A stretch of DNA of 64,000 nucleotides from Pseudomonadota bacterium (lineage in GTDB: Bacteria; Pseudomonadota; Gammaproteobacteria; Halothiobacillales; Halothiobacillaceae), in contig JAJYYE010000003.1 of assembly GCA_021801265.1 (NCBI GenBank), positions 1 through 64,000 of the forward strand, given 5' to 3'. The translations under genes were made by a program, and so were the position numbers. Every line of letters begins with the position of its first letter. Within the stretch, counting starts at the first letter, position 1. This document shows positions 1-64,000 of the stretch, in pieces. The notes under the pieces were generated by a model. The model made no database searches. It saw only the letters and a program-made list of their open reading frames with translations, and was not told where the DNA came from.

Positions 1-151
1 TATTCACCATAGCGGCACACCCAAACGTAACGATTTCATCGGCTGACCCATTGGACTCAATCTTGCGATAAACCCATGAGCCGTTTGAAAACAACTTGTC
101 GCAAAAGTTATAAGATCGCATAGTGCGTTACACATTGTTTCATGGGTCGAT

Positions 152-1420
152 ATGGAAAATTCAACAAATCTCTCCCCATTACTGCTCGCCTTCATTGAAA
201 CCACACTATTTGGTTTTCTGATAGGTCTTGAGTGGCACAGTTATCGTCGTGCGAGCCAGCGAGATTTAGGGTTTGGAACCACGAGAACCTTTACCTTGCT
301 GGCAATCTTTGGGTTGGCCTTGATCATTATCGACCCCACGTTCATCGCTTATGGCGTGGGTTTAGTCGTTGTGGGGAGCTTGCTCGCGCTGGAGTATTGG
401 AAACGCCTACAAACTCAAGATAACCATCTACTCGGCCCATTAATCGCGCTTATTGCCTACACCCTCGGCCCCTTATCGTTACATGGGCCGCTGTGGTTGC
501 CCTTGCTCTTTGTGATTGTCCTGCTGTTACTTTTGGGTGATAAACCAGGAATTCGCCGTTTTTCTGATGCATTTCATCATGACGAAGCCCGAACTTTAGT
601 CAAGTTTTTCATTATGGCGGGCGTAATTTTACCTTTGTTGCCCAATCGGGAAATTGCGCCGTTTATTTCTGTTACTTGGTATCAAGTTTGGTTGGCGGTG
701 ATCGTTGTTTCTGCGATCTCTTACTTGAGTTATCTCGCGCAAACCTATTTTTTCCCCGCCCGCGGTGTACTGCTTACCGGTGTACTGGGTGGTCTTTACT
801 CAAGTACCGCGGCCACGGTTGTACTGGGTAAACGTGCGCATGGTAGCGGGGCCGAAGAAACCCGGATTATCGGCGCATCAATCGTATTGGCCACCATGAT
901 GATGTATTTGCGATTATGGGCACTCATTTTAGCGCTGGGGCATACGGTAACGGCCACTCGCCTTGCCGTGCCTTTTTCGATACTGATTGGGGCATCGGCA
1001 CTAGTTGTCTGGCTCATGTTGCAGAAAAAATCCACAAAAATAGCACCAAAAGCGGAAGACCTGCCTCAACATCCCCTTGAGTTTTCAACGGCATTGCTCT
1101 TTGCCTTTTTGTTTGTGCTATTTGCCATAATTACCCATTTTGTGGTACAAAAATTTGGGGCTAACGGATTGCATGTATTCTCATTTATGGTCGGGTTTAC
1201 CGATATTGACCCGTTCGTATTATCATTACTGGATGGTAAATTTCATGTGAGTGAGGGTGCGCTCGAAGCCGCCATTATTATGGCGAGTGGCAGTAATAAC
1301 CTGCTGAAAGCAGGCTATGCAGTTGGCTTGTCTCGCAATCCAGTACTATATTTATCTGCCGGCTGGCTGGCACTTACCTTTTTACTATCAGTAGCTTGGG
1401 CGCAACTAATACTGCGCTAA
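152..1420 (+). CDS. MgtC/SapB-like membrane protein with DUF4010 domain
   Basis: Polytopic inner-membrane protein of 422 residues. The first ~140 residues resemble the MgtC/SapB domain (a GFLIGLEW segment and a GTTRTFTLL segment between hydrophobic helices). The remainder resembles DUF4010, including a Gly-rich GGLYSSTAATVV stretch. Roughly a dozen hydrophobic segments are visible. Biochemical function of the combined family is not established; MgtC itself is tied to magnesium limitation and ATP synthase control, but that should not be transferred here. The ATG at 152 follows a 150-base leader that contains no other gene. It stands alone and converges on malQ. Confidence 0.8.
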   Translation: MENSTNLSPLLLAFIETTLFGFLIGLEWHSYRRASQRDLGFGTTRTFTLLAIFGLALIIIDPTFIAYGVGLVVVGSLLALEYWKRLQTQDNHLLGPLIALIAYTLGPLSLHGPLWLPLLFVIVLLLLLGDKPGIRRFSDAFHHDEARTLVKFFIMAGVILPLLPNREIAPFISVTWYQVWLAVIVVSAISYLSYLAQTYFFPARGVLLTGVLGGLYSSTAATVVLGKRAHGSGAEETRIIGASIVLATMMMYLRLWALILALGHTVTATRLAVPFSILIGASALVVWLMLQKKSTKIAPKAEDLPQHPLEFSTALLFAFLFVLFAIITHFVVQKFGANGLHVFSFMVGFTDIDPFVLSLLDGKFHVSEGALEAAIIMASGSNNLLKAGYAVGLSRNPVLYLSAGWLALTFLLSVAWAQLILR

Positions 1421-1452
1421 CTAGAAAATCAATTCAAATTAACTCAGTGACA

Positions 1453-1465
1453 GGTTCCAGGAACC
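1453..1465. terminator. Short palindrome between convergent genes
   Basis: GGTTCC and GGAACC are separated by one A, in the 92-base gap between the ends of the DUF4010 gene and malQ. No T-run follows on either strand and a one-base loop is sterically poor, so it is at best a weak bidirectional stop signal. Confidence 0.25.
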
Positions 1466-1512
1466 CCTGCCTAATGGCATGCAAACACTTAATCGCTAGC
1501 TTATGACCCATT

Positions 1513-2991
1513 TCAAAGAGGCAATCTTTGGTACGTTTGTATTAAATTATTGATTGAATTAGCCAAGTCATCCGTCAAGTCTTGAGAAGCGAACTGCCAA
1601 GTCCAGTTACCTGTCATCGTCCCCGGCGTATTGATTCGACCCTGGGAATCACAACCTAACCAATCTGCCATCGGAATAACCGCTAATTGAGCCACGGAAG
1701 CGAGCGCAGCTGCAATCAGTGCCATAGGCATAGGCTGATCGTAGGAAATTGACAGTTGTTCACTCAGTACCTCGCGCACGCGTTTCCGTGATGCCTCATT
1801 TAATCCCAGCCACCAACCCAAGCTGGTATCGTTATCATGAGTACCGGTATAAACCACCGAGTCCGGTTCATGATTCGCGGGTAAATAGGGATTTTCATCA
1901 TCACTATCAAACGCAAATTGCAAAATCAGCATACCCGGTAAACCAAATCTTTTTCTCAATGCCACCACATCGTCGGTAATCACCCCCAGATCTTCCGCGA
2001 TCACAGGTAAGTGGTTGGAACACTCACGCTGAAGCGCTTCAAGCAAAGCCCCACCCGGCGCGTCAATCCAACGCCCACCAATTGCGGTATCGCATTGGGC
2101 GGGAATCGACCAATAAGCGGCCAAACCCCGAAAATGATCAATTCGCACCCAATCAAAGAGCATGACATGTCGCTTAAATCGCTCACGCCACCAAATAAAT
2201 CCATTTTCCTGCATTTGGGTCCAGTCAAATAATGGGTTACCCCACCGTTGCCCGGTAATAGAAAAATAATCCGGTGGTACACCTGCGACAGCCAATGGCA
2301 AACCCCGATCATCCAATTGAAAGAGCGCCCGATTAGCCCAAACATCAGCAGAATCTCCCGCGATAAAAATAGGCAAATCACCATAAATAAAAATCCCGCG
2401 CTGATGTGCGGCATCGACAATTCTCATCCATTGCCGATGTAATAAATACTGTTCAAAAATGATTTGAAAAATTAAATCAGTATGCTGTTCTGAAAATAGT
2501 TTAAGTGCGGATGGCGACCTATCTCTTAATGCCGGCTGCCATTCAAGCCAAGAGGCGTGATGTTCAACGGATTTAATTGCCATAAACAAAGCATAATCAA
2601 CTAACCAATGTGATTCATTGTGCTCAAATTGTCTAAATTCAAGCAGCAATGACGCTGTCGCCCCAAGGCTCTGCTTTCGCTCGAGTATTGTACATTCAGT
2701 AGCAAAACCCGGATCCTTTTGGAGCACATCATCAGACAGGAAGGCAGGATTGAGTGCGAATGATGAGCTGCATTGGTACGGAGAACCATCCATCAATGGC
2801 GGCCCCAAAGGTAACATTTGCCAAACTGTTAGGCCGCTCTTCTGCATAAAATCCAAAAAATCATCGACAGAAGAACCAAAATCAGCTGTAGGCAAACTAA
2901 ATACAGGAGCGAGAACACCAGCTCGACGCTGAGCACATGGCATTTCAAACTCACATTTTTGATTCGAAACAGGAGCGGAAAAATGAATCAT
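1513..2991 (-). CDS. malQ: 4-alpha-glucanotransferase (amylomaltase, GH77)
   Basis: Transfers alpha-1,4-glucan segments between maltodextrins; acts in the cytoplasm in glycogen and maltodextrin turnover. The 492-residue length is normal for GH77. The expected catalytic residues are visible: Asp285 in RIDHFRG (nucleophile), Glu333 in IAEDLGVI (acid/base) and Asp386 in TGTHDND (transition-state stabiliser). The N-terminal RRAGVLAPVFSLP and SPYQCSSSFALNP motifs are typical of the family. Its ATG overlaps the TGA of the GH57 gene by four bases, so the two are translationally coupled, and it is the last gene of the leftward glgC-GH57-malQ unit. Confidence 0.95.
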   Translation of the reverse strand: MIHFSAPVSNQKCEFEMPCAQRRAGVLAPVFSLPTADFGSSVDDFLDFMQKSGLTVWQMLPLGPPLMDGSPYQCSSSFALNPAFLSDDVLQKDPGFATECTILERKQSLGATASLLLEFRQFEHNESHWLVDYALFMAIKSVEHHASWLEWQPALRDRSPSALKLFSEQHTDLIFQIIFEQYLLHRQWMRIVDAAHQRGIFIYGDLPIFIAGDSADVWANRALFQLDDRGLPLAVAGVPPDYFSITGQRWGNPLFDWTQMQENGFIWWRERFKRHVMLFDWVRIDHFRGLAAYWSIPAQCDTAIGGRWIDAPGGALLEALQRECSNHLPVIAEDLGVITDDVVALRKRFGLPGMLILQFAFDSDDENPYLPANHEPDSVVYTGTHDNDTSLGWWLGLNEASRKRVREVLSEQLSISYDQPMPMALIAAALASVAQLAVIPMADWLGCDSQGRINTPGTMTGNWTWQFASQDLTDDLANSINNLIQTYQRLPL

Positions 2992-4712
2992 TGGCCACGC
3001 CGCATAACACCACCCGCCTCAACTGAGCTATCGTGAACGGACGATAAACAAAGGGGTTGATACAAGGCATCTGGCACCGGGAATTCGATTAACTCGTATA
3101 ATCGGGTCAACTGCAATCGAAACAATTGATCAAAATCACGAACAGCATCACTAGGATTGTAATCACCAAACCACCAAAACCAATCAGAACCCTCACAAAT
3201 CGCCAATTGCTGAAGATTACGATCCAGCATCGCCGCATCCCAGCCACTATTTTTTAAATCTTTTTCTTGTGCCATTTCCTGGGCTTGATCAAATGCAATG
3301 CGCGCAGCAATCAATAAATCCCAAGCGCGATTTTTAGCGTCACTGCCAATCCAAGTTGCTAAATTGCCATAGACCCAACTCCCCGCAACCACATGCTGCA
3401 AAGTCTTGCGTTGTAAAGTTTGGGCAACAACAGTTGAAAATGTCGTTAACTCAATATCAGGATGTTCGCTAAGTTTTTTGTATAAAGCATCTAAAAACCA
3501 AAATCCATTCTCTGGATAAAATTCCCAAGCATTTTCACCATCCAGAATAATTGAAACAACCGCATCCTCACCCCGGCAAGAGTCATGCACACTTTCCAGA
3601 TGGCTAATAAAATTGGTGACTGCATCGTCCGCATGCCATTTTTGATAATCAAAACCAATCAGGTCAGAAAGGCCATCATCTCGAAAAAACAAAGCCGGTG
3701 ATAAATGATCAAATTGCCATACCCGATGCCGGCAAACTTGATCAGTGATATTTTGCTTGGCCAGAGAATTACTGAGAACTTGATCACCACTCGCAACCCA
3801 AGCAAAACCGGCCTTGGCTAACTCGTGAATCGTTTGTTCTGAAATAGCACCTTCAGAAGGCCAGCAGCCTGTGGGATGGACGCCAAAATAACGCTTAAAT
3901 ACAGCCAAACCACGCTGAAGATGCCATTGCACACGTTCTGAACCTCCGGGGTAACTCTCATGGTTGGGTTGGGGTTCATTAGGACATACCTGTTTACCTG
4001 CTTGAACATCCAACAGCAAGGGCATGATCGGATGCGCATACGGTGTCATTGATAACTCAATACGCCCCTGCTCAGCCAATACTTGATAACGAGAGAATAC
4101 ACCACCAATTAATGACCCGATGAGTGTCAATAATTCCAGGCGATCTTGATGATTAAAATGAAAGGATTTATCCGTTAATCTAATAATGAGTGGATTATCT
4201 CTTCGAACGGTTTCACCCATCCAGGCAAGATGATACCAAACAGCCAAATCAGCAATAAGGGCATCACTTAAATAAAGACCGTTATCGGTATTTGAGGAAA
4301 TAGATCTGGCGAGATCAATCAAATCTTGAAATGGTTCAAAACGTCGTATTAATCGCTCCTCATTAGCACGCATGAGAGAACGAACCACATTCATCCGCTG
4401 TAATGGATCAATAATTTTTGATGGATCAATTAATGCAATTAAAAGGATATCACGAAGAATATTACTAGAGCCCCCCTTGACATAACTGCCAATTTGATGA
4501 GCATAATCATCCAATTGCTCCAGCAAAATCGGAACAAAATTAACTACCGCACGTGCTTTAGGATACCTCTCAAGGTGAGCGGCCATATCAACATAATCTT
4601 TAATGGCATGCAAGTACGTCCAAGGCTGCTGATAAACCCCATCTCGTGGGTCACGATATTCTGGCTGGTGCATGTGCCAGCAGAAAACGACAGGTAATTT
4701 CTTACGATTCAT
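2988..4712 (-). CDS. Glycoside hydrolase family 57 (alpha-glucan-active)
   Basis: Cytoplasmic GH57 enzyme of 574 residues; no signal peptide. The N-terminal HMHQPEYR motif is family-typical. The retaining catalytic pair is visible: Glu287 in CWPSEGA (nucleophile) and Asp391 in ILDGENAWE (acid/base). GH57 contains alpha-amylases, amylopullulanases, branching enzymes and 4-alpha-glucanotransferases. The sequence does not decide between them by eye, but position between glgC and malQ argues for a glycogen or maltodextrin substrate. Its ATG overlaps the glgC stop by one base (TAATG) and its own stop overlaps malQ, so three genes form one coupled unit. Confidence 0.9.
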   Translation of the reverse strand: MNRKKLPVVFCWHMHQPEYRDPRDGVYQQPWTYLHAIKDYVDMAAHLERYPKARAVVNFVPILLEQLDDYAHQIGSYVKGGSSNILRDILLIALIDPSKIIDPLQRMNVVRSLMRANEERLIRRFEPFQDLIDLARSISSNTDNGLYLSDALIADLAVWYHLAWMGETVRRDNPLIIRLTDKSFHFNHQDRLELLTLIGSLIGGVFSRYQVLAEQGRIELSMTPYAHPIMPLLLDVQAGKQVCPNEPQPNHESYPGGSERVQWHLQRGLAVFKRYFGVHPTGCWPSEGAISEQTIHELAKAGFAWVASGDQVLSNSLAKQNITDQVCRHRVWQFDHLSPALFFRDDGLSDLIGFDYQKWHADDAVTNFISHLESVHDSCRGEDAVVSIILDGENAWEFYPENGFWFLDALYKKLSEHPDIELTTFSTVVAQTLQRKTLQHVVAGSWVYGNLATWIGSDAKNRAWDLLIAARIAFDQAQEMAQEKDLKNSGWDAAMLDRNLQQLAICEGSDWFWWFGDYNPSDAVRDFDQLFRLQLTRLYELIEFPVPDALYQPLCLSSVHDSSVEAGGVMRRGQ

Positions 4713-5983
4713 TAGCGCACCATATGTAATCGTTGGCCTAACATGTCGGGCGTAACTAAAACTACCCCACCCGGACTAATTTCAAAACGTTGACGATCAA
4801 GCTCTGAGTCAAAACCAATTGTCATGCCTTCTGGTATAACACATCCTTTATCAATTACAGCTTTACGAATTTTTGCGCGCTCATTAATCACCACGTTGGG
4901 CAAAATGACAGAATCCTCAACTGAAGCTTGTTCATTAACCAAGACATTCGAGAATAATAAAGAATGACGAACAAGCGCACCAGAAATGATACAACCACCT
5001 GAAACCATAGAATCGACCGCCATCCCTCGACGGTCTTCATCGTCAAATACGAATTTAGCAGGGGGGAGTTGTTCTTGATGTGTCCATATCGGCCAATCGG
5101 TATCATATAGATTCAAATCCGGCGTTACGCCAATCAATTCGAGATTCGAAGCCCAATAAGAATCGATGGTGCCTACATCACGCCAATACGCTTGCGCACC
5201 AGATTGCACATCACGAAATGGATAAGCAAAGACTTGATAATTTTTAATTACGCGAGGAATGATGTTCTTGCCAAAATCATGATCTGAACTCGGATCATCG
5301 GCATCGTAAATAAGTTGTTCAAATAAAAACTTAGTATTAAAAACATAAATGCCCATTGAGGCAAGCGAAGTTCCCGGACATCCATGAATTTCAGGCGGTT
5401 CATTAGGTTTTTCTAAAAACATATTAACTCGGCCGGCATTTTCGATACCCATCACTCCAAATGAACTCGCCTCAGCAACAGGTACTTCAATACAACCAAT
5501 GGTCAAGTCTGCATTTTTCTCAACGTGATAAGCAATCATCGGCCCATAATCCATTTTGTAGATATGATCCCCCGCGAGAATCAAAATATATTCAGCATTA
5601 TGGGTACGCAGAATATCAATATTTTGATAAACCGCATCTGCCGTTCCGCTATACCAAGATTGTTCATTAATTCGTTGCTGAGCAGGCAATAATTCAACAA
5701 ATTCATCGCGTGCCATTCGATTAGCACCCCAAGCTTGCTGAATATGCTTGATCAATGAATGTGCTTTGTACTGGGTCAAAACTGCAATCCGGCGAACACC
5801 TGAATTCACGCAGTTGGATAACGGAAAATCGATAATTCGGAATTTTCCACCGAAAGGCACAGCAGGCTTGGCGCGCCAATCAGTCAGCTGTTTCAAACGT
5901 GATCCGCGACCTCCCGCTAAAACAAGGGCGAGTGTATCCCGCGTAATTCGACTGACCAATCGTTTAGGGCTTTCAATCAACAT
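4712..5983 (-). CDS. glgC: Glucose-1-phosphate adenylyltransferase
   Basis: Makes ADP-glucose from ATP and glucose-1-phosphate, the committed step of bacterial glycogen synthesis. It has 423 residues, the usual length. The nucleotide-binding [13 protein letters not shown] loop lies near residues 22-34, followed by [21 protein letters not shown]. The C-terminal third has the left-handed beta-helix character seen in [19 protein letters not shown]. The start is an ATG with an AAGGGAAAG ribosome binding site. It heads the leftward glgC-GH57-malQ unit and is divergent from glgB across a 511-base regulatory gap. Confidence 0.97.
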
Positions 5984-6147
5984 AAGTCTTTCCCTTTGAA
6001 TAACATTGCCTTAGGTAACAATAGAACAATAAAAAACATATCCGATGCGCCCATAATCCTATCCTTGCGACCTTCACGTCAAGCATGTGGTTAAAATTAT
6101 TTGCAGCAGTAAGAAAACACGAGGAATGACAGGATTAGTCACACGAT

Positions 6148-6161
6148 TTCGATGAATCGAA
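6148..6161. promoter_or_regulatory. Palindrome in the glgC/glgB divergent region
   Basis: The 511-base gap between the divergent glgC and glgB genes is AT-rich and holds a perfect inverted repeat, TTCGAT-GA-ATCGAA. It lies 165 bases from glgC and 333 bases from glgB. Size and symmetry suit a dimeric regulator, but the motif does not match an operator I recognise. Apart from this and a doubtful 77-codon frame, nothing else in the gap is recognisable. Confidence 0.35.
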
Positions 6162-6239
6162 CGAAAGAATTGTGCGTAAAATCCCACAGATGAGTTGCGG
6201 AGAAATCGGGATTAATTAGCCGATTAGAATTCTTATTAT

Positions 6240-6473
6240 ATGATGATTTATAAAAGAATATCCGTTAAACCCAGATCATATCCCCAAAAAATATTTACAG
6301 ATTCCCTTCAATCAACCCGAGCCCGAGTAGCACAATTACCCTCAAAGTATGGTATACCGCAAGTAGTAAAAAGTCGTGATGAAGTACCCATTAAAAAAAC
6401 AGCGATGGGGCTACCTCTTGCCTCGGCTTTTAACGCAGTGGCGGGCGATATCCGGATCGACTCCGCAAAATAA
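6240..6473 (+). CDS. Doubtful small basic ORF upstream of glgB
   Basis: A 77-codon frame that ends 21 bases before glgB on the same strand. It opens with two adjacent ATGs but has no visible ribosome binding site. The product is Lys/Arg-rich with no signal peptide, no membrane segment and no family I recognise. An equally long frame exists on the opposite strand, which argues against either being real. It may simply be the transcribed leader of glgB. Confidence 0.2.
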   Translation: MMIYKRISVKPRSYPQKIFTDSLQSTRARVAQLPSKYGIPQVVKSRDEVPIKKTAMGLPLASAFNAVAGDIRIDSAK

Positions 6474-6494
6474 TCAATCAAAGGAAGCCAAGAA

Positions 6495-8663
6495 ATGCCT
6501 TTAGATTTCCAAGCGATCATAGAAGCAAGAATGCATGACCCATTTTCTTTGCTGGGCAAGCACGCGTTGGACGATCAAAGAAGTCGGTTTCATACCTATC
6601 ATCCACAGGCGATGCACGTTGCCATTGAAACCGTTCAGGGTGAGTTTTATGAACTAAAACCAGACGCCATGTTTCCTGGTATTTTTTTTGGTGAATTTCC
6701 CGAACAATTACTGCCAACACGACCTCAATTACGGATCCAAACGCATGATGGCCTTGTCTATCGAATCATTGATCCCTACAGCTTTGAGCCCACACTCGGT
6801 GAACTTGATCTCCACCTATTTGCAGAAGGAAAACATTACAATCTTTGGAATATGCTGGGTTCCCACGAAGAAGTCATAGATGACATCAAAGGGGTAAGAT
6901 TTGCAGTGTGGGCCCCTAATGCGTGCAGAGTCAGCGTTGTAGGCGATTTTAATACGTGGGATGGTCGCCGGCACCCTATGCGTAATCGCATCAGCAGCGG
7001 TGTATGGGAATTATTTATCCCAGGAATTTCTGCAGGTGATTTATATAAATTTGAAATTAAGAATAAGGACACACAGACCATCAGTGTGCGAACAGACCCC
7101 TTGGGCCGCAGTTTCGAGCTAAGACCTAATACCGCAGCAAGGGTTATTTCAAACGAAGCGTATCATTGGTCAGATCATCAATGGCTCGAGGGGCGCCGCC
7201 AGCATGATTGGCTTCATTCTGCGACAAGTATTTATGAAGTTCATTTAGGTTCTTGGCGCTCATCGAACAACACATTCCCTACCTACATCGAACTCGCAGA
7301 ACAATTAATTCCTTATGTTCGTGAACGCGGCTTTACGCACATTGAGTTACTCCCCATCACCGAGCACCCTTTTGATGGTTCATGGGGTTATCAAACTACA
7401 GGCTATTTTGCACCCACTTCAAGGTTTGGCACCCCGGAACAATTTAAATATTTTGTTGATAAAGCCCATCAGTCTGGTATCGGAATCATCCTCGATTGGG
7501 TACCGGCGCACTTCCCGAGAGATGAGTTTGCACTGGCGAAATTTGATGGAACGGCACTATACGAACATGAAGATCCACGCCGGGGTGAGCATCGGGATTG
7601 GGGCACGCTGATCTTTAACTACGGACGTAAAGAGGTCAGTAATTTCCTCATCGCGTCAGCACTGTACTGGCTAGAGGAAATGCATCTCGATGGATTAAGA
7701 GTAGATGCAGTCGCCTCGATGCTCTACCTTGATTACTCACGTGAAAACGGCGATTGGTTACCCAATGCGTATGGTGGGCGAGAAAACTTAGAAGCAATCG
7801 ATTTTTTAAGAACACTCAATCACGTTTCGCAAACAAGAAATCCCGGCACATTGATCATAGCGGAAGAGTCAACAGCTTGGCCATTGGTATCGAGGCCACC
7901 TGAAGTTGGTGGTTTGGGATTTTCAATGAAATGGAACATGGGGTGGATGAACGACACGTTAAGATACTTCCAAGAAGATCCTATTAATCGTCAGTATCAC
8001 CATAACAATCTTACCTTCGGACTGCTATATAGCTTTACTGAAAATTTCGTTTTACCATTTTCACATGATGAAGTGGTGCACGGAAAAGGATCGTTACTCA
8101 ACAAAATGCCTGGCGATGAATGGCAGAGGTTCGCAAATTTACGCCTGCTACTAACGTACCAGTACACATATCCCGGGAAAAAATTATTATTCATGGGATG
8201 TGAGTTTGGTCAGGGCAATGAATGGAATCATGAACAACCTTTAGACTGGTGGGTGCTAAAATACCCACTCCATCAAGGTATAAACAGTTTAGCGACAAGC
8301 TTAAACCATATATATAAAAATGAAAAGCCCTTATACCAATATGACTTTTATCACACAGGCTTCGAATGGTGCGATTGCAACGATAGACAAAATTCTGTAA
8401 TTAGTTACTTCAGGCATAGTGACGATGAAACAATTTTGGTTATATTAAACTTCACTCCAGTTCGCCGGGTTTATTATAAAGTCGACACGCCGGCATTTAA
8501 TGACTTTAAAATAATCCTAAATAGTGACTCCAAATGTTTCGGAGGGAGTGATGAAAATTTGGAAATAAAGCACCAAAGACATTCTTTTCATGGCGCAAAA
8601 GATAATTACATTGAATTAAATCTCCCCCCACTGGGGGCAGTTATTATTAAAATAATCCAATAA
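6495..8663 (+). CDS. glgB: 1,4-alpha-glucan branching enzyme
   Basis: Introduces alpha-1,6 branches into glycogen. The 722 residues match the long GlgB form with an extra N-terminal domain (residues ~1-110), a CBM48 domain (~115-215, [22 protein letters not shown]) and a GH13 barrel. Catalytic residues are Asp404 in [10 protein letters not shown] and the Glu pair at 457-458 in IIAEEST; DEVVHGK follows. The ATG has an AAGGAAG site. The last third becomes noticeably richer in A+T than the first. glgA follows after 11 bases. Confidence 0.97.
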
Positions 8664-8674
8664 AGGATAATTTC

Positions 8675-10117
8675 ATGAAAGTACTATTTGCTACAAGCGA
8701 AATGTTCCCACTAATTAAAACTGGTGGTTTAGCTGACGTTTCAGGTGCACTGCCACAGGCACTGAGTGACATCGGGGTTGATATACGAGTAATTTTACCA
8801 AATTATGCAGATCTGAAAAGTGAATATATTGAATTCAAAAAATCAATAGGGGCGATTGAAATCTTAGGTCAAAATGTTGAGATATATAAGGCAAATATCA
8901 AAAACAATAACACAAAAGTTTATTTAGTCGATCATCCAGTATTCTCTGCACGTCACGGCAATCCATATATGGGGCCTGATAAAAATCCATGGCACGACAA
9001 TCCGGACCGATTCGGCTTATTCTGCCGAACAGTTGTAGCGTTTGCGATGGGGGAATTTAATGAGGTATGGCAACCTGACATTATTCACAGCAATGACTGG
9101 CAAACTGGATTGATACCTGCACTGTTATCAGAAAGCAAGGCCCCTAAGAAATTTTTCACAATCCACAATTTGGCATATCAAGGTGTATTTGATCGTCAGA
9201 CATTTGAACGACTTGGCCTTCCATGGACACTATGGCGAGAAGATGCGCTTGAATATTGGGGGAATATGTCTTTCATGAAATCCGGAATTATATTTTCGGA
9301 TTTAGTCACCACAGTAAGCCCGACCTATGCAGAAGAAATTAAAACAGTGCAATATGGATATGGATTGGATGGTGTACTGAAAAATAAAAAGGACAAGCTT
9401 AAAGGCATACTGAATGGAATTGGAGGAGACTGGGACCCCGCTACTGACATCCAACTTGATATAAATTACTCGTCAAGTGATATAAAGGGAAAAGCGATTG
9501 CAAAGGAAAATATACAAAAAATTATGGGGCTTACCATAAACCCCAAGGCTCCATTAATTATTCACATAGGAAGATTAGTAGAACAAAAAGGGATCGATCT
9601 ACTGATTCAAGCAATAGAAAACTTAGCAAACAACGAAGTACAATTCGCCATTCTAGGCACTGGGGAAAATAGATTTGAACAAACCCTTAAAAAACTTGCA
9701 TTAAAATACCCCAATAGGGTAGCTATTCATATAGGATATGATGAACAATTAGCTCATAGGCTAGAGGCGGCTGGGGACGCATTCATTATGCCCAGCCGAT
9801 TTGAGCCCTGTGGCTTGAATCAACTATATAGCTTGAAATATGGAACAATTCCAATTGTACATCGAGTGGGGGGGTTGGCAGATTCCGTCATTCATGCACT
9901 GGAAGAAACCATCGAGAATGGAACCGCCACAGGGATAGTAATTGATTATCTTGATGTGCCTGCAATTGTATGGGCAATTGATTATTTTATCAAAATATAC
10001 CAAAATGAAGAGCTTTTTAAGAAAATCCAACTTAACGGAATGCTTAAAAGACATGAATGGGTTATTAGCGCGCAAGAGTACAAGAATTTGTACCTGAATA
10101 TACTACAGGAACTCTAA
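8675..10117 (+). CDS. glgA: Glycogen synthase (ADP-glucose, GT5)
   Basis: Extends alpha-1,4-glucan chains from ADP-glucose. It has 480 residues. The ADP-glucose-binding KTGGLADV loop begins at Lys15, and the C-terminal retaining-glycosyltransferase motif MPSRFEPCGLNQ is intact. The ATG is preceded by AAAGGA. It lies 11 bases after glgB and ends one base before the DUF1631 gene, so these genes are probably one transcript. Codon choice is strongly A/T-biased compared with glgC or the downstream recR-dnaX region. Confidence 0.96.
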   Translation: MKVLFATSEMFPLIKTGGLADVSGALPQALSDIGVDIRVILPNYADLKSEYIEFKKSIGAIEILGQNVEIYKANIKNNNTKVYLVDHPVFSARHGNPYMGPDKNPWHDNPDRFGLFCRTVVAFAMGEFNEVWQPDIIHSNDWQTGLIPALLSESKAPKKFFTIHNLAYQGVFDRQTFERLGLPWTLWREDALEYWGNMSFMKSGIIFSDLVTTVSPTYAEEIKTVQYGYGLDGVLKNKKDKLKGILNGIGGDWDPATDIQLDINYSSSDIKGKAIAKENIQKIMGLTINPKAPLIIHIGRLVEQKGIDLLIQAIENLANNEVQFAILGTGENRFEQTLKKLALKYPNRVAIHIGYDEQLAHRLEAAGDAFIMPSRFEPCGLNQLYSLKYGTIPIVHRVGGLADSVIHALEETIENGTATGIVIDYLDVPAIVWAIDYFIKIYQNEELFKKIQLNGMLKRHEWVISAQEYKNLYLNILQEL

Positions 10118-10118
10118 C

Positions 10119-12293
10119 ATGATGAACCGAGCCAATATAAATGCAGAAGACATCAAGATCAATTTAGGCTACTTGGCTACCTCAGCATTAAAGAGTGCCC
10201 TTAAGGGTCTTTTCGCTGACATAGAGAAAGATTTATTTTTTCGAGCTGAGCATGCTGGAGATCAAATTCTTAAAAGAAATTTATTCGGAGAAATAGAAAG
10301 CATTAAAAAAGAAAATATTAATTTTGAAAAGAGCTTCTACTCCGCAATTTCAAATCCCACAAAAAACCTTGCAACATACAATTGGATTTCACTAACTGAT
10401 AATAGAAACATAGCACTACAAATTGAGGACATGATTACTCACGCCAAAGCCAAATTTGGAATTGAGCATGCACAATTTGAGTCCAGGGTAAATTGGCTTC
10501 ATATCAACAATCCAGATCAGTTTCCTGCGCAAATCTACACACTTCAATCAATTGTAAAATCATTTTTAGAATCCAGTCATATTTTTGAAACACCATTAAG
10601 AGAGCAACTAGTAAGGGCGCTAGGCAATCAAGTTCTAATAAAACTTGAGCCTTTATATGCATTAATGAATGATTATTTAATCCAGGTAGGGATTCTTAAC
10701 CAAGTAAGAAGCCAAAGAAAAAAACCAACATCTACGCAAGTAGGCATTCTTATTAAAGAACTATCTGACGATGAGTTGGTTATAAACCACGAATCAAATA
10801 CAGAAAACAGAATATCCACCGATGAAATAATTAATTTCCTTAATTTAAGCATAGCAAATAAGAACAAATTTATTATAAAAAACACTGGCTGGTCAACTGA
10901 AGATTTTGTTTTTCAATTTACCCAAGCGTTAAATAATGGAAAAACAAACCCCAAAGATTTCGACGATCTCAGTCTTCAGGATCGAGAGTTGGCTGAAATT
11001 ACGGGTTCAATATTTTCATCAATAATAAATGACAGGAACACAAACCCTATAATCAAAAACCAAATAATTGAATTGCAATCGGCTTTCCTACTTATCACTT
11101 ACACCGATATTGGTTTCGCAAACCAAACCAACCATATTGGTAGAATCATCTTAACCAAATTGGTTTCGCTGGGCTCCAACCCCTCGTTACCATTATTATC
11201 ACTTCAAAAAATACCTAAAATCATTTCCGACTTTCTAGACCAGTCTGCAATCACACATCAAATGGATTTTGACTCACTGATTAATGAGTTAAATCTAATT
11301 GATAAATCAGGAACTTTTCCGCCATTCAGCAACCCCATAGAAAACACGTATCATGCCAATACTTCTATCATTCGACGTTGCTCAGATAGGGTGACATCTA
11401 TAATCAAGAATAAAATTTCAAACAAAAAATTAAGCAGGCCAACTCATCATTTTATTGAGGAAGTACTCACCCCTTTTTTAATTGAAACACTTATTAAATC
11501 TGGCCGTCAATCCGAACATTGGATAGATGCCAATCACCTCCTGGATGAAGTTATTGAATTAGAACAAAACTCGCCATCAAATGTCGTTAATATTTCTTCA
11601 ATCAAGAGCAAGATTCATAATTTACTCGATAAAATAATTCATGTTAAAGATATCGATATCCATACAGACCAAGAGAGACGCATTCAATCTTATATTAATC
11701 ACATAAAAAATATTCGCGCAGTATCATTCGAAAAAAACATCCCCACATTATTTTCAAACAACCTAATTTCTAGCTCACTTCAACTTTCAGCTAATGAGTG
11801 CGCCAATCTTCTTAAAGTAAACGAACTCACCTCTGCCCCAGAATTACCTGAAAAATCAAACTCACCTAACATCACCCCTAAAGCTCCGGATAAATCCGAA
11901 CTACCCCCTATAAACAATATCACCTCATCAAACAAACTTGAATATTTCGCAGGGAATGGCAGCTCCAGCCTGGGTTCTACTGATATCTTGATATTAGTTA
12001 ATCATCCTCATTCACAAGAATTCATAAAAAAACATATCCTTAATGACGAGTGGTTTAAAATATTCATATCTTCCGATTTGGCCCTAAGGAGACTAAAACC
12101 ATCAAAAATAAACAAAGAACTTCTCACAATTGGGTTTTCAAATAAAAATGGTGAAAATACCTTATTCCTTCCCCTCAGCCAATTTTACGATGACCTAATT
12201 CATAACCGTAGCCATCCTGTGTTTGAAGACCCAGTCTACACTCAGGACCTCAAGAGGCTGATCATTGATTTAAATATCCAGGGATTGAAATAA
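10119..12293 (+). CDS. DUF1631 family protein
   Basis: A 724-residue cytoplasmic protein, mostly helical and low in complexity. The segment around residues 150-200 (EPLYALMNDYLIQVGIL) and the C-terminal beta-rich portion after residue ~610 resemble DUF1631 proteins, a family of unknown function seen in Gammaproteobacteria. No catalytic motif is visible. It starts one base after glgA and its stop overlaps the start of the PilZ gene (TAATG), so it is coupled to a c-di-GMP-binding-type protein. A hand count of one line gives about 37% G+C, well below most of the window, which suggests either recent acquisition or relaxed composition. Confidence 0.7.
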   Translation: MMNRANINAEDIKINLGYLATSALKSALKGLFADIEKDLFFRAEHAGDQILKRNLFGEIESIKKENINFEKSFYSAISNPTKNLATYNWISLTDNRNIALQIEDMITHAKAKFGIEHAQFESRVNWLHINNPDQFPAQIYTLQSIVKSFLESSHIFETPLREQLVRALGNQVLIKLEPLYALMNDYLIQVGILNQVRSQRKKPTSTQVGILIKELSDDELVINHESNTENRISTDEIINFLNLSIANKNKFIIKNTGWSTEDFVFQFTQALNNGKTNPKDFDDLSLQDRELAEITGSIFSSIINDRNTNPIIKNQIIELQSAFLLITYTDIGFANQTNHIGRIILTKLVSLGSNPSLPLLSLQKIPKIISDFLDQSAITHQMDFDSLINELNLIDKSGTFPPFSNPIENTYHANTSIIRRCSDRVTSIIKNKISNKKLSRPTHHFIEEVLTPFLIETLIKSGRQSEHWIDANHLLDEVIELEQNSPSNVVNISSIKSKIHNLLDKIIHVKDIDIHTDQERRIQSYINHIKNIRAVSFEKNIPTLFSNNLISSSLQLSANECANLLKVNELTSAPELPEKSNSPNITPKAPDKSELPPINNITSSNKLEYFAGNGSSSLGSTDILILVNHPHSQEFIKKHILNDEWFKIFISSDLALRRLKPSKINKELLTIGFSNKNGENTLFLPLSQFYDDLIHNRSHPVFEDPVYTQDLKRLIIDLNIQGLK

Positions 12294-12691
12294 TGAGCAA
12301 TCCGAGCAAACCAAACGTCAATAATATTCAAGATAACCATCCCTTGATCCTAAAAAATGAAAGGCGTGATTTTTCACGTATCACGATCAAAGGCATTGCA
12401 TTGGTGAAAGTCAATTTTTTTCCTATCACTATTCTCAACAGCCACCTTAACGATGTCAGTGCCAGTGGTTTAAACATAACGATGGAATCGCCTCTCCCCG
12501 TTGGAACTGAAGTTCAGTTATCTATCTATATTCTTGATGAGGATGTGGTTTTCTTTGTTTCCGGAATCATATTATGGTGTGCGCTATCTACAGAGGAATC
12601 ATTAAAGCCACAATTCCATGCGGGCATTGAGCTGTTATACAGGAAAGAAGATACCGATTTTCATGATTGGCGAGCCTTATTTATTGCCTAA
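12293..12691 (+). CDS. PilZ domain protein
   Basis: A 132-residue protein that is essentially one PilZ domain. Both c-di-GMP contact motifs are present: RRDFSR at residues 24-29 (RxxxR) and DVSASG at 54-59 (D/NxSxxG), so ligand binding is expected. It is translationally coupled to the DUF1631 gene and is the last gene of the glgB-glgA-DUF1631-PilZ run, converging on recR. Coupling suggests a partnership with the DUF1631 protein; that is inference. Confidence 0.88.
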   Translation: MSNPSKPNVNNIQDNHPLILKNERRDFSRITIKGIALVKVNFFPITILNSHLNDVSASGLNITMESPLPVGTEVQLSIYILDEDVVFFVSGIILWCALSTEESLKPQFHAGIELLYRKEDTDFHDWRALFIA

Positions 12692-12747
12692 CGCTATAAT
12701 TAATTGCCCGGTTCGACTCTTGACTGAATAGATATTGACTTTTCTGG

Positions 12748-13347
12748 TTAATCTTCAATTGTTCGGCGAGACTTAAGAGCGAGACTGAGTGTATGCGCAT
12801 CCAGGTACTCCAACTCCCCACCCATGGGAATACCTTGTGCCAGGCGGGTGATATGATAGTGTTTATTCTTCAACATTTCCATAATATAGGCAGTAGTGGC
12901 TTCGCCCTCTAGTGTGGCACTAGTAGCAATAATAATTTCCTCTACAGGACTATCTTCTAAGCGGGCCATAAGTTGGTCTATTCCAATCTCATGTGGGCCT
13001 ACTCCATCCAATGGGGATAACCTTCCTGAGAGTAGGAAATATAACCCTTGATAGGCGCCAGATTGCTCAATCGCGATCCAATCTGTCGGCGATTCGACAA
13101 TGCAGAGCTGGGTGACATTTCTCGTGCTATCCATGCAGACTGAACATTTTTTTGTTTCGGAAAAAATCCGACACTGCTCACAACGGCCGATAACCTGCAA
13201 TGATTGACTGATCACTCGGGCAAGGATTTCAGCGCCTAATCTATCCCGTTCGAGCAAGTGAAGCGCCATCCGCTGCGCAGATTTTTGCCCAACCGACGGC
13301 AAACAGCGTAATGCGTGGACAAGTTCTGTGAATTTAGGTGAAAACAT
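12748..13347 (-). CDS. recR: Recombination protein RecR
   Basis: Acts with RecF and RecO in loading RecA at gapped DNA. It has 199 residues, full length. An N-terminal helix-hairpin-helix is followed by a four-Cys zinc finger (Cys56, 59, 68, 71) and a Toprim domain beginning at LCIVESPTD. It is the last gene of the leftward dnaX-ebfC-recR set, a conserved order, nine bases after ebfC. Confidence 0.97.
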   Translation of the reverse strand: MFSPKFTELVHALRCLPSVGQKSAQRMALHLLERDRLGAEILARVISQSLQVIGRCEQCRIFSETKKCSVCMDSTRNVTQLCIVESPTDWIAIEQSGAYQGLYFLLSGRLSPLDGVGPHEIGIDQLMARLEDSPVEEIIIATSATLEGEATTAYIMEMLKNKHYHITRLAQGIPMGGELEYLDAHTLSLALKSRRTIED

Positions 13348-13356
13348 ACGTCTGGC

Positions 13357-13683
13357 TTAGAACGGTAATTTCATTCCTGCGGGTAAATTCATGCCCGCTG
13401 TAATACCTGACATTTTTTCTTGCTGATTTTGTTCGACTCGGCGCACGGCATCATTGATTGCGGCTGCGATGAGATCTTCTAGCATCTCTTTATCGTCACT
13501 CATGAGACTTTCATCGATATGAATGCGACGCACCTCATGCTTCCCCGTCATAGTGACTTTCACCATACCGCCACCTGATTCGCCCGTCACCTCAATTTTT
13601 GCCACTTCTTCTTGCATGCGCTGCATCTTTTCTTGCATTTGTTGCGCTTGCTTCATTAAATTACCAATGCCACCCTTCATCAT
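13357..13683 (-). CDS. ebfC: YbaB/EbfC nucleoid-associated protein
   Basis: A 108-residue DNA-binding protein. It has the usual Met/Gln-rich amphipathic N-terminal helix ([19 protein letters not shown]) and a central [18 protein letters not shown] strand region. Its start overlaps the dnaX stop by four bases (ATGA), as in most genomes with dnaX-ebfC-recR. Confidence 0.95.
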
Positions 13684-15377
13684 GGTGTTGTCCTCGTAGT
13701 TACGTTAGGTTCAGAATCTTCATTCGGAAAAATGCTGTCGACAATAACCACTGCCGTGGCCTCGGCTTGAAATATGCGCACGGCGGGATGTGCCATGATG
13801 GAGTCCTTACGCTGCCGTTCGTTGTGCATGGCTAATTGTGTTTTACGTTCGGCTGGTGTGGTTTTATCAATGGGTGATTCATTTGTTGATTCTGAATCAT
13901 TTTTCTCGCCCATGATAAATTTAACATTCTGGATGTCGATAAAATCGGCAAGTTGATTGAGCAAACTCTCTTTGGTTTTTGGACTGGCCACAGCCTCTAA
14001 ACCAGGAGCAATCACCAGATAAATATAACCATTTTTCATCTGAACATGGCAGTTATTCGCCAAGGAACGAGCCGCACCGACACGGACCCGTTCGGCGATG
14101 CCATGCCACTGCTCGTCAGTGATTTCACGGAGCAGTTTAGGTTCAAAAGCGGCTTGTGCCGATAGCATCTGAGGATCCAGAGCGGGGATAGGCTGCGTTA
14201 AATTTGGCGCTAATTCGTTCGGCGGATTTGCAGTGGTTGCCTGACTTATTGAAGCCACATGTATTGCCTGGGTAACAGGGGTGGCGCGGTTATTCTCCGT
14301 TTGGTCTGCGGTCTGGGAAAAAGCCAGCATGCGCAATAAAGTCATTTCAAGCCCCATGCGCGCATGGGGCGACCAGGCCATATCACGCCGGCCGGTACCG
14401 GCAATTTGATACCACAACTGCAGGGTTTGTGGTTCGATTTTGAGTAATTCCTGAGGAATGTGCGCTTGATTGGGTGAACCAACAATCCATTGCTGCATCG
14501 ACAACTGATGAATGGCTTCTAATAACTGCGCGAGCAAAATGGCGGGCTCAACCGCGCGATCAAGTGCGTCTTCCACACAGTGAAACAAGCGTTCTGCCTG
14601 CCCCTGAGAAAGGGCTGCGAGCATATCCCAAATCAGATGATGATCGCTCAAGCCTAAAATTTGGCTGATTTGTGTGGTATTCAATTGCGCGCCGGTAAAT
14701 GCTATCGCCTGATCAAGCAAACTCAGTGCATCCCGCATGGAGCCATTGGCCGCTTCTGCGATGAGATGTAATCCTGCAGCTTCAGCAGGAATCGCTTCAC
14801 GCTGTAATACATCGGCCAAATGGGTTTGAATTTGCGTGACCGGCAAAGCGCGTAAATTGAATTGCAGGCACCGTGAAAGCACTGTGACAGGGAGTTTTTG
14901 CGGATCGGTGGTTGCAAGTAAAAATTTGACATGTTCCGGCGGTTCTTCCAGCGTTTTTAATAAGGCATTAAAGCTGGATTTAGAGAACATATGCACTTCG
15001 TCAATCAAATAGATTTTGAAGCGGCCACGTACCGGTGCATAGGCGACGTTATCCAATAGCTCACGCGTGTCATCCACGCCGGTGCGAGAGGCAGCGTCCA
15101 CCTCAATTAAATCAACAAACCGGCCTTGGTCAATCTCAACGCAGGCACTACACACGCCACATGGTGTGCTCGAAATACCCCGCTCGCAATTTAAGGCTTT
15201 GGCGAAAATACGAGCAACGGTTGTTTTACCGACACCCCGCGTGCCGGTAAATAAGTAGGCATGATGCAAACGACTCTGATCGAGTGCATTGGTTAATGCT
15301 TGCAGAACATGACCTTGGCCAACCATTTCGGCAAAGCTTTTCGGGCGCCATTTGCGCGCAAGGACGAGGTAGCTCAT
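13680..15377 (-). CDS. dnaX: DNA polymerase III subunit tau/gamma
   Basis: Clamp-loader ATPase of the replisome. It has 565 residues. The Walker A GTRGVGKT lies at residues 45-52 and the zinc module Cys64, 73, 76 and 79 follows; LIDEVHMFS gives Walker B. The C-terminal half is variable and Gln/Ala/Pro-rich as in tau proteins. I looked for an A-AAA-AAG slippery heptamer that would make a short gamma form and did not find one. The 4.5S RNA gene lies just upstream. Confidence 0.96.
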
Positions 15378-15415
15378 GCCATTTTGGCCAAGATCATGGA
15401 GAAAATTCCGAATGA

Positions 15416-15530
15416 GGTGGCATTCCGCACCCGCCGATCTCCGGCACCCAAGGCAACCGTTACCGTTGCTCCCTTCCGGGCCTGGCGGGGTTCACGGTGC
15501 ATTGTCGCGAAGGGACGAATACGGAACACC
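15416..15530 (-). ncRNA. ffs: 4.5S signal recognition particle RNA
   Basis: Small bacterial SRP RNA that scaffolds Ffh. On the minus strand the conserved domain IV is clear: GTGAACCCCGCCAGG, then CCCGGAAGGGAGCAACGG with the GGAA tetraloop and the asymmetric internal loop. The ends GGTGTTCCG and CGGAATGCCACC pair to close the long hairpin, which sets the 115-base limits; E. coli 4.5S RNA is 114 nt. Ends are estimated to within a few bases. It lies 38 bases upstream of dnaX. Confidence 0.92.
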
Positions 15531-15606
15531 ATAGAAACCACCTTTTGATCAAAAGATGGGGTTAAAGGATACCATACTCGCGTGCCGGTTGCCATGCGCG
15601 CGCTGA

Positions 15607-16683
15607 TCATGCGGTGAGCAGGAGATCAAGTGCGGCCAGCAAGGCTGAATTTTCCGCAGGTGTGCCTACGGTAATTCGCAGATACTCACTAATTCTCGGC
15701 TTATTAAAATGCCGCACAATCACATGGTGTGCTCTTAACCCTTGGTACAGGGTGAGACCGGCGTTTTGCGGATGTTGAACAAATAAGAAATTCGCACCTG
15801 AGGGCAAAACCTCAAATCCACGCTGTTGCAGCGCCTCGGTTAAAGCTGATCGCGCTTCAATAATTCGAGCACAGATAGAAGAAAAGTAATCGTGATCTTC
15901 AAATGCAGCTTTGGCACCGGCCAATGCTAATCGATCGAGTGGATAGGAATTAAAACTATCTTTAATGCGCACCAGGGCTTCAATGAGCGCAGGGTGCCCC
16001 AAAGCCAAGCCTACCCGCAAGCCAGCCAAAGCGCGAGATTTCGATAATGACTGGGTAATAAGCACATTCGGATAGCGTGCGATCAAAGGGATGGCCGTTT
16101 CACCCCCGAAATCAATATAGGCCTCATCAATGACGACAACAATCGCGGGATGGGCCGCAACGATTTTCTCAATTTCGTCGAGCGGCAATAATCGACTGGT
16201 TGGTGCATTGGGATTAGGGAAAATAATGCCACCAATTTTTGGCAACAGGGGTGAAATATAATCTTCAGCCTGAATTCTAAGTGCATCATCAAGCGCAATT
16301 GTTTGATATTCAATCCCATAGAGCTGGCAATAAACAGGATAAAAACTGTAACTAATATCGGGGAAAATAATGGGTTTTCCATGTGCCAACAACCCTTGAA
16401 ATACAAAAGCCAAGACTTCATCCGAACCATTACCGACAAAAACCTGTTCAGGTATCAGGCGATAATAATTTGCGATGGTTTCGCGTAATTGCAGGGCAGT
16501 AGGATCGGGGTACAAGCGCAGGCTATCATTGAGAACCGCTGCAATCGCCGAAATCACCTTAGGGGAAGGACCATAGGGGTTTTCATTGGTATTAAGCTTA
16601 ATCAAGCCCTCCCCTTTGGGCTGCTCGCCCGGAACATAGGGCGTGAGCTCTGATACAACATTTGACCACAATGGAGAGTTCAT
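15607..16683 (-). CDS. hisC: Histidinol-phosphate aminotransferase
   Basis: PLP enzyme of histidine biosynthesis, 358 residues. Lys215 in [11 protein letters not shown] is the expected Schiff-base lysine, and [12 protein letters not shown] near residue 30 and DEAYIDF at ~186 are family motifs. The start ATG has an AAGGGTAAGG site. It follows hisD by 28 bases in a leftward murA-hisG-hisD-hisC order common in Beta- and Gammaproteobacteria. Confidence 0.95.
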
Positions 16684-16711
16684 GCCTTACCCTTTCTCTG
16701 TTCTGCATTGA

Positions 16712-18013
16712 TTAACGGTGATTTTCTACCCGATAGCGGGCAGACTGACCGTGCGCATGCAACCCTTCCGCTTCAGCCAAAACCATGGCCAGCTCACCCA
16801 GCGTTTTGCTGCCTGCAGCAGAGCAATGAATAATGCTCGAGCGTTTTTGGAAATCATACACCCCCAAAGGCGAGGAAAATCGCGCGGTACCCGAGGTGGG
16901 CAACACATGATTAGGGCCAGCACAATAATCACCCAAAGCCTCAGCCGTGTATTTACCCACAAAAATAGCCCCTGCGTGGCGAATTTCAGAAATACGTTGT
17001 TCGGCATTTGCAAAAGAAAGCTCGAGGTGTTCCGGGGCAATGGTATTGATCAGATCAATAGCCGCATCTAAATCAGCCACTTGGATTAATGCCCCCCGAC
17101 TTGCCAGTGCGGTGCGGATGATGTCTGCACGCGGTTGATCGGCCATGAGACGCACTATTGCGGCGGCAACTTCATCCAAAAAGACTGCGTTGGGAGAAAC
17201 CAAAATAGCCTGTGCCTGTTGATCGTGTTCGGCCTGTGAGAATAAATCCATTGCGATCCAATCCGGGTTGGTTTGGCCGTCACTCACAATCAAAATCTCC
17301 GAGGGGCCGGCAATCATATCGATGCCAACTTTACCGAATACCGCGCGTTTAGCCGCCGCAACATAAATATTGCCGGGGCCGACGATTTTATCGACTGCCG
17401 GAATCGTTTCCGTACCGTAGGCCAAAGCGGCCACAGCCTGAGCGCCGCCGATGCGATAAATACGATCAACCCCCGCCACACGAGCTGCCGCAAGCACTGT
17501 ATCGTTGGCGACGCCATCGGGTGTGGGTACAACCATAATCAGTTCACGCACACCAGCCACTTTGGCAGGAATCGCATTCATCAGCACCGATGAGGGGTAT
17601 GCCGCCTTACCGCCTGGCACGTATAGCCCGACCCGATCCAAGGCAGTAACGTGTTGACCCAGCACGGTGCCATCGGCTTCAGTATAAGACCAAGAGTGTA
17701 ATTTTTGCTGCTCCGCGTAGGCACGAATCCGCGTGGCCGCCTGAGTCAGAGCAGCCAGTAAATGGGGCGGGGTTCGCTCAACTGCCGCGTCAATTTCTTC
17801 TTTGGAGAAAGCCAGCTCATTGGCAGATGACAGCGACAAACGATCAAATTTAGCGGTATATTCCAGCAACGCGGCATCTTTGCGCAAACGGATGGCAGAA
17901 ATGATCTCGTCGACCGTCGTTTGTACGGAATCATCCGCCACGTTTGACCAATCCAGCAATTGCTCAAGGGCGTTATGAAATCCCGCATCAGCAGCATTTA
18001 ATCGAGTAATCAT
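16712..18013 (-). CDS. hisD: Histidinol dehydrogenase
   Basis: Zinc enzyme that performs the last two NAD-dependent steps of histidine synthesis. It has 433 residues. The catalytic Glu-His pair is visible in IAPEHLELS, and [10 protein letters not shown] and [11 protein letters not shown] are conserved. The ATG overlaps the hisG TGA by four bases, giving translational coupling. Confidence 0.97.
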
Positions 18014-18660
18014 TGAGCTAAAGTGGCCTCTTGCAAATAATTATTAAGTTGATCGACCAAATCGGCAATCACTCGATGTTTAAGCTTTTGGGCAGCACGG
18101 TTCACGATCAGTCGCGATGTGATATCCGCGATGTGGAGCAGCGGCTCAAGGCCATTCGCACGCAGGGTATTACCCGTATCGACGACATCCACAATACAAT
18201 CAGCCAAATCAACCAACGGCGCCAACTCCATGGAGCCATAAAGCTTAATCAATTCGATTTGCCGCCCTTGCTCCGCGAAATAACATTCCGCTGAGTGGGT
18301 GTATTTGGTCGCAACACGCAAACGCCCCATCTTGGCCATTGCATCGGGCCGTCCGGCCACCATCAAGCGGCAGCGGGCGATATTTAAATCCAGTAACTCA
18401 AACAAGCCTTCGCCACCGTGTTCCATCAACACATCTTTACCCGCAACGCCGATATCCGCTGCGCCGTATTGGACATATGTAGGCACATCGGATGCGCGCA
18501 AAATCAGCAGCTTGATATGCGGATGATTGGTATCAAGAATCAGCTTTCGGGTAGTTTCAGGATCATCTTGTGGCGTAATCCCAACATGCGCTAACAGCGG
18601 TAGGGTGTCTTTGAAAATACGCCCTTTTGACAAGGCAATAATGATGTTTTGGTTAACCAT
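18010..18660 (-). CDS. hisG: ATP phosphoribosyltransferase, short (HisZ-dependent) form
   Basis: First step of histidine biosynthesis. The 216-residue product lacks the C-terminal regulatory ACT-like domain of long HisG, so by family rule it should need HisZ, which is not in the window. I chose the ATG at 18660, giving [14 protein letters not shown] and matching other short HisG starts. A TTG 15 bases upstream is also open; neither has a good ribosome binding site. It follows murA and overlaps hisD. Confidence 0.94.
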
Positions 18661-18681
18661 GCACAGTCCGGTCAAAATAAA

Positions 18682-19941
<1,260 letters not shown>

Positions 19942-19996
19942 TCAATTCGCTTTAATTTACTCATTTTATTTGATTAATAGCTGGAATAATCATGGG

Positions 19997-20326
19997 TTAA
20001 GCACCGTCAAGAATCATCCAATCCACCAATCCGTACACGGTTACCATGGCACGCATGGCTTTGGGCGGGTGAGTGTACCGCAGAGTAACCGACCGTGCGG
20101 CGGCCTCAATCTGCCAACCCAATAAAAAAGCCAAGCCCGCTGTATCCATCATACGCACCTGCCCGAGCGCTATTTCAAGCCGTGAGCCAGGTGCCTGCCC
20201 TTCTGGCATCGGTAAGCTCAAGTTAGCTAACCGTTCGATTTCACGGCACAACAAAGCGCCCTGAAGCCGAACTACTCCCGCTTCAACAACGGTGCGCAAG
20301 GGTTCACTGGCTGCAATTTCAGCCAT
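19997..20326 (-). CDS. mlaB: STAS-domain subunit of the Mla transporter
   Basis: A 109-residue STAS protein expected to bind the MlaF ATPase and stabilise the MlaFE complex at the inner membrane. The conserved loop VRMMDTAGLAFLL is visible near residue 60. Its start overlaps the end of mlaC by eight bases. Assignment rests on the STAS motif plus its position as the last gene of the mla operon. Confidence 0.85.
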   Translation of the reverse strand: MAEIAASEPLRTVVEAGVVRLQGALLCREIERLANLSLPMPEGQAPGSRLEIALGQVRMMDTAGLAFLLGWQIEAAARSVTLRYTHPPKAMRAMVTVYGLVDWMILDGA

Positions 20327-20963
20327 TGTTCTGAGTTTTCAAAGTATTAATCAAGCCATCCAAACCTTTTTGCTGAATCACCTGGGCAAAACTACCGCGA
20401 TAGTTGTTAATCAAACTGATCCCATCAATAACAACATCAAAGGCTTTCCATTGACCATCGACTTGGGCCATCCGGTAATCCACCGGCACGGATCCCATAT
20501 CACCGCCAGAAACGACCGATTGCACAACCAACTCACCGGAATCAGCACCCGGTTTGGTGCCGGTGACGGTGATTTTCTGATTGCCCAATTTTGACAGTGG
20601 GCCTGCGTATGTGCGTACTAACAATTGCTGGAACTGATCCGTGAAAGACGCTTTTTGAGCGGCACTGGCAGTGCGCCAATATCGCCCTAACACCAAACGG
20701 CTCATCCGCTCAGAATCGACTGCTGGCAGCAGCTTCTTTTTAATAACATCTAAAAGTGCGCCGGAGTTTTTGGTAATTTCCACCTGATGTTCAGCGATTT
20801 CATGAATGACCGAATCAGCAGTTTGTTGCACTGTGTGCATCGCAGCGGCCGGGGTGTTCGCCGTGGACTCCGCAAGCACGGGTGCCGAAATCAGCAAGGT
20901 AAAGCCAAACAACAGCGCCACAACCAATAAAAATCGATTCACTAATGGGTTCAAACGGTTCAT
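20319..20963 (-). CDS. mlaC: Periplasmic phospholipid-binding protein MlaC
   Basis: Periplasmic lipid carrier of 214 residues. A signal peptide with a hydrophobic core ends near residue 31 (APVLA/ES). The body matches the MlaC/Ttg2D family, including ERMSRLVLGRYWRTAS and the C-terminal VIDGISLINNYRGSFAQVI. In the canonical system it shuttles phospholipid between MlaA at the outer membrane and MlaD. Here its upstream neighbour is a TolC-family gene rather than mlaA, and the two overlap by four bases. Confidence 0.93.
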   Translation of the reverse strand: MNRLNPLVNRFLLVVALLFGFTLLISAPVLAESTANTPAAAMHTVQQTADSVIHEIAEHQVEITKNSGALLDVIKKKLLPAVDSERMSRLVLGRYWRTASAAQKASFTDQFQQLLVRTYAGPLSKLGNQKITVTGTKPGADSGELVVQSVVSGGDMGSVPVDYRMAQVDGQWKAFDVVIDGISLINNYRGSFAQVIQQKGLDGLINTLKTQNNG

Positions 20964-22324
20964 TGCGGATAATCTCCAGTGGCCACATTAAGTTGGGCAA
21001 CTTGCATGTTGAAATCATTTAAGGTTTTCAGATAATCCACTTGACTGGTCACATTACCGGTCACGGCCATGCCGAGCGTACCGCCATCAATCAAGCCTGC
21101 CTGAAAATCGAGAAAACTCGAAATCATCCAGCGTTTCGCGGCCGTACGCGCTTTCTCCAGTGCAGCAAGTTGCCGATTGAGCGCATGTACTGAATGGTAT
21201 GCCTCGGCCACTTGATATGGGATACCCACCTGTGCCAATTGAGCTTTAGCCACCGCGCCCCGCAAATCAGCTTCTGCATGACTGACGTTGGCCGACATGA
21301 TGCCAGGGTTGAAATTCCACTTGATCCCCAAAATTGGCGTTACGAATGCTTGATTCAGCGGATCATTCATGTAGGGATTATTGATCCGATCACGGCCAGG
21401 GGTAAATGCAGCCGTCGCAACGACGCCCGCATAAATATCCGGATACCGTTCCGCTTTACGGGCTTGAACGTAGGAGCGCAAGGCACTTAAGCCTGATTCG
21501 GCCATGTGCATTTCGGGCCGATCTGCCAATGCCTGATTGGAAAATTGCGGCAAACTGCCATCGGGCAATTTAACCGCCGAAATATGCTCATCGGCAACCG
21601 CCAAAGAATCATTTAAAGGTACGCCAATAATCGTTTTCAACCCATCAAGTGCAATTCTCTCAACCCCTTCGGCTTCGGCAATATAGCGATCAAGCAAACC
21701 CAACCCATTTTCAAGCGCGTATACATCACGCATCGCGCCTTTACCCTCATCGGCTTTTTTCTTCATCGGCTGCTCAGCATCTGCCAGTTGATTGCGCACA
21801 CCCATTAAAAATTGTCGCGTATCACGGGCGGTCAAGTAGCCATAGTAGGCACGGCGCACGGTGAGCCAAGTTTGCCCCTTGGCGAGTGCCACCTCATCGG
21901 ATTTAAGCTGCTTATTGTATTGGGCTGCGGTTTTGTAATTTTCAAGCTTGCCGAACGTGTAAAGCGGTTTAATGATTGACGCAGTAATCCCGGAAGTGAC
22001 GGTGACGCCATCATTAAGGGTGTTGCCATCACTGCGCAACGTACAACCCTGACCGGCTGGGCAAGTATTCGTACCGTTGGTGAAAATCCCATCGCGGGCT
22101 TTTGGTGCCAGTGCCGCATATAAATTAACACTGGCACGCGCCCCGCCCTCGCCTTCCACGCGCGCAATTAAAGCCTGCGCCGCCGCCACATTTGCCCGCT
22201 GTTCTTCAATGCGGGGATCCGCATTCATCGCCATGTCGGTCGCCTGCTGTAAATTCACGGTTTGCGCCTGCGCGCCCACACTCACCGCACTTAACATGAA
22301 TAGCAAAAGGTAAGATTTCTTCAT
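20960..22324 (-). CDS. TolC-family outer-membrane protein embedded in the mla operon
   Basis: A 454-residue outer-membrane factor. The signal peptide is cleaved near residue 20 (GAQA/QT). The product shows the two-fold repeated helical pattern of TolC proteins, with Ala/Gln/Leu-rich amphipathic helices, a long loop with a CPAGQGC pair near residues 90-96 and no lipobox. It overlaps mlaD upstream and mlaC downstream by four bases each, so it is an integral, co-translated member of the Mla operon. It occupies the place where mlaA lies in several betaproteobacterial mla operons. TolC proteins normally form trans-envelope ducts for exporters; a role here as the outer-membrane partner of the MCE system is inference. 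Confidence 0.88.
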   Translation of the reverse strand: MKKSYLLLFMLSAVSVGAQAQTVNLQQATDMAMNADPRIEEQRANVAAAQALIARVEGEGGARASVNLYAALAPKARDGIFTNGTNTCPAGQGCTLRSDGNTLNDGVTVTSGITASIIKPLYTFGKLENYKTAAQYNKQLKSDEVALAKGQTWLTVRRAYYGYLTARDTRQFLMGVRNQLADAEQPMKKKADEGKGAMRDVYALENGLGLLDRYIAEAEGVERIALDGLKTIIGVPLNDSLAVADEHISAVKLPDGSLPQFSNQALADRPEMHMAESGLSALRSYVQARKAERYPDIYAGVVATAAFTPGRDRINNPYMNDPLNQAFVTPILGIKWNFNPGIMSANVSHAEADLRGAVAKAQLAQVGIPYQVAEAYHSVHALNRQLAALEKARTAAKRWMISSFLDFQAGLIDGGTLGMAVTGNVTSQVDYLKTLNDFNMQVAQLNVATGDYPQ

Positions 22325-22785
22325 TGCCCTGCCGCCTTATTAAACAAAAACTTAGAAATAATTTTTTCGAGAACAACGGCCGACTGGGTCATCGTGATTT
22401 TGTCGCCATTTTTCAGAACTTGGGTATCGCCACCGGGGGAGATTTCAATGTATTGAGCCCCCAACAAACCCGCCGTATAAATACTGGCAAAAGAGTCCTT
22501 AGGCAAATTGTTATATTGGCTAGCAATCACCATCGTGACTACCGCTTCAAACGTTTTCGGGTCAATTTGAATGTGCTCAACACGGCCAATAGTGACGCCG
22601 GATAATTTAATGGGCGAGCGATCCGATAAGCCCCCAATATTGTCGAACTGAGCTGTCACGGTATAACCACTCACTGAACTCGTACCGAAATCGCTCCATT
22701 TAAACGTGAGAACCAGTAAGGCCATAATCCCCGCCAATACAAAGGCACCCACCACAATTTCAATACTCCGTTGCGTATTCATCAT
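22321..22785 (-). CDS. mlaD: MCE-domain protein MlaD
   Basis: Single-pass inner-membrane protein of 154 residues with one MCE domain. An N-terminal membrane helix spans ~8-28, followed by FDNIGGLSDRSPIKLSGVTIGRV. The hydrophobic AGLLGAQYIEISPG segment lines the pore in the family. Length is typical of MlaD, so it forms a ring but not a long periplasmic tube. It follows mlaE directly and overlaps the TolC-family gene. Confidence 0.95.
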   Translation of the reverse strand: MMNTQRSIEIVVGAFVLAGIMALLVLTFKWSDFGTSSVSGYTVTAQFDNIGGLSDRSPIKLSGVTIGRVEHIQIDPKTFEAVVTMVIASQYNNLPKDSFASIYTAGLLGAQYIEISPGGDTQVLKNGDKITMTQSAVVLEKIISKFLFNKAAGQ

Positions 22786-23586
22786 TCAGGCCCCAAACAT
22801 CCAAGCGGTCAAAATAAAATCCAAACCCAGCACCAGCAGCGAGCTTAAAACCACAGTCCGGGTAGTCGCACGCGAGATACCCAGCGAGGTCGGTTCTGCA
22901 TTAAAGCCTTCAAAGACCGCGACCAAACCAATCACCCCGCCAAATACCAGGCTTTTAATCACTCCATTCATCACATCATCCACGGGCTGCATTTGTTGTT
23001 GAATTTGCCCCCAATACGAGGCTGAATCCACGCCTAACACCACCACACCAATAAAATATCCGCCCGCAATCCCCACTAAAGAGAACAAACCCGCCAAGAG
23101 CGGCATTGCAATCACCGCGCCCCAGAAACGCGGTGCGATCACCCGACGGATGGGGTCTACCGCCATCATCTCCATCGCGGAAAGTTGTTCGGTGGTTTTC
23201 ATCAGGGCAATTTCGGCGGTGACCGCCGAACCTGCGCGCCCCGCGAAGAGCAACGCCGTCACAACCGGCCCTAACTCGCGCACCAAAGACAGAGCAACCA
23301 TTACACCCAAGGATTCGGTCGCATTAAACTTAGACAAAATATTGTAGCCCTGCAGCCCGAGCACTAAGCCCACAAAACCGCCGGAAATTAGAATAATCAC
23401 CAGAGACAACACACCGATGGCGTAGATCTCTTGAATAATTAACCTCGGACGGGTCCACGCAGGCAACAACCGCCAGAGCAATTGCCCCGTAAAAAACCCC
23501 ATTTGCCCCATATGGGCTGCAGCAGATAAAAACCCTTGGCCAAGTGCAGCAAGACCATTAGCCAAAGCACATACCCAACGATTCAC
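22786..23586 (-). CDS. mlaE: Mla ABC transporter permease
   Basis: Permease of 266 residues from the chosen start, with five to six membrane segments and the MlaE/Ttg2B motif GRAGSAVTAEIALMKTTEQLSAMEMM. I selected a GTG start at 23586: it overlaps the mlaF stop as GTGA and gives the usual family length. An in-frame ATG at 23622 would lie 40 bases inside mlaF. Confidence 0.94.
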   Translation of the reverse strand: MNRWVCALANGLAALGQGFLSAAAHMGQMGFFTGQLLWRLLPAWTRPRLIIQEIYAIGVLSLVIILISGGFVGLVLGLQGYNILSKFNATESLGVMVALSLVRELGPVVTALLFAGRAGSAVTAEIALMKTTEQLSAMEMMAVDPIRRVIAPRFWGAVIAMPLLAGLFSLVGIAGGYFIGVVVLGVDSASYWGQIQQQMQPVDDVMNGVIKSLVFGGVIGLVAVFEGFNAEPTSLGISRATTRTVVLSSLLVLGLDFILTAWMFGA

Positions 23587-24443
23587 AGTGCACCGCTTTG
23601 CGATTGGGCTTTGCTCATACATGCCGGCTCACTGGGTGCAACAAGCCCTAAAGCAGTTGCGAAAATTTTTGCGGATTGTTGCCCCGCGATGGATTGATCA
23701 TCATCTGGTGCACCTTCGAGAAATTGGCGCAAAAAGGGCACATGTGGCATCTGCGCGCGCAATTCATCAGGTGAACCGGAGGCTACCACTCGGCCTTCGT
23801 TGATGACGAAGACCAAATCGGCAATCGCAAAAACTTCGGTTACATCATGCGACACCAGCACACTGGTCAGCCCCAAGGCCTGATTCAGCGAAGCGATTAA
23901 CCTCAATAGAACCCCGACATTAATAGGATCTTGGCCGGTGAAGGGTTCATCGTACAGCATCAGCGCCGGATCCAATGCCAATGCACGCGCCAAAGCCACC
24001 CGGCGCGCCATGCCGCCCGATAAAGCGGCCGGCATTTGGTTTGCGTCCGCCAACAACCCCACCGCCTGCAATTTAAGCGCGACAATTCGCTCAATCATCG
24101 ATTCAGGCAGACGTGTATGCTCGCGCAGGGGGAAGGCGACGTTTTCGGCAGCAGTTAAATCGGTAAACAAGGCACCATTTTGAAACAACATACCCAAGCG
24201 CCGACGCATCGCCAGCAACGCTTTGCTCGAAGCGCGCGTCATATCCAAACCATCGACCATCACGCGTCCAGATTGCGGCTTAATCTGCCCGCCAATCAAA
24301 CGCAGCAAGGTGGTTTTCCCCGTACCGGATGGTCCCATAATTGCCGTGATTTTGCCCTGTGGGATAGCCAAATCAATGCGGTCAAAAATCAGATTTCGAC
24401 CGCGAGCGAAGCTTAACTGCTCAAATTGAATATAGGGTTTCAT
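23583..24443 (-). CDS. mlaF: Mla ABC transporter ATPase
   Basis: Cytoplasmic ATPase of the phospholipid transporter, 286 residues. Walker A is GPSGTGKTT, the signature is LSGGMARRVALARAL and Walker B is LMLYDEPFTGQDP. The C-terminal tail extends ~40 residues beyond the core, as in MlaF. I use the ATG at 24443; a TTG four codons upstream is also open. It follows an uncharacterised 170-residue gene by 15 bases. Confidence 0.95.
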   Translation of the reverse strand: MKPYIQFEQLSFARGRNLIFDRIDLAIPQGKITAIMGPSGTGKTTLLRLIGGQIKPQSGRVMVDGLDMTRASSKALLAMRRRLGMLFQNGALFTDLTAAENVAFPLREHTRLPESMIERIVALKLQAVGLLADANQMPAALSGGMARRVALARALALDPALMLYDEPFTGQDPINVGVLLRLIASLNQALGLTSVLVSHDVTEVFAIADLVFVINEGRVVASGSPDELRAQMPHVPFLRQFLEGAPDDDQSIAGQQSAKIFATALGLVAPSEPACMSKAQSQSGAL

Positions 24444-24458
24444 GCTGCCAACCAATCC

Positions 24459-24971
24459 TTACCAACCCAGCAATTCGAGCAGCGTTTGCACTCGATCAAG
24501 GGTCGCGACCGAGGGATTGTCGCCTTCAATAAATACCGCACACATGTGTGCAGGCGCTTGTGCTGCAAATGCTTCCAACCAGATTCGCAACAACGCAGGT
24601 TGATCGCTGGCGGGGATTAACCCAACCCGCGCACCGACCACCCCATTATCTGGCGACCAAATGGGCGCATCTGGCGACAAAACAATCAAAGATTGCTCTG
24701 GATATGCACACTGCCAATCCTGCCGGGCCTTTGAAGACTCGGCGGCGGCTTCCCAAACGGTTAACACAGGTTTGGGCGCGCCCACAATAGCCGCAAGTAC
24801 ATCGGATAAATCGGCATCATCACCCCGCACCCAAATCGCCTGTGTCAGCATCACCAAAAAATTATTGCGCCAATCTTCCGGCATGCCATCGGGATAAAAA
24901 TCTTGTACCAACGAGGGCGCCAAACGCCGATGCAGGCCAATTTTGATGTCTAATCCAGTCGCATACGCCAT
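24459..24971 (-). CDS. Uncharacterised protein upstream of mlaF
   Basis: A 170-residue soluble protein of unknown function, with no signal peptide or membrane segment. A PDGMPEDWRNNFLVMLTQAIWV stretch near residues 28-49 is vaguely like the N-terminal part of DUF72-type proteins, but I would not assign it. Its ATG overlaps the stop of the SUMF1-like gene (TGATG) and mlaF follows after 15 bases, so it is in the same transcript as the Mla genes. Confidence 0.7.
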   Translation of the reverse strand: MAYATGLDIKIGLHRRLAPSLVQDFYPDGMPEDWRNNFLVMLTQAIWVRGDDADLSDVLAAIVGAPKPVLTVWEAAAESSKARQDWQCAYPEQSLIVLSPDAPIWSPDNGVVGARVGLIPASDQPALLRIWLEAFAAQAPAHMCAVFIEGDNPSVATLDRVQTLLELLGW

Positions 24972-25828
24972 CAGTAAATCTCACGTAATAGACGAAAGCT
25001 TAAATTCAAATCAATTTCATTCTCATGGCGCAAGGTACGTGACGCACTCCGGCACGCCCCGGGGCCATCAAACCATGAACCGCCACGCACCACATGGAAA
25101 TGTCGATGACGCGCATCGGGACTCCGGAATGGGTTATCACCCGAGCGCGGGGTCGATCGATAACTATCCCGCCAATGATCAAGGGTGAATTCCTGCATGT
25201 TACCGTGCATTTCAAACAGCCCCCAAACATTGGGCGGCAAAGCACCCACCGGCACAGGGCGACCGATACCGCAAATAAATAACCCTCGGGTACAGTGTAA
25301 ACCGCCAGAGCAATTCACTTCTTCTCGCCGAATTTTATCGCCGAAATAAAACATCGTTTCCGTATCTGCCCGCGCGGCATATTCCCACTCGGCCTCGGTT
25401 GGGAGACGATAATGCTGATGGGTTTGCTCGCTGAGCCACACAGCATAAGCCATGGCATCTTTGATCGAGACATTAAATACGGGAAATTCCTCATCCCTCC
25501 ATGAGTAAGGGCGGGGACGTTTATGATTGGTAGCCAACAAAAACTGATTGTACTCACGCCGACGGATTGTGCCTCGAGTGAGTGCAAATGCGCGTGGTAG
25601 GGTGACCTCATGCTGTGGCATTTCACAGGTTTGCACCTGATATTCCGATGATTTCGCACCCATCATGAATTGCCCGGAGGGGATAAATGCTAATTCTGGT
25701 GCAGGGCATCCATCCGCAAGCAAATCGAAAAAAAACACCTCACGGTTCACCGCTGCGGCAGCATGCTTCTGGTGCAATGCGGCATCAACGGGCTCACCCC
25801 TGTTGGAACTTAGAACAGCCAGACTCAC
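24971..25828 (-). CDS. SUMF1/formylglycine-generating-enzyme-like protein
   Basis: A 285-residue protein with the SUMF1 fold: IPSGQFMMGAKSSE, YRLPTEAEWEYAAR, GLFEMHGNMQEFT and HVVRGGSWFDGPGACRSASR in order. Only one of the two active-site Cys residues of true formylglycine-generating enzymes is apparent in the RGGSW...CRSASR segment, and no sulfatase gene is nearby. It is therefore probably a non-FGE member of the superfamily. The GTG start has a GGAGG site eight bases upstream. It is the first gene of the leftward operon that continues through the mla genes. Confidence 0.82.
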   Translation of the reverse strand: MSLAVLSSNRGEPVDAALHQKHAAAAVNREVFFFDLLADGCPAPELAFIPSGQFMMGAKSSEYQVQTCEMPQHEVTLPRAFALTRGTIRRREYNQFLLATNHKRPRPYSWRDEEFPVFNVSIKDAMAYAVWLSEQTHQHYRLPTEAEWEYAARADTETMFYFGDKIRREEVNCSGGLHCTRGLFICGIGRPVPVGALPPNVWGLFEMHGNMQEFTLDHWRDSYRSTPRSGDNPFRSPDARHRHFHVVRGGSWFDGPGACRSASRTLRHENEIDLNLSFRLLREIY

Positions 25829-25987
25829 CGCAGCAAACCTCCAACAATCTCAACCAATATCAATTCACGCACAATGATAGCAGCATAAACTATAAGTAAT
25901 CTATCGAAACACCCTATATTAAGATCTTCCGTTTATGGTTTATAGGCGCTGGAGGCACGGCAGGTACAGCTAAAGCTTATCGACGAC

Positions 25988-25999
25988 GCCTGCTATACT
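25988..25999 (+). promoter_or_regulatory. Extended -10 promoter candidate for kdsD
   Basis: TGCTATACT (25991-25999) is an extended -10 element 38 bases before the kdsD ATG, without a good -35. The 208-base gap between the divergent SUMF1-like gene and kdsD shows no other clear site. Confidence 0.45.
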
Positions 26000-26036
26000 C
26001 TGCGACCGTTCGAACGTCACATCATAACGAATATCT

Positions 26037-27008
26037 ATGAATCCTAATAATCTTCTTACCATGGCCAAGCAAGTCATCGAGATCGAAGCCCAAGCCTGCC
26101 AGGCCTTGAGCACACGACTTGATGCGGCATTCATCACAGCCTGTGAACTTGTCTTGCGTTGCGATGGCCGCGTCATCGTAACCGGCATGGGCAAATCCGG
26201 CCACATTGGTGGAAAAATTGCCGCCACCCTCGCCAGTACAGGCACCCCTGCTTTCTTTGTACATCCGGGCGAGGCCAGCCACGGTGATTTAGGCATGATT
26301 ACCCGCAAGGATGTCGTCATTGCCCTTTCCAATTCAGGCGAAACAGCTGAAGTACTGGCGATCCTGCCTGTCATTAAACGGCTCGGCACGCCGTTGATTG
26401 CCTTAACCGGACGCCCCCAATCCACTCTGGCACTATCTGCCGATGCGCATTTGAATGTGGCCGTCGAACGTGAAGCCTGCCCGCTGAATCTTGCGCCAAC
26501 TGCCAGTACTACGGCGGCGTTAGTGATGGGCGATGCCTTAGCCGTCGCGCTGCTGGATGCGCGAGCTTTTCAACCGGAAGATTTTGCGTTATCCCACCCC
26601 GGTGGCACTTTGGGCCGGCGCTTGCTGCTGCGGGTGCGCGATGTCATGCATACCGGCGATCGTATTCCGATGGTGCGCTATAACCAAACCATCAAACAGA
26701 CTCTCATTGTGATTTCATCGGGTGGCTTGGGGATGACCGCCGTGGTCGATGAGCAGCAATATTTGCTGGGTTTATTTACCGATGGCGATTTGCGACGCAT
26801 TCTCGATCAAGACGATTATGATTTGAATCAATTCATTGAGCGCGTCATGATCCGCAACCCCCGCACCTGCACACCTGACATTCTGGCCGCCGAGGCATTG
26901 ACCATCATGGAGCAGAATAAAATCAATGGCTTAATTGTTGTCGATGCCACAAACCATATTGTCGGCGCTTTGAATATGCATGATTTATTGCGTGCAGGTC
27001 TCGCTTGA
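26037..27008 (+). CDS. kdsD: D-arabinose 5-phosphate isomerase
   Basis: Converts ribulose-5-phosphate to arabinose-5-phosphate for Kdo synthesis. It has 323 residues. The SIS domain covers ~35-185 (VTGMGKSGHIGGKIAATLASTGTPAFF; ALSNSGETAEV), followed by paired CBS domains (VRDVMHTGD; VMIRNPRTCTPD). It heads a rightward kdsD-kdsC-lptC-lptA-lptB set, the standard proteobacterial order. Confidence 0.96.
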   Translation: MNPNNLLTMAKQVIEIEAQACQALSTRLDAAFITACELVLRCDGRVIVTGMGKSGHIGGKIAATLASTGTPAFFVHPGEASHGDLGMITRKDVVIALSNSGETAEVLAILPVIKRLGTPLIALTGRPQSTLALSADAHLNVAVEREACPLNLAPTASTTAALVMGDALAVALLDARAFQPEDFALSHPGGTLGRRLLLRVRDVMHTGDRIPMVRYNQTIKQTLIVISSGGLGMTAVVDEQQYLLGLFTDGDLRRILDQDDYDLNQFIERVMIRNPRTCTPDILAAEALTIMEQNKINGLIVVDATNHIVGALNMHDLLRAGLA

Positions 27009-27021
27009 GGCCCAACCGTTG

Positions 27022-27561
27022 ATGAGCACACCGATGAACAAACCCGATTTACTGACCCGCTTACGCCAAGTTCGCGCCCTTGTTTTGGATGTTGATGGCG
27101 TACTGACCGATGGCCGCCTCCATTTCACCGAACAGGGGGAAGAACATAAAGTGTTTCATTCCCGCGATGGCCACGGTATAAAAATGGCGCAAAAAATCGG
27201 GATTGAAGTAGCCATCATCTCAGGGCGTGCTTCCCCCGCCTTACGACATCGTGCAGAAAATTTAGGAATAACGCACTGCTTGATCGGGGTGCGAGACAAA
27301 GGTGCGGCGCTGGAAACCCTCACGCAAACACTCGGTATCTCAATGCATGAATGCGCGGTGATGGGCGATGATGTGATTGATCTTCCCATGCTCAATCGCG
27401 CCGGGGTGAGTGCCACCGTCGCCGATGCCCCAGGGCTTATTCGCGCGCGGGTGGATTGGGTCACGCGCCTCGGCGGTGGTCAAGGTGCTGTGCGCGAGCT
27501 AATCGATCTCATGATTAATGCACGCGACGCTTGGCCGCTCGTGCTTGCCGACTACCAATAG
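27022..27561 (+). CDS. kdsC: Kdo-8-phosphate phosphatase
   Basis: HAD-family phosphatase of ~179 residues that dephosphorylates Kdo-8-P. Motif I is LDVDGVLTDG, Lys-containing KGAALETL follows, and motif IV is GDDVIDLPML. I place the start at the ATG at 27022, 13 bases after the kdsD stop; the open frame extends further up inside kdsD, and ATG 27034 is also possible. Confidence 0.95.
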   Translation: MSTPMNKPDLLTRLRQVRALVLDVDGVLTDGRLHFTEQGEEHKVFHSRDGHGIKMAQKIGIEVAIISGRASPALRHRAENLGITHCLIGVRDKGAALETLTQTLGISMHECAVMGDDVIDLPMLNRAGVSATVADAPGLIRARVDWVTRLGGGQGAVRELIDLMINARDAWPLVLADYQ

Positions 27562-27572
27562 CGCCGCTGCCC

Positions 27573-28256
27573 ATGCCCACCAACACCTTAGGTCAATTTG
27601 GAATTGCGGCACTGTTGTTTGCCTTGCTTGGCGGATTGCTCTGGAAGAATTTTCTGTCGCAATCGCCAACCGCCAGCCTACGTCCTGCTGAATTCGACCA
27701 GCGTTTTACCGATTTCACAGCGCGTGAGTTCAGTGTACAAGGTGCGTTAGTGTGGACATTGAGCGGGCGTACGCTGCGTCACTTGACGGGAGATCAAGGA
27801 TACCGATTCAGCGACCCGGATTTCCTGCTTCAAGCCCGTGATGCTGCTAGCCCCCCCTGGCGACTCACAGCGCCCCAAGGGTCTGCGAATGAGGATTTAA
27901 GTCAGGTATTACTTGAGGGTGGCGTCAAAGGCAGTCGCGCAGCATTCGACAGCCAAGCCACCCATCAACAAGGGAATAATCAAGGGGAATTGATTTTCTC
28001 AACCGCCGCTTTAAGCATTAAACCGCGTCTGCAGGAAGCCATGAGTCATGATCCCACTCATTTTGCCGAGCTGAACCCCGGCAACCGGCCGCTTTGGACC
28101 AGCGACTCGGCCGACTTCCACCTAAATTATACGGCTCAGCTTTTCCAGCAAACCCAGGTACGTGATCATTATAATCATCCGAACCTCCAGAACAGCGCCA
28201 GCCAAGCACTTCACTCCGCCCATAGCCCAACTACAAACCCAGGAGCGCAACCCTAA
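27573..28256 (+). CDS. lptC: LPS export system protein LptC
   Basis: Bitopic inner-membrane protein of 227 residues: an N-terminal membrane helix (~8-25) is followed by a periplasmic beta-jellyroll. It accepts LPS from LptB2FG and hands it to LptA. Sequence similarity in this family is low; the call rests on topology, ASLRPAEFDQRFTDFTAREFS-like content and its place between kdsC and lptA. The ATG at 27573 puts the membrane helix at the expected place. The stop overlaps the lptA ATG by one base. Confidence 0.88.
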   Translation: MPTNTLGQFGIAALLFALLGGLLWKNFLSQSPTASLRPAEFDQRFTDFTAREFSVQGALVWTLSGRTLRHLTGDQGYRFSDPDFLLQARDAASPPWRLTAPQGSANEDLSQVLLEGGVKGSRAAFDSQATHQQGNNQGELIFSTAALSIKPRLQEAMSHDPTHFAELNPGNRPLWTSDSADFHLNYTAQLFQQTQVRDHYNHPNLQNSASQALHSAHSPTTNPGAQP

Positions 28257-28882
28257 TGTCACGCCAACTTGCCACTTCTTTTGCGCGCCTACTTAATTTG
28301 GGTTGCGTGCTCGGCACCGGTTTAATGCTGTTCTCACCCGCCTCGTTCGCTGGCAAAGCAGATCGAACTCAACCGATTGATGTCGCCGCCAATGAAAAAG
28401 TCACTGATTACAAAAACGGCACCAGCATGTACACCGGCAATGTCGTTATCAATCAGGGCAGCCTGCATGCAACCGGCGCCAAGGCCACACTTTATGTCAA
28501 GGATGGTCAGCTGGTTCGCGCCGTATTGGAAGGTAGCCCAGCCACTTTTCAAGAACTCGACGATAAAGGGCAACAGGTCAAAGGTGATGCCAACACCGCG
28601 AACTATTTAGCGCTAGAGCAGAAAATCATCCTCACGGGCAACGCGCACTTATTCCGTCAAGGCGACACGCTCGATTCGCAACAAATCACCTACGACATGG
28701 AAGCAGAGGTCGTCCAAGCCGGTGGAAAAGCCGGCGGTGAACGCGTGCATGTGGTCATTCAACCGCGCAATAAAGATCAAACTAAAAATCCGGAAGCCGA
28801 TAACGCAAAAAAAAGGGGGGATAACCCAAACCCGGTCACCGCTGAACCATCCGCAACTGCACCAGAACCCGTGCAACCATGA
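28256..28882 (+). CDS. lptA: Periplasmic LPS bridge protein LptA
   Basis: Periplasmic protein of 208 residues that polymerises between inner and outer membranes to carry LPS. A signal peptide ends near residue 32 (SFA/GK). The OstA core runs through [23 protein letters not shown] and [25 protein letters not shown]. The C-terminal tail of ~40 residues is Pro/Asn/Glu-rich and disordered. A GGAG site precedes the ATG, and its stop overlaps the lptB start (ATGA). Confidence 0.93.
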
Positions 28883-29625
28883 GTCAAAACCCGACACCCG
28901 CTGCCCTACTACAAGCTGAATCGCTGGTGAAACATTATGGCGCCCGTGCCGTAGTACAGGGGGTTTCACTCGAAGTTCACGCAGGTGAAATCGTTGGTCT
29001 GCTCGGCCCCAATGGTGCGGGGAAAACCACCAGTTTCTATATGATCGTTGGCCTGATTGCGGCCGATCAGGGGCAAATTTGGCTCAATGGCCAAGATATT
29101 ACCCTGATGCCTGTCAACCAGCGGGCTCAATTGGGGCTGGGCTATTTACCCCAAGAAGCATCCGTATTTCGCAAACTCAACGTCGAACAGAATATCCTCG
29201 GCGTACTGGAACTGCGCCCCGAATTATCGCGCGCAGAGCGCTTAAAGGAGCTTGAGAATCTACTCGAAGAACTCCATATTCGGGCCATCCGTCGCAGCAT
29301 GGGCCAAGCCTTGTCCGGCGGCGAACGACGTCGCGTCGAAATTGCCCGAGCATTGGCCGCCAACCCCCGCGTGATCTTGTTGGATGAACCCTTTGCTGGC
29401 GTTGATCCTATCTCGGTCATTGACATTCAACGAATTATTCAGCATTTAAGTGCTCGAGGCATCGCCGTGCTGATTACCGATCACAATGTGCGCGAAACCC
29501 TGGGCGTGTGTGAACGCGCCTATATCGTATCCGATGGTAAAATTCTGGCTGAGGGCTCACCTCAAGCCATTTTAGATAACGCTCAAGTCCGCGCGGTGTA
29601 TCTCGGTGAACATTTCACGCTATAA
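28879..29625 (+). CDS. lptB: LPS export ABC ATPase LptB
   Basis: Cytoplasmic ATPase energising LPS extraction, 248 residues. Walker A is GPNGAGKTT, the signature is [15 protein letters not shown] and Walker B is [13 protein letters not shown], followed by [10 protein letters not shown], a strongly conserved LptB segment. rpoN follows after 155 bases, which is the usual neighbourhood. Confidence 0.97.
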
Positions 29626-29627
29626 AC

Positions 29628-29654
29628 CCACCATTGAACTTAATCGGCTGGTGG
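29628..29654 (+). terminator. Possible hairpin terminator after lptB
   Basis: CCACCA and TGGTGG form a six-pair stem with a 15-base loop, directly after the lptB stop. No T-run follows, so it may be a pause or processing site rather than an intrinsic terminator. Confidence 0.35.
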
Positions 29655-29780
29655 ACGCAGGCCAATTTCAGTTAAACTTGGTGGCATGTTTATGACACCC
29701 AACTTCAAATCGCATCAATCTTGTCGCATGCTTTGCGCCCATACCTTAGTTAATCACTCCTTTTTTAATCGGCTAAGTTT

Positions 29781-31289
29781 ATGAAAGCAGGATTAGAGCT
29801 ACGTCTTGGGCAAAGTCTGGCGATGACGCCCCAATTGCAGCAATCCATCCGATTGCTGCAACTTTCCACCCTCGAGTTAGCGCTGGAAATTCAGCAGGCA
29901 GTCGACACCAACCCCCTGCTTGAAATTGCAGACACAGATGATTTTAGTGATCGCGATGAGGCTTATGCCGAGACCAGTGATACCGTCATCAGCGTCGATG
30001 CCAATTTTCAGGAAGATCCCAATGCACAATCCGGGGAGGCATTGCTGACTCCGAATAATGAGCTAACCCCCGATGACCCCTTTGCACTTGACACGCAATG
30101 GGAAGATTATTTTGAAGTCGATGGCAGTACTTCATTTAGCGCAGCTGAACATCATCATGATGATTACGATCCTTATGCCACCACCTCAAATGGGGTGGAG
30201 TCTTTGCGAGATCATCTCTTAAGCCAAATTCACCTCACCCATCTCACGCCGCGTGATACTGCCATTGCCACCGCGTTGATTGAAGCGATTGACCCTACCG
30301 GTTACCTCGCCGACTCACTGGAAGAAATTCAAACCATGTTGGTGGTTGAATGGCCCGATATCGCGTTTGAAGACATCAATACGGTATTGCATCTCGTTCA
30401 ATCACTCGATCCCATTGGTATTGGTGCACGCGATCTCAATGAATGCTTGAGCCTGCAATTGCGGCAAAAGCCTGCCCATACGCCGCTTAGAGACGTTGCC
30501 ATTCAAATTTGTGAACGCAATTTAATTGAAGCCATCGCACAACGCGAATACAACCAGGTTTTGCGGATACTGGGGATCGACCAAGCCACGCTAGAAGGGG
30601 CCTTGCTGTTACTCCAAGGGTTAAACCCCAGACCCGGCGCCAATGTAGGTGCTATAGCAGCTGACTATCTCATTCCCGATGTGCTGGTTGGTCTGCGCAA
30701 TGGCGTATGGCAGGTTGATCTCAATCCGGAAATCGCGCCCAAGCTGCGGGTCAATCAAACCTATGCGCGCATGATTAACCGCAGCTCACGCGGCGAAGAT
30801 GCCAGCTACATTCGCAGCCATCTCCAAGAAGCGCGCTGGTTTATCAAAAGCCTGCGCAGCCGGAATGAAACCCTGCTCAACGTGGCGCGTTCCATCGTGG
30901 CACGGCAAACGGCATTTTTTGAACAGGGAGAAACCGGCATGCGCCCTTTGGTTTTGCGCGAGATTGCCGAAGAACTTGAATTACACGAATCCACCGTGAG
31001 CCGGGTGACCACGCAAAAATATATGCTGACACCCCGTGGGACCTTTGAATTCAAATATTTCTTTTCGAGTCATGTCGGCACGAGTGACGGCGGTGAATGT
31101 TCAGCCACCGCAATTCGTGCCATGATCAAACAGCTGGTCAGCGAAGAAAATCCGCGCAAACCCCTATCGGATGCCAAAATTGCCGACCTGTTAATCGAAC
31201 AAGGTATTGATGTTGCCCGGCGAACGATCGCCAAGTACCGTGAGGCAATGGGCATTGCCTCTTCCACCGACCGCAAGCGCCTGATTTAA
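29781..31289 (+). CDS. rpoN: RNA polymerase sigma-54 factor
   Basis: Alternative sigma factor that recognises -24/-12 promoters and requires AAA+ activators. It has 502 residues. The Gln/Leu-rich activator-interacting region is at residues 1-50 (LRLGQSLAMTPQLQQSIRLLQ), an acidic linker follows to ~135, then the core-binding domain. The DNA-binding region ends in the RpoN box ARRTIAKYRE. It heads rpoN-hpf-ptsN-hprK-rapZ. A candidate sigma-54 promoter and an activator gene are present elsewhere in this window (58.8 and 63.5 kb). Confidence 0.97.
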   Translation: MKAGLELRLGQSLAMTPQLQQSIRLLQLSTLELALEIQQAVDTNPLLEIADTDDFSDRDEAYAETSDTVISVDANFQEDPNAQSGEALLTPNNELTPDDPFALDTQWEDYFEVDGSTSFSAAEHHHDDYDPYATTSNGVESLRDHLLSQIHLTHLTPRDTAIATALIEAIDPTGYLADSLEEIQTMLVVEWPDIAFEDINTVLHLVQSLDPIGIGARDLNECLSLQLRQKPAHTPLRDVAIQICERNLIEAIAQREYNQVLRILGIDQATLEGALLLLQGLNPRPGANVGAIAADYLIPDVLVGLRNGVWQVDLNPEIAPKLRVNQTYARMINRSSRGEDASYIRSHLQEARWFIKSLRSRNETLLNVARSIVARQTAFFEQGETGMRPLVLREIAEELELHESTVSRVTTQKYMLTPRGTFEFKYFFSSHVGTSDGGECSATAIRAMIKQLVSEENPRKPLSDAKIADLLIEQGIDVARRTIAKYREAMGIASSTDRKRLI

Positions 31290-31306
31290 AGGCCCAAGGA
31301 GCACAC

Positions 31307-31597
31307 ATGCAAATCGAAATTACCGGCCATCATGTCGATATTACCGATGCCCTTAGAGATCACATCCAAACCAAATTCACCAGGCTCAAACGACATTTTG
31401 AAAAGGTCATTAATGTCCACGTGGTGTTAACGGTAGAAAAAAAGGTGCAAAAAGCAGAAGCCACCCTGCATATGAGTGGTAATGACGTGCATGCTGATGC
31501 GGAATCGGAAGATATGTATGCGTCCGTAGATATCATGATCGATAAACTCGATCGGCAAATCATGAAGCATAAAGAGAAAATGACCGATCATCGGTAA
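31307..31597 (+). CDS. hpf: Ribosome hibernation promoting factor, short form
   Basis: A 96-residue HPF/YhbH-type protein that binds the 30S subunit and promotes ribosome dimerisation in slow growth. The sequence begins MQIEITGHHVDITDALRDHI, and the conserved segment HADAESEDMYASVDIMIDKLDRQ is near the end. The long-form C-terminal dimerisation domain is absent. An AAGGAG site precedes the ATG; the gene is 17 bases after rpoN. Confidence 0.96.
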   Translation: MQIEITGHHVDITDALRDHIQTKFTRLKRHFEKVINVHVVLTVEKKVQKAEATLHMSGNDVHADAESEDMYASVDIMIDKLDRQIMKHKEKMTDHR

Positions 31598-31623
31598 GTT
31601 TCACCTCTCGTCATCCGACCACA

Positions 31624-31676
31624 CATTGGAGCATACCGACAGAGGGGATGCCCCAATGACTCAATCAGAGTATGCT
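31624..31676 (+). promoter_or_regulatory. Overlapping alternative hairpins between hpf and ptsN
   Basis: The 156-base hpf-ptsN gap contains three inverted repeats: CATTGG/CCAATG (31624-31629 with 31653-31658), AGCATAC/GTATGCT (31630-31636 with 31670-31676) and the short GGGG-ATG-CCCC (31644-31654). The first two interleave and cannot form together. No T-run follows the last arm. Confidence 0.4.
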
Positions 31677-31753
31677 TCGGCACATTTCCTTCGCCAGATT
31701 TGACTCTAAACTTGTCGCAAAACTTGGGTTTTTCAAGTGCGCAAAGGTGTTGC

Positions 31754-32233
31754 ATGAATATCGATGATTTGTTTCCGTTGCAGCGCATTTTGATTGACGA
31801 GGTCTATCAAAGCCGTAAACGGGTACTCGAAGTGCTGGCGGGTTTATTGGCCGATGATCAGCTGGGCGGCGCGCATGCCACCCATATTTTCGAAATTCTG
31901 ATCGAGCGGGAACGCTTGGGCTGCACCGCAATTGGCCACGGCATTGCCATACCGCATGGCCGTGACAAAGATATTTTGCGCCCACGCGGTGCGGTAATTC
32001 GGCTCACTGAAGGGATTGATTTTGGCTCGGCTGACAACCAACCGGTCAATTTGATTATCGGGTTGATTGTGCCCGATGAATATCCGGAATCACATGTCGC
32101 CATCCTGGGGATCCTAGCGCAACATTTGGCCGATGATAAGGATCGTGAAGCCATGCTGAACACTCAAAGCGCTGAACGCATTCGCGGATTAATGCGCGAA
32201 TGGCTCAGCCCCTTGGCGACGTCAGACGACTAA
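31754..32233 (+). CDS. ptsN: PTS-Ntr EIIA protein
   Basis: Regulatory phosphotransferase protein of 159 residues that modulates potassium, nitrogen and stress functions rather than sugar import. The phosphorylated His is His68 in GIAIPHGRDKD. The ATG at 31754 follows an AAGGTG site; upstream in-frame codons would only add an unlikely extension. It lies 18 bases before hprK. Confidence 0.95.
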   Translation: MNIDDLFPLQRILIDEVYQSRKRVLEVLAGLLADDQLGGAHATHIFEILIERERLGCTAIGHGIAIPHGRDKDILRPRGAVIRLTEGIDFGSADNQPVNLIIGLIVPDEYPESHVAILGILAQHLADDKDREAMLNTQSAERIRGLMREWLSPLATSDD

Positions 32234-32251
32234 CCGACTGAGTTAACATTC

Positions 32252-33151
32252 ATGTCTCTATCCCCCACGATACTGCCGCTGGATTTCGAGCAAACATTGC
32301 CCGATACCACATCGGTCTATCACAGCTTATTTGATGCCCGCCTGAAATTCGCACGGTTTAACCCGTTAGATCCGCAACCCATTGCGCTCATTGATCCCTC
32401 GTTGCGGGCGGCGCTAGATACCCGTCAGGAGCCCCTGACCCAAAGCCCTATCATCTATATTTTGACGGAAATAACCCCCGAAGCCGCCGTTGAATGGGTA
32501 CAAAAATATACCGCTTCCTTAGCAACCTTTCTACACACGCACCAAGAACTCACAACCGTTCGTGAATGGCTGTTTACCCGACGCCGTGAGCGCAATCGTG
32601 AATGGCAACATGGTGTATTTATGGAAGTCGCAGGCTCAGGTGTCTTAATTACCGGGCACTCGGGGATCGGTAAAAGTGAATTGGCGCTTGAGTTGCTCTC
32701 CCGTGGTCATCGTTTGATTGCCGATGACGCCCCCTATTTCGTACACGGCAACCAAGGTATTGAAGGGCATTGTCCAGAAAACATCCGCGATTTACTCGAA
32801 GTGCGCGGTCTGGGCATTATTAATGTGCGTTCTTTATTCGGCGATAACGCCCTGAAGTCAAAAAAAAATTTACGCCTTATCATCGAGCTGTACAGCGCAG
32901 ATCATAAAAATTTAAGCGCCGAATCCCGGTTGCACGGTGAGCGCAGCCAACTCCTGATATGTAATGAAGCCATCCCTTTATTTCGCTTACCTATTGCACC
33001 CGGTCGAAACATCGCCGTATTTGTAGAAACCGTCGTTCGGCAGCATAATCTTGAGCGATCGGGCAATGAAATTGCTTGGTCAGGTTTAAATCCGCATCGG
33101 GTGGACATGCTGGCGTCATCCGGCCACCGGCCACTCAAGGATGTGTGTTGA
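32252..33151 (+). CDS. hprK: HPr kinase/phosphorylase
   Basis: Phosphorylates and dephosphorylates Ser46 of HPr. It has 299 residues, an N-terminal domain and a C-terminal kinase domain with the P-loop GHSGIGKS at 135-142 and the family signature EVRGLGIINVRSLFG at 183-197. Proteobacterial HprK is typically associated with regulatory rather than sugar-transporting PTS. The cognate HPr in this window retains Ser46. Its TGA overlaps the ATG of a 42-codon frame. Confidence 0.95.
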   Translation: MSLSPTILPLDFEQTLPDTTSVYHSLFDARLKFARFNPLDPQPIALIDPSLRAALDTRQEPLTQSPIIYILTEITPEAAVEWVQKYTASLATFLHTHQELTTVREWLFTRRRERNREWQHGVFMEVAGSGVLITGHSGIGKSELALELLSRGHRLIADDAPYFVHGNQGIEGHCPENIRDLLEVRGLGIINVRSLFGDNALKSKKNLRLIIELYSADHKNLSAESRLHGERSQLLICNEAIPLFRLPIAPGRNIAVFVETVVRQHNLERSGNEIAWSGLNPHRVDMLASSGHRPLKDVC

Positions 33152-33279
33152 TGTTGAACGCAGGTTTAATTGGGCAAAACGATACACGGGTTCTCTTCCA
33201 GCCCATGTTTGCACCAGATACGAAACAAAAGCCAAGGAACATGGGGAATAGCCAGCGAATACCCGAGGCGTTCGATTGA
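33151..33279 (+). CDS. Candidate 42-residue protein coupled to hprK and rapZ
   Basis: A small frame whose ATG overlaps the hprK stop (TGATG) and whose TGA overlaps a possible TTG start of rapZ (TTGA). It fills almost all of the hprK-rapZ gap. The product has no membrane segment and no family I recognise. No clear ribosome binding site precedes it, but overlap with hprK would allow reinitiation. It may encode a protein or only serve to carry ribosomes to rapZ. Confidence 0.35.
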   Translation: MLNAGLIGQNDTRVLFQPMFAPDTKQKPRNMGNSQRIPEAFD

Positions 33280-34199
33280 GCCCCTTATCCCCCGTTATGA
33301 CTGCCCCTCAGCCGAATCTATCCGCATCGGTTCTGATTGTTACGGGGCAGTCGGGGTCAGGCAAATCGGTCGCACTGGCGGCGCTGGAGGATGCGGGATT
33401 TTACTGCATTGATAACCTCCCCCCCGAACTCCTCGATCACTTGCTCCAAATTTTCCAGCAAGGGGATATCAACGCACCCGCGATTGCCATTGGGATTGAT
33501 GCTCGCTCATCCGAAGCCGCCTTAACAGATTTACCCCAACGAATTACCGCATTAAAACAGCAATATCCACAACTCAAGATACAAAGTTTATTTTTAGAAG
33601 CCAGTGTGGCCCGAATTGTGGCGCGTTTTAGCGAAACGCGCCGCCGCCATCCCCTATCAAACCGGAATGAAAATTTACTGGAAGCGATCGATCAAGAAGC
33701 ACACATGCTAATCCCAATGCGCCAGCAAGCAGATTTGCTCATTGATACCAGCTACACCAGCGTGCACCAAATTCGAGAAGACCTACACCACCGTATTTTG
33801 GGACAAGGGCAAGCAGGGCCAACAATTCTATTGCAATCATTCGGCTTTAAAAATGGTATTCCGTTAGATAGCGATTTTATTTTTGATATCAGGCACTTAC
33901 CAAACCCTCACTGGTTGCCCGATCTCCGCGGTTTCGGCGGCAAATCGCAACCCATCATTGATTATCTCGAACAACATCCGATTACCCACCAAACCCGAGA
34001 CAACCTCCGGGCTTTCATTCAAAACACACTGACGGAGCTGGTCCAAACTGATCGCAGTTATGTCACCTGCTCCATTGGCTGCACGGGCGGCAAACACCGT
34101 TCGGTGTATATGGTCGAGCAGCTTTATTCGGATTTACATCCTGCATTTCCTCATCTTCTGATCCGGCATCGTGATTTGGATGCCGGCATCATGACTTAA
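33276..34199 (+). CDS. rapZ: RNase adapter / nucleotide-binding protein RapZ
   Basis: P-loop protein; in E. coli it binds the small RNA GlmZ and directs RNase E cleavage. It is 307 residues from a TTG at 33276, or 300 from the ATG at 33297. The TTG has a GAGG site seven bases upstream while the ATG has none, so I favour the TTG. Walker A is GQSGSGKS; FSETRRRHPLS and the C-terminal SIGCTGGKHRSVYMVEQL are conserved. A PTS EIIA gene follows after 13 bases. Confidence 0.94.
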   Translation: MSPLSPVMTAPQPNLSASVLIVTGQSGSGKSVALAALEDAGFYCIDNLPPELLDHLLQIFQQGDINAPAIAIGIDARSSEAALTDLPQRITALKQQYPQLKIQSLFLEASVARIVARFSETRRRHPLSNRNENLLEAIDQEAHMLIPMRQQADLLIDTSYTSVHQIREDLHHRILGQGQAGPTILLQSFGFKNGIPLDSDFIFDIRHLPNPHWLPDLRGFGGKSQPIIDYLEQHPITHQTRDNLRAFIQNTLTELVQTDRSYVTCSIGCTGGKHRSVYMVEQLYSDLHPAFPHLLIRHRDLDAGIMT

Positions 34200-34212
34200 A
34201 CAGGGAGCGATA

Positions 34213-34608
34213 ATGACCGTTGGAATTTTATTGATTTGCCACAACCATATTGGTGAGCAGTTGCTTGAAACGGCCACGGATATGCTCGAAAAAGTCCCGA
34301 TGCCGGCAGGTGAACTGCCGGTTCATCAGGATGACGATCCTATTGACTTATTGAGCCGCGCGCGCCGCCGCGTTGCGGAACTTGATCAAGGGGATGGTGT
34401 GCTGGTACTGACTGATATGTATGGTTCGACCCCATCGAATATCGCCCATCGGTTGAAAGACCAAGATCGTCGAGTGCGCGTTATTTCAGGTGTCAATTTA
34501 CCCATGGTCGTGCGCGCCATGAACTATCCGCAACTTGATTTGGCGCAAATGGCCGAACGCGTGGCCACCGGCGGCCGTGAGGGCATCATTGAAGGGGATG
34601 GAATCTAA
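34213..34608 (+). CDS. PTS EIIA component, mannose family
   Basis: A 131-residue mannose-type EIIA domain. The phosphorylatable His is His10 (LLICHNHIGEQLL), and VLTDMYGSTPSNIA is the other conserved segment. No IIB, IIC or IID permease genes are nearby, so a regulatory role is likely, as for the equivalent gene found next to rapZ and ptsH in other Proteobacteria. A GGAG site precedes the ATG, and ptsH follows after two bases. Confidence 0.9.
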   Translation: MTVGILLICHNHIGEQLLETATDMLEKVPMPAGELPVHQDDDPIDLLSRARRRVAELDQGDGVLVLTDMYGSTPSNIAHRLKDQDRRVRVISGVNLPMVVRAMNYPQLDLAQMAERVATGGREGIIEGDGI

Positions 34609-34610
34609 CC

Positions 34611-34880
34611 ATGCGTGAACACAGTCTCGAAATCATCAATAGGCTCGGCTTACATGCCCGGGCGGCGGCGAAATTCTCCACCACCGCATCACAATTTTCC
34701 TGCCAAATCCGGGTGCAATATCAAGGGAAAATCGTCAATGGCAAGTCAATCATGGGATTGATGATGCTGGCTGCGGCACGCGGTACACAAATCCTCGTCA
34801 CCGTCGATGGCAGTGATGAAATCGAAGCACTACAAGCCCTGTCGCTCTTAATTAACAACCGATTTGGAGAAGCAGAATAA
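34611..34880 (+). CDS. ptsH: Phosphocarrier protein HPr
   Basis: An 89-residue HPr. Both phosphorylation sites are intact: His15 in RLGLHARAAAKF (from enzyme I) and Ser46 in GKSIMGLMML (from HprK). It is the last gene of the rightward rpoN cluster. In many genomes ptsI (enzyme I) follows here, but the next gene, 25 bases on, is mnmC on the opposite strand, so the phosphoryl donor for His15 is not encoded in this window. Confidence 0.95.
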   Translation: MREHSLEIINRLGLHARAAAKFSTTASQFSCQIRVQYQGKIVNGKSIMGLMMLAAARGTQILVTVDGSDEIEALQALSLLINNRFGEAE

Positions 34881-34905
34881 ATCACAAAGGCAACAGGCCG
34901 CCGCA

Positions 34906-36852
34906 TTAACCCGTAAAAAATCGCATTGGACTGAGCGCCTTCCCTAACGATAAGGGCAGTACATTGGGCTCACCGCACAACTCTGCCGCTAATGCCTCGC
35001 CCAACAATGCGCCCCACGTTAGGCCGCGGGCACCATGCCCGACATTCAACCACAAGCCCTCGACACGCGGATCGACAGTCAAAGCACCCACCATCGGCAA
35101 ACGATCCCGACTGGCCGCCCGCAAGGCGACCCGCGCGGATGATTCATGAATCGCCACCGAACTCATCGCTAAATCTGGCGCAATAGCCGCCATGCGCTCG
35201 GCATTTTCCCCTTGTTCGGATGCTCGAATATCCAATCCCAAGTCACCGGGTTTAAAACTCGCACCAAATACACGCGCACCTGCGTACACGCCCCCATTGA
35301 CGCCATGGGGCAAATCCAAAACGTAACCCTCGCGCATCAAGGGAACGCGCAACATCGGCTGCGTTGAACCCAAGGTCGTAGGCATGGGCATGTGCCAACT
35401 CATCTGCCCCCGACATACCGTTAAAAAGGGGGCTATTTCAGGCAATAATTCCCCAACATTTTCTGCATTAGCCAATACCACCTGTTCGGACGTAAACAAC
35501 CGAGTGCCGTCTGCACTTTCTCCAATCCAAGATCCACCCTCACGATACAGCCGAGCAACTTCGGTATTGTGCTGAATCGGAATGCGGGCCACCTGTTGCA
35601 GTGCAGTTAACCAATCAACCGGCGTAAGCCAACCCGCACGGGGAAACCACCAGCCCGGCTCGGTGAGCGTGACACCCGCCAGCACCGACAGTTCATTCGG
35701 TGCACACCAGCGCGCGAAACTTACCGCTAAATTGAATTCTTGTGCGATTTGTGCCTGGCGTGTGGCATGGTCCGGATCCCGTGCGAGCTGAATCGCGCCT
35801 GAAAAATTCGCTGCGATAATATGACCCGCACATTGCATCTGAGTAATGTCGGCGCGCATAAAACCCAAACCCATCTGCGTTAGGCGCGTGGTGGCATTAC
35901 AATCGCGGCTAAGCAGTGGACTCACAATCCCCGCCGGATTCCCCGATGCGCCCGCACCCAACCCTGGTGCACGATCAAAAATCCGCACCAAAATGTTCCG
36001 CCGCATCAAGGCACGGGCGGTCGTCATGCCCGCCACGCCCGCGCCAATGACCACCACCGAATTCGGATAGTGGCACGGTGGCGGCCTTCTACTCCGCGTG
36101 GCATAGCGTAATTGAGCCACCAATTGATGTTTTTTAAGACCGAACCCCGGCACTTTCTCAACTTCAAACCCTGCCGCCATCAATCCACTTGTCACATGGC
36201 GGGCAGAAGAATAAGTCGCGAGCCGCGCAGACGGTGCGCCAACGCGGGCTAGGGCGCGGAATACGCCGTCCGACCACATCGCCGAATTTTTACTGGGGCT
36301 AAATCCATCCAAATAAAACGCATCGAATGGCCCGTGTAATTGCTTTAATGCCCATTCAACATCGGCATAAATCAGCGTTAACACCACCTGCCCACCCGCC
36401 AAATAACGCCGATGAAAACCCGGCACGGGATCGGGCCATTGGGCAGATAACGCTTCTGCCAAAGGAAAAAGAGTGGGCCACGCAGCAGCCAAGCGTAAAA
36501 AGTCTTCCCGACGCCACGGATGTTTTTCAATCGAATAAAAATTAAGCACAGGTGCAGGTTCGCCTGATCCGCTTGAGTTCGGCGTGGCGTCAATTAATGC
36601 CGCCCACGTGCTTAAAAAACTTAACCCCGTACCAAAACCCAACTCCAACACCGACGTCGTTGATCCGGCCGAAAATCGGGACGGCAACTGCGTTCCCTCG
36701 ATAAATACCGCACGTTTTTCGGCAAACCCGCCTTCCAAGCCGGCCGCATGGGAGAAGTAAATATCACCATACAGCGCACTGCTCGGCAGGCCATCGTCCG
36801 ACCACACCACATCGGCACAGACCAGTTGACAATTATTCTGCGGTGGTTTCAT
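34906..36852 (-). CDS. mnmC: Bifunctional tRNA mnm5s2U34 modification enzyme MnmC
   Basis: Completes 5-methylaminomethyl-2-thiouridine at the tRNA wobble base. The N-terminal methyltransferase domain covers ~1-240 (VLELGFGTGLSFL SAM motif; FDAFYLDGFSPSKN). The C-terminal FAD-dependent oxidoreductase begins at VVVIGAGVAGMTTARAL. Length is 648 residues from the first ATG at 36852; E. coli MnmC is 668. An upstream TTG frame is open but unneeded. It converges on ptsH. Confidence 0.94.
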   Translation of the reverse strand: MKPPQNNCQLVCADVVWSDDGLPSSALYGDIYFSHAAGLEGGFAEKRAVFIEGTQLPSRFSAGSTTSVLELGFGTGLSFLSTWAALIDATPNSSGSGEPAPVLNFYSIEKHPWRREDFLRLAAAWPTLFPLAEALSAQWPDPVPGFHRRYLAGGQVVLTLIYADVEWALKQLHGPFDAFYLDGFSPSKNSAMWSDGVFRALARVGAPSARLATYSSARHVTSGLMAAGFEVEKVPGFGLKKHQLVAQLRYATRSRRPPPCHYPNSVVVIGAGVAGMTTARALMRRNILVRIFDRAPGLGAGASGNPAGIVSPLLSRDCNATTRLTQMGLGFMRADITQMQCAGHIIAANFSGAIQLARDPDHATRQAQIAQEFNLAVSFARWCAPNELSVLAGVTLTEPGWWFPRAGWLTPVDWLTALQQVARIPIQHNTEVARLYREGGSWIGESADGTRLFTSEQVVLANAENVGELLPEIAPFLTVCRGQMSWHMPMPTTLGSTQPMLRVPLMREGYVLDLPHGVNGGVYAGARVFGASFKPGDLGLDIRASEQGENAERMAAIAPDLAMSSVAIHESSARVALRAASRDRLPMVGALTVDPRVEGLWLNVGHGARGLTWGALLGEALAAELCGEPNVLPLSLGKALSPMRFFTG

Positions 36853-37008
36853 TCGGCTCGTCTTAACGTGATCATGATTTGTTGTTATCCCCACCAACGT
36901 TCCCCTTGTCAATGAGCATCGCCGGCAAGTCTCCAATCACATTGACAGCCAAACAAAAACCCGGCACATTCATAGAGCAACTGTCTATAAAATAAGGTAT
37001 TTGAACCG

Positions 37009-37395
37009 ATGGATCAAAATAACTCTGTGCCGGAAGAACAACGCCATCATGCCCGTTCAGCTTTGGGATTACCGGCTGAATTTAAATCTGGCACAGAAGT
37101 TTATTCGGTTTGGATTCAGGATATTTCGCTCAAAGGGGTACGGATAAAGTGTCCTGCTGAAGAAATAAACCACATTATCCCCAAAAGCACCGGTCATCTC
37201 GTTATATTATCTGACCCTGAACGCATTCCGCTGCTAGAATTGGACGTCTTTGTATTACGCAATAACTCGGGATTAATCGGCGCGACTTGGGGCAGAATTG
37301 ATCTGGATAACTTAACCCAACTTCGTGAACTGCTGAGTGCTAATTTTGCGAATGCACAACTGATTGAACGAGAACTGTTTGAATTATTTCAGTAG
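37009..37395 (+). CDS. PilZ domain protein
   Basis: A 128-residue, single-domain PilZ protein. Arg12-x3-Arg16 (RHHAR) and Asp38-x-Ser40-xx-Gly43 (DISLKG) supply both c-di-GMP contact motifs. It lies 61 bases before a diguanylate cyclase gene on the same strand, so enzyme and receptor are probably co-transcribed. It is the second PilZ protein in the window and is not closely similar to the one at 12.3 kb. Confidence 0.88.
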   Translation: MDQNNSVPEEQRHHARSALGLPAEFKSGTEVYSVWIQDISLKGVRIKCPAEEINHIIPKSTGHLVILSDPERIPLLELDVFVLRNNSGLIGATWGRIDLDNLTQLRELLSANFANAQLIERELFELFQ

Positions 37396-37456
37396 GCACA
37401 ACTGCATATACGACACGTGCCTTTGCACGCGTGTTTGTTAAAAGGACGTTCCACGC

Positions 37457-38518
37457 ATGTTTGATTACACCCACGACCACGCCCAGTCGCAAGAGATACT
37501 TCGGCTCGTTCTCGTCGAACTTGGCGCTCTGAATTTGCCGCCCAATCCAATTTATTTCACCTTATTTTATGAGCGGGCGCTTAAACGCGATGCGAGTTTG
37601 AATAAGGATGTCGATGATGCCATCAACAGAGAGGGCGGGCTCAGCGTAGATCGGGCGCAGGAAATATTTGATACCCACTTGCTCAATGGCTCAATCAAGG
37701 AAATGGGTAATGCCCAAGCCACGCTCTTGCGCTTAATTCGTAACGTAATGATGCAAATGCTGAATACCGGCAACGAATTCTCAAATTACGCTTCAACATT
37801 GGGTGATTTCATCCGCAAAATTGATCGCAGTGAATCGGTGGAAGACATTCGCGCACTGACCGCCGAGGTCATTGACGACTCACGCGGCATTGAACGCACA
37901 TCGCTTGAGGCCTCGGATCGCCTCACCAACGCCGGTGAGCAAATCACCAAACTCAAGGAGGAATTGGAGGCAGCAAGACGTGATGCCCGCACCGATCCCT
38001 TAACCGGACTCGCCAATCGGCGCGGTTTGAACGAATTACTACAACAGCGAATCAATACTTTTCTGCAAGATAAAACATCGTTTTGCATCATTTTGGCCGA
38101 TATCGATCACTTTAAGCGCATCAACGATAGTTACGGGCATCTGGTTGGCGACAAAATTCTGCGTTTTGTCGCCCGCACCTTAATGGCAAATATCAAAGGC
38201 CAAGATAGCGTGATTCGTTTTGGCGGTGAAGAATTCGCCATTATCCTGCCCTACACCCATTACGAGGGCGGCATCACCGTAGCGCAGCAACTTCGACAAA
38301 AAATTGCAGCCTCCCGGTTGCGCTTGGCGGAAAGTGGACGCGATCTCGGTGGTCTCACGATTTCTCTCGGCGTTGCCTGCGTTGATGTCGATGATTCACC
38401 TGAAACACTCCTGCGCCGTGCGGATGATGGATTGCTCAAGGCCAAAAGTGAAGGCCGTGATCGAGTCGTTGGCTTGCCCGCCATGAAAATGGTCGGTGAC
38501 GGTTCGTCAATCATCTGA
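37457..38518 (+). CDS. Diguanylate cyclase (GGDEF)
   Basis: Cytoplasmic protein of 353 residues. A helical N-terminal half without a recognisable sensor domain has coiled-coil character at ~145-178. The GGDEF domain carries an intact active-site GGEEF at 256-260, so cyclase activity is expected. The inhibitory I-site position five residues upstream reads KGQD (247-250) instead of RxxD, so product feedback is probably weak or absent. The ATG has an AAAGGA site. Confidence 0.92.
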   Translation: MFDYTHDHAQSQEILRLVLVELGALNLPPNPIYFTLFYERALKRDASLNKDVDDAINREGGLSVDRAQEIFDTHLLNGSIKEMGNAQATLLRLIRNVMMQMLNTGNEFSNYASTLGDFIRKIDRSESVEDIRALTAEVIDDSRGIERTSLEASDRLTNAGEQITKLKEELEAARRDARTDPLTGLANRRGLNELLQQRINTFLQDKTSFCIILADIDHFKRINDSYGHLVGDKILRFVARTLMANIKGQDSVIRFGGEEFAIILPYTHYEGGITVAQQLRQKIAASRLRLAESGRDLGGLTISLGVACVDVDDSPETLLRRADDGLLKAKSEGRDRVVGLPAMKMVGDGSSII

Positions 38519-38533
38519 CTTCGGTTAGATTCG

Positions 38534-38559
38534 CCAACAGTGTTCGGTCGGACTGTTGG
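38534..38559 (+). terminator. Hairpin after the diguanylate cyclase gene
   Basis: CCAACAGT and ACTGTTGG form a perfect eight-pair stem with a ten-base loop, 15 bases after the stop codon. No T-run follows. It probably ends or stabilises the PilZ-GGDEF transcript. The rest of the 217-base gap to the PAS gene shows nothing definite. Confidence 0.5.
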
Positions 38560-38735
38560 GCGATACCCCGCATAAACCCAATCAAAATACTCGGTTGAAA
38601 CCATCACCCCTAGCGTTATGATGCGCACCCTTGACATCAAACTGTCATTTTAGGCTCGCTGGAGATTCTGGCGCCGAGAACACGGAGCGGCGCTCAAGCT
38701 TCACTTCTAGCGCCTCGAACAGAGGATCACGCAAC

Positions 38736-39290
38736 ATGTTATCTATGGGCTATATCCCGCCGATCAATATTCGGCAGGTGACCAATCAGGTAGTCGGCCT
38801 TGGCACCCACCGGGCGCTGCAGTCGAAAACCGATCTCAACGGCATCATCACACACGCCAGTCGCTCCTTGGCCGATATATCAGGATTTGCGGCTGACGAG
38901 TTAATCGGTCAACCCCACAATATTTTGCGCCACCCCGACATGCCTGATTCGGTGTATTACCTGATGTGGCAACATATTCAAGCAGGTGAGGAATTTTTTG
39001 GGATGGTGAAAAATCGCTGCAAAAATGGCGATCATTATTGGGTCATGACCCGGGTGGCCGTCATGCAGGAAAATGGCAAACCCATCGGTTATAGCTCTGC
39101 CCGCTTTACACCCCACGCCGACCTGATCCCGACCTGGGAAGATTTATTTGCCCGAATGCGCACCGCAGAACAGTCCAGCAGTTTTACCGACCACCGTCGC
39201 TTCAAACCGGCTCATGACGTGTTGTGCAAATTTGTGCAGCGCAAAGGCTTTAATAACCTGGGGCAATTGGTATTATCGCAGCGTTCATGA
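38736..39290 (+). CDS. Stand-alone PAS protein (Aer-type)
   Basis: A 184-residue protein with a PAS domain at ~25-130. NGIITHASRSLADISGFAADELIGQPHNILRHPDMP is typical of the FAD-binding PAS of the Aer aerotaxis sensor, as is the following KNRCKNGDHYWV. The remaining ~50 residues hold no membrane segments, HAMP or methyl-accepting domain, so this is a lone sensor module. The ATG at 38736 has an AGAGGA site. Its neighbours are the diguanylate cyclase and the cyd genes, consistent with redox or oxygen sensing, which is inference. Confidence 0.85.
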   Translation: MLSMGYIPPINIRQVTNQVVGLGTHRALQSKTDLNGIITHASRSLADISGFAADELIGQPHNILRHPDMPDSVYYLMWQHIQAGEEFFGMVKNRCKNGDHYWVMTRVAVMQENGKPIGYSSARFTPHADLIPTWEDLFARMRTAEQSSSFTDHRRFKPAHDVLCKFVQRKGFNNLGQLVLSQRS

Positions 39291-39400
39291 ACCCGCTTGA
39301 GTCAATCAGTCAACCCCATCGGCACAACCCCCGAGTACAGGGTTGCACCCACATCGCGTGCTGAATCTTTACGATCAGGCACCGATCACGCGCAGCCCGT

Positions 39401-39433
39401 CGGACTTGACCATCCGTCGTGAGGCCAAGTCCG
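39401..39433 (+). terminator. Inverted repeat after the PAS gene
   Basis: CGGACTTG and CAAGTCCG are perfect eight-base arms with a 17-base loop, followed 12 bases later by a T6 run. It could be a terminator of the PAS gene, though the gap before the T-run is long. Confidence 0.35.
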
Positions 39434-39434
39434 G

Positions 39435-39520
39435 TTTGAGGCAGATTTTTTCACTCTTTTGAGGCAAATCATTCCATTTATCAAAAAAGAGGGGGGAGGG
39501 AATCTGACCAAATCTGACTT
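39435..39520 (+). promoter_or_regulatory. Direct repeats upstream of cydDC
   Basis: TTTGAGGCAGAT (39435-39446) and TTTGAGGCAAAT (39458-39469) lie 23 bases apart, about two helical turns. They are followed by tandem ten-base repeats AATCTGACCA and AATCTGACTT at 39501-39520. These occupy the 340-base gap before cydD and look like regulator sites; no known oxygen-regulator consensus is matched. Confidence 0.35.
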
Positions 39521-39631
39521 TGCCACAGTAGGGTTGCGTTAAGCTCAACAGACTGCCTGACAAATAAATAGGCCGTGATGGTGCATACTCCTTGCCGATC
39601 AATGTCACTACAATCGGATGCCTACGCGCAC

Positions 39632-41431
39632 ATGACCAACCCTGCTGTACCAAAAGATAAAGAACACACACGCCACCTTGATCTTTGGCTGCGAGCTGAA
39701 GCGAAATTAGTCCGCCACCCCCTGAACGCTGCCATTATTCTGGGCAGTTTCAATGGTTTTTTACTGATCGCCCAATGCTGGCTTCTGGCGAATGTACTCA
39801 ATGATACGGCCATCAATCATCAGCCTTTATCATCGGTTTGGGGGTATATTGCGGGTATCATTGGCCTGTTCATCCTCCGCGCGGGGCTGAATTTTGGTAA
39901 TCAACGTTTTGCATTCGAGGCTGGTGCGCAGCTCCGCACCGAATTGCGGGCTCAACTTTTCGCCAAAATAGATCTGCTGGGACCCGCATGGAGCCGCCAG
40001 CAACGCTCAGGTGCCGTCGCGACCGAAGTGGTGGATGGGGTCGAGGCGCTGGAAAAATACTACAGCTTATATCTGCCGCAAATACAGCTTGCGGTCATTA
40101 TCCCCGCTGCCATTCTGGTTTTTGTCTTCCCGTTTGATTGGGTTTCCGGCCTGATTCTGGCCATAACCGCCCCCCTGTTGCCGGTGTTTATGATCATCAT
40201 CGGCAAGCAAACTGAAAAACTCAATCAAGAACAATGGCAAAGCTTGGCGCGCATGGGGGCGCACTTTTTTGACATGATCGAGGGCCTAACCACCCTCAAA
40301 CTCTTCAATGCCGCACGCCGAGAAGCGCAGTTTATTGGCCGTATCGCCGATGACTATCGCTTGCAAACCATGAAAGTACTGCGGATCGCGTTTCTCTCAT
40401 CCATGGTATTGGAGTTTCTCGCCGCACTGAGCATTGCCATGGTGGCGGTGTATGTCGGTTTTCGGCTGATGTATGGCGATATCCACTATCTGAATGGCAT
40501 TTTTGTGTTGCTGCTTGCGCCGGAGTTTTACTTGCCGCTACGCGGCATGGGCACCCAGTTCCACGCGCGAATGGATGCGCTTGGGGCGGTCGAGCCGATT
40601 ATTGACTTACTTGATACAGAACCGCCTGCGCACTCGACCGGCACCCAGCCACTCAGCCTCACCGCTGCGCCCGACCTTCGATTTGAAGCCATCGAATTCT
40701 CTTACCCCGGTCTGGAATCAGGTAATACCCCCGTAATTCACCGGCTCCACTTAACGCTAGCCGCCAACACCCAAACTGCGCTGGTTGGTGTGAGCGGTGC
40801 GGGCAAAACCACCTTAAGCCAAATTTTACTGGGATTCTTAAAACCCCAATCGGGTGAAATCTGGATTAATGACAAGCGGTTAAGCGCTATCGATCCCGCT
40901 GCATGGCAGGCACAGATCGCTTGGTTGCCACAAAACCCGACTTTATTTCACGGCACACTGGCCGAGAATATCGCGATGGATCCCAAGTCATCGGGACCCA
41001 AATTCTCAGGGCATGGGGATGCCCTGCGCGCTGCGGCCGCCAATGCCCATGCGCTGGATTTTATCGAACGCTTACCGCAGGGCTTCGATACCCTCGTGGG
41101 GGAGCGTGGTCAAGGCTTGTCCGGTGGGGAAATTCAACGCATTGCCTTGGCTCGTGCGTTTTATAAAGATGCACCGGTGATTATCCTAGATGAACCCTCG
41201 GCAAGCTTAGACCCCGAAAGTGAGCGCCTAATCACCGAAGCCATTGATCGATTGACTACCGAACGAACGGTATTGGTGATTGCCCATCGCCTTGCCACCA
41301 TTGAGCGTAGCGGCCAAATCGTGGTGCTTGAGGGCGGACAAATTATCGAACAAGGCGAGCATGATACGCTCCTCGCACGCAATGGCAGCTATGCCCGCCT
41401 ATTCCGCCAATATCGGAGTGACGGATTATGA
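39632..41431 (+). CDS. cydD: Heterodimeric ABC exporter CydD subunit
   Basis: One half of the CydDC exporter needed for assembly of cytochrome bd; it is linked to cysteine/glutathione export and heme handling. It has ~599 residues, a six-helix membrane domain and an ATPase domain with Walker A GVSGAGKTT and signature LSGGEIQRIALARAF. The start is uncertain: ATG 39632 best fits the family length, while GTG 39575, ATG 39578 and ATG 39602 are in frame, all with poor ribosome binding sites. The stop overlaps the cydC ATG (ATGA). Confidence 0.93.
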   Translation: MTNPAVPKDKEHTRHLDLWLRAEAKLVRHPLNAAIILGSFNGFLLIAQCWLLANVLNDTAINHQPLSSVWGYIAGIIGLFILRAGLNFGNQRFAFEAGAQLRTELRAQLFAKIDLLGPAWSRQQRSGAVATEVVDGVEALEKYYSLYLPQIQLAVIIPAAILVFVFPFDWVSGLILAITAPLLPVFMIIIGKQTEKLNQEQWQSLARMGAHFFDMIEGLTTLKLFNAARREAQFIGRIADDYRLQTMKVLRIAFLSSMVLEFLAALSIAMVAVYVGFRLMYGDIHYLNGIFVLLLAPEFYLPLRGMGTQFHARMDALGAVEPIIDLLDTEPPAHSTGTQPLSLTAAPDLRFEAIEFSYPGLESGNTPVIHRLHLTLAANTQTALVGVSGAGKTTLSQILLGFLKPQSGEIWINDKRLSAIDPAAWQAQIAWLPQNPTLFHGTLAENIAMDPKSSGPKFSGHGDALRAAAANAHALDFIERLPQGFDTLVGERGQGLSGGEIQRIALARAFYKDAPVIILDEPSASLDPESERLITEAIDRLTTERTVLVIAHRLATIERSGQIVVLEGGQIIEQGEHDTLLARNGSYARLFRQYRSDGL

Positions 41432-43116
41432 ACACAAAAAAACATCGGGAACTGCGATGGCTCATCTCACTCACCCGCCCGTACCTCGGCTGGATGCTGG
41501 CCGGCGTGTTGCTGGCTACCGTGGTAATCATTTCAAACGTCGCTTTGCTGGCGGTTTCTGGCTGGTTTATTACCGCTATGGCAATCAGCGGCCTGACGGG
41601 CACAGTGATTAATTATTTCACGCCGGCGGCGGCAATTCGGGGCTTGGCCATCTCCCGCACAGTCGGCCGCTATTTAGAACGCCTTGTGACCCACGAGGCC
41701 ACCTTCAAACTGCTTGCAGGCTTGCGCCAATGGTTTTTTGAACATTTGGAACCACTCGCCCCCGCCCGGCTGCAATACCTGCAAGGTGGGGATTTACTCA
41801 GCCGAATTCGCGCCGACATCGATAGCTTAGAGAATGCCTATTTACGGATTTTCACCCCCACCTTAGCGGCGTTGTCTGCCAGCCTGCTGATGGTGTTATT
41901 CCTGCTATTTTGGAGTCCGGCCATCGCACTCGCCAACTTGGTGGGTTTGATTTTGGCGGGCTTGGTTTTGCCCTTGATTGCGTTACGACTCGGTATGCAT
42001 TCCGGCAAAGCCATGGTACAAGCGCGCTCCGATTTGCGCCAGCGCACCAGTGAAACGCTACGCGGCTTGGCTGAACTCACACTCTATGGCAACCCGACTC
42101 AACGTATCGCCCAAATTCAAACGGAAAATACCGCCCTCGTCGCCCCGCAACGCCAACAAAACCGCATCGATGCGGCCAGCGGCGCATTAAGCGGCCTGAT
42201 TAGCCAGCTGACTGGGTTAGGGGTTGTGGTGCTGGCGATTGGCCTCGTGCAAGGCAGTGTGCTGAATGGCCCCGAACTCGTGATGCTCGCCTTTTTTGCG
42301 ACGGCAAGTTTTGAAGCCGTAGCCGCACTACCGGTGGCATTTCGGGCATTTGGTGAAACCCAAAGCGCCGCCCAGCGCATTTTAGACCTGGTTGATGCCG
42401 AACCGGCTGTCACCGAACCACTAACCCCCCGGCCTGCGCCAACCCAATTTGATCTTGAATTTAATCATGTCAGCTTGAGGTACCCCGGATCGTCCCAATG
42501 GGCACTCAATCACATCAGCTTTAAACTGACCGCTGGGCAAAAATTAGCAGTGCGTGGTGCCAGTGGTTCGGGTAAAACGAGCATCACCAACCTGTTGCTA
42601 AAATTCTGGGATTTTGAAACCGGCGATATTCGGATTGGCGGGTGTTCAATTCGTGAATTGAACGGCGATACACTACGCAGCCTATGCACGGTAGTCAGCC
42701 AACAGGTTCATTTATTCAACACCACCGTTGCCGCAAATTTATATCTCGCCAAGCCCGATGCCTCGTTAGATGAACTGTATGAGGCCTGTCGCACAGCGGC
42801 GATTTTGGATGAGATCCTCGCCCTGCCCCAAGGGTTTGATACGGAAGTGGGTGAAGCCGCTACGCAAGTATCAGGCGGGCAGATGCGCCGTATTGCCATC
42901 GCGCGTGCCCTGCTGAAAAATGCGCCCATTGTCATTTTAGACGAGCCCACCGAAGGGCTGGATGCAACCACTGAACAGGCTGTTACCAGCGCCCTAGAGC
43001 ACCTGCTGATAGGGCGAACCGCCCTGATCATCAGTCATCGACCTACGTTGCTGACCTTGGCGGATCAGATAATCATGATGGATCGCGGCAAGGTGATCGC
43101 CGTAGATCATGTTTAG
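41428..43116 (+). CDS. cydC: Heterodimeric ABC exporter CydC subunit
   Basis: Partner of CydD, 562 residues. The membrane domain includes GYRLE-like RYLERLVTHEATFKLLAGLR, typical of CydC. The ATPase domain has Walker A GASGSGKTS, signature VSGGQMRRIAIARAL and Walker B IVILDEPTEGLD. It is translationally coupled to cydD. A small lipoprotein gene lies between it and cydA. Confidence 0.95.
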   Translation: MNTKKHRELRWLISLTRPYLGWMLAGVLLATVVIISNVALLAVSGWFITAMAISGLTGTVINYFTPAAAIRGLAISRTVGRYLERLVTHEATFKLLAGLRQWFFEHLEPLAPARLQYLQGGDLLSRIRADIDSLENAYLRIFTPTLAALSASLLMVLFLLFWSPAIALANLVGLILAGLVLPLIALRLGMHSGKAMVQARSDLRQRTSETLRGLAELTLYGNPTQRIAQIQTENTALVAPQRQQNRIDAASGALSGLISQLTGLGVVVLAIGLVQGSVLNGPELVMLAFFATASFEAVAALPVAFRAFGETQSAAQRILDLVDAEPAVTEPLTPRPAPTQFDLEFNHVSLRYPGSSQWALNHISFKLTAGQKLAVRGASGSGKTSITNLLLKFWDFETGDIRIGGCSIRELNGDTLRSLCTVVSQQVHLFNTTVAANLYLAKPDASLDELYEACRTAAILDEILALPQGFDTEVGEAATQVSGGQMRRIAIARALLKNAPIVILDEPTEGLDATTEQAVTSALEHLLIGRTALIISHRPTLLTLADQIIMMDRGKVIAVDHV

Positions 43117-43177
43117 GCCAATAAACAGATCGACTTTAATATGATGGAACATAACTTACGTATAGGCCAAAAAAATC

Positions 43178-43402
43178 ATGAATTCAAACGCTTCCCGAAG
43201 TTTATTTCGTCGGTTATTTCCATATTTGATCGGTATTGGTGGGATTCAAATTGCTCTGATGATGAGCGGTTGTGCCGTTGTGACGACGACTGCCAGCGTC
43301 ACGGGGGCGGTCGTTTCCACGGCAGTGGACGTGACGACGACCGCCGTCGGGGTTGGGGTGGACGTCACCAAGGGTGCAGTTGATCTGGCCACCCCCGATT
43401 AA
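43178..43402 (+). CDS. Small lipoprotein in the cyd locus
   Basis: A 74-residue protein with a signal peptide ending in the lipobox LMMSGC (Cys32). The mature part is only ~43 residues of Val/Thr/Ala/Gly repeats (VTTTASVTGAVVSTAVDVTT) ending TPD. Similar short Val/Thr-rich lipoproteins occur in other Gammaproteobacteria, without known function. It follows cydC by 61 bases on the same strand. Being between cydDC and cydAB suggests, but does not prove, a link to the oxidase. Confidence 0.75.
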   Translation: MNSNASRSLFRRLFPYLIGIGGIQIALMMSGCAVVTTTASVTGAVVSTAVDVTTTAVGVGVDVTKGAVDLATPD

Positions 43403-44008
43403 TCACGGATTGAAGAACAATCACAAGGTTGGGCAACACGACAATCAAACTCACGATAAGCCCGCCCCAAACAGTTCCAACCCAAACCGTTTTCTTTCGA
43501 TCAGCGTCATGTCAACGGCATATTTACCCGATTGCCGGATTTTTTCGCACTGCCTAAACCGGGAATATATCCTCCCAATACAACAACGTGAGGTTGGTTT
43601 TTCAACGAGTCTATCACACGACTCCTCACGTGATTACCACGCACAACGAGCGAAAACCATCTATCACCCGAGAAACAGCCTTGGCTAAAAATTAGCCGCC
43701 AAAAATGAAAGAATTGGGGCTAAGCGGGAGCAGTTAAAATATGCCGAAGATTCATCCTGAAGTTTAACAACCCATTGGAAATTCAATAAATACCCAAAAA
43801 ACCATACAAAACAAACTGTGACAAATCAGCTCCTCATGCTAATAAGTTTTAAAAATACTGACTACTATTCTAGTATTTCACCCTGATTTTCACCTTCATG
43901 GATCGTGAGCTTGTTTAAGTTACGCTGATTTCAATTTTTCTAGAGAATTAAAGAACTTCAACTGGGCGCATCCAAAACAATTCCATTGTTAATCATGGGA
44001 GGAATAGA
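43403..44008 (+). promoter_or_regulatory. Palindrome-rich 606-base leader upstream of cydA
   Basis: No convincing gene lies in this gap. It holds several perfect inverted repeats: ACGTGAGG/CCTCACGT (43586-43593 and 43624-43631), the self-palindrome TCACGTGA (43626-43633), GGCTAA-AAA-TTAGCC (43683-43697), AAATACT/AGTATTT (43853-43859 and 43872-43878), and nested inside the last TACTA-TTC-TAGTA (43863-43875). The cydA ATG is preceded by GGGAGGAA. I could not match an FNR box (TTGAT-N4-ATCAA). A regulated promoter, a long structured leader or a small RNA are all possible. Confidence 0.4.
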
Positions 44009-45454
44009 ATGACTGACCCTACCCTGATGGCGGACCTCGCTCGACTCGATTTTGCGTGGATTACCACGATGCATATTATTTATCCGCCACTAACTATTGG
44101 TTTAGCAGCATTTTTGTTTTTCAGCGAGGTGCGCTGGCTCAGAACCAATAACGACGAGTGGTATCGCCTGACCCGATTTTTTGAAAAATTATTCGTCATC
44201 AACTTCGGTGCGGGGGTCGCAACCGGCATCACGATGGAAATGTCCTTTGGCATTCTGTTTGGCCCGTTCTCGCAGGCGGCCGGACCTTTCTTCGGCAATA
44301 TTTTGGGTTATGAAACCATCACCGCGTTTATGTATGAGGCGGGGTTTATTGGCTTGATGATGTTCGGCTGGGGCAAAATCAGCAAGCGGATGCACTTATT
44401 CGCCACATTTAACGTCGCGTTCTCATCCCTGTTATCGGCCATGTGGATTCTGGTTGCCAACTCGTGGATGCAAACCCCAACGGGTATTCATCTGGAAAAT
44501 GGTTTATTTTTGGTCGATAGCTGGAAAGATGCCATTTTGAACCCGAATTTCTTAACCGGCTTTCCCCACATGGCCATAGCCTCATTTGAAATTGGGCTGT
44601 TCTTTGTGGCCGGGGTATCGGCGTGGATGGTCTACAAAAACCGTAACGGCAAAATGTTTATGCGCACCCTCACCACCTCGTTGATGGCTCTGGTTATTGT
44701 CGCCCCCCTGCAAATTTACGTGGGTGATGAATTGGGGCGCACGGTGGCGGAGCATGATCCTGCTGCGCTCGCAGCGATGGAAGGTCATTGGCACACTGAT
44801 AATGCCGACGGCACCCCCAATACGAGTTGGAATGTGATTGCCTGGCCGAATGAAGCCAAAGGCACCAACGATTTTCAGATCGGCATCCCGCATGTGTTGA
44901 GCTTGCTTGAAGATCATCAGTGGGAGAGCACCGTCCAAGGGCTAGATCAGTTCAAACCCAAAGATCGCCCGCCCGTGCTGCTGCCATTTTACGCCTTCCG
45001 CATCATGGTGGCTGCCGGGGGTATTTTGATGCTCATCGCATTCTGGGCTTTGTATTTGAAGTATCGCGGCCAATTCACCGTTAACGGCTTGCAGCAACGC
45101 CCCTGGTTTTTACGACTGGTGATTTTTAGCGCCATCCTGCCGTATATCGCGATATGGACCGGCTGGTGGACCCGCGAAGTCGCTCGGCAACCCTGGATTG
45201 TGCATGAGTTGATGCGCACTTCCGAAGGCGTTAGCCAAATGAACGTCACCGCTGAAGTGGTGTGGTTTGTGGGCTTTGTGGTATTTGATTTATTGGTATG
45301 GGTAGGCGCTTGGTACTTCTTTGCCAAAGTCGTGCGTCATGGCCCGGATATGAATGCCGAAGTGGTGCATCAGTCCGAAAATATCCCGGTCGGCTCATTG
45401 ATGACCGATAAACTTGATCAGCATGAAACCATCCTGATTCGGCCAACGACCTAA
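44009..45454 (+). CDS. cydA: Cytochrome bd ubiquinol oxidase subunit I, short Q-loop type
   Basis: Quinol-oxidising, heme-bearing subunit of the terminal oxidase in the inner membrane. It has 481 residues with about nine membrane helices. His22 (TTMHIIYPPLTIG) is the expected heme ligand near the N-terminus, and the quinol loop GDELGRTVAEHDPAALAAMEG follows helix six. The loop is short compared with the 522-residue E. coli CydA, as in CioA-type 'cyanide-insensitive' oxidases; cyanide resistance itself cannot be read from sequence. It has a strong GGAGG site and cydB follows after 15 bases. Confidence 0.96.
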   Translation: MTDPTLMADLARLDFAWITTMHIIYPPLTIGLAAFLFFSEVRWLRTNNDEWYRLTRFFEKLFVINFGAGVATGITMEMSFGILFGPFSQAAGPFFGNILGYETITAFMYEAGFIGLMMFGWGKISKRMHLFATFNVAFSSLLSAMWILVANSWMQTPTGIHLENGLFLVDSWKDAILNPNFLTGFPHMAIASFEIGLFFVAGVSAWMVYKNRNGKMFMRTLTTSLMALVIVAPLQIYVGDELGRTVAEHDPAALAAMEGHWHTDNADGTPNTSWNVIAWPNEAKGTNDFQIGIPHVLSLLEDHQWESTVQGLDQFKPKDRPPVLLPFYAFRIMVAAGGILMLIAFWALYLKYRGQFTVNGLQQRPWFLRLVIFSAILPYIAIWTGWWTREVARQPWIVHELMRTSEGVSQMNVTAEVVWFVGFVVFDLLVWVGAWYFFAKVVRHGPDMNAEVVHQSENIPVGSLMTDKLDQHETILIRPTT

Positions 45455-45469
45455 AACCAAAGGAAAATT

Positions 45470-46516
45470 ATGGAACATATTATGACAATCACCCATCCCT
45501 ACCAATGGCTTACCATCATCTGGTGGCTATTGATTGGATTTTTTCTGGTGCTCTACATTATTCTGGATGGCTCGGATTTGGGTGCAGGGATTTTCTCGCT
45601 GTTTGACACCGATAAAGAAGAACGTGGCGCCATCATGGCCTCGATGGCGGGCACCTGGGATGCCAATGAAACCTGGCTAGTGGTCGCGGGCGGCTCCATT
45701 TTTGGCACATTCCCACTGGCGTATGGCTCTCTGTTTCATTACTTGATGATGCCGCTGATGGTGACACTCTGGGGGATTATTTTGCGGGCGGTTTCCCTTG
45801 AATTTCGCCATCATTCGAAACGCAGCACCCACTTTTGGGATTGGGGATTTGGGATTGGCAGTCTCGTTACCGCGTTTTCTGCCGGGGTTGGGTTGGGTGC
45901 GACCATGCAAGGCTTTAGTTTATCGAGCGGTCCCGTGCCAACATTTAATGGGGGCGCCATGGATTTTTTAACCCCCTTCAGTTTCTGGACGGGCATAACT
46001 GCCGTGGTCGCAGCATCGTTAGCCGGCGGTGTGTATTTGCGCGCGCGCTTTGATCGGGGAACCTCCATTTACCGAAAAGCGATGGTGTGGACAGATCGGA
46101 TGTTTTATGTGTCCCTCATCGCCATCATGGGCACTGTGGTTTGGACTTTTTTCAAATTCCCCTGGGCGATGAGCCAGTGGATTGGCCCCTATTGGTGGGC
46201 ATTTATTTTAACCGGCGCAGTCGTTGTCTTCTCGGTGTGGGCGATGCGTCGCGCGTCGCACCAACAGCGGGATATTGCTGCGATGATGTGGCTTGGCTTA
46301 ATTGTTGTACTGAATTTTGGTGCGATGATGGCCACACTGTACCCGTGGTTTGTACCCGGCACGATGACAATTTTTGATGCGGCCAATCCCTCAAACTCAT
46401 TGACTGCCTTTGCCTTGGCGATGACCGGGTTTGTGCCCGTGATGCTGGCGTACAACGTCTACCAAGCGTGGGTGTTCCGCGCGCGAATTCAGGAACTCGC
46501 TTCATATGGACGTTAA
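45470..46516 (+). CDS. cydB: Cytochrome bd ubiquinol oxidase subunit II
   Basis: Second core subunit of the bd oxidase, 348 residues with about eight to nine membrane helices. YIILDGSDLGAGIFSLF and GTWDANETWLVVAGGSIFGTFPLAYG are the conserved segments. The ATG at 45470 has an AAGGAAA site; a second ATG five codons in is also possible. No typical ~37-residue CydX frame is found directly after it. Confidence 0.95.
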   Translation: MEHIMTITHPYQWLTIIWWLLIGFFLVLYIILDGSDLGAGIFSLFDTDKEERGAIMASMAGTWDANETWLVVAGGSIFGTFPLAYGSLFHYLMMPLMVTLWGIILRAVSLEFRHHSKRSTHFWDWGFGIGSLVTAFSAGVGLGATMQGFSLSSGPVPTFNGGAMDFLTPFSFWTGITAVVAASLAGGVYLRARFDRGTSIYRKAMVWTDRMFYVSLIAIMGTVVWTFFKFPWAMSQWIGPYWWAFILTGAVVVFSVWAMRRASHQQRDIAAMMWLGLIVVLNFGAMMATLYPWFVPGTMTIFDAANPSNSLTAFALAMTGFVPVMLAYNVYQAWVFRARIQELASYGR

Positions 46517-46614
46517 TGTACCGTGAACCCGTTCTTAGACATTAAGCCGCGTCAAACTCGGCGTTTTCACACCCAACTCATGCTGAGAATTTTATTGAAC
46601 TCAATGGGGTAACG

Positions 46615-46851
46615 GTGATTCGCATGCGGGATAACCCCCTGCTACTGGCTTTCTGGAATCTGCGCTGGATGAGTTTATTTATGCTGGGTCCTGCGGCGGG
46701 CATTGTCTTGGTGAATATGATTTTCGGTCTACCCATCGTATTGTGGTGGTCAGCAGGTGGAATGAGCCTGTTGATGCTCGGAATTTTTATGGCGTTGGTG
46801 CTCAAAGAGCGGCGTTTAATTATCCTGAGAACCTATTCAAAGTCTCGCTGA
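46615..46851 (+). CDS. Small two-helix membrane protein after cydB
   Basis: A 78-residue protein with two membrane helices (~16-36 and ~42-62) and a basic C-terminus. It starts at a GTG preceded by GGGG, or at an ATG three codons later. It lies 98 bases after cydB. It is too long for CydX and does not resemble YbgE clearly, but location and topology make an accessory role in the oxidase possible. Confidence 0.6.
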   Translation: MIRMRDNPLLLAFWNLRWMSLFMLGPAAGIVLVNMIFGLPIVLWWSAGGMSLLMLGIFMALVLKERRLIILRTYSKSR

Positions 46852-46890
46852 AGCGCAACCCAACTCACCCATGAATATCATTGAAAACTT

Positions 46891-47643
46891 ATGAATCAAA
46901 CCGCATGGTCTGCCTCCGTATCTGCCCGAACACTGGTGCATCTGCTGCTGCTTTGGCCTGCCGCCCTGTGGTTGGCATGGCTGGCATTATCGCAGGTGAG
47001 TTTTTTTTATCCGCAGGATTACCGCTGGCTCAATATTCCCGCCACCATTGAACAATACGTGCCGCAAAATCGCCAGGGGAAACAAAACTTTATCCAAACC
47101 AATGCGGCCGAACATGCACGCTTGTTTTCGGACATCACCACCGCGATTAATCACAACGGCGAAGGCTTGAGTGACCTGCATTATGTCAATCCTCAGGGCG
47201 TTGATCTGGGGGTGTTTCTGACACCGGATGAGGTCACGCATTTAACCGATGTCTCAGTCGTGGTAGATCGCGGTCAGGATATTGGGCTCTGCGCATTCAT
47301 CGCATGGCTTGCATTTGTCGCATTCAGTATTTGGCGATGCATCCCGCTCCCCCGCATCCAGGCTTTGGGCATCGGCACGGCCATAACCCTCGGTTTTGCG
47401 GGATGCGGGGTGGCGTTGATTGGTCCGATGCACGTATTTGACGCGTTTCATCGCACGGTATTTCCCGCAAATCACCCGTGGTTTTTTTATTACCAGGATT
47501 CGCTGATGACCACCTTTATGCAGGCACCGAACTTGTTCGGCCTCATTACCGCCTGGTGGATACTGGCGACATGTCTTATCTTGTTTGCACTGTGGGGTGG
47601 CGCCCGCCTGCTCGTGGCTTTAACCCTGAAATTGCGCACGTAA
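46891..47643 (+). CDS. DUF1461 family integral membrane protein
   Basis: A 250-residue membrane protein: one N-terminal helix, an extracytoplasmic region of ~100 residues, then three helices. The conserved DUF1461 signature is recognisable in FHRTVFPANHPWFFYYQDSLMTTF near the end. Function of the family is unknown. It lies 39 bases after the small membrane protein, so it is probably the last gene of the cydAB transcript. Its last 24 bases overlap the end of the convergent LysR gene. Confidence 0.75.
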   Translation: MNQTAWSASVSARTLVHLLLLWPAALWLAWLALSQVSFFYPQDYRWLNIPATIEQYVPQNRQGKQNFIQTNAAEHARLFSDITTAINHNGEGLSDLHYVNPQGVDLGVFLTPDEVTHLTDVSVVVDRGQDIGLCAFIAWLAFVAFSIWRCIPLPRIQALGIGTAITLGFAGCGVALIGPMHVFDAFHRTVFPANHPWFFYYQDSLMTTFMQAPNLFGLITAWWILATCLILFALWGGARLLVALTLKLRT

Positions 47644-48483
47644 TGCCGCAATTAACGTTGCGCCCGCCAACCCTGCGGCAAACTCGGCTTGAGTGACCAG
47701 ATGAATGGGCGCTTCATCCATCATAGGTTGCGCCAGCGGTACGATGGCAAGCGACGGATGCGCAGCCAACGCTGCCAGTGGCAGCCAGGCAAAACCTAAA
47801 CCGGCCTCAATCAAACCGATTGCCGTGTGCAGGTGGTCAACCGTAAAGCGTTGCTCGGCGGCCAGCCAACTGCCATTGGCGATGCGACCGGGTGAGGAAT
47901 CGCGAATGACAATTTGCCGGTGCGCCCGCAAATCCGTTTCATCTGCCGGACCGGAGGAAATCAGCGGGTGCGCTTGCCCGGCACAAGGTACAAGCCGCAG
48001 ACGATCAAGGGTCTGCGCCGCCAAACCCGCTACAGGCTGGGTGCCCAGATACAGACCTACGGTGCCTGCCTGTAATAGCGCAGGCCCACCACCTAAAACC
48101 GTTTCATATAGTTCAACCCGGGTTTGCGGATAGACGCTGGCGAGCTGTGCCAGCATGGGCGCAATTAATCCCAGCGGCACAATTTGATCAATCGCCACAG
48201 CCAATACCGGCTCCACACCCCGCGCCAATTGGGCGACCAAAGCCTGGGCACCATCCAAATCCCGCAATACGGGGCGTAAACGATGCGTTAATAATTGCCC
48301 CACTTCGGTCAAAATCAGCCGTCGGCCCTGGTAGGCCACCAGCGGTAACCCCACCTGAATTTCCAACTGTTTAATCGCATGGCTGAGCGTGGAAGGAGTG
48401 CGATGAGCCTGAGCCGCCGCCGCCTGTAGCCCGCCTAAATCCATCACCATAATCAGCCAGCGCCACACGCGCAGGTCATCCAT
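47620..48483 (-). CDS. LysR-family transcriptional regulator
   Basis: DNA-binding regulator of 287 residues. The winged helix-turn-helix is at ~5-60 (LGGLQAAAAQAHRTPSTLSHAIKQLEIQVGLPLV), followed by a periplasmic-binding-like effector domain. It is divergent from the pirin-nitroreductase pair across a 112-base AT-rich gap, the usual arrangement for a LysR regulator and its targets. The effector is unknown. Confidence 0.92.
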   Translation of the reverse strand: MDDLRVWRWLIMVMDLGGLQAAAAQAHRTPSTLSHAIKQLEIQVGLPLVAYQGRRLILTEVGQLLTHRLRPVLRDLDGAQALVAQLARGVEPVLAVAIDQIVPLGLIAPMLAQLASVYPQTRVELYETVLGGGPALLQAGTVGLYLGTQPVAGLAAQTLDRLRLVPCAGQAHPLISSGPADETDLRAHRQIVIRDSSPGRIANGSWLAAEQRFTVDHLHTAIGLIEAGLGFAWLPLAALAAHPSLAIVPLAQPMMDEAPIHLVTQAEFAAGLAGATLIAALRAQFQG

Positions 48484-48595
48484 GTCTCGTTATCTCCGCT
48501 TATTTAATGTGAAAAACTCAAACTATATTTGTAATTAATTTCGATATTAACGCAATTAAGCCCCCGCTAGAATGCTTAAAACACAGGAGAGCGCT

Positions 48596-49441
48596 ATGAC
48601 TAATCCCACCATCCGTTTTGCCCGCCCGACTGAAGATGGCGCGGGGGTAAAAATCCGCCGCATTAGCGAATTTACGGGCGCGCTTGATCCGTTTCTCATG
48701 GTCGATGAACTGAAATCCACAGTGAAAGATGACTATATTGGCGGTTTCCCGCCGCATCCCCATCGGGGCTTTGAAACGCTGACTTATTTATTACATGGCG
48801 GCTTGCAACATCGGGATTCTGAAGGTCACCACGGCGGGGTAACGCGTGGGGGCGCGCAATGGATGCGCGCAGGCCGAGGTGTCCTGCACTCAGAAATGCC
48901 CACCACCGACAGTGATGGTTTACACGGTTTTCAAGTGTGGGTTAACTTGCCCGCCACATTAAAGATGAGCGTACCGGCGTACCGGGATGTGCAAACTGCC
49001 GAAATTCCAGAAATTCGCTTTAACGGGGGTTCGGCGCGGATTATTGCGGATCACTGGCAATTCGATGACCTCGTCGCCACGGGCGCGTTACCCACACTCG
49101 GTACCGGCGCGGGTATGGCCGAACTGAAGCTTGAAGCCGGTGCACAAGTCACAGTCCACGTGCCCCCGGGTTATCGGCTGTTGGCCTATGTGTTTGCCGG
49201 TACCGTCACAACGCCCTCGGCAGCCAAACCCTTTGACGATGGTGCGTTACTGTGTTTTCCGTTAGACACCGAAAGCGCAGAGTTTCACAGTAGGGCAGAC
49301 GCGGGGGTACTGCTCCTTTCCGGCAAGCCTTTGAATGAGCCCATTGCCCATCGTGGTCCCTTTGTAATGAACACCGCCCAGGAAATTCAGCAAGCCATTC
49401 ACGATTATCAAACCGGCGCCATGGGGCGACTGGAACCTTGA
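48596..49441 (+). CDS. Pirin family protein
   Basis: Bicupin protein of 281 residues. The metal site is intact: His54 and His56 in PPHPHRGFET, His98 and Glu100 in GVLHSEMP. Bacterial pirins include quercetin dioxygenases and regulators of central metabolism; the substrate here is unknown. The ATG at 48596 has a GGAG site. A nitroreductase follows after 48 bases. Confidence 0.92.
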   Translation: MTNPTIRFARPTEDGAGVKIRRISEFTGALDPFLMVDELKSTVKDDYIGGFPPHPHRGFETLTYLLHGGLQHRDSEGHHGGVTRGGAQWMRAGRGVLHSEMPTTDSDGLHGFQVWVNLPATLKMSVPAYRDVQTAEIPEIRFNGGSARIIADHWQFDDLVATGALPTLGTGAGMAELKLEAGAQVTVHVPPGYRLLAYVFAGTVTTPSAAKPFDDGALLCFPLDTESAEFHSRADAGVLLLSGKPLNEPIAHRGPFVMNTAQEIQQAIHDYQTGAMGRLEP

Positions 49442-49489
49442 TTTTTCAACCCAAATCGCCACGTTAAATCACAGACAGAGGATAAATCC

Positions 49490-50134
49490 ATGGACACACT
49501 CACCGCCCTGCATCAACGTTTTTCTGCTAATCATTTTGCCGCAGACCGCCCGGTTTCTGCCGAAGTACTAGAGCAACTCATTGACGCGGCAAGGCAAGCA
49601 CCCAGCGCCTTTAACCTACAGCAGGCGCGATTTTTTGCCGTGCAAGATTTAAGCGCGCGGCAAGCCCTACGTGCCGTTGCTTACAATCAAGCCAAGGTGG
49701 AAGAAGCCCCTTTGGTGATTGTGGTATTGGGCGATTTGCAGGCACACGAACATTTTGCCGACATCACCCATGCCGATCAGATAGCCGGTATTTATGATCA
49801 AGCATTGGGGGATTATTTCGTGCAGGCCGCACAGTCGACCTACAGCAACCCGGACCGCGCGCACGACGAAGCCATTCGATCCGGCGCACTGGCCGCAATG
49901 AACCTCATGAACGCCGCTACCGCACTGGGGTTGGTTACCGGCCCCATGATTGGTTTCGACCAAGCCAAGTTTAAGGAAATGTTTAAAATTTCTGACCGTT
50001 ATCTGCCAGTCATCATGATTACCATTGGCTACAACGCCCCCGGCAACTGGCCGAAAAAAACCCGCCTGCCGATTGAAAAACTGCTGGTACGGGATGGCCG
50101 CCCCAACCAGGACCATACTTTTTCAACTCGATAA
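49490..50134 (+). CDS. Nitroreductase family protein
   Basis: FMN-dependent oxidoreductase of 214 residues. The N-terminal FMN-binding region is QRFSANHFAAD and RQAPSAFNLQQARFFAV, and GLVTGPMIGFD follows near residue 145. The substrate may be a quinone or nitro compound. It is probably co-transcribed with the pirin gene and is followed by a good terminator. Confidence 0.9.
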   Translation: MDTLTALHQRFSANHFAADRPVSAEVLEQLIDAARQAPSAFNLQQARFFAVQDLSARQALRAVAYNQAKVEEAPLVIVVLGDLQAHEHFADITHADQIAGIYDQALGDYFVQAAQSTYSNPDRAHDEAIRSGALAAMNLMNAATALGLVTGPMIGFDQAKFKEMFKISDRYLPVIMITIGYNAPGNWPKKTRLPIEKLLVRDGRPNQDHTFSTR

Positions 50135-50197
50135 CCGACCCTCAGGATGGAAACCGCGACTCAAACAATCACCAAGTTGGCATTCATTACTCATTAG

Positions 50198-50230
50198 CCA
50201 CCCCGTGATGCGGGGTGGTGGTTTATTTTT
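50198..50230 (+). terminator. Rho-independent terminator after the nitroreductase gene
   Basis: CCACCCCG and CGGGGTGG form an eight-pair GC-rich stem with a TGATG loop, followed by TGGTTTATTTTT. This is the clearest intrinsic terminator in the window. Confidence 0.85.
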
Positions 50231-50396
50231 GATCCTGAGCATCCCTCCTCTATAGGGGGCTCAGGCATCCCCCCCTTGACTAAACCACCGCCTTAACTCC
50301 GTGTACGTTTTGGTAACACGTTGTTTACTATTTGTTCCTATTTTTATTGCCGTCCATCCCATAATCTTGCTTCATTCCAGAACGGGAGAATTCAAG

Positions 50397-50771
50397 ATGA
50401 TGACCGCAAACCAACAACCTCAGCGCCCAACAATACCGCCTTTTCGACGTGTTACCGTACTCTGCCTACTGTCTTGTGCGCTCGGTTTAAGCGCCTGTGC
50501 GGTGTACCCCACAGGTTATGGCTATGCCAATGAAACGGTAGTGACCGGACCGGTGGTGCGTTATGCCCCACCACCACCGCGGGTTGACGTAGTGGGCATT
50601 GCCCCCTACTTTGGCGCTATCTGGATACCGGGCAATTGGCTTTGGCGGGATCGCTGGGTGTGGAATGAAGGCCACTGGGCACGTCCCCCCCGACCTGATG
50701 CCCGCTGGGCTCCGGGACGATGGAATCAGGGTCGGGATGGCTGGCGCTGGCACGACGGTCGGTGGCGTTAA
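50397..50771 (+). CDS. YXWGXW-type lipoprotein (first of two)
   Basis: A 124-residue lipoprotein. The signal peptide ends in the lipobox LSAC (residues ~30-33 from the chosen start). The mature part carries the Trp-rich repeat characteristic of YXWGXW proteins (GAIWIPGNWLWRDRWVWNEGHW, then RWAPGRW and GWRWHDGRW). The ATG at 50397 has a GGAG site; the open frame extends upstream without need. The function of this family is unknown. A related gene follows immediately. Confidence 0.8.
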   Translation: MMTANQQPQRPTIPPFRRVTVLCLLSCALGLSACAVYPTGYGYANETVVTGPVVRYAPPPPRVDVVGIAPYFGAIWIPGNWLWRDRWVWNEGHWARPPRPDARWAPGRWNQGRDGWRWHDGRWR

Positions 50772-50853
50772 TTGATTGACTGGGTCAGGAAATGGCAGGG
50801 AATATCATGAAGAAAATACGTTCTTTTTTATATCAAAATTAACGAGCAACTCA

Positions 50854-51312
50854 ATGCCGCGTGCTGCCCGCACATTGGCGACTTCTGGCCTACTGCTGGG
50901 CAGCTTGAGCTTATCCGGCTGCGCGGTGGCTTATCCCCATGGCTATTCGAGCTATTCAGAAGGCTATTCAAATGCTCCAAATGTCATCGTGGGGATCGAT
51001 TATGGTCGCCACCGCCCGCCGCCACCGCCGTATGAAGCGATTGGTATTGCGCCTTTTTATGGCGCCATCTGGATGCCCGGTCAATGGGTATGGCAAGACC
51101 GCTGGGTTTGGCATCGGGGTTCATGGGGTGGTCGGTCTGCGCAGCCACGCTATTACCCAGGTCCGGGCTGGGCCCCAGATTATGGACCGATCTATGGCCC
51201 GCGCTACCCCGGCTATTGGCGTGGTGACGATCGTTGGCGGCACGAATGGCATGGTGATGATGGTCGACGGGGTGATGGCCATTGGCACCACCGAGATCAT
51301 GATGACGATTAA
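50854..51312 (+). CDS. YXWGXW-type lipoprotein with His/Asp-rich tail
   Basis: A 152-residue paralogue of the preceding gene: lipobox LSGC, then the same IGIAPFYGAIWMPGQWVW core. The last ~30 residues are dense in His, Asp, Trp and Gly (HWHHRDHDDD at the end), suggesting metal binding. The ATG at 50854 puts the signal peptide at the N-terminus; its ribosome binding site is poor. It is probably a tandem duplication followed by divergence of the C-terminal part. Confidence 0.78.
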   Translation: MPRAARTLATSGLLLGSLSLSGCAVAYPHGYSSYSEGYSNAPNVIVGIDYGRHRPPPPPYEAIGIAPFYGAIWMPGQWVWQDRWVWHRGSWGGRSAQPRYYPGPGWAPDYGPIYGPRYPGYWRGDDRWRHEWHGDDGRRGDGHWHHRDHDDD

Positions 51313-51624
51313 ATTCACATACTCGCAGAAAACCACACGAGCAGCATGATTTTTTAGTGATCCACCCAATTGCGGACGTTCACTGTGGTACTGCACCAAA
51401 TCCTGATCAATTCAGACTAAACTCCTATGATCGTTTTAATAACGAAGGCCCGAACAACACCGGTATGACGCGTTGCTTGGAAATCAGCAGGCTTTGCTCA
51501 TTAGGTGTTGGGGTTTTCAAATTGAATTTAAGGAATTTTTTTGCGTAATTGGATCACACTAGGTGCTGATGTTTGGGCAGCCTCTCAGTCATTCATAACC
51601 CCAACCGTCGCTAAGGAACCTCTG

Positions 51625-51780
51625 ATGAACTCAGGCAATCCATCCCCCCCTTCCCTCTCGAAGGGGAAAGGGGAGGATCGGAAATTTATCACTCAACGAG
51701 ATAAGGCCAAATCCCCCTGCCCAACCTGCCCGGAGTACAGGGAGCGCGCTTTTAATCAGCGCTTCCCTAAAAGAGATATT
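51625..51780 (+). repeat. GC-rich palindromic insertion-like segment before the RND operon
   Basis: The 468-base gap before the TolC-family gene holds an atypical segment. C-run/G-run inverted repeats (CCCCCCTTCCC with GGGGAAAGGGG, ~51645-51676) are followed by AGGGAGCGC and GCGCTTCCCT (51739-51747, 51759-51768). Part of it, CTCAGGCA...ATCCCCCC, recurs near 50264-50276. It is open in frame with the TolC gene but would give an implausible 50-residue extension before the signal peptide. No other gene is visible in the gap. Confidence 0.4.
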
Positions 51781-53361
51781 TTGCCAAAGTCCATTTTTTG
51801 GTCTTTCTTTGGGCTCTCACTGGGATTATATCTTTTAGCCCAAAGCGCCTCGGCCAATAGTTGGGCAGATCCCTTCGGCGTGAATGCGCGCAACCCCAGC
51901 ATGCCGGGTATAACCGCCAGCCAGCCCAGCGATTTCTCGCTGATTACGCCCCCCCCACACAACAAAAACCAGCTATCCGATACGCAACACCCCTACACTT
52001 TGGCCGGGCTTTCAGCACTGGCCCTACAAAATAATCCACAAACCCGCGTGGCATGGGCCAGCTTGCAGGCACAGGCGGCGGGCGTGGGTATGGCTGAATC
52101 GGCCTGGCTACCCAAAATCAATTTAAGCCTGTCCGCGCAGCGGGCGCAGATCACCAGCTCATCGGGCTACAGTATTCCTGTGCAAAAAACACTCTCGCCG
52201 AATGTGAGCTTATCCTGGTTGTTATGGGATTTTGGTCAGCGAGATGCCAGCATCAATGCCGCAAGAGCCGCGCAAATTGCAGCGCGTTTTGCGAATGATC
52301 AAACCATTCAAACCGTGCTGGCAGGCGTCGCCAATGCGTATTATCAATCACTGGCGGATCGAGTGCTGATTGCGGTGAATGCCCAATCCGTTAAAACAGC
52401 GCGAAATGCGCTGGATGCGGCACAAGCCCGTTATCGCGCGGGACAGGCGACCATCAGTGATGTGTACCAAGCGCGTGCGGCACTCGCGGCGGCACAAGGC
52501 ACACTCGCCACGGCCGAACAAACCCGGCGACAAAATGAAGGCACATTAGCCAGCAGTGTCGGATTGCCTGTCAACACAGCCCTGGTGCTGGCGCCGCTCG
52601 AAACTTTAGTGGCACCCAAGCTCCAAGCCGATGTGCAGGCGTTACTGCAACAAGCCATTGCACAAAACCCCAATTTGCAAAATGCGCAAGCGCTTACCCA
52701 TCAAGCCCGCGCGACGCTTGATCAAGCCGAACGGGCAGGCTTGCCCAGTATTTCCCTGAATGCAGGTCAAGGGCTGCGGTATCAGCAAGGCCTGGGCAGT
52801 AGCCAGACCAACAGCCTTGGCATCATGCTGACGGTGCCGTTATTTACCGGCTTTAACCCGCACTATCAAACGGCTCAGGCGCGCGCGAAGCTGAATCAGG
52901 CAGAGGCCACCCGCGATAACACCTATCAAACTACCGAGCTCGCCGTTTGGCAGGCGTATTACGCATTCCAGGGCGCGGTAGCTGGCATGCCCAGCGCGCA
53001 GGCGCAGGTTGAAAACGCGACCGAAGCCCTTAAGGCATTACAAGCACAATACAACGTGGGGTATGCCACCATTCAGGATTTACTCACTGCGCAATCCACC
53101 CTGGCCACAGCCCAAGTCACACTGGCACAAGATGCGTTAAATGCGTACACCGCATTGGCAAAACTTGGTGCGGCGGTAGGGCAACTCGGTACACCCAGTT
53201 TTTCTGACGTCACGCTGCTTGACCCGACTCAGCAACGGGAACGGGATGGAGCACCTCAACCCTTGGGCATACCCGCCAGCCCACCCACTACGGCACAACT
53301 GGCTGAACCCCCCACTTTTTCTTCCCCCTTGAATGTGCTTGCGGAACCCATCACGCCATGA
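51781..53361 (+). CDS. RND efflux outer-membrane factor (TolC family)
   Basis: Outer-membrane channel of a tripartite pump, 526 residues from a TTG at 51781. That start has AAAAGAGA upstream and yields a normal signal peptide cleaved near SASA/NS. The frame is open much further up (ATG 51625, TTG 51541), but those starts bury the signal peptide. The body has the two-fold repeated TolC helices (YRAGQATISDVYQARAALAAA; YNVGYATIQDLLTAQSTLATA). The C-terminus is a Pro-rich extension of ~50 residues. It overlaps the adaptor gene (ATGA). Confidence 0.92.
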   Translation: MPKSIFWSFFGLSLGLYLLAQSASANSWADPFGVNARNPSMPGITASQPSDFSLITPPPHNKNQLSDTQHPYTLAGLSALALQNNPQTRVAWASLQAQAAGVGMAESAWLPKINLSLSAQRAQITSSSGYSIPVQKTLSPNVSLSWLLWDFGQRDASINAARAAQIAARFANDQTIQTVLAGVANAYYQSLADRVLIAVNAQSVKTARNALDAAQARYRAGQATISDVYQARAALAAAQGTLATAEQTRRQNEGTLASSVGLPVNTALVLAPLETLVAPKLQADVQALLQQAIAQNPNLQNAQALTHQARATLDQAERAGLPSISLNAGQGLRYQQGLGSSQTNSLGIMLTVPLFTGFNPHYQTAQARAKLNQAEATRDNTYQTTELAVWQAYYAFQGAVAGMPSAQAQVENATEALKALQAQYNVGYATIQDLLTAQSTLATAQVTLAQDALNAYTALAKLGAAVGQLGTPSFSDVTLLDPTQQRERDGAPQPLGIPASPPTTAQLAEPPTFSSPLNVLAEPITP

Positions 53362-54671
53362 ATATTCGATTACTCACCCGGTCGGGCACCCGCCTGTGCT
53401 TCATTGGTGCATTCACTGTGTTGCTATGGGGCTGCCAAAACAGTACCCAGCAAGAATCCGCGAAAGAGCCCGCCAAAAGGGGGGGCTCCGCGATGGTGGG
53501 CATGATGGGTCCAACCCAAGTAACCACCATTGTCCCCACCATCCGTACCGAACCGATCACCATGACCGCAGCCGGGACGCTATCGAGCCCCAACGCGGTT
53601 ACGCTCACCCCGCAGGTGAGCGGCACATTAAAAACGGTGTCTGTTCAGTCCGGTCAAAAGGTGATCAAGGGAACGTTATTATTCACCCTGGATGCGGAAC
53701 CGTTCCGCACCGCGCTTAATTCTGCCCGAGCCAAACTCAATGGTGATCGCGCCCAGGCGAACTATGCCGGACAACAGGTAAAACAACTCACGCCGCTGGT
53801 CGAAAAAGAATACGTCACCCGACAGTCATATGATCAAGCAGTGGCCACCGCGATGGCCGCCAATGCACTCATCGCTCAAGACGAAGCGGCTATTCAAACC
53901 GCGAAAATCAATCTCTCATACACCGAAATTCGTGCGCCGATCTCAGGGCGATTAGGGCAAATCAGTTTGCAGCCGGGCAATTTAGTCGTGGCCAACAGCA
54001 CCGCGCTCACCACCCTGGTTTCAACCAAGGAATTATTGGTGAATTTCAGCTTACCCCAATCGGTGTTGAGCGATTTACGCCAAGAATGGCCGAGTTTGGG
54101 TCAGCCCGCCGAACCGGGCCAAACTGCAGCCCCCGCGCCGCCGGTCGACGTGCTGGATGAACATGCCAGGCAATTGTTGGGGCAAGGTTATTTAAACTTT
54201 ATCGACAACAGTATCAGCGCCACCACGGGTACCATTCGCTTGCAAGGACAGGTGGATAATCCGGCGGACCTACTTTGGCCTGGGCAATTCGTGACTGCGC
54301 GCCTGACACTCGGCACCATTCCGGGTGCGCAAATTATTCCCGCAGGGGCGGTGCAGTTGGGCGATCAAGGCTCGTTTGTCTACGTTTTCAAAGAAAGCAA
54401 AGCAGAAATGTTGGCCGTAACGCCGCTGCGCACGATAGCGACCGAGGTGGCGTTGGCGGCCGGCAGCCTACCGGCGGATGTCCGCATAATCTACCCCCTG
54501 CCCTCACGCATCGCGCCGGGCATGGCAGTTGCACTCGTATCGGCCAAGGCTGAAAGCGAGCAGCCCCGGCAACGACCAAACACACCGGCAGGAAACGAAC
54601 CCCCAGAACACGAACGCTCGGGCGATCAGCCCAAACCCGAGACCCAATCGCCTGCTGGAAAATCGTTATGA
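53358..54671 (+). CDS. RND efflux periplasmic adaptor
   Basis: Membrane-fusion protein of 437 residues, lipid-anchored: the signal peptide ends in LLWGC. A biotinyl/lipoyl-like half (LTPQVSGTLKTVSVQSGQKV) precedes a helical hairpin, and the second half (YTEIRAPISGRLGQISLQPGNLV) follows. The C-terminal ~50 residues are Pro/Glu/Gln-rich and disordered. It is coupled by four-base overlaps to both the outer-membrane factor and the pump. Confidence 0.94.
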   Translation: MNIRLLTRSGTRLCFIGAFTVLLWGCQNSTQQESAKEPAKRGGSAMVGMMGPTQVTTIVPTIRTEPITMTAAGTLSSPNAVTLTPQVSGTLKTVSVQSGQKVIKGTLLFTLDAEPFRTALNSARAKLNGDRAQANYAGQQVKQLTPLVEKEYVTRQSYDQAVATAMAANALIAQDEAAIQTAKINLSYTEIRAPISGRLGQISLQPGNLVVANSTALTTLVSTKELLVNFSLPQSVLSDLRQEWPSLGQPAEPGQTAAPAPPVDVLDEHARQLLGQGYLNFIDNSISATTGTIRLQGQVDNPADLLWPGQFVTARLTLGTIPGAQIIPAGAVQLGDQGSFVYVFKESKAEMLAVTPLRTIATEVALAAGSLPADVRIIYPLPSRIAPGMAVALVSAKAESEQPRQRPNTPAGNEPPEHERSGDQPKPETQSPAGKSL

Positions 54672-57600
54672 GTCAGCTTGGCCAAAATTTAGCGGCGCCC
54701 TTTATCCAGCGTCCGGTGATGACCACGGTACTGTTTGTGGCACTCATTATTTTTGGCGTGTTTGCTTGGCGCGGCCTGCCGGTGGCCATGCTGCCGGATG
54801 TATCGTTCCCCACGGTGACGGTGACGGCCACGTTACCGGGCGCCAGTGCGGAGTTAATGGCGAGCGCCGTGGCCTCGCCCATGGAGCAGGCCTTCTCGGG
54901 CATCACGGGCTTACTCTCGGTCAATTCCGTTAACAGCGCTGGCACCAGCCGCATTACCCTGCAATTTGATTTGAACCGCGACATTAATGCCGCCACCCAG
55001 GATACCCAAGCCGCCGTCACCCAGGCGGCGCGGTTTTTCCCCAGCACCATGACGCAACAGCCGACTGTACGGCAACAAAACCCCACCGATAGCCCAATTG
55101 TATTTATCGGCCTATCGGCGCCCAACATGCCGCTGTATCAGCTGGATGCGTTTGCCGAACAGCAACTGGCGGTTAAGTTACAAGCCATTCCGGGCGTTGC
55201 CGAAGTGCGGGTTTTTGGCGGCCAAACCTACGCGGTGCGCTTGTTGTTAAATCCTTATGCCCTGCAAGCGCGCAATTTATCTTTACCGAACTTAGTCACC
55301 AGCATCAACAGCAGCAATGCCAATTTACCGCAAGGCACCCTGCAAAGCCCGAACCGCGCCTACACGCTCAATGTCGATGGCCAGCTCACCAATGCCAAGG
55401 CATTCAGCAACTTAATCGTGGCCTATAACAACGGCGCCCCGATTGAACTCAACCAAATTGGCCAGGCGCAAGACGGGGTGCAGCAAGATACTCGTGCCAC
55501 GTGGATTAACAACGATCGCGGCATTATTTTGGCCATTGTGCGCCAACCCGATAGCAACACCGTGGCCATTGCCAAGGCCATTCGCGCGGCCTTGCCTGTG
55601 CTCAACGCATCCTTACCCGGCGGCGCGCAAATGCGCATCATTTACGACAAATCCACCTATGTGCAGGACGCGGTGGATGAAGTCGAATTCACGCTGATTC
55701 TGGCAAGTTTATTGGTCGCGGCCGTGATTTGGCTCTTTTTGGGCGAGTGGCGACAAACCCTGGTGGCCGTGATCTCAATCCCCATCTCGATTTTGGGCAC
55801 CTTCGCGGTGATGCACCTACTCGGCTACAGCCTGAATATCCTCACCCTGCTCGCGCTTACCTTGGCGGTGGGCTTTGTGGTGGATGATGCGGTGGTTATG
55901 CTAGAGAACATTGCCCGCCATCGTGAAATGGGCAAAAGCCCGATGGAAGCAGCACTCATCGGCAGCCGAGAAATTGGTTTTACCATTCTCTCGATGACGC
56001 TCTCGCTGGCGGCGGTGTTTTTACCGCTGATTTTGATGGGCGGCTTGCTCGGTCGGCTATTCCTTGAGTTTGGCGCCACCATCGGCATCGTGATTTTGAT
56101 GTCGGGCGTGGTGGCGCTCTCGCTCACACCCATGCTGCTGGCACGCCTGCGGGAACACAAACCGCGCAGTGTGGGCGGCAGCGTTATCGCACCAAAACCG
56201 AAGCTGATGAGCCGCATTTTAGCGGCCATTACGCGCGGCTATGTGCGCTCACTGCGCGCCGCCTTGCGGTTTCGCTGGCTCGTGTTATTGCTGGCCTTCG
56301 GCACACTCGGCGGCGCGGTGTTTTTCTTTTCGCATCTGGAAAAAGCCTTTATTCCCAATTCCGATACCGGCATGGTGATGGGCATGCTGAGCTATCCCGA
56401 AGGCATCAGTTTTGAGCAACTCAAAACCCAGCAACAACTGATTTCAAAAGCCATCCAAAAAAATCCGGCGGTGCGCACGGTCATGTCAAACGCCGGTCAA
56501 GGCGGTGCGGGCGGCGGTGGCAGTAATGTCGGCTTTATGATGATTCAACTCAAACCGGCGAGCGAACGCGCTAAATTAGCCACAGTCGTGCAGGAATTTC
56601 GCGGCACGCTACACAAACTGAGTAAAGAGCTCGGCAGCACCCGTGCCTTTTTTATCGAGCCGCCCGCCATTCAAATTGGGGCGTTATCGAGCAATTCCAA
56701 TTATCAGTTCGTACTGCAATCCACCGATCAAACACTACTGAATAAGGCCACGCAAGATTTTTTACCGGTGTTGCGACAAATTCCTGGCGTCACCAGTGTC
56801 GATTCCAGCCTGCAAATTCGTAATCCGCAAATTAATGTGCGCATTTTGCGAGACCGTGCGGCCGCGCTGGGCGTGACATCCAGCGCACTCGAACAAACCC
56901 TGAATCTGGCGTTTGGCGGCACGCAAGTCAGCACCATTTATGGCGCGAGCGATCAATATCAAGTGATTGCTCAACTCGACCCGCGCTATCAAAACGATCT
57001 TTCCGCGCTAGAAGCGATTTCGGTGCCCGGAGCCAACAACACACTGGTGCCGCTGAGTGCCGTTGCACAGTTTTCAACCGGCGTGGGGCCGCTTTCCATT
57101 ACTCATTACGGCCAGCTCCCATCGGTCACGCTCTCATTTGATTTAGAGCCCGGTTACTCGCTTGATCAAGTCAGCCGGGCGATCACACTAGCGGCAGATC
57201 AAGCCCTGCCGCACAATGTCAGCGGCCAATTTGCCGGTTCCGCCCAAGCCTTCCAGGATTCACTCAAAACGCTGCCGCTGCTGCTCGGCGCCACCATCCT
57301 GGTGATTTATGTCATTCTCGCCATCCTGTACGAAAGCTTCATTCACCCCATCACCATCTTAACCGCCCTGCCCTTGGCTGGGTTTGGTGCGCTTGCCTCG
57401 CTGTATTTGTTCCACCAGCCGTTGGATGTCTTCAGCTTTGTCGGCATTATCATGCTGGTAGGTTTGGTGAAGAAAAACGGCATCATCATGCTCGATTTTG
57501 CCATCCACCGTCGGCGCGAGGGCGAAAACGCCATTGATGCCATCGTCGATGCCTGCGCCGTGCGCTTTCGCCCCATCACCATGACCACACTCGCCGCAAT

Positions 57601-57781
57601 TTTAGGCACCCTGCCCATTGCCATCGGGTTTGGCGCGCAAGCCCAAGCACATCAAGCATTAGGCATTGCCGTCGTCGGAGGGTTAATCTTCTCGCAACTC
57701 CTCACGCTCTATGTCACCCCCGCATTTTACGTGGTGGCAGAGGGATTGAGCCGAAAAAGCAATCCACTCCCCACGCGCTGA
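54668..57781 (+). CDS. HAE1-type RND efflux pump
   Basis: Inner-membrane proton/drug antiporter of 1037 residues, AcrB/MexB-like length. Twelve membrane helices and two large periplasmic loops are evident. The proton-relay Asp pair in helix four is present (VGFVVDDAVVMLEN). Conserved FIQRPVMTTVL and LPVAMLPDVSFPTVTVTATLPGAS lie near the N-terminus. HAE1 pumps export hydrophobic or amphiphilic compounds; the substrate cannot be predicted. No local regulator gene is present. Confidence 0.96.
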   Translation: MSQLGQNLAAPFIQRPVMTTVLFVALIIFGVFAWRGLPVAMLPDVSFPTVTVTATLPGASAELMASAVASPMEQAFSGITGLLSVNSVNSAGTSRITLQFDLNRDINAATQDTQAAVTQAARFFPSTMTQQPTVRQQNPTDSPIVFIGLSAPNMPLYQLDAFAEQQLAVKLQAIPGVAEVRVFGGQTYAVRLLLNPYALQARNLSLPNLVTSINSSNANLPQGTLQSPNRAYTLNVDGQLTNAKAFSNLIVAYNNGAPIELNQIGQAQDGVQQDTRATWINNDRGIILAIVRQPDSNTVAIAKAIRAALPVLNASLPGGAQMRIIYDKSTYVQDAVDEVEFTLILASLLVAAVIWLFLGEWRQTLVAVISIPISILGTFAVMHLLGYSLNILTLLALTLAVGFVVDDAVVMLENIARHREMGKSPMEAALIGSREIGFTILSMTLSLAAVFLPLILMGGLLGRLFLEFGATIGIVILMSGVVALSLTPMLLARLREHKPRSVGGSVIAPKPKLMSRILAAITRGYVRSLRAALRFRWLVLLLAFGTLGGAVFFFSHLEKAFIPNSDTGMVMGMLSYPEGISFEQLKTQQQLISKAIQKNPAVRTVMSNAGQGGAGGGGSNVGFMMIQLKPASERAKLATVVQEFRGTLHKLSKELGSTRAFFIEPPAIQIGALSSNSNYQFVLQSTDQTLLNKATQDFLPVLRQIPGVTSVDSSLQIRNPQINVRILRDRAAALGVTSSALEQTLNLAFGGTQVSTIYGASDQYQVIAQLDPRYQNDLSALEAISVPGANNTLVPLSAVAQFSTGVGPLSITHYGQLPSVTLSFDLEPGYSLDQVSRAITLAADQALPHNVSGQFAGSAQAFQDSLKTLPLLLGATILVIYVILAILYESFIHPITILTALPLAGFGALASLYLFHQPLDVFSFVGIIMLVGLVKKNGIIMLDFAIHRRREGENAIDAIVDACAVRFRPITMTTLAAILGTLPIAIGFGAQAQAHQALGIAVVGGLIFSQLLTLYVTPAFYVVAEGLSRKSNPLPTR

Positions 57782-57808
57782 TGGACAGAGTGATTGAGTT
57801 ATTCATTT

Positions 57809-57824
57809 GCCGAATAATTTCGGC
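57809..57824 (+). terminator. Hairpin after the RND operon
   Basis: GCCGAA-TAAT-TTCGGC is a perfect six-pair stem with a four-base loop, 28 bases after the pump stop. There is no adjacent T-run; T-runs appear only further on at ~57939 and ~57965. The remaining ~160 bases to cynS contain no gene. Confidence 0.4.
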
Positions 57825-57986
57825 TTGAGGCGGTCATACCCGTGGGTGAACGAGGGCATTCTGTCGCCGATGTTGTGCAAAACGCCTGGGTGTATCTCCC
57901 CCTGTCAACGCCGATTTAAATTGGATATACCCCCGTTGGGTTTTTACTGTGTGTTGGTGTTGGGTTTTTCTCCCTTCGATATTTAT

Positions 57987-58430
57987 CTACCAAGATTTAT
58001 AGGGTAAAAACTTTCCATTCATTGTCACGACCACCCGATCCCCTGCCGGATTGGGTTCTTTATCAATGTGCATGCTGAAATCAATGGCGCTCATAATCCC
58101 GTCGCCAAATTTTTCGTGAATCAGTGTCTTCATGGTCGGGCCGTACACCCCGACAATTTCATACAGGCGATAAATCAGCGGATCGGTTGGCACAGCTTTC
58201 TCCCAGCTTTTTGTCGGGCAGGCCATGATGGCAGCCAACGCTTCGGGCGGCAGTTCAAGCAGGGTAACCAGTTTTTGTGCGGGTTCGGCCTTAAGGCTGT
58301 TCATGCCGAGGCAGGCAGATACCGAAAACACCGGCGAGAGGCCGATCCCGGCGGCGATACCCTCCCAGGTCAGGCCCATTGCGGCTTTTTTTTCCAGAAT
58401 CAGGGCGGTCAGTGTTTCTTTCATCATCAT
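57987..58430 (-). CDS. cynS: Cyanase
   Basis: Converts cyanate and bicarbonate to ammonia and carbon dioxide. It has 147 residues from the ATG at 58430, which has a GGAG site. The catalytic triad is complete: Arg88 and Glu91 in YRLYEIV and Ser114 in GIMSAIDFSM, with the same spacing as E. coli Arg96/Glu99/Ser122. No cynT carbonic anhydrase or cyanate transporter is adjacent. It is divergent from the OsmC-led operon, with a 424-base shared regulatory gap. Confidence 0.96.
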   Translation of the reverse strand: MMMKETLTALILEKKAAMGLTWEGIAAGIGLSPVFSVSACLGMNSLKAEPAQKLVTLLELPPEALAAIMACPTKSWEKAVPTDPLIYRLYEIVGVYGPTMKTLIHEKFGDGIMSAIDFSMHIDKEPNPAGDRVVVTMNGKFLPYKSW

Positions 58431-58487
58431 GCGGGTTCTCCAGTCGATTAGGTTCAGGGCGCGCATTCGCGCTGCAGTAGTTCTTTA

Positions 58488-58503
58488 TCAAGAATCTTGC
58501 CAA
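58488..58503 (-). promoter_or_regulatory. Imperfect sigma-54-like site upstream of cynS
   Basis: On the minus strand TTGGCA-N6-TTGA gives a good -24 half with correct ten-base GG-to-(GC) spacing, but the -12 half reads GA instead of GC. If active, transcription would begin about 46 bases before the cynS ATG. Confidence 0.25.
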
Positions 58504-58671
58504 CCCCAATAACGCATATTACCCACTTGTATATGCGGGCACGTCCAAAAAAATAAAATCGAATAAATTCAACTTTTTGAATAATAAAAATTGGCAAACC
58601 ACATCCGTTGACACCACGTCATTGGGCTCCTGCTGGCAAAACCGATCTTCGCTCATTCATCACGGGAGTCG

Positions 58672-58708
58672 ACATTGACGACAATGTTCAATAAAACCGG
58701 ACATTGTC
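58672..58708 (+). promoter_or_regulatory. Candidate upstream activator sites
   Basis: A perfect palindrome, ACATTG-ACGA-CAATGT (58672-58687), is followed 12 bases on by the related GACATTGTC (58700-58708). Their centres are about 145 and 120 bases before the start site predicted from the -24/-12 promoter, the normal range for enhancer-binding proteins. They do not match the NifA site TGT-N10-ACA. Confidence 0.5.
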
Positions 58709-58796
58709 TGACCACTCACCCCTGCGTTATGACAATCCCGACTCATCAAAAAAATAAAACTGCCATGAAACCGCATGCTCATTGAGTTTTCTCAAT

Positions 58797-58813
58797 TTGG
58801 CACGGAGTCTGCA
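58797..58813 (+). promoter_or_regulatory. Sigma-54 (-24/-12) promoter of the OsmC-led operon
   Basis: TTGGCACG-GAGT-CTGCA matches the consensus YTGGCACG-N4-TTGCW at every defined position except the first T of TTGC. GG at 58799-58800 and GC at 58811-58812 are separated by exactly ten bases. The predicted start is near 58824, about 30 bases before the ATG at 58855, leaving room for the GAGG ribosome binding site. rpoN is in this window at 29.8 kb. Confidence 0.85.
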
Positions 58814-58854
58814 ATTGTTTGGTTGCAACAACAACCCTGCTGAGGAAAATTTTC

Positions 58855-59418
58855 ATGAGCACTGAATTTCAAGAACCCATTGCACCTGCCTGTGTCCGCC
58901 AGGCCTTGCGTGAAATCAACAAAGCCGGTCTCAATGCACTGGGCGAAAAAGGTAAGGCTAATCCCGATGCTGTCGTCACCCTAAAAGCCAAAACCGTGTG
59001 CGAAGGCCAGTTTCGTAATCTGACCTACATTCGCGCGTTGGCTCCCGTCGTCGTCGATGAACCGCCGCACCTGCTTGGCGAAGATACTGCGCCGAACCCA
59101 TCCGAAGCGCTGTTGGCCGCACTGGGCGCGTGCCTCGCGGTTGGTGTGCATGCCAACGCAACGTCACGTGGCATCCAGTTGACCAAACTCGAATTGCATA
59201 TTGAAGGAGATATTAATGTCACCGCTGTTTGGGGCACCGGGGATCTGGACGAGAATAAACCGTTGGGATTTACCGCCATCCGCGTCAAGTTTGATGTGGA
59301 AACACTCTCCCCGCTTTTAACGGCTGAGCTCGATGAACTCCTGCAACATGCGAAGAAGTGGTCACCCGTGGCCAATACGATGATGCGCCCGGTCGCTTTG
59401 GATTGCGCCTTGTTGTAA
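58855..59418 (+). CDS. OsmC-family protein lacking the second redox Cys
   Basis: A 187-residue OsmC/Ohr-fold protein. The first catalytic Cys is present (Cys93 in LGACLAVGVHANA), but the second position, normally CP in the C-terminal part, reads Ser170-Pro171 (KKWSPVAN), so the standard two-Cys peroxidase cycle cannot operate. Four other Cys lie elsewhere (13, 49, 184 among them). The ATG at 58855 has a GAGG site; a TTG at 58819 would lie upstream of the predicted transcript start. It is first in the sigma-54-type operon. Confidence 0.88.
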   Translation: MSTEFQEPIAPACVRQALREINKAGLNALGEKGKANPDAVVTLKAKTVCEGQFRNLTYIRALAPVVVDEPPHLLGEDTAPNPSEALLAALGACLAVGVHANATSRGIQLTKLELHIEGDINVTAVWGTGDLDENKPLGFTAIRVKFDVETLSPLLTAELDELLQHAKKWSPVANTMMRPVALDCALL

Positions 59419-59482
59419 GCCCACACCAATCAACGCGCGCGGTTCATCCTGTGAGCGATTGAACCTATTCGAGGATTTTCTC

Positions 59483-60616
59483 ATGAAAACACGCACACCC
59501 ATGGCGTCTGCTACCCCGCCCATCTCGCCAGATTCTTTGATTTTGAACCAGGTACGCGATGTGGTTCGTGATCGACTGGCGCCGCTCACCGTCAAAATCG
59601 ATGAAGGTTACTATCCGGCCGAGGTGCTCCGCGCCCTGGGTGAAGCCGGTGCCTTCCGCCAGCACCTGGCCTCGCACAATGGCCGCAATACCTTTGATGT
59701 ACAAACCGCGCTGGCCGCCATGGATGTCGTTTCGCAGGAATGTATGTCCACAGGTTTTATGGTGTGGGCGCAGGATGTGGTGTGCTGGTACATCGAGATG
59801 TCGAACAACGACCATCTCAAGCAAACCGTTTTACCGAAACTCGCCAGTGGCAAGGTGCTGGGCGGCACCGCGCTGTCCAATCCGATGAAGTATCTGGCCG
59901 GCATCGAACCCTTGCTATTAACCGCCACCGAAACCGATGACGGATTCATGTTAAATGGCACACTGCCCTGGGTGTCCAACCTCGGATCCGGTCACTGGTT
60001 TGGCTCCATCTTCAAGGTGGTGGGCGATAATCCCCGCGATGTCATGGCTTTGGTGAATACCGACTGGGCGGGTCTGGAACTCAGGCAATTGGCCAAATTT
60101 TGCGGCATGGAAGGAACGGGTACCTACGCGATGTTTTTCAAGGATGTGTTCGTACCCAAAAACCATGTGCTGGGCGACCCGCTCATTCCTTATCTTAAAA
60201 AGATGAAAGCCGGATTTGTTTTGCTGCAAACCGGCATGGCCACAGGGTTAATTGAAGGCTGCATTGAGCTTTGCGAGGCTGCAGAACTCCAATTCGGCCA
60301 CGTGAACTGCTATCTCGACGATCGCCCGGATGAACTGCGCGAAGCGCTTGACGATACGCGGGAATTGATCGGCGAATTGTGCACTGATGTATTCAACCCC
60401 AAACCAGAATTCATGCGTCGGGTCTTAGAAGCGAGGTTACTCGGCTCCGAATTATCCCTGCGGGCGGCCAGCTCGGCGATGTTGCACACCGGTGCCAATG
60501 GCTATCTGCACGATGCCCCGGCACAACGCAAGCTGCGTGAAGCCTATTTCGTGGCCATTGTCACCCCGGCCATTAAGCACCTGCGCAAAGAGTTGGATAC
60601 CTTGGCAACCGCTTGA
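59483..60616 (+). CDS. Acyl-CoA-dehydrogenase-fold flavoprotein
   Basis: A 377-residue member of the acyl-CoA dehydrogenase superfamily: helical N-terminal domain, central beta domain (GGTALSNPM; GTLPWVSNLGSGHWFGSIF) and C-terminal helical bundle. The C-terminal region where classical enzymes carry the catalytic Glu (YEGT) reads REAYFVAIVTPAIKHL, without a Glu there. Related non-classical members (SfnB/DszC type) are flavin monooxygenases of sulfur compounds; that comparison is suggestive only. The ATG has a GAGG site. It lies between the OsmC-like gene and a rubredoxin-reductase gene. Confidence 0.85.
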   Translation: MKTRTPMASATPPISPDSLILNQVRDVVRDRLAPLTVKIDEGYYPAEVLRALGEAGAFRQHLASHNGRNTFDVQTALAAMDVVSQECMSTGFMVWAQDVVCWYIEMSNNDHLKQTVLPKLASGKVLGGTALSNPMKYLAGIEPLLLTATETDDGFMLNGTLPWVSNLGSGHWFGSIFKVVGDNPRDVMALVNTDWAGLELRQLAKFCGMEGTGTYAMFFKDVFVPKNHVLGDPLIPYLKKMKAGFVLLQTGMATGLIEGCIELCEAAELQFGHVNCYLDDRPDELREALDDTRELIGELCTDVFNPKPEFMRRVLEARLLGSELSLRAASSAMLHTGANGYLHDAPAQRKLREAYFVAIVTPAIKHLRKELDTLATA

Positions 60617-60650
60617 TGAACTCAGGGCACTTAACGAGGAAATCTCGACC

Positions 60651-62060
60651 ATGAACACGCCCCGCTGGATCTGTACGGTATGCGGCTGGATTTATAACGA
60701 AGTCGAAGGCGACCCCGATAGCGGAATTGCACCCGGAACGCGTTTCGAAGACATCCCGGCAAATTGGTCCTGTCCATTGTGCGGGGTCACCAAAGCCGAT
60801 TTCATCACGCTAGAGGCATACGCCGCCCAACGCGCATCCAGCGGCCCAAAAACTCGCCCGCGCCGCGCTCGTGGTCAAATCGGCGGTGAAGATACCGTGG
60901 TCATTATCGGTGGCGGCATTGCAGGATGGACGGTCGCCGAACGGCTACGCGAACGGGATCCCGAACGCCCCATCACACTCATTACCGCCGACGATGGCTG
61001 CATCTATCCCAAACCGGCGCTATCCATGGCCATTGGCCAAGGGCGCAGCCCGGATGATCTCATCGAACAATCAGGCACGGAAAAAGCCGCAGCGTTAGGG
61101 GTTACCCTGCAAGCAAATACCCGCGTGATGGGCATCAAACCCATCAACAAGCGCCTAACCACGACCAAAGGCAATGTGAAATATGGCCAATTGGTGCTGG
61201 CATTGGGTGCGAGCCAACGCCGCCATAGCTTTGCAGGCGATGCGGCAGACGACATCCTGCGCATCAACGATCTGACGAGCTACCGGCATTTACGCTCACT
61301 ACTGGAAGGAGAATCACGCCATATTGTTTTGATCGGTGCCGGATTGATTGGTGTGGAATTGGCCGAAGATATGACCGCCGGTGGACATCGAGTCACCCTG
61401 CTGGATGTGGGCACGCAACTTCTTGGCCGACTGGCACCGCCTTCCATTGCCCAGCAGTTACTGACCGCAATGACACCAAAAGGGGTATCGTTCTGCCCCG
61501 GCGTGAGCTTGGCAGCGCTTGATCGCGAGGCCAATCGCTATCGCGCCATGCTCACCAATGGCGCGGCACTCGCCACCGACATCGTTATTTCTGCGATGGG
61601 GCTGATGCCAAATATTGAATTGGCCAAACACGCCGGCTTGCAGGTCGGTCGCGGGATTATCGCTCAGGCAAGTGATCTTCGCACCAGTGATCAGGATATC
61701 TTCGCGGTGGGTGACTGCGCCGAGATTGATGGCCGCAGTTATTACTACATTGACCCCATTCGCCGCCAAGCCGAGACAGTTGCAGCGAGTCTGTGCGGTG
61801 AACATCATCCTTTTGAGCGTCATCCGATTTCGATCCGAGTTAAAACCCCCAGTTTGGCACTGCATTTATGCCCACCCGATCAATCCGTTGCGGATTTTGG
61901 TGATTGGCACTTTCACGCAGGCGAAGGCATCAATAGCCGAGTGGATTTCCTGGCACATCAACGGCTGGCCGGTTACGCGTTATCCGGAAGCCATACCCAA
62001 GAAAGTGAACTACTGAACAAGGTCTTGATTTCACAGCTAAACCCACCCCCTCAAAACTGA
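60651..62060 (+). CDS. Rubredoxin fused to NAD(P)H-dependent rubredoxin reductase
   Basis: A 469-residue fusion. Rubredoxin occupies residues 1-55 with iron ligands Cys8, Cys11, Cys41 and Cys44. After a basic linker, the FAD/NAD reductase begins at VVIIGGGIAGWTVAERL; the NAD-binding IVLIGAGLIGVELAEDM and the FAD-binding IFAVGDCAEI follow. The fusion delivers electrons from NAD(P)H to an oxygenase, oxidase or peroxide reductase. The ATG at 60651 has an AGGA site, and its acyl-CoA-dehydrogenase-fold neighbour is a candidate partner. Confidence 0.94.
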   Translation: MNTPRWICTVCGWIYNEVEGDPDSGIAPGTRFEDIPANWSCPLCGVTKADFITLEAYAAQRASSGPKTRPRRARGQIGGEDTVVIIGGGIAGWTVAERLRERDPERPITLITADDGCIYPKPALSMAIGQGRSPDDLIEQSGTEKAAALGVTLQANTRVMGIKPINKRLTTTKGNVKYGQLVLALGASQRRHSFAGDAADDILRINDLTSYRHLRSLLEGESRHIVLIGAGLIGVELAEDMTAGGHRVTLLDVGTQLLGRLAPPSIAQQLLTAMTPKGVSFCPGVSLAALDREANRYRAMLTNGAALATDIVISAMGLMPNIELAKHAGLQVGRGIIAQASDLRTSDQDIFAVGDCAEIDGRSYYYIDPIRRQAETVAASLCGEHHPFERHPISIRVKTPSLALHLCPPDQSVADFGDWHFHAGEGINSRVDFLAHQRLAGYALSGSHTQESELLNKVLISQLNPPPQN

Positions 62061-62092
62061 CTTCCCGCCCCACCACCCCAAGGAGATACGCC

Positions 62093-62950
62093 ATGAGCTC
62101 TGTACTATTATCCGCTGCTGAACTCAACACGCTAATGCACAAAGAACCCATCGTAGTGATTGATGCCCGAAATCCGGCGGCCTATGCCGACGGTCATATT
62201 CCAGGCGCAGTCAACATTCACGATATTTTTACGTTTCTGGCCACGTCAACCCCTGAAGGCCTGAAAGCATTAAACACCCAGTTTGCAGAAACATTTGGGA
62301 ATAGCGGACTATCCGGCAAAGAAACCGCCGTAATTTATGAAGATGCCATGAATACCGGATTTGGCATGTCATGCCGGGGATACTTTTTACTCAGTTATAT
62401 GGGCTATCCCAAAATCAAGATTCTTCATGGCGGTTACCAAGCGTGGCTAGCAGAATCGCTGCCCATTACCGCCGACGTTGTGCGGCCCGAACCCGCCACG
62501 TTTACACTCTCGGACACCGGAACAGACTTCATGATCGGCAAAGATGAAGTGCTGGCCGCCCTCGGCAATGATGAAATTGTATTACTGGATGTCCGGGACA
62601 TCGACGAATGGATCGCCACCAGCTCATCGCCTTATGGCAAAGATTTTTGCCCCCGCAAGGGACGGTTGCCCGGCGCCCGATGGATTGAGTGGTACCGCCT
62701 GATGAAACCGGGTGCTGTCCCCCTGTTCAAAGCACCAGAAGAAATTCTGGCTGAATGCGATACCGTCGGTATCCGCAAGGATACCCCGGTCTATCTGTAC
62801 TGCTTCAAAGGCGCGCGCGCTTCCAACACGTTCGTGGCACTGAAATCGGCCGGTATCGAGAATGTCAAACTCTACTTCGGTTCCTGGAACGAGTGGTCGC
62901 GCGATCCTTCCCTGCCCATCGAAGAAGGCTTACCCTACGCCTCAATTTGA
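62093..62950 (+). CDS. Two-domain sulfurtransferase (rhodanese type)
   Basis: A 285-residue tandem rhodanese protein. The first domain (VVIDARNPAAYADGHIPGAVNI) is structural. The second carries the active Cys237 in the loop YCFKGARAS and the preceding LLDVRDIDEW. No signal peptide is present, so it acts in the cytoplasm. Substrate could be thiosulfate, 3-mercaptopyruvate or a persulfide; the loop CFKGAR has the six-residue length of rhodaneses. A strong AAGGAG precedes the ATG. It lies 32 bases after the reductase. Confidence 0.93.
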   Translation: MSSVLLSAAELNTLMHKEPIVVIDARNPAAYADGHIPGAVNIHDIFTFLATSTPEGLKALNTQFAETFGNSGLSGKETAVIYEDAMNTGFGMSCRGYFLLSYMGYPKIKILHGGYQAWLAESLPITADVVRPEPATFTLSDTGTDFMIGKDEVLAALGNDEIVLLDVRDIDEWIATSSSPYGKDFCPRKGRLPGARWIEWYRLMKPGAVPLFKAPEEILAECDTVGIRKDTPVYLYCFKGARASNTFVALKSAGIENVKLYFGSWNEWSRDPSLPIEEGLPYASI

Positions 62951-63014
62951 GCCGGGCGATTAATCGACGTAGCATGTACCGATTCCGCATCGAATATCAT
63001 TTATTTGAGTTTTC

Positions 63015-63047
63015 ATGTGCGGTGATCGGGGGATAATAACCGCACGT
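63015..63047 (+). terminator. Hairpin between the sulfurtransferase and CopD-like genes
   Basis: GTGCGGT and ACCGCAC (63017-63023, 63039-63045) form a seven-pair stem, extendable to nine with a G-T pair, and a 15-base loop. There is no T-run. It may partially end the operon or set the level of the last gene. Confidence 0.4.
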
Positions 63048-63080
63048 AACTCCATCACCACTTAACAAGATAGCCCCACA

Positions 63081-63524
63081 ATGAACAACATCCTGATCAC
63101 TGTGCACAGCCTTGCTGCAACCCTCTGGATCGGCGGCATTTTTTTCGCCTTCATGATCCTGCGACCGATCAGCGCCCAGCTTGAACCACCCACCCGGCTT
63201 CGCCTCTGGGTTAACGTTTTCCGCGGCTTTTTCCCTTGGGTTTGGGGATTTATTGCCCTGCTGGTGGCGAGTGGCTATGCCGATTTGATCGTGCGTTTCG
63301 GCCTCAGCGGGTTTTATCTGCCTCGTCTTTTGGCGATGCAGATCATTGGCTGGATCATGATCCTGTTATTTGCCTATCTGCACACTATCCTGCTGCGTCG
63401 ATTTGCCGCCGCCGTGGACGCGGCATATTGGACAGAGGCCGCAACCGTCATGGTGCCCATCCGCCGCATCATGGCGACCAACCTGTTCCTGGGTTTGCTG
63501 CTTATCCCGATTGGCATAGCCTGA
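63081..63524 (+). CDS. CopD-like four-helix membrane protein
   Basis: A 147-residue inner-membrane protein with four helices. The N-terminal HSLAATLWIGGIFFAFMILRP motif, with a His in the first helix, is shared by CopD-type and related heme- or copper-associated membrane proteins. The specific function is unknown. It is the last rightward gene of the cluster, 130 bases after the sulfurtransferase with a hairpin between, and converges on the activator gene. Confidence 0.8.
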   Translation: MNNILITVHSLAATLWIGGIFFAFMILRPISAQLEPPTRLRLWVNVFRGFFPWVWGFIALLVASGYADLIVRFGLSGFYLPRLLAMQIIGWIMILLFAYLHTILLRRFAAAVDAAYWTEAATVMVPIRRIMATNLFLGLLLIPIGIA

Positions 63525-63541
63525 ACCTGGCACGACCCCGG

Positions 63542-64000
63542 CTATTGAGCGAGCAAACCCAGTTTTTCCAGCCGATAGCGAAACTGCCGTGGCGTCATGC
63601 CCAGGGATGCGGCCGCACGGGTTTTATTGCCGCGCGTGCTCCGGAGCGCTTCCCGTAAACTTGCAATTTCATCAGCGCTTACCCAACCATATCCGCGCAG
63701 AGGAATATCTGCGTGGCGTGGTGGAGAGACTCCAGACAGGGCCATGAGGGGCACAGCGACTTCCTGCGCCTGGGCCGTGCCTGCCTCAAGGTGAGTCCCG
63801 ATATGCGATTCATGCTGCAAAATTAACGTAATGTCATTGATCGCAATTTGTCGATCTTGAGCGATCAGAACTGAACGTTTAATAACATTTTCCAATTGAC
63901 GAATATTGCCCGGCCAATTATAGGCCTCGAGTCGCTCCAATACGCCGACGCCGAACATGGTATTGCGATCGAATTCCTGATTGGCCGTTTGCAAAAAATG
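63542..64000 (-). CDS. Sigma-54-dependent activator, C-terminal part (runs off the window)
   Basis: The frame is open through the window edge; reading begins with HFLQTANQEF, typical of the end of the AAA+ domain, so the real start lies beyond 64000. RLEAYNWPGNIRQLENVIKRSVLIA is the classic enhancer-binding-protein segment. After a ~50-residue linker, a Fis-type helix-turn-helix ends the protein (NKTRAAASLGMTPRQFRYRLEKLGL), resembling the NifA group. The sensory N-terminus cannot be seen. It converges on the CopD-like gene and is the obvious candidate regulator of the -24/-12 promoter at 58.8 kb. Confidence 0.9.
   Translation of the reverse strand, partial: HFLQTANQEFDRNTMFGVGVLERLEAYNWPGNIRQLENVIKRSVLIAQDRQIAINDITLILQHESHIGTHLEAGTAQAQEVAVPLMALSGVSPPRHADIPLRGYGWVSADEIASLREALRSTRGNKTRAAASLGMTPRQFRYRLEKLGLLAQ

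Follow-up and report, generated by a model that had tools for sequence, protein, structure and literature searches.

Near the end of the window (the whole 64,000-nucleotide stretch of DNA analysed) lies a locus that may be an enlarged cyanate (cyn) regulon making cyanate from a small anion, most likely thiocyanate; as a whole statement, we regard this as evenly poised. As judged from sequence, the locus is made up of a gene for a CynF-like activator, two predicted -24/-12 promoters, a cyanase gene and a conserved block encoding an OsmC-like protein, an acyl-CoA dehydrogenase (ACAD)-fold protein, a reductase and, in part of the loci, a rhodanese. The module recurs across many unrelated bacteria, both proteobacteria and cyanobacteria. 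The block probably makes cyanate, or another substrate of cyanase, as a source of nitrogen; thiocyanate is our tentative choice of substrate, held with somewhat less than even confidence.

Genes of the locus and their products

A previous, sequence-only reading of this DNA had described OsmC-like, ACAD-fold, rubredoxin-reductase fusion and two-domain sulfurtransferase genes on one strand, followed by a CopD-like gene and closed by a convergent gene for a sigma-54 activator. Pfam matches agree with the first four assignments and with that of the activator, only the C-terminal part of which lies in the window (Table 1). The cyanase gene upstream and the divergent ABC transporter genes past the end of the window had been missed.

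Table 1. Features of the putative cyanate locus. Positions are those of the window unless marked C4 or L007.
Feature	Position	Strand	Basis and remarks
Cyanase (cynS), divergent from the operon	57987..58430	-	PF02560 2.1e-37; TIGR00673 above cut-off
Candidate activator-binding palindrome ACATTG-ACGA-CAATGT	58672..58687	.	Contains TTGACGACAA at 58675-58684, one mismatch from TTGTNNACAA
Predicted -24/-12 (sigma-54) promoter TGGCACGGAGTCTGCA	58798..58813	+	Consensus scoring
OsmC-like protein	58855..59418	+	PF02566 2.3e-21
ACAD-fold protein	59483..60616	+	PF02771 4.6e-13; middle domain below cut-off
Rubredoxin + NAD(P)H:rubredoxin reductase fusion	60651..62060	+	PF00301, PF07992 (Pyr_redox_2), PF18113 (Rbx_binding)
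Two-domain rhodanese	62093..62950	+	PF00581; CFKGARAS in second domain
CopD-like small membrane protein	63081..63524	+	PF05425 below Pfam cut-off (29.9 vs 32.1 bits)
Sigma-54 activator (GAF + Sigma54_activat + HTH_8; Fis-type HTH)	C4:63542-65182; in window 63542..64000 (C-terminal part)	-	Pfam
Second predicted -24/-12 site TGGCACGTTGTTTGCT, before ABC transporter	C4:65439-65454, beyond window		12/12 consensus positions
NrtA/CynA-type ABC transporter	about C4:65499-68587 (L007:3500-6588)	+	Divergent from activator (L007:1543-3183, -)

The OsmC-like protein (model pLDDT 88; nearest solved fold 2opl) carries an invariant cysteine, C93, in all 42 sequences aligned. No conserved second cysteine was found in these 42; near its usual place, S170-P171 is present in 42/42, with cysteine at position 169 in one sequence and at 167 in two. 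The ACAD-fold protein is confidently modelled (pLDDT 95), with a TM score of about 0.8 to solved ACADs, is approximately 20% identical to solved members of the superfamily and scores far under the cut-off of every NCBIfam model. An alignment of three module sequences to an isovaleryl-type ACAD revealed a glutamate at neither of the usual catalytic positions, which we take to be the C-terminal and helix-G ones, while T361 and P362 are present in 51/51 sequences. With these glutamates missing, a flavin oxygenase would be a better fit than a dehydrogenase, an oxygenase chemistry deduced only from the absent residues and the linkage to a reductase; the fold comparison itself does not separate oxygenases from dehydrogenases within the superfamily. 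In plasmid records (5 of 562 matched) the two proteins carry no annotation beyond 'OsmC family protein' and 'acyl-CoA dehydrogenase'. The third gene encodes the rubredoxin, Pyr_redox_2 and rubredoxin-binding domains that together define an NAD(P)H:rubredoxin reductase, and the closest solved relatives of the rhodanese are mostly thiosulfate sulfurtransferases.

Promoters and the candidate activator site

The sequence-only reading placed a -24/-12 promoter with exact spacing before the OsmC gene. This site, TGGCACGGAGTCTGCA, has GG at 58799-58800 and GC at 58811-58812 in the standard spacing, matches 11 of the 12 consensus positions and ends 41 bp upstream of the OsmC ATG (58855); in random 360-bp windows from 80 related loci, 1.4% contain a site scoring at least 11. 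The motif proved to be conserved, with a -24/-12 site (score 10 or 11) preceding OsmC in 11/11 family genomes. The transporter promoter likewise has a site scoring 10-12 in 7/7 family loci examined. Gene starts were set by the longest ORF and positions are hence approximate; four of these seven sites lie at or after the ORF start used, so the true start would be downstream. In the window, cynS lacks a -24/-12 site of its own. The window also codes for a sigma-54 factor (domain at 30804-31280). The earlier description of the genes as an operon of sigma-54 type lying next to its activator is supported, and the set is conserved together with its promoter.

Among the 80 loci, sites matching at least 11 of 12 positions occur in 24 of 41 with an activator gene and in 12 of 39 without. 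Random windows give mean expectations of 3.2 and 1.0, respectively (at most 9 and 4 across 200 simulations), and both observed counts are higher; the contrast between activator-bearing and activator-free loci is weaker than hoped.

The palindromic motif TTGTNNACAA emerged when 50 upstream regions were searched for spaced inverted repeats (3 to 5 letters). With at most one mismatch, it is present in 29 of the 50 regions against about 5% expected and absent from the other 21, an enrichment that is not an independent test since it was scored on the regions from which the motif was derived. Within the family, the palindrome precedes OsmC in four of 11 loci (the window, L025, L028 and L030) and was not found at the other seven OsmC promoters, Guyparkeria included. 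It stands upstream of OsmC, transporter, cynS (L043, L049) and rhodanese (L066) promoters. The copies counted for rhodanese and cynS in L043 and L045 may also serve the OsmC gene, which is divergent there; the clearer cases are the rhodanese of L066 and, for cynS, the copies in L049 and L043 (-80). Exact copies of TTGTNNACAA lie upstream in 9/41 activator-bearing loci and 3/39 others, a weak contrast, and two of these three (L037, L047) end before the position of their relatives' activator. The ten letters TTGACGACAA, common to this genome's two intergenic regions, were first read as the activator site and then rejected: their exact form is kept in none of the other family loci, and with flanking bases they have five matches in the whole genome (at most one mismatch) against three for a backward control.

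Distribution and proposed pathway

Conservation was assessed in a family set of 19 genomes and a wider set of 80 named loci picked by ACAD similarity. A search for co-occurrence, proposed with the sequence-only reading, showed that one and the same group of 11 among the 19 family genomes has orthologues of ACAD, OsmC and the activator, with cynS in these 11 plus one more. The cynS, OsmC, ACAD and reductase genes are grouped in 10/10 other family loci, with cynS beside OsmC in all ten. The 80 wider loci contain OsmC in 77 cases, a binding protein in 64, cynS in 48 and rhodanese in 34. Where at least 8 kb is available on either side (48 loci), OsmC is present in 48, the ABC binding protein in 46, the reductase in 40, cynS in 35, the activator in 28 and rhodanese in 22; cynS was not seen in 13 of the 48, nor rhodanese in 26. 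Of the five genes in the earlier reading, OsmC, ACAD and reductase, joined in part of the loci by rhodanese, form a conserved block; CopD, found in only 4/80 wider loci (7/11 family loci), was rejected as a core pathway member and is peripheral.

Regulators and reductases vary. No activator was seen in 39/80 loci; sequence clustering places a TetR-like gene in 23 of these, with one of the 23 checked by Pfam. In several alphaproteobacterial loci another reductase takes the place of the rubredoxin reductase (a Pfam check of one showed no rubredoxin domain), and no reductase was seen in the 10 cyanobacterial loci. Guyparkeria SCN-R1 has the module without rhodanese, and a Methylocystis cluster has transporter, OsmC and ACAD genes with no cyanase, reductase or rhodanese annotated nearby. 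The block might instead protect against cyanate stress, in which case there would be no upstream substrate and the OsmC, rubredoxin reductase and rhodanese would mend thiol or peroxide damage that arises while cyanate is used. Relatives of OsmC act as thiol peroxidases, rhodaneses act on persulfides and cyanate carbamoylates thiols, all of which would suit such a role. We nevertheless consider it very improbable, as the module OsmC proteins have no conserved second cysteine, and both the ACAD-fold gene and the Methylocystis-type cluster would be left unexplained.

The CynF-like arrangement, with a divergent cynS and an NrtA/CynA-type transporter divergent from the activator, makes cyanate the likely product. 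Six Thioalkalivibrio loci have two transporters on either side of the activator, one of CynABD type together with cynS and another of the NrtA class next to OsmC; this pairing suggests a second small anion distinct from cyanate. NrtA-class importers beside OsmC number 36 (type-b genes) in the 80 loci. Such an importer would be needless for cyanide assimilation, in which rhodanese and the ACAD-fold oxygenase would convert cyanide to thiocyanate or directly to cyanate for cyanase and the ABC transporter would serve cyanate only, because HCN crosses membranes. The cyanase adjoining the block, the rhodanese in the wider loci and in particular the L066 rhodanese, which is preceded by a -24/-12 site of its own and an exact palindrome, would accord with this route, and NADH-dependent cyanide oxygenase activity is known in older literature; given the importers and the many well-flanked loci in which rhodanese was not seen, we think it unlikely.

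We think it similarly unlikely that oxidation of another small C-N anion or of an organic nitrogen or sulfur compound (a nitrile, thiocarbamate or sulfonate, for instance) releases cyanate or carbamate. Among NCBIfam models the binding proteins match SsuA (sulfonates) best, with scores well under the cut-off, their Pfam family (NMT1_2) is broad, and on a plasmid a related activator from the same family (42% identity) adjoins genes for nitrilase and nitrile hydratase. Against this, the solved proteins most closely related to the window's binding protein function in nitrate and bicarbonate transport, and the cyanase linkage favours a simple cyanate precursor. The earlier proposal of a dedicated pathway for an organosulfur, persulfide or cyanide-related compound survives in its cyanide-related part; organosulfur or persulfide as such does not, the neighbouring genes pointing elsewhere.

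We return to thiocyanate, a substrate that we infer and that no known enzyme of the same sequence type identifies. Under nitrogen limitation, the activator would sense a cyanate-like ligand and turn on import of the small anion, which the ACAD-fold protein would oxidise with O2 to cyanate. Electrons would pass from NAD(P)H to rubredoxin (another reductase in other lineages), the presumed donor, and on to the ACAD-fold protein. The single-cysteine OsmC and, where present, the rhodanese would accept the sulfur as persulfide, in outline SCN- + O2 + NADH -> OCN- + bound sulfur, and cyanase would convert cyanate and bicarbonate into ammonia and CO2. The OsmC/ACAD-fold pair could constitute a new way of making cyanate from thiocyanate or a similar pseudohalide by oxygenase-type chemistry, apart from thiocyanate dehydrogenase and hydrolase, with OsmC as sulfur acceptor in a nitrogen-scavenging module spread through proteobacteria and cyanobacteria, a proposal slightly more tentative than the choice of substrate. 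To our knowledge, the step from thiocyanate or cyanide to cyanate is without an assigned gene in most aerobes outside the specialised sulfur oxidisers. A conserved set tied to cyanase and anion importers makes this question directly testable, could reveal a nitrogen source for marine, soil and phototrophic bacteria, and would assign functions to two protein subfamilies, OsmC-like and ACAD-fold.

Comparison with known systems

The closest arrangement is cynFABDS of Pseudomonas pseudoalcaligenes CECT5344, which is described as depending on CynF, induced by cyanate and repressed by ammonium (PMC6627978). Judged by the kinds of gene present and their order rather than by sequence, the two loci share a sigma-54 activator, an ABC transporter of cyanate type that is divergent from it and has a -24/-12 promoter in front, and cyanase. 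Here, in contrast, OsmC, ACAD-fold, rubredoxin-reductase and rhodanese genes are inserted between activator and cynS, and cynABDS is not one transcription unit, cynS lying across the block on the strand opposite to the transporter. By this comparison, the OsmC-ACAD-reductase-rhodanese block is an apparent addition to a cynFABDS-like set; the main text of PMC6627978 makes no mention of OsmC, acyl-CoA, rubredoxin or rhodanese. Literature searches, mainly of non-subscription papers, gave no description of the block among the matches listed.

The ACAD-fold protein shares its fold with the ACAD superfamily and its oxygenase branch (DszC, HsaA, SfnB), but has no catalytic glutamate and has the invariant T361/P362. 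The OsmC-like protein has its fold and one conserved cysteine in common with OsmC/Ohr peroxidases, GSU2788 (2opl) and the NF041052 OsmC-related (seleno)proteins; it differs from the OsmC/Ohr thiol peroxidases at the second cysteine and scores below the NF041052 cut-off. For the NHase-alpha-type subunit of thiocyanate hydrolase, the genome has no PF02979 match, and 14 control genomes are equally without one.

Thiocyanate dehydrogenase, a periplasmic copper enzyme, also has a place in this comparison. It catalyses the 'cyanate pathway' described for Thioalkalivibrio and Guyparkeria SCN-R1, in main texts from which OsmC, acyl-CoA and rubredoxin are all absent (PMC5744179, PMC6504805). As described there, the thiocyanate dehydrogenase cluster of T. 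thiocyanoxidans also has a sigma-54-type regulator, and the product of that route is the same as the one proposed here, cyanate, formed by an unrelated enzyme.

Genes and proteins of the operon

The five genes and the promoter that the sequence-only reading assigned to a sigma-54-controlled operon lie where it placed them, as judged by Pfam and promoter scoring. Pfam bore out the OsmC, rubredoxin plus rubredoxin reductase, and rhodanese genes and confirmed the N-terminal domain of the acyl-CoA dehydrogenase (ACAD)-fold protein; the CopD-like call has a Pfam match, scoring below cut-off. The convergent gene does encode a sigma-54 activator by its domains, its best-scoring NCBIfam model being NifA, under cut-off. 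Promoters were scored against the 12-position consensus of -24/-12 elements, and sites at least equal to the window's OsmC promoter occur in 1.4% of random 360-bp windows from related loci. A cyanase gene and an ABC transporter, both absent from the earlier account, flank the OsmC-ACAD-reductase-rhodanese block. Among solved structures, the transporter's binding protein comes closest to those of nitrate and bicarbonate transport.

Features of the window and its continuation on the same contig (C4)
Feature	Position	Remarks
Sigma-54 factor	30804-31280	Inside window; only sigma-54 factor match in genome
Cyanase (cynS)	57987-58430	Upstream of and divergent from operon; TIGR00673 above cut-off
-24/-12 site before OsmC gene, TGGCACGGAGTCTGCA	58798-58813	GG and GC, standard spacing, 11/12 consensus positions
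Activator gene	C4:63542-65182 (-)	Extends past window; GAF, sigma-54 interaction and Fis-type HTH domains
Tat-signal binding protein (NMT1_2 family), permease, ATPase	L007 (window's extended locus), beyond window	Divergent from activator
-24/-12 site before transporter	C4:65439-65454	Perfect
Degenerate TTGTNNACAA copies	58675-58684; C4:65411; C4:65421	

The ACAD-fold protein model (pLDDT 95) matches ACADs at TM ~0.8 and ~20% identity. ACADs usually carry their catalytic glutamate at a C-terminal or a helix-G position. When the protein is aligned to an isovaleryl-type ACAD, the C-terminal position is not glutamate, and a gap stands opposite the helix-G glutamate in the module rows shown. The motif VAIVTPA is nearly invariant, T361 and P362 being present in 51/51 ACAD-fold proteins. 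Since no glutamate aligns at the catalytic positions and T361 and P362 are invariant, the sequence makes an ordinary acyl-CoA dehydrogenase unlikely. Flavin oxygenases of the ACAD fold are known; the window's protein scores far below cut-off for all models of this kind. OsmC retains one cysteine in 42/42 sequences, while its second is not conserved. The rhodanese has mostly thiosulfate sulfurtransferases as nearest solved relatives; its best NCBIfam model, under cut-off, is mercaptopyruvate sulfurtransferase.

Conservation of the gene set

Thirty genomes were searched, including the window's own, 19 of them from the same family. The genes earlier read as a dedicated set do co-occur: ACAD (at least 66% identity), OsmC (at least 76%) and activator (at least 69%) orthologues are found in the same 11/19 family genomes. 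Some ACAD match at E 0.001 occurs in 18/30 genomes; beyond those 11, seven have distant matches of no more than 31% identity. Cyanase is present in those 11 family genomes and one more. One congener carries a cyanase (G002:C70:12661-13101) without an OsmC, ACAD or activator orthologue. All ten other family loci group cynS, OsmC, ACAD and reductase; rhodanese was counted in eight, CopD in six, the activator in seven and the transporter in six, over fetched stretches of which some end early.

The -24/-12 motif expected before OsmC homologues is likewise conserved, with a site scoring 10 or 11 in 11/11 family genomes; in ten it begins 57-95 bp before OsmC, and in the eleventh, whose OsmC is interrupted, 1,660 bp before it. 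At the congener locus L027 (G009:C1:2381026-2383169), osmC seems interrupted, residues 22-187 and 1-29 matching ~1.5 kb apart; the -24/-12 site lies past the gap, and the locus keeps its genes for ACAD, reductase, rhodanese and activator. The transporter is preceded by a site of 10-12 in 7/7 family loci examined. At L029 and L032-L034 this site falls at or after the longest-ORF start used, so the true transporter start lies downstream.

A scan of named genomes matched at least 595 stretches, 570 of these encoding relatives. Only the best 80 of at least 570 relatives were retained, so these loci are selected by ACAD similarity. OsmC is present in 77 of these 80, and in 75 of the 77 it lies co-directionally just 5' of ACAD; L067 and L112 are cut off at the OsmC end, and OsmC was not seen in the 1.6 kb available of L038. 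Across all 80 loci, and in the 48 with at least 8 kb on each side (where OsmC is found in 48), the respective counts are binding protein 64 and 46, reductase-like protein 59 and 40 (32 of the latter of rubredoxin-reductase type by identity), cynS 48 and 35, activator 41 and 28, rhodanese 34 and 22, and CopD 4 and 1. Hosts include Guyparkeria sp. SCN-R1, Thioalkalivibrio, Thiomicrospira, Hydrogenovibrio, Halomonas, Hydrogenophaga, Azospirillum, Roseibium and several cyanobacteria. Five of 562 matched plasmid records were inspected, and all five carry transporter genes, OsmC and ACAD; two (Marinobacter, Acetobacter) also have annotated genes for cynS and a sigma-54 activator, two others (a Rhodobacteraceae strain, Pseudosulfitobacter) an annotated rhodanese, and the Methylocystis record none of the three. 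One row of genes in Caballeronia SBC2 comprises activator, OsmC, ACAD, reductase, CynABD-like genes and cynS. By sequence clustering, a small protein (L050:7897-8277; one checked, DUF302) recurs near ACAD in 12 loci.

Regulation

A -24/-12 site scoring at least 11 precedes a cluster gene in 24/41 activator-bearing loci, against a random mean of 3.2 and maximum of 9 (200 simulations), and in 12/39 loci without the activator, against 1.0 and 4. Fifty 200-bp regions upstream of sites scoring at least 10 were taken from activator-bearing loci, the two of the window's own genome included. The palindrome TTGTNNACAA occurs there with at most one mismatch in 29/50, the background rate being 4.8% in random windows and 5.8% in shuffles, and 19/34 copies fall in bins -100 to -61; it is absent from 21/50 regions and from 7/11 family OsmC promoters. 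Among the clear copies are those at the rhodanese promoter of L066 (exact, -91) and the cynS promoters of L043 (exact, -80) and L049 (one mismatch, -104), which links rhodanese and cynS to the shared control. Of the degenerate copies at the window's locus, the two at C4:65411 and C4:65421 are unusually near the promoter.

Five more exact TGGCACN5TTGCW sites lie in the window's genome, on contigs C2, C4 (90536), C7 and C8 (two). A TetR-like regulator (L086:5147-5764; one checked by Pfam) recurs in 24 loci, in 23 of which the sigma-54 activator was not seen; L061 has both. A related activator (42% identity) on a wastewater Klebsiella plasmid (L116, NZ_CP056226.1 26537-46072) neighbours nitrilase-type and nitrile hydratase genes and two ABC transporter gene sets. 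Activators of this family may control several C-N compounds.

Proposed pathway and comparison with cynFABDS

Two types of binding protein are encoded in the 80 loci, type a (36 genes) being 47-73% and type b (36 genes) 25-30% identical to the window's. G(F/Y)xPIT and HPCC are present in 6/6 inspected, three of each type. Six Thioalkalivibrio loci carry both types, with a adjoining cynS, b adjoining OsmC-ACAD-reductase and the activator between them. Most simply read, type b would import a cyanate-like anion and the block would turn it into cyanate. We propose a pathway in which a small anion would be imported and then oxidised to cyanate by the ACAD-fold protein, presumably with oxygen, electrons running from NAD(P)H via rubredoxin or another reductase. 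OsmC, plus rhodanese where present, would accept the sulfur, and cyanase would finally convert cyanate to ammonia and CO2. The sequences themselves show which genes are there, how the promoters are built and that the cyanase belongs to its family; the substrate, the need for oxygen, what OsmC and rhodanese do and which way electrons flow are inferred. Thiocyanate would fit best as substrate because it is a cyanate-like anion, bears sulfur for the rhodanese and would give cyanate.

Our literature searches found no description of the OsmC-ACAD block together with cyanase. In the cynFABDS cyanate regulon of Pseudomonas pseudoalcaligenes CECT5344, cynABDS expression requires CynF and is induced by cyanate and repressed by ammonium; OsmC, acyl-CoA, rubredoxin and rhodanese do not occur in the main text of the paper describing it (PMC6627978). 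Compared by gene kind, the activator, transporter and cyanase of the window's locus correspond to those of cynFABDS (PMC6627978).
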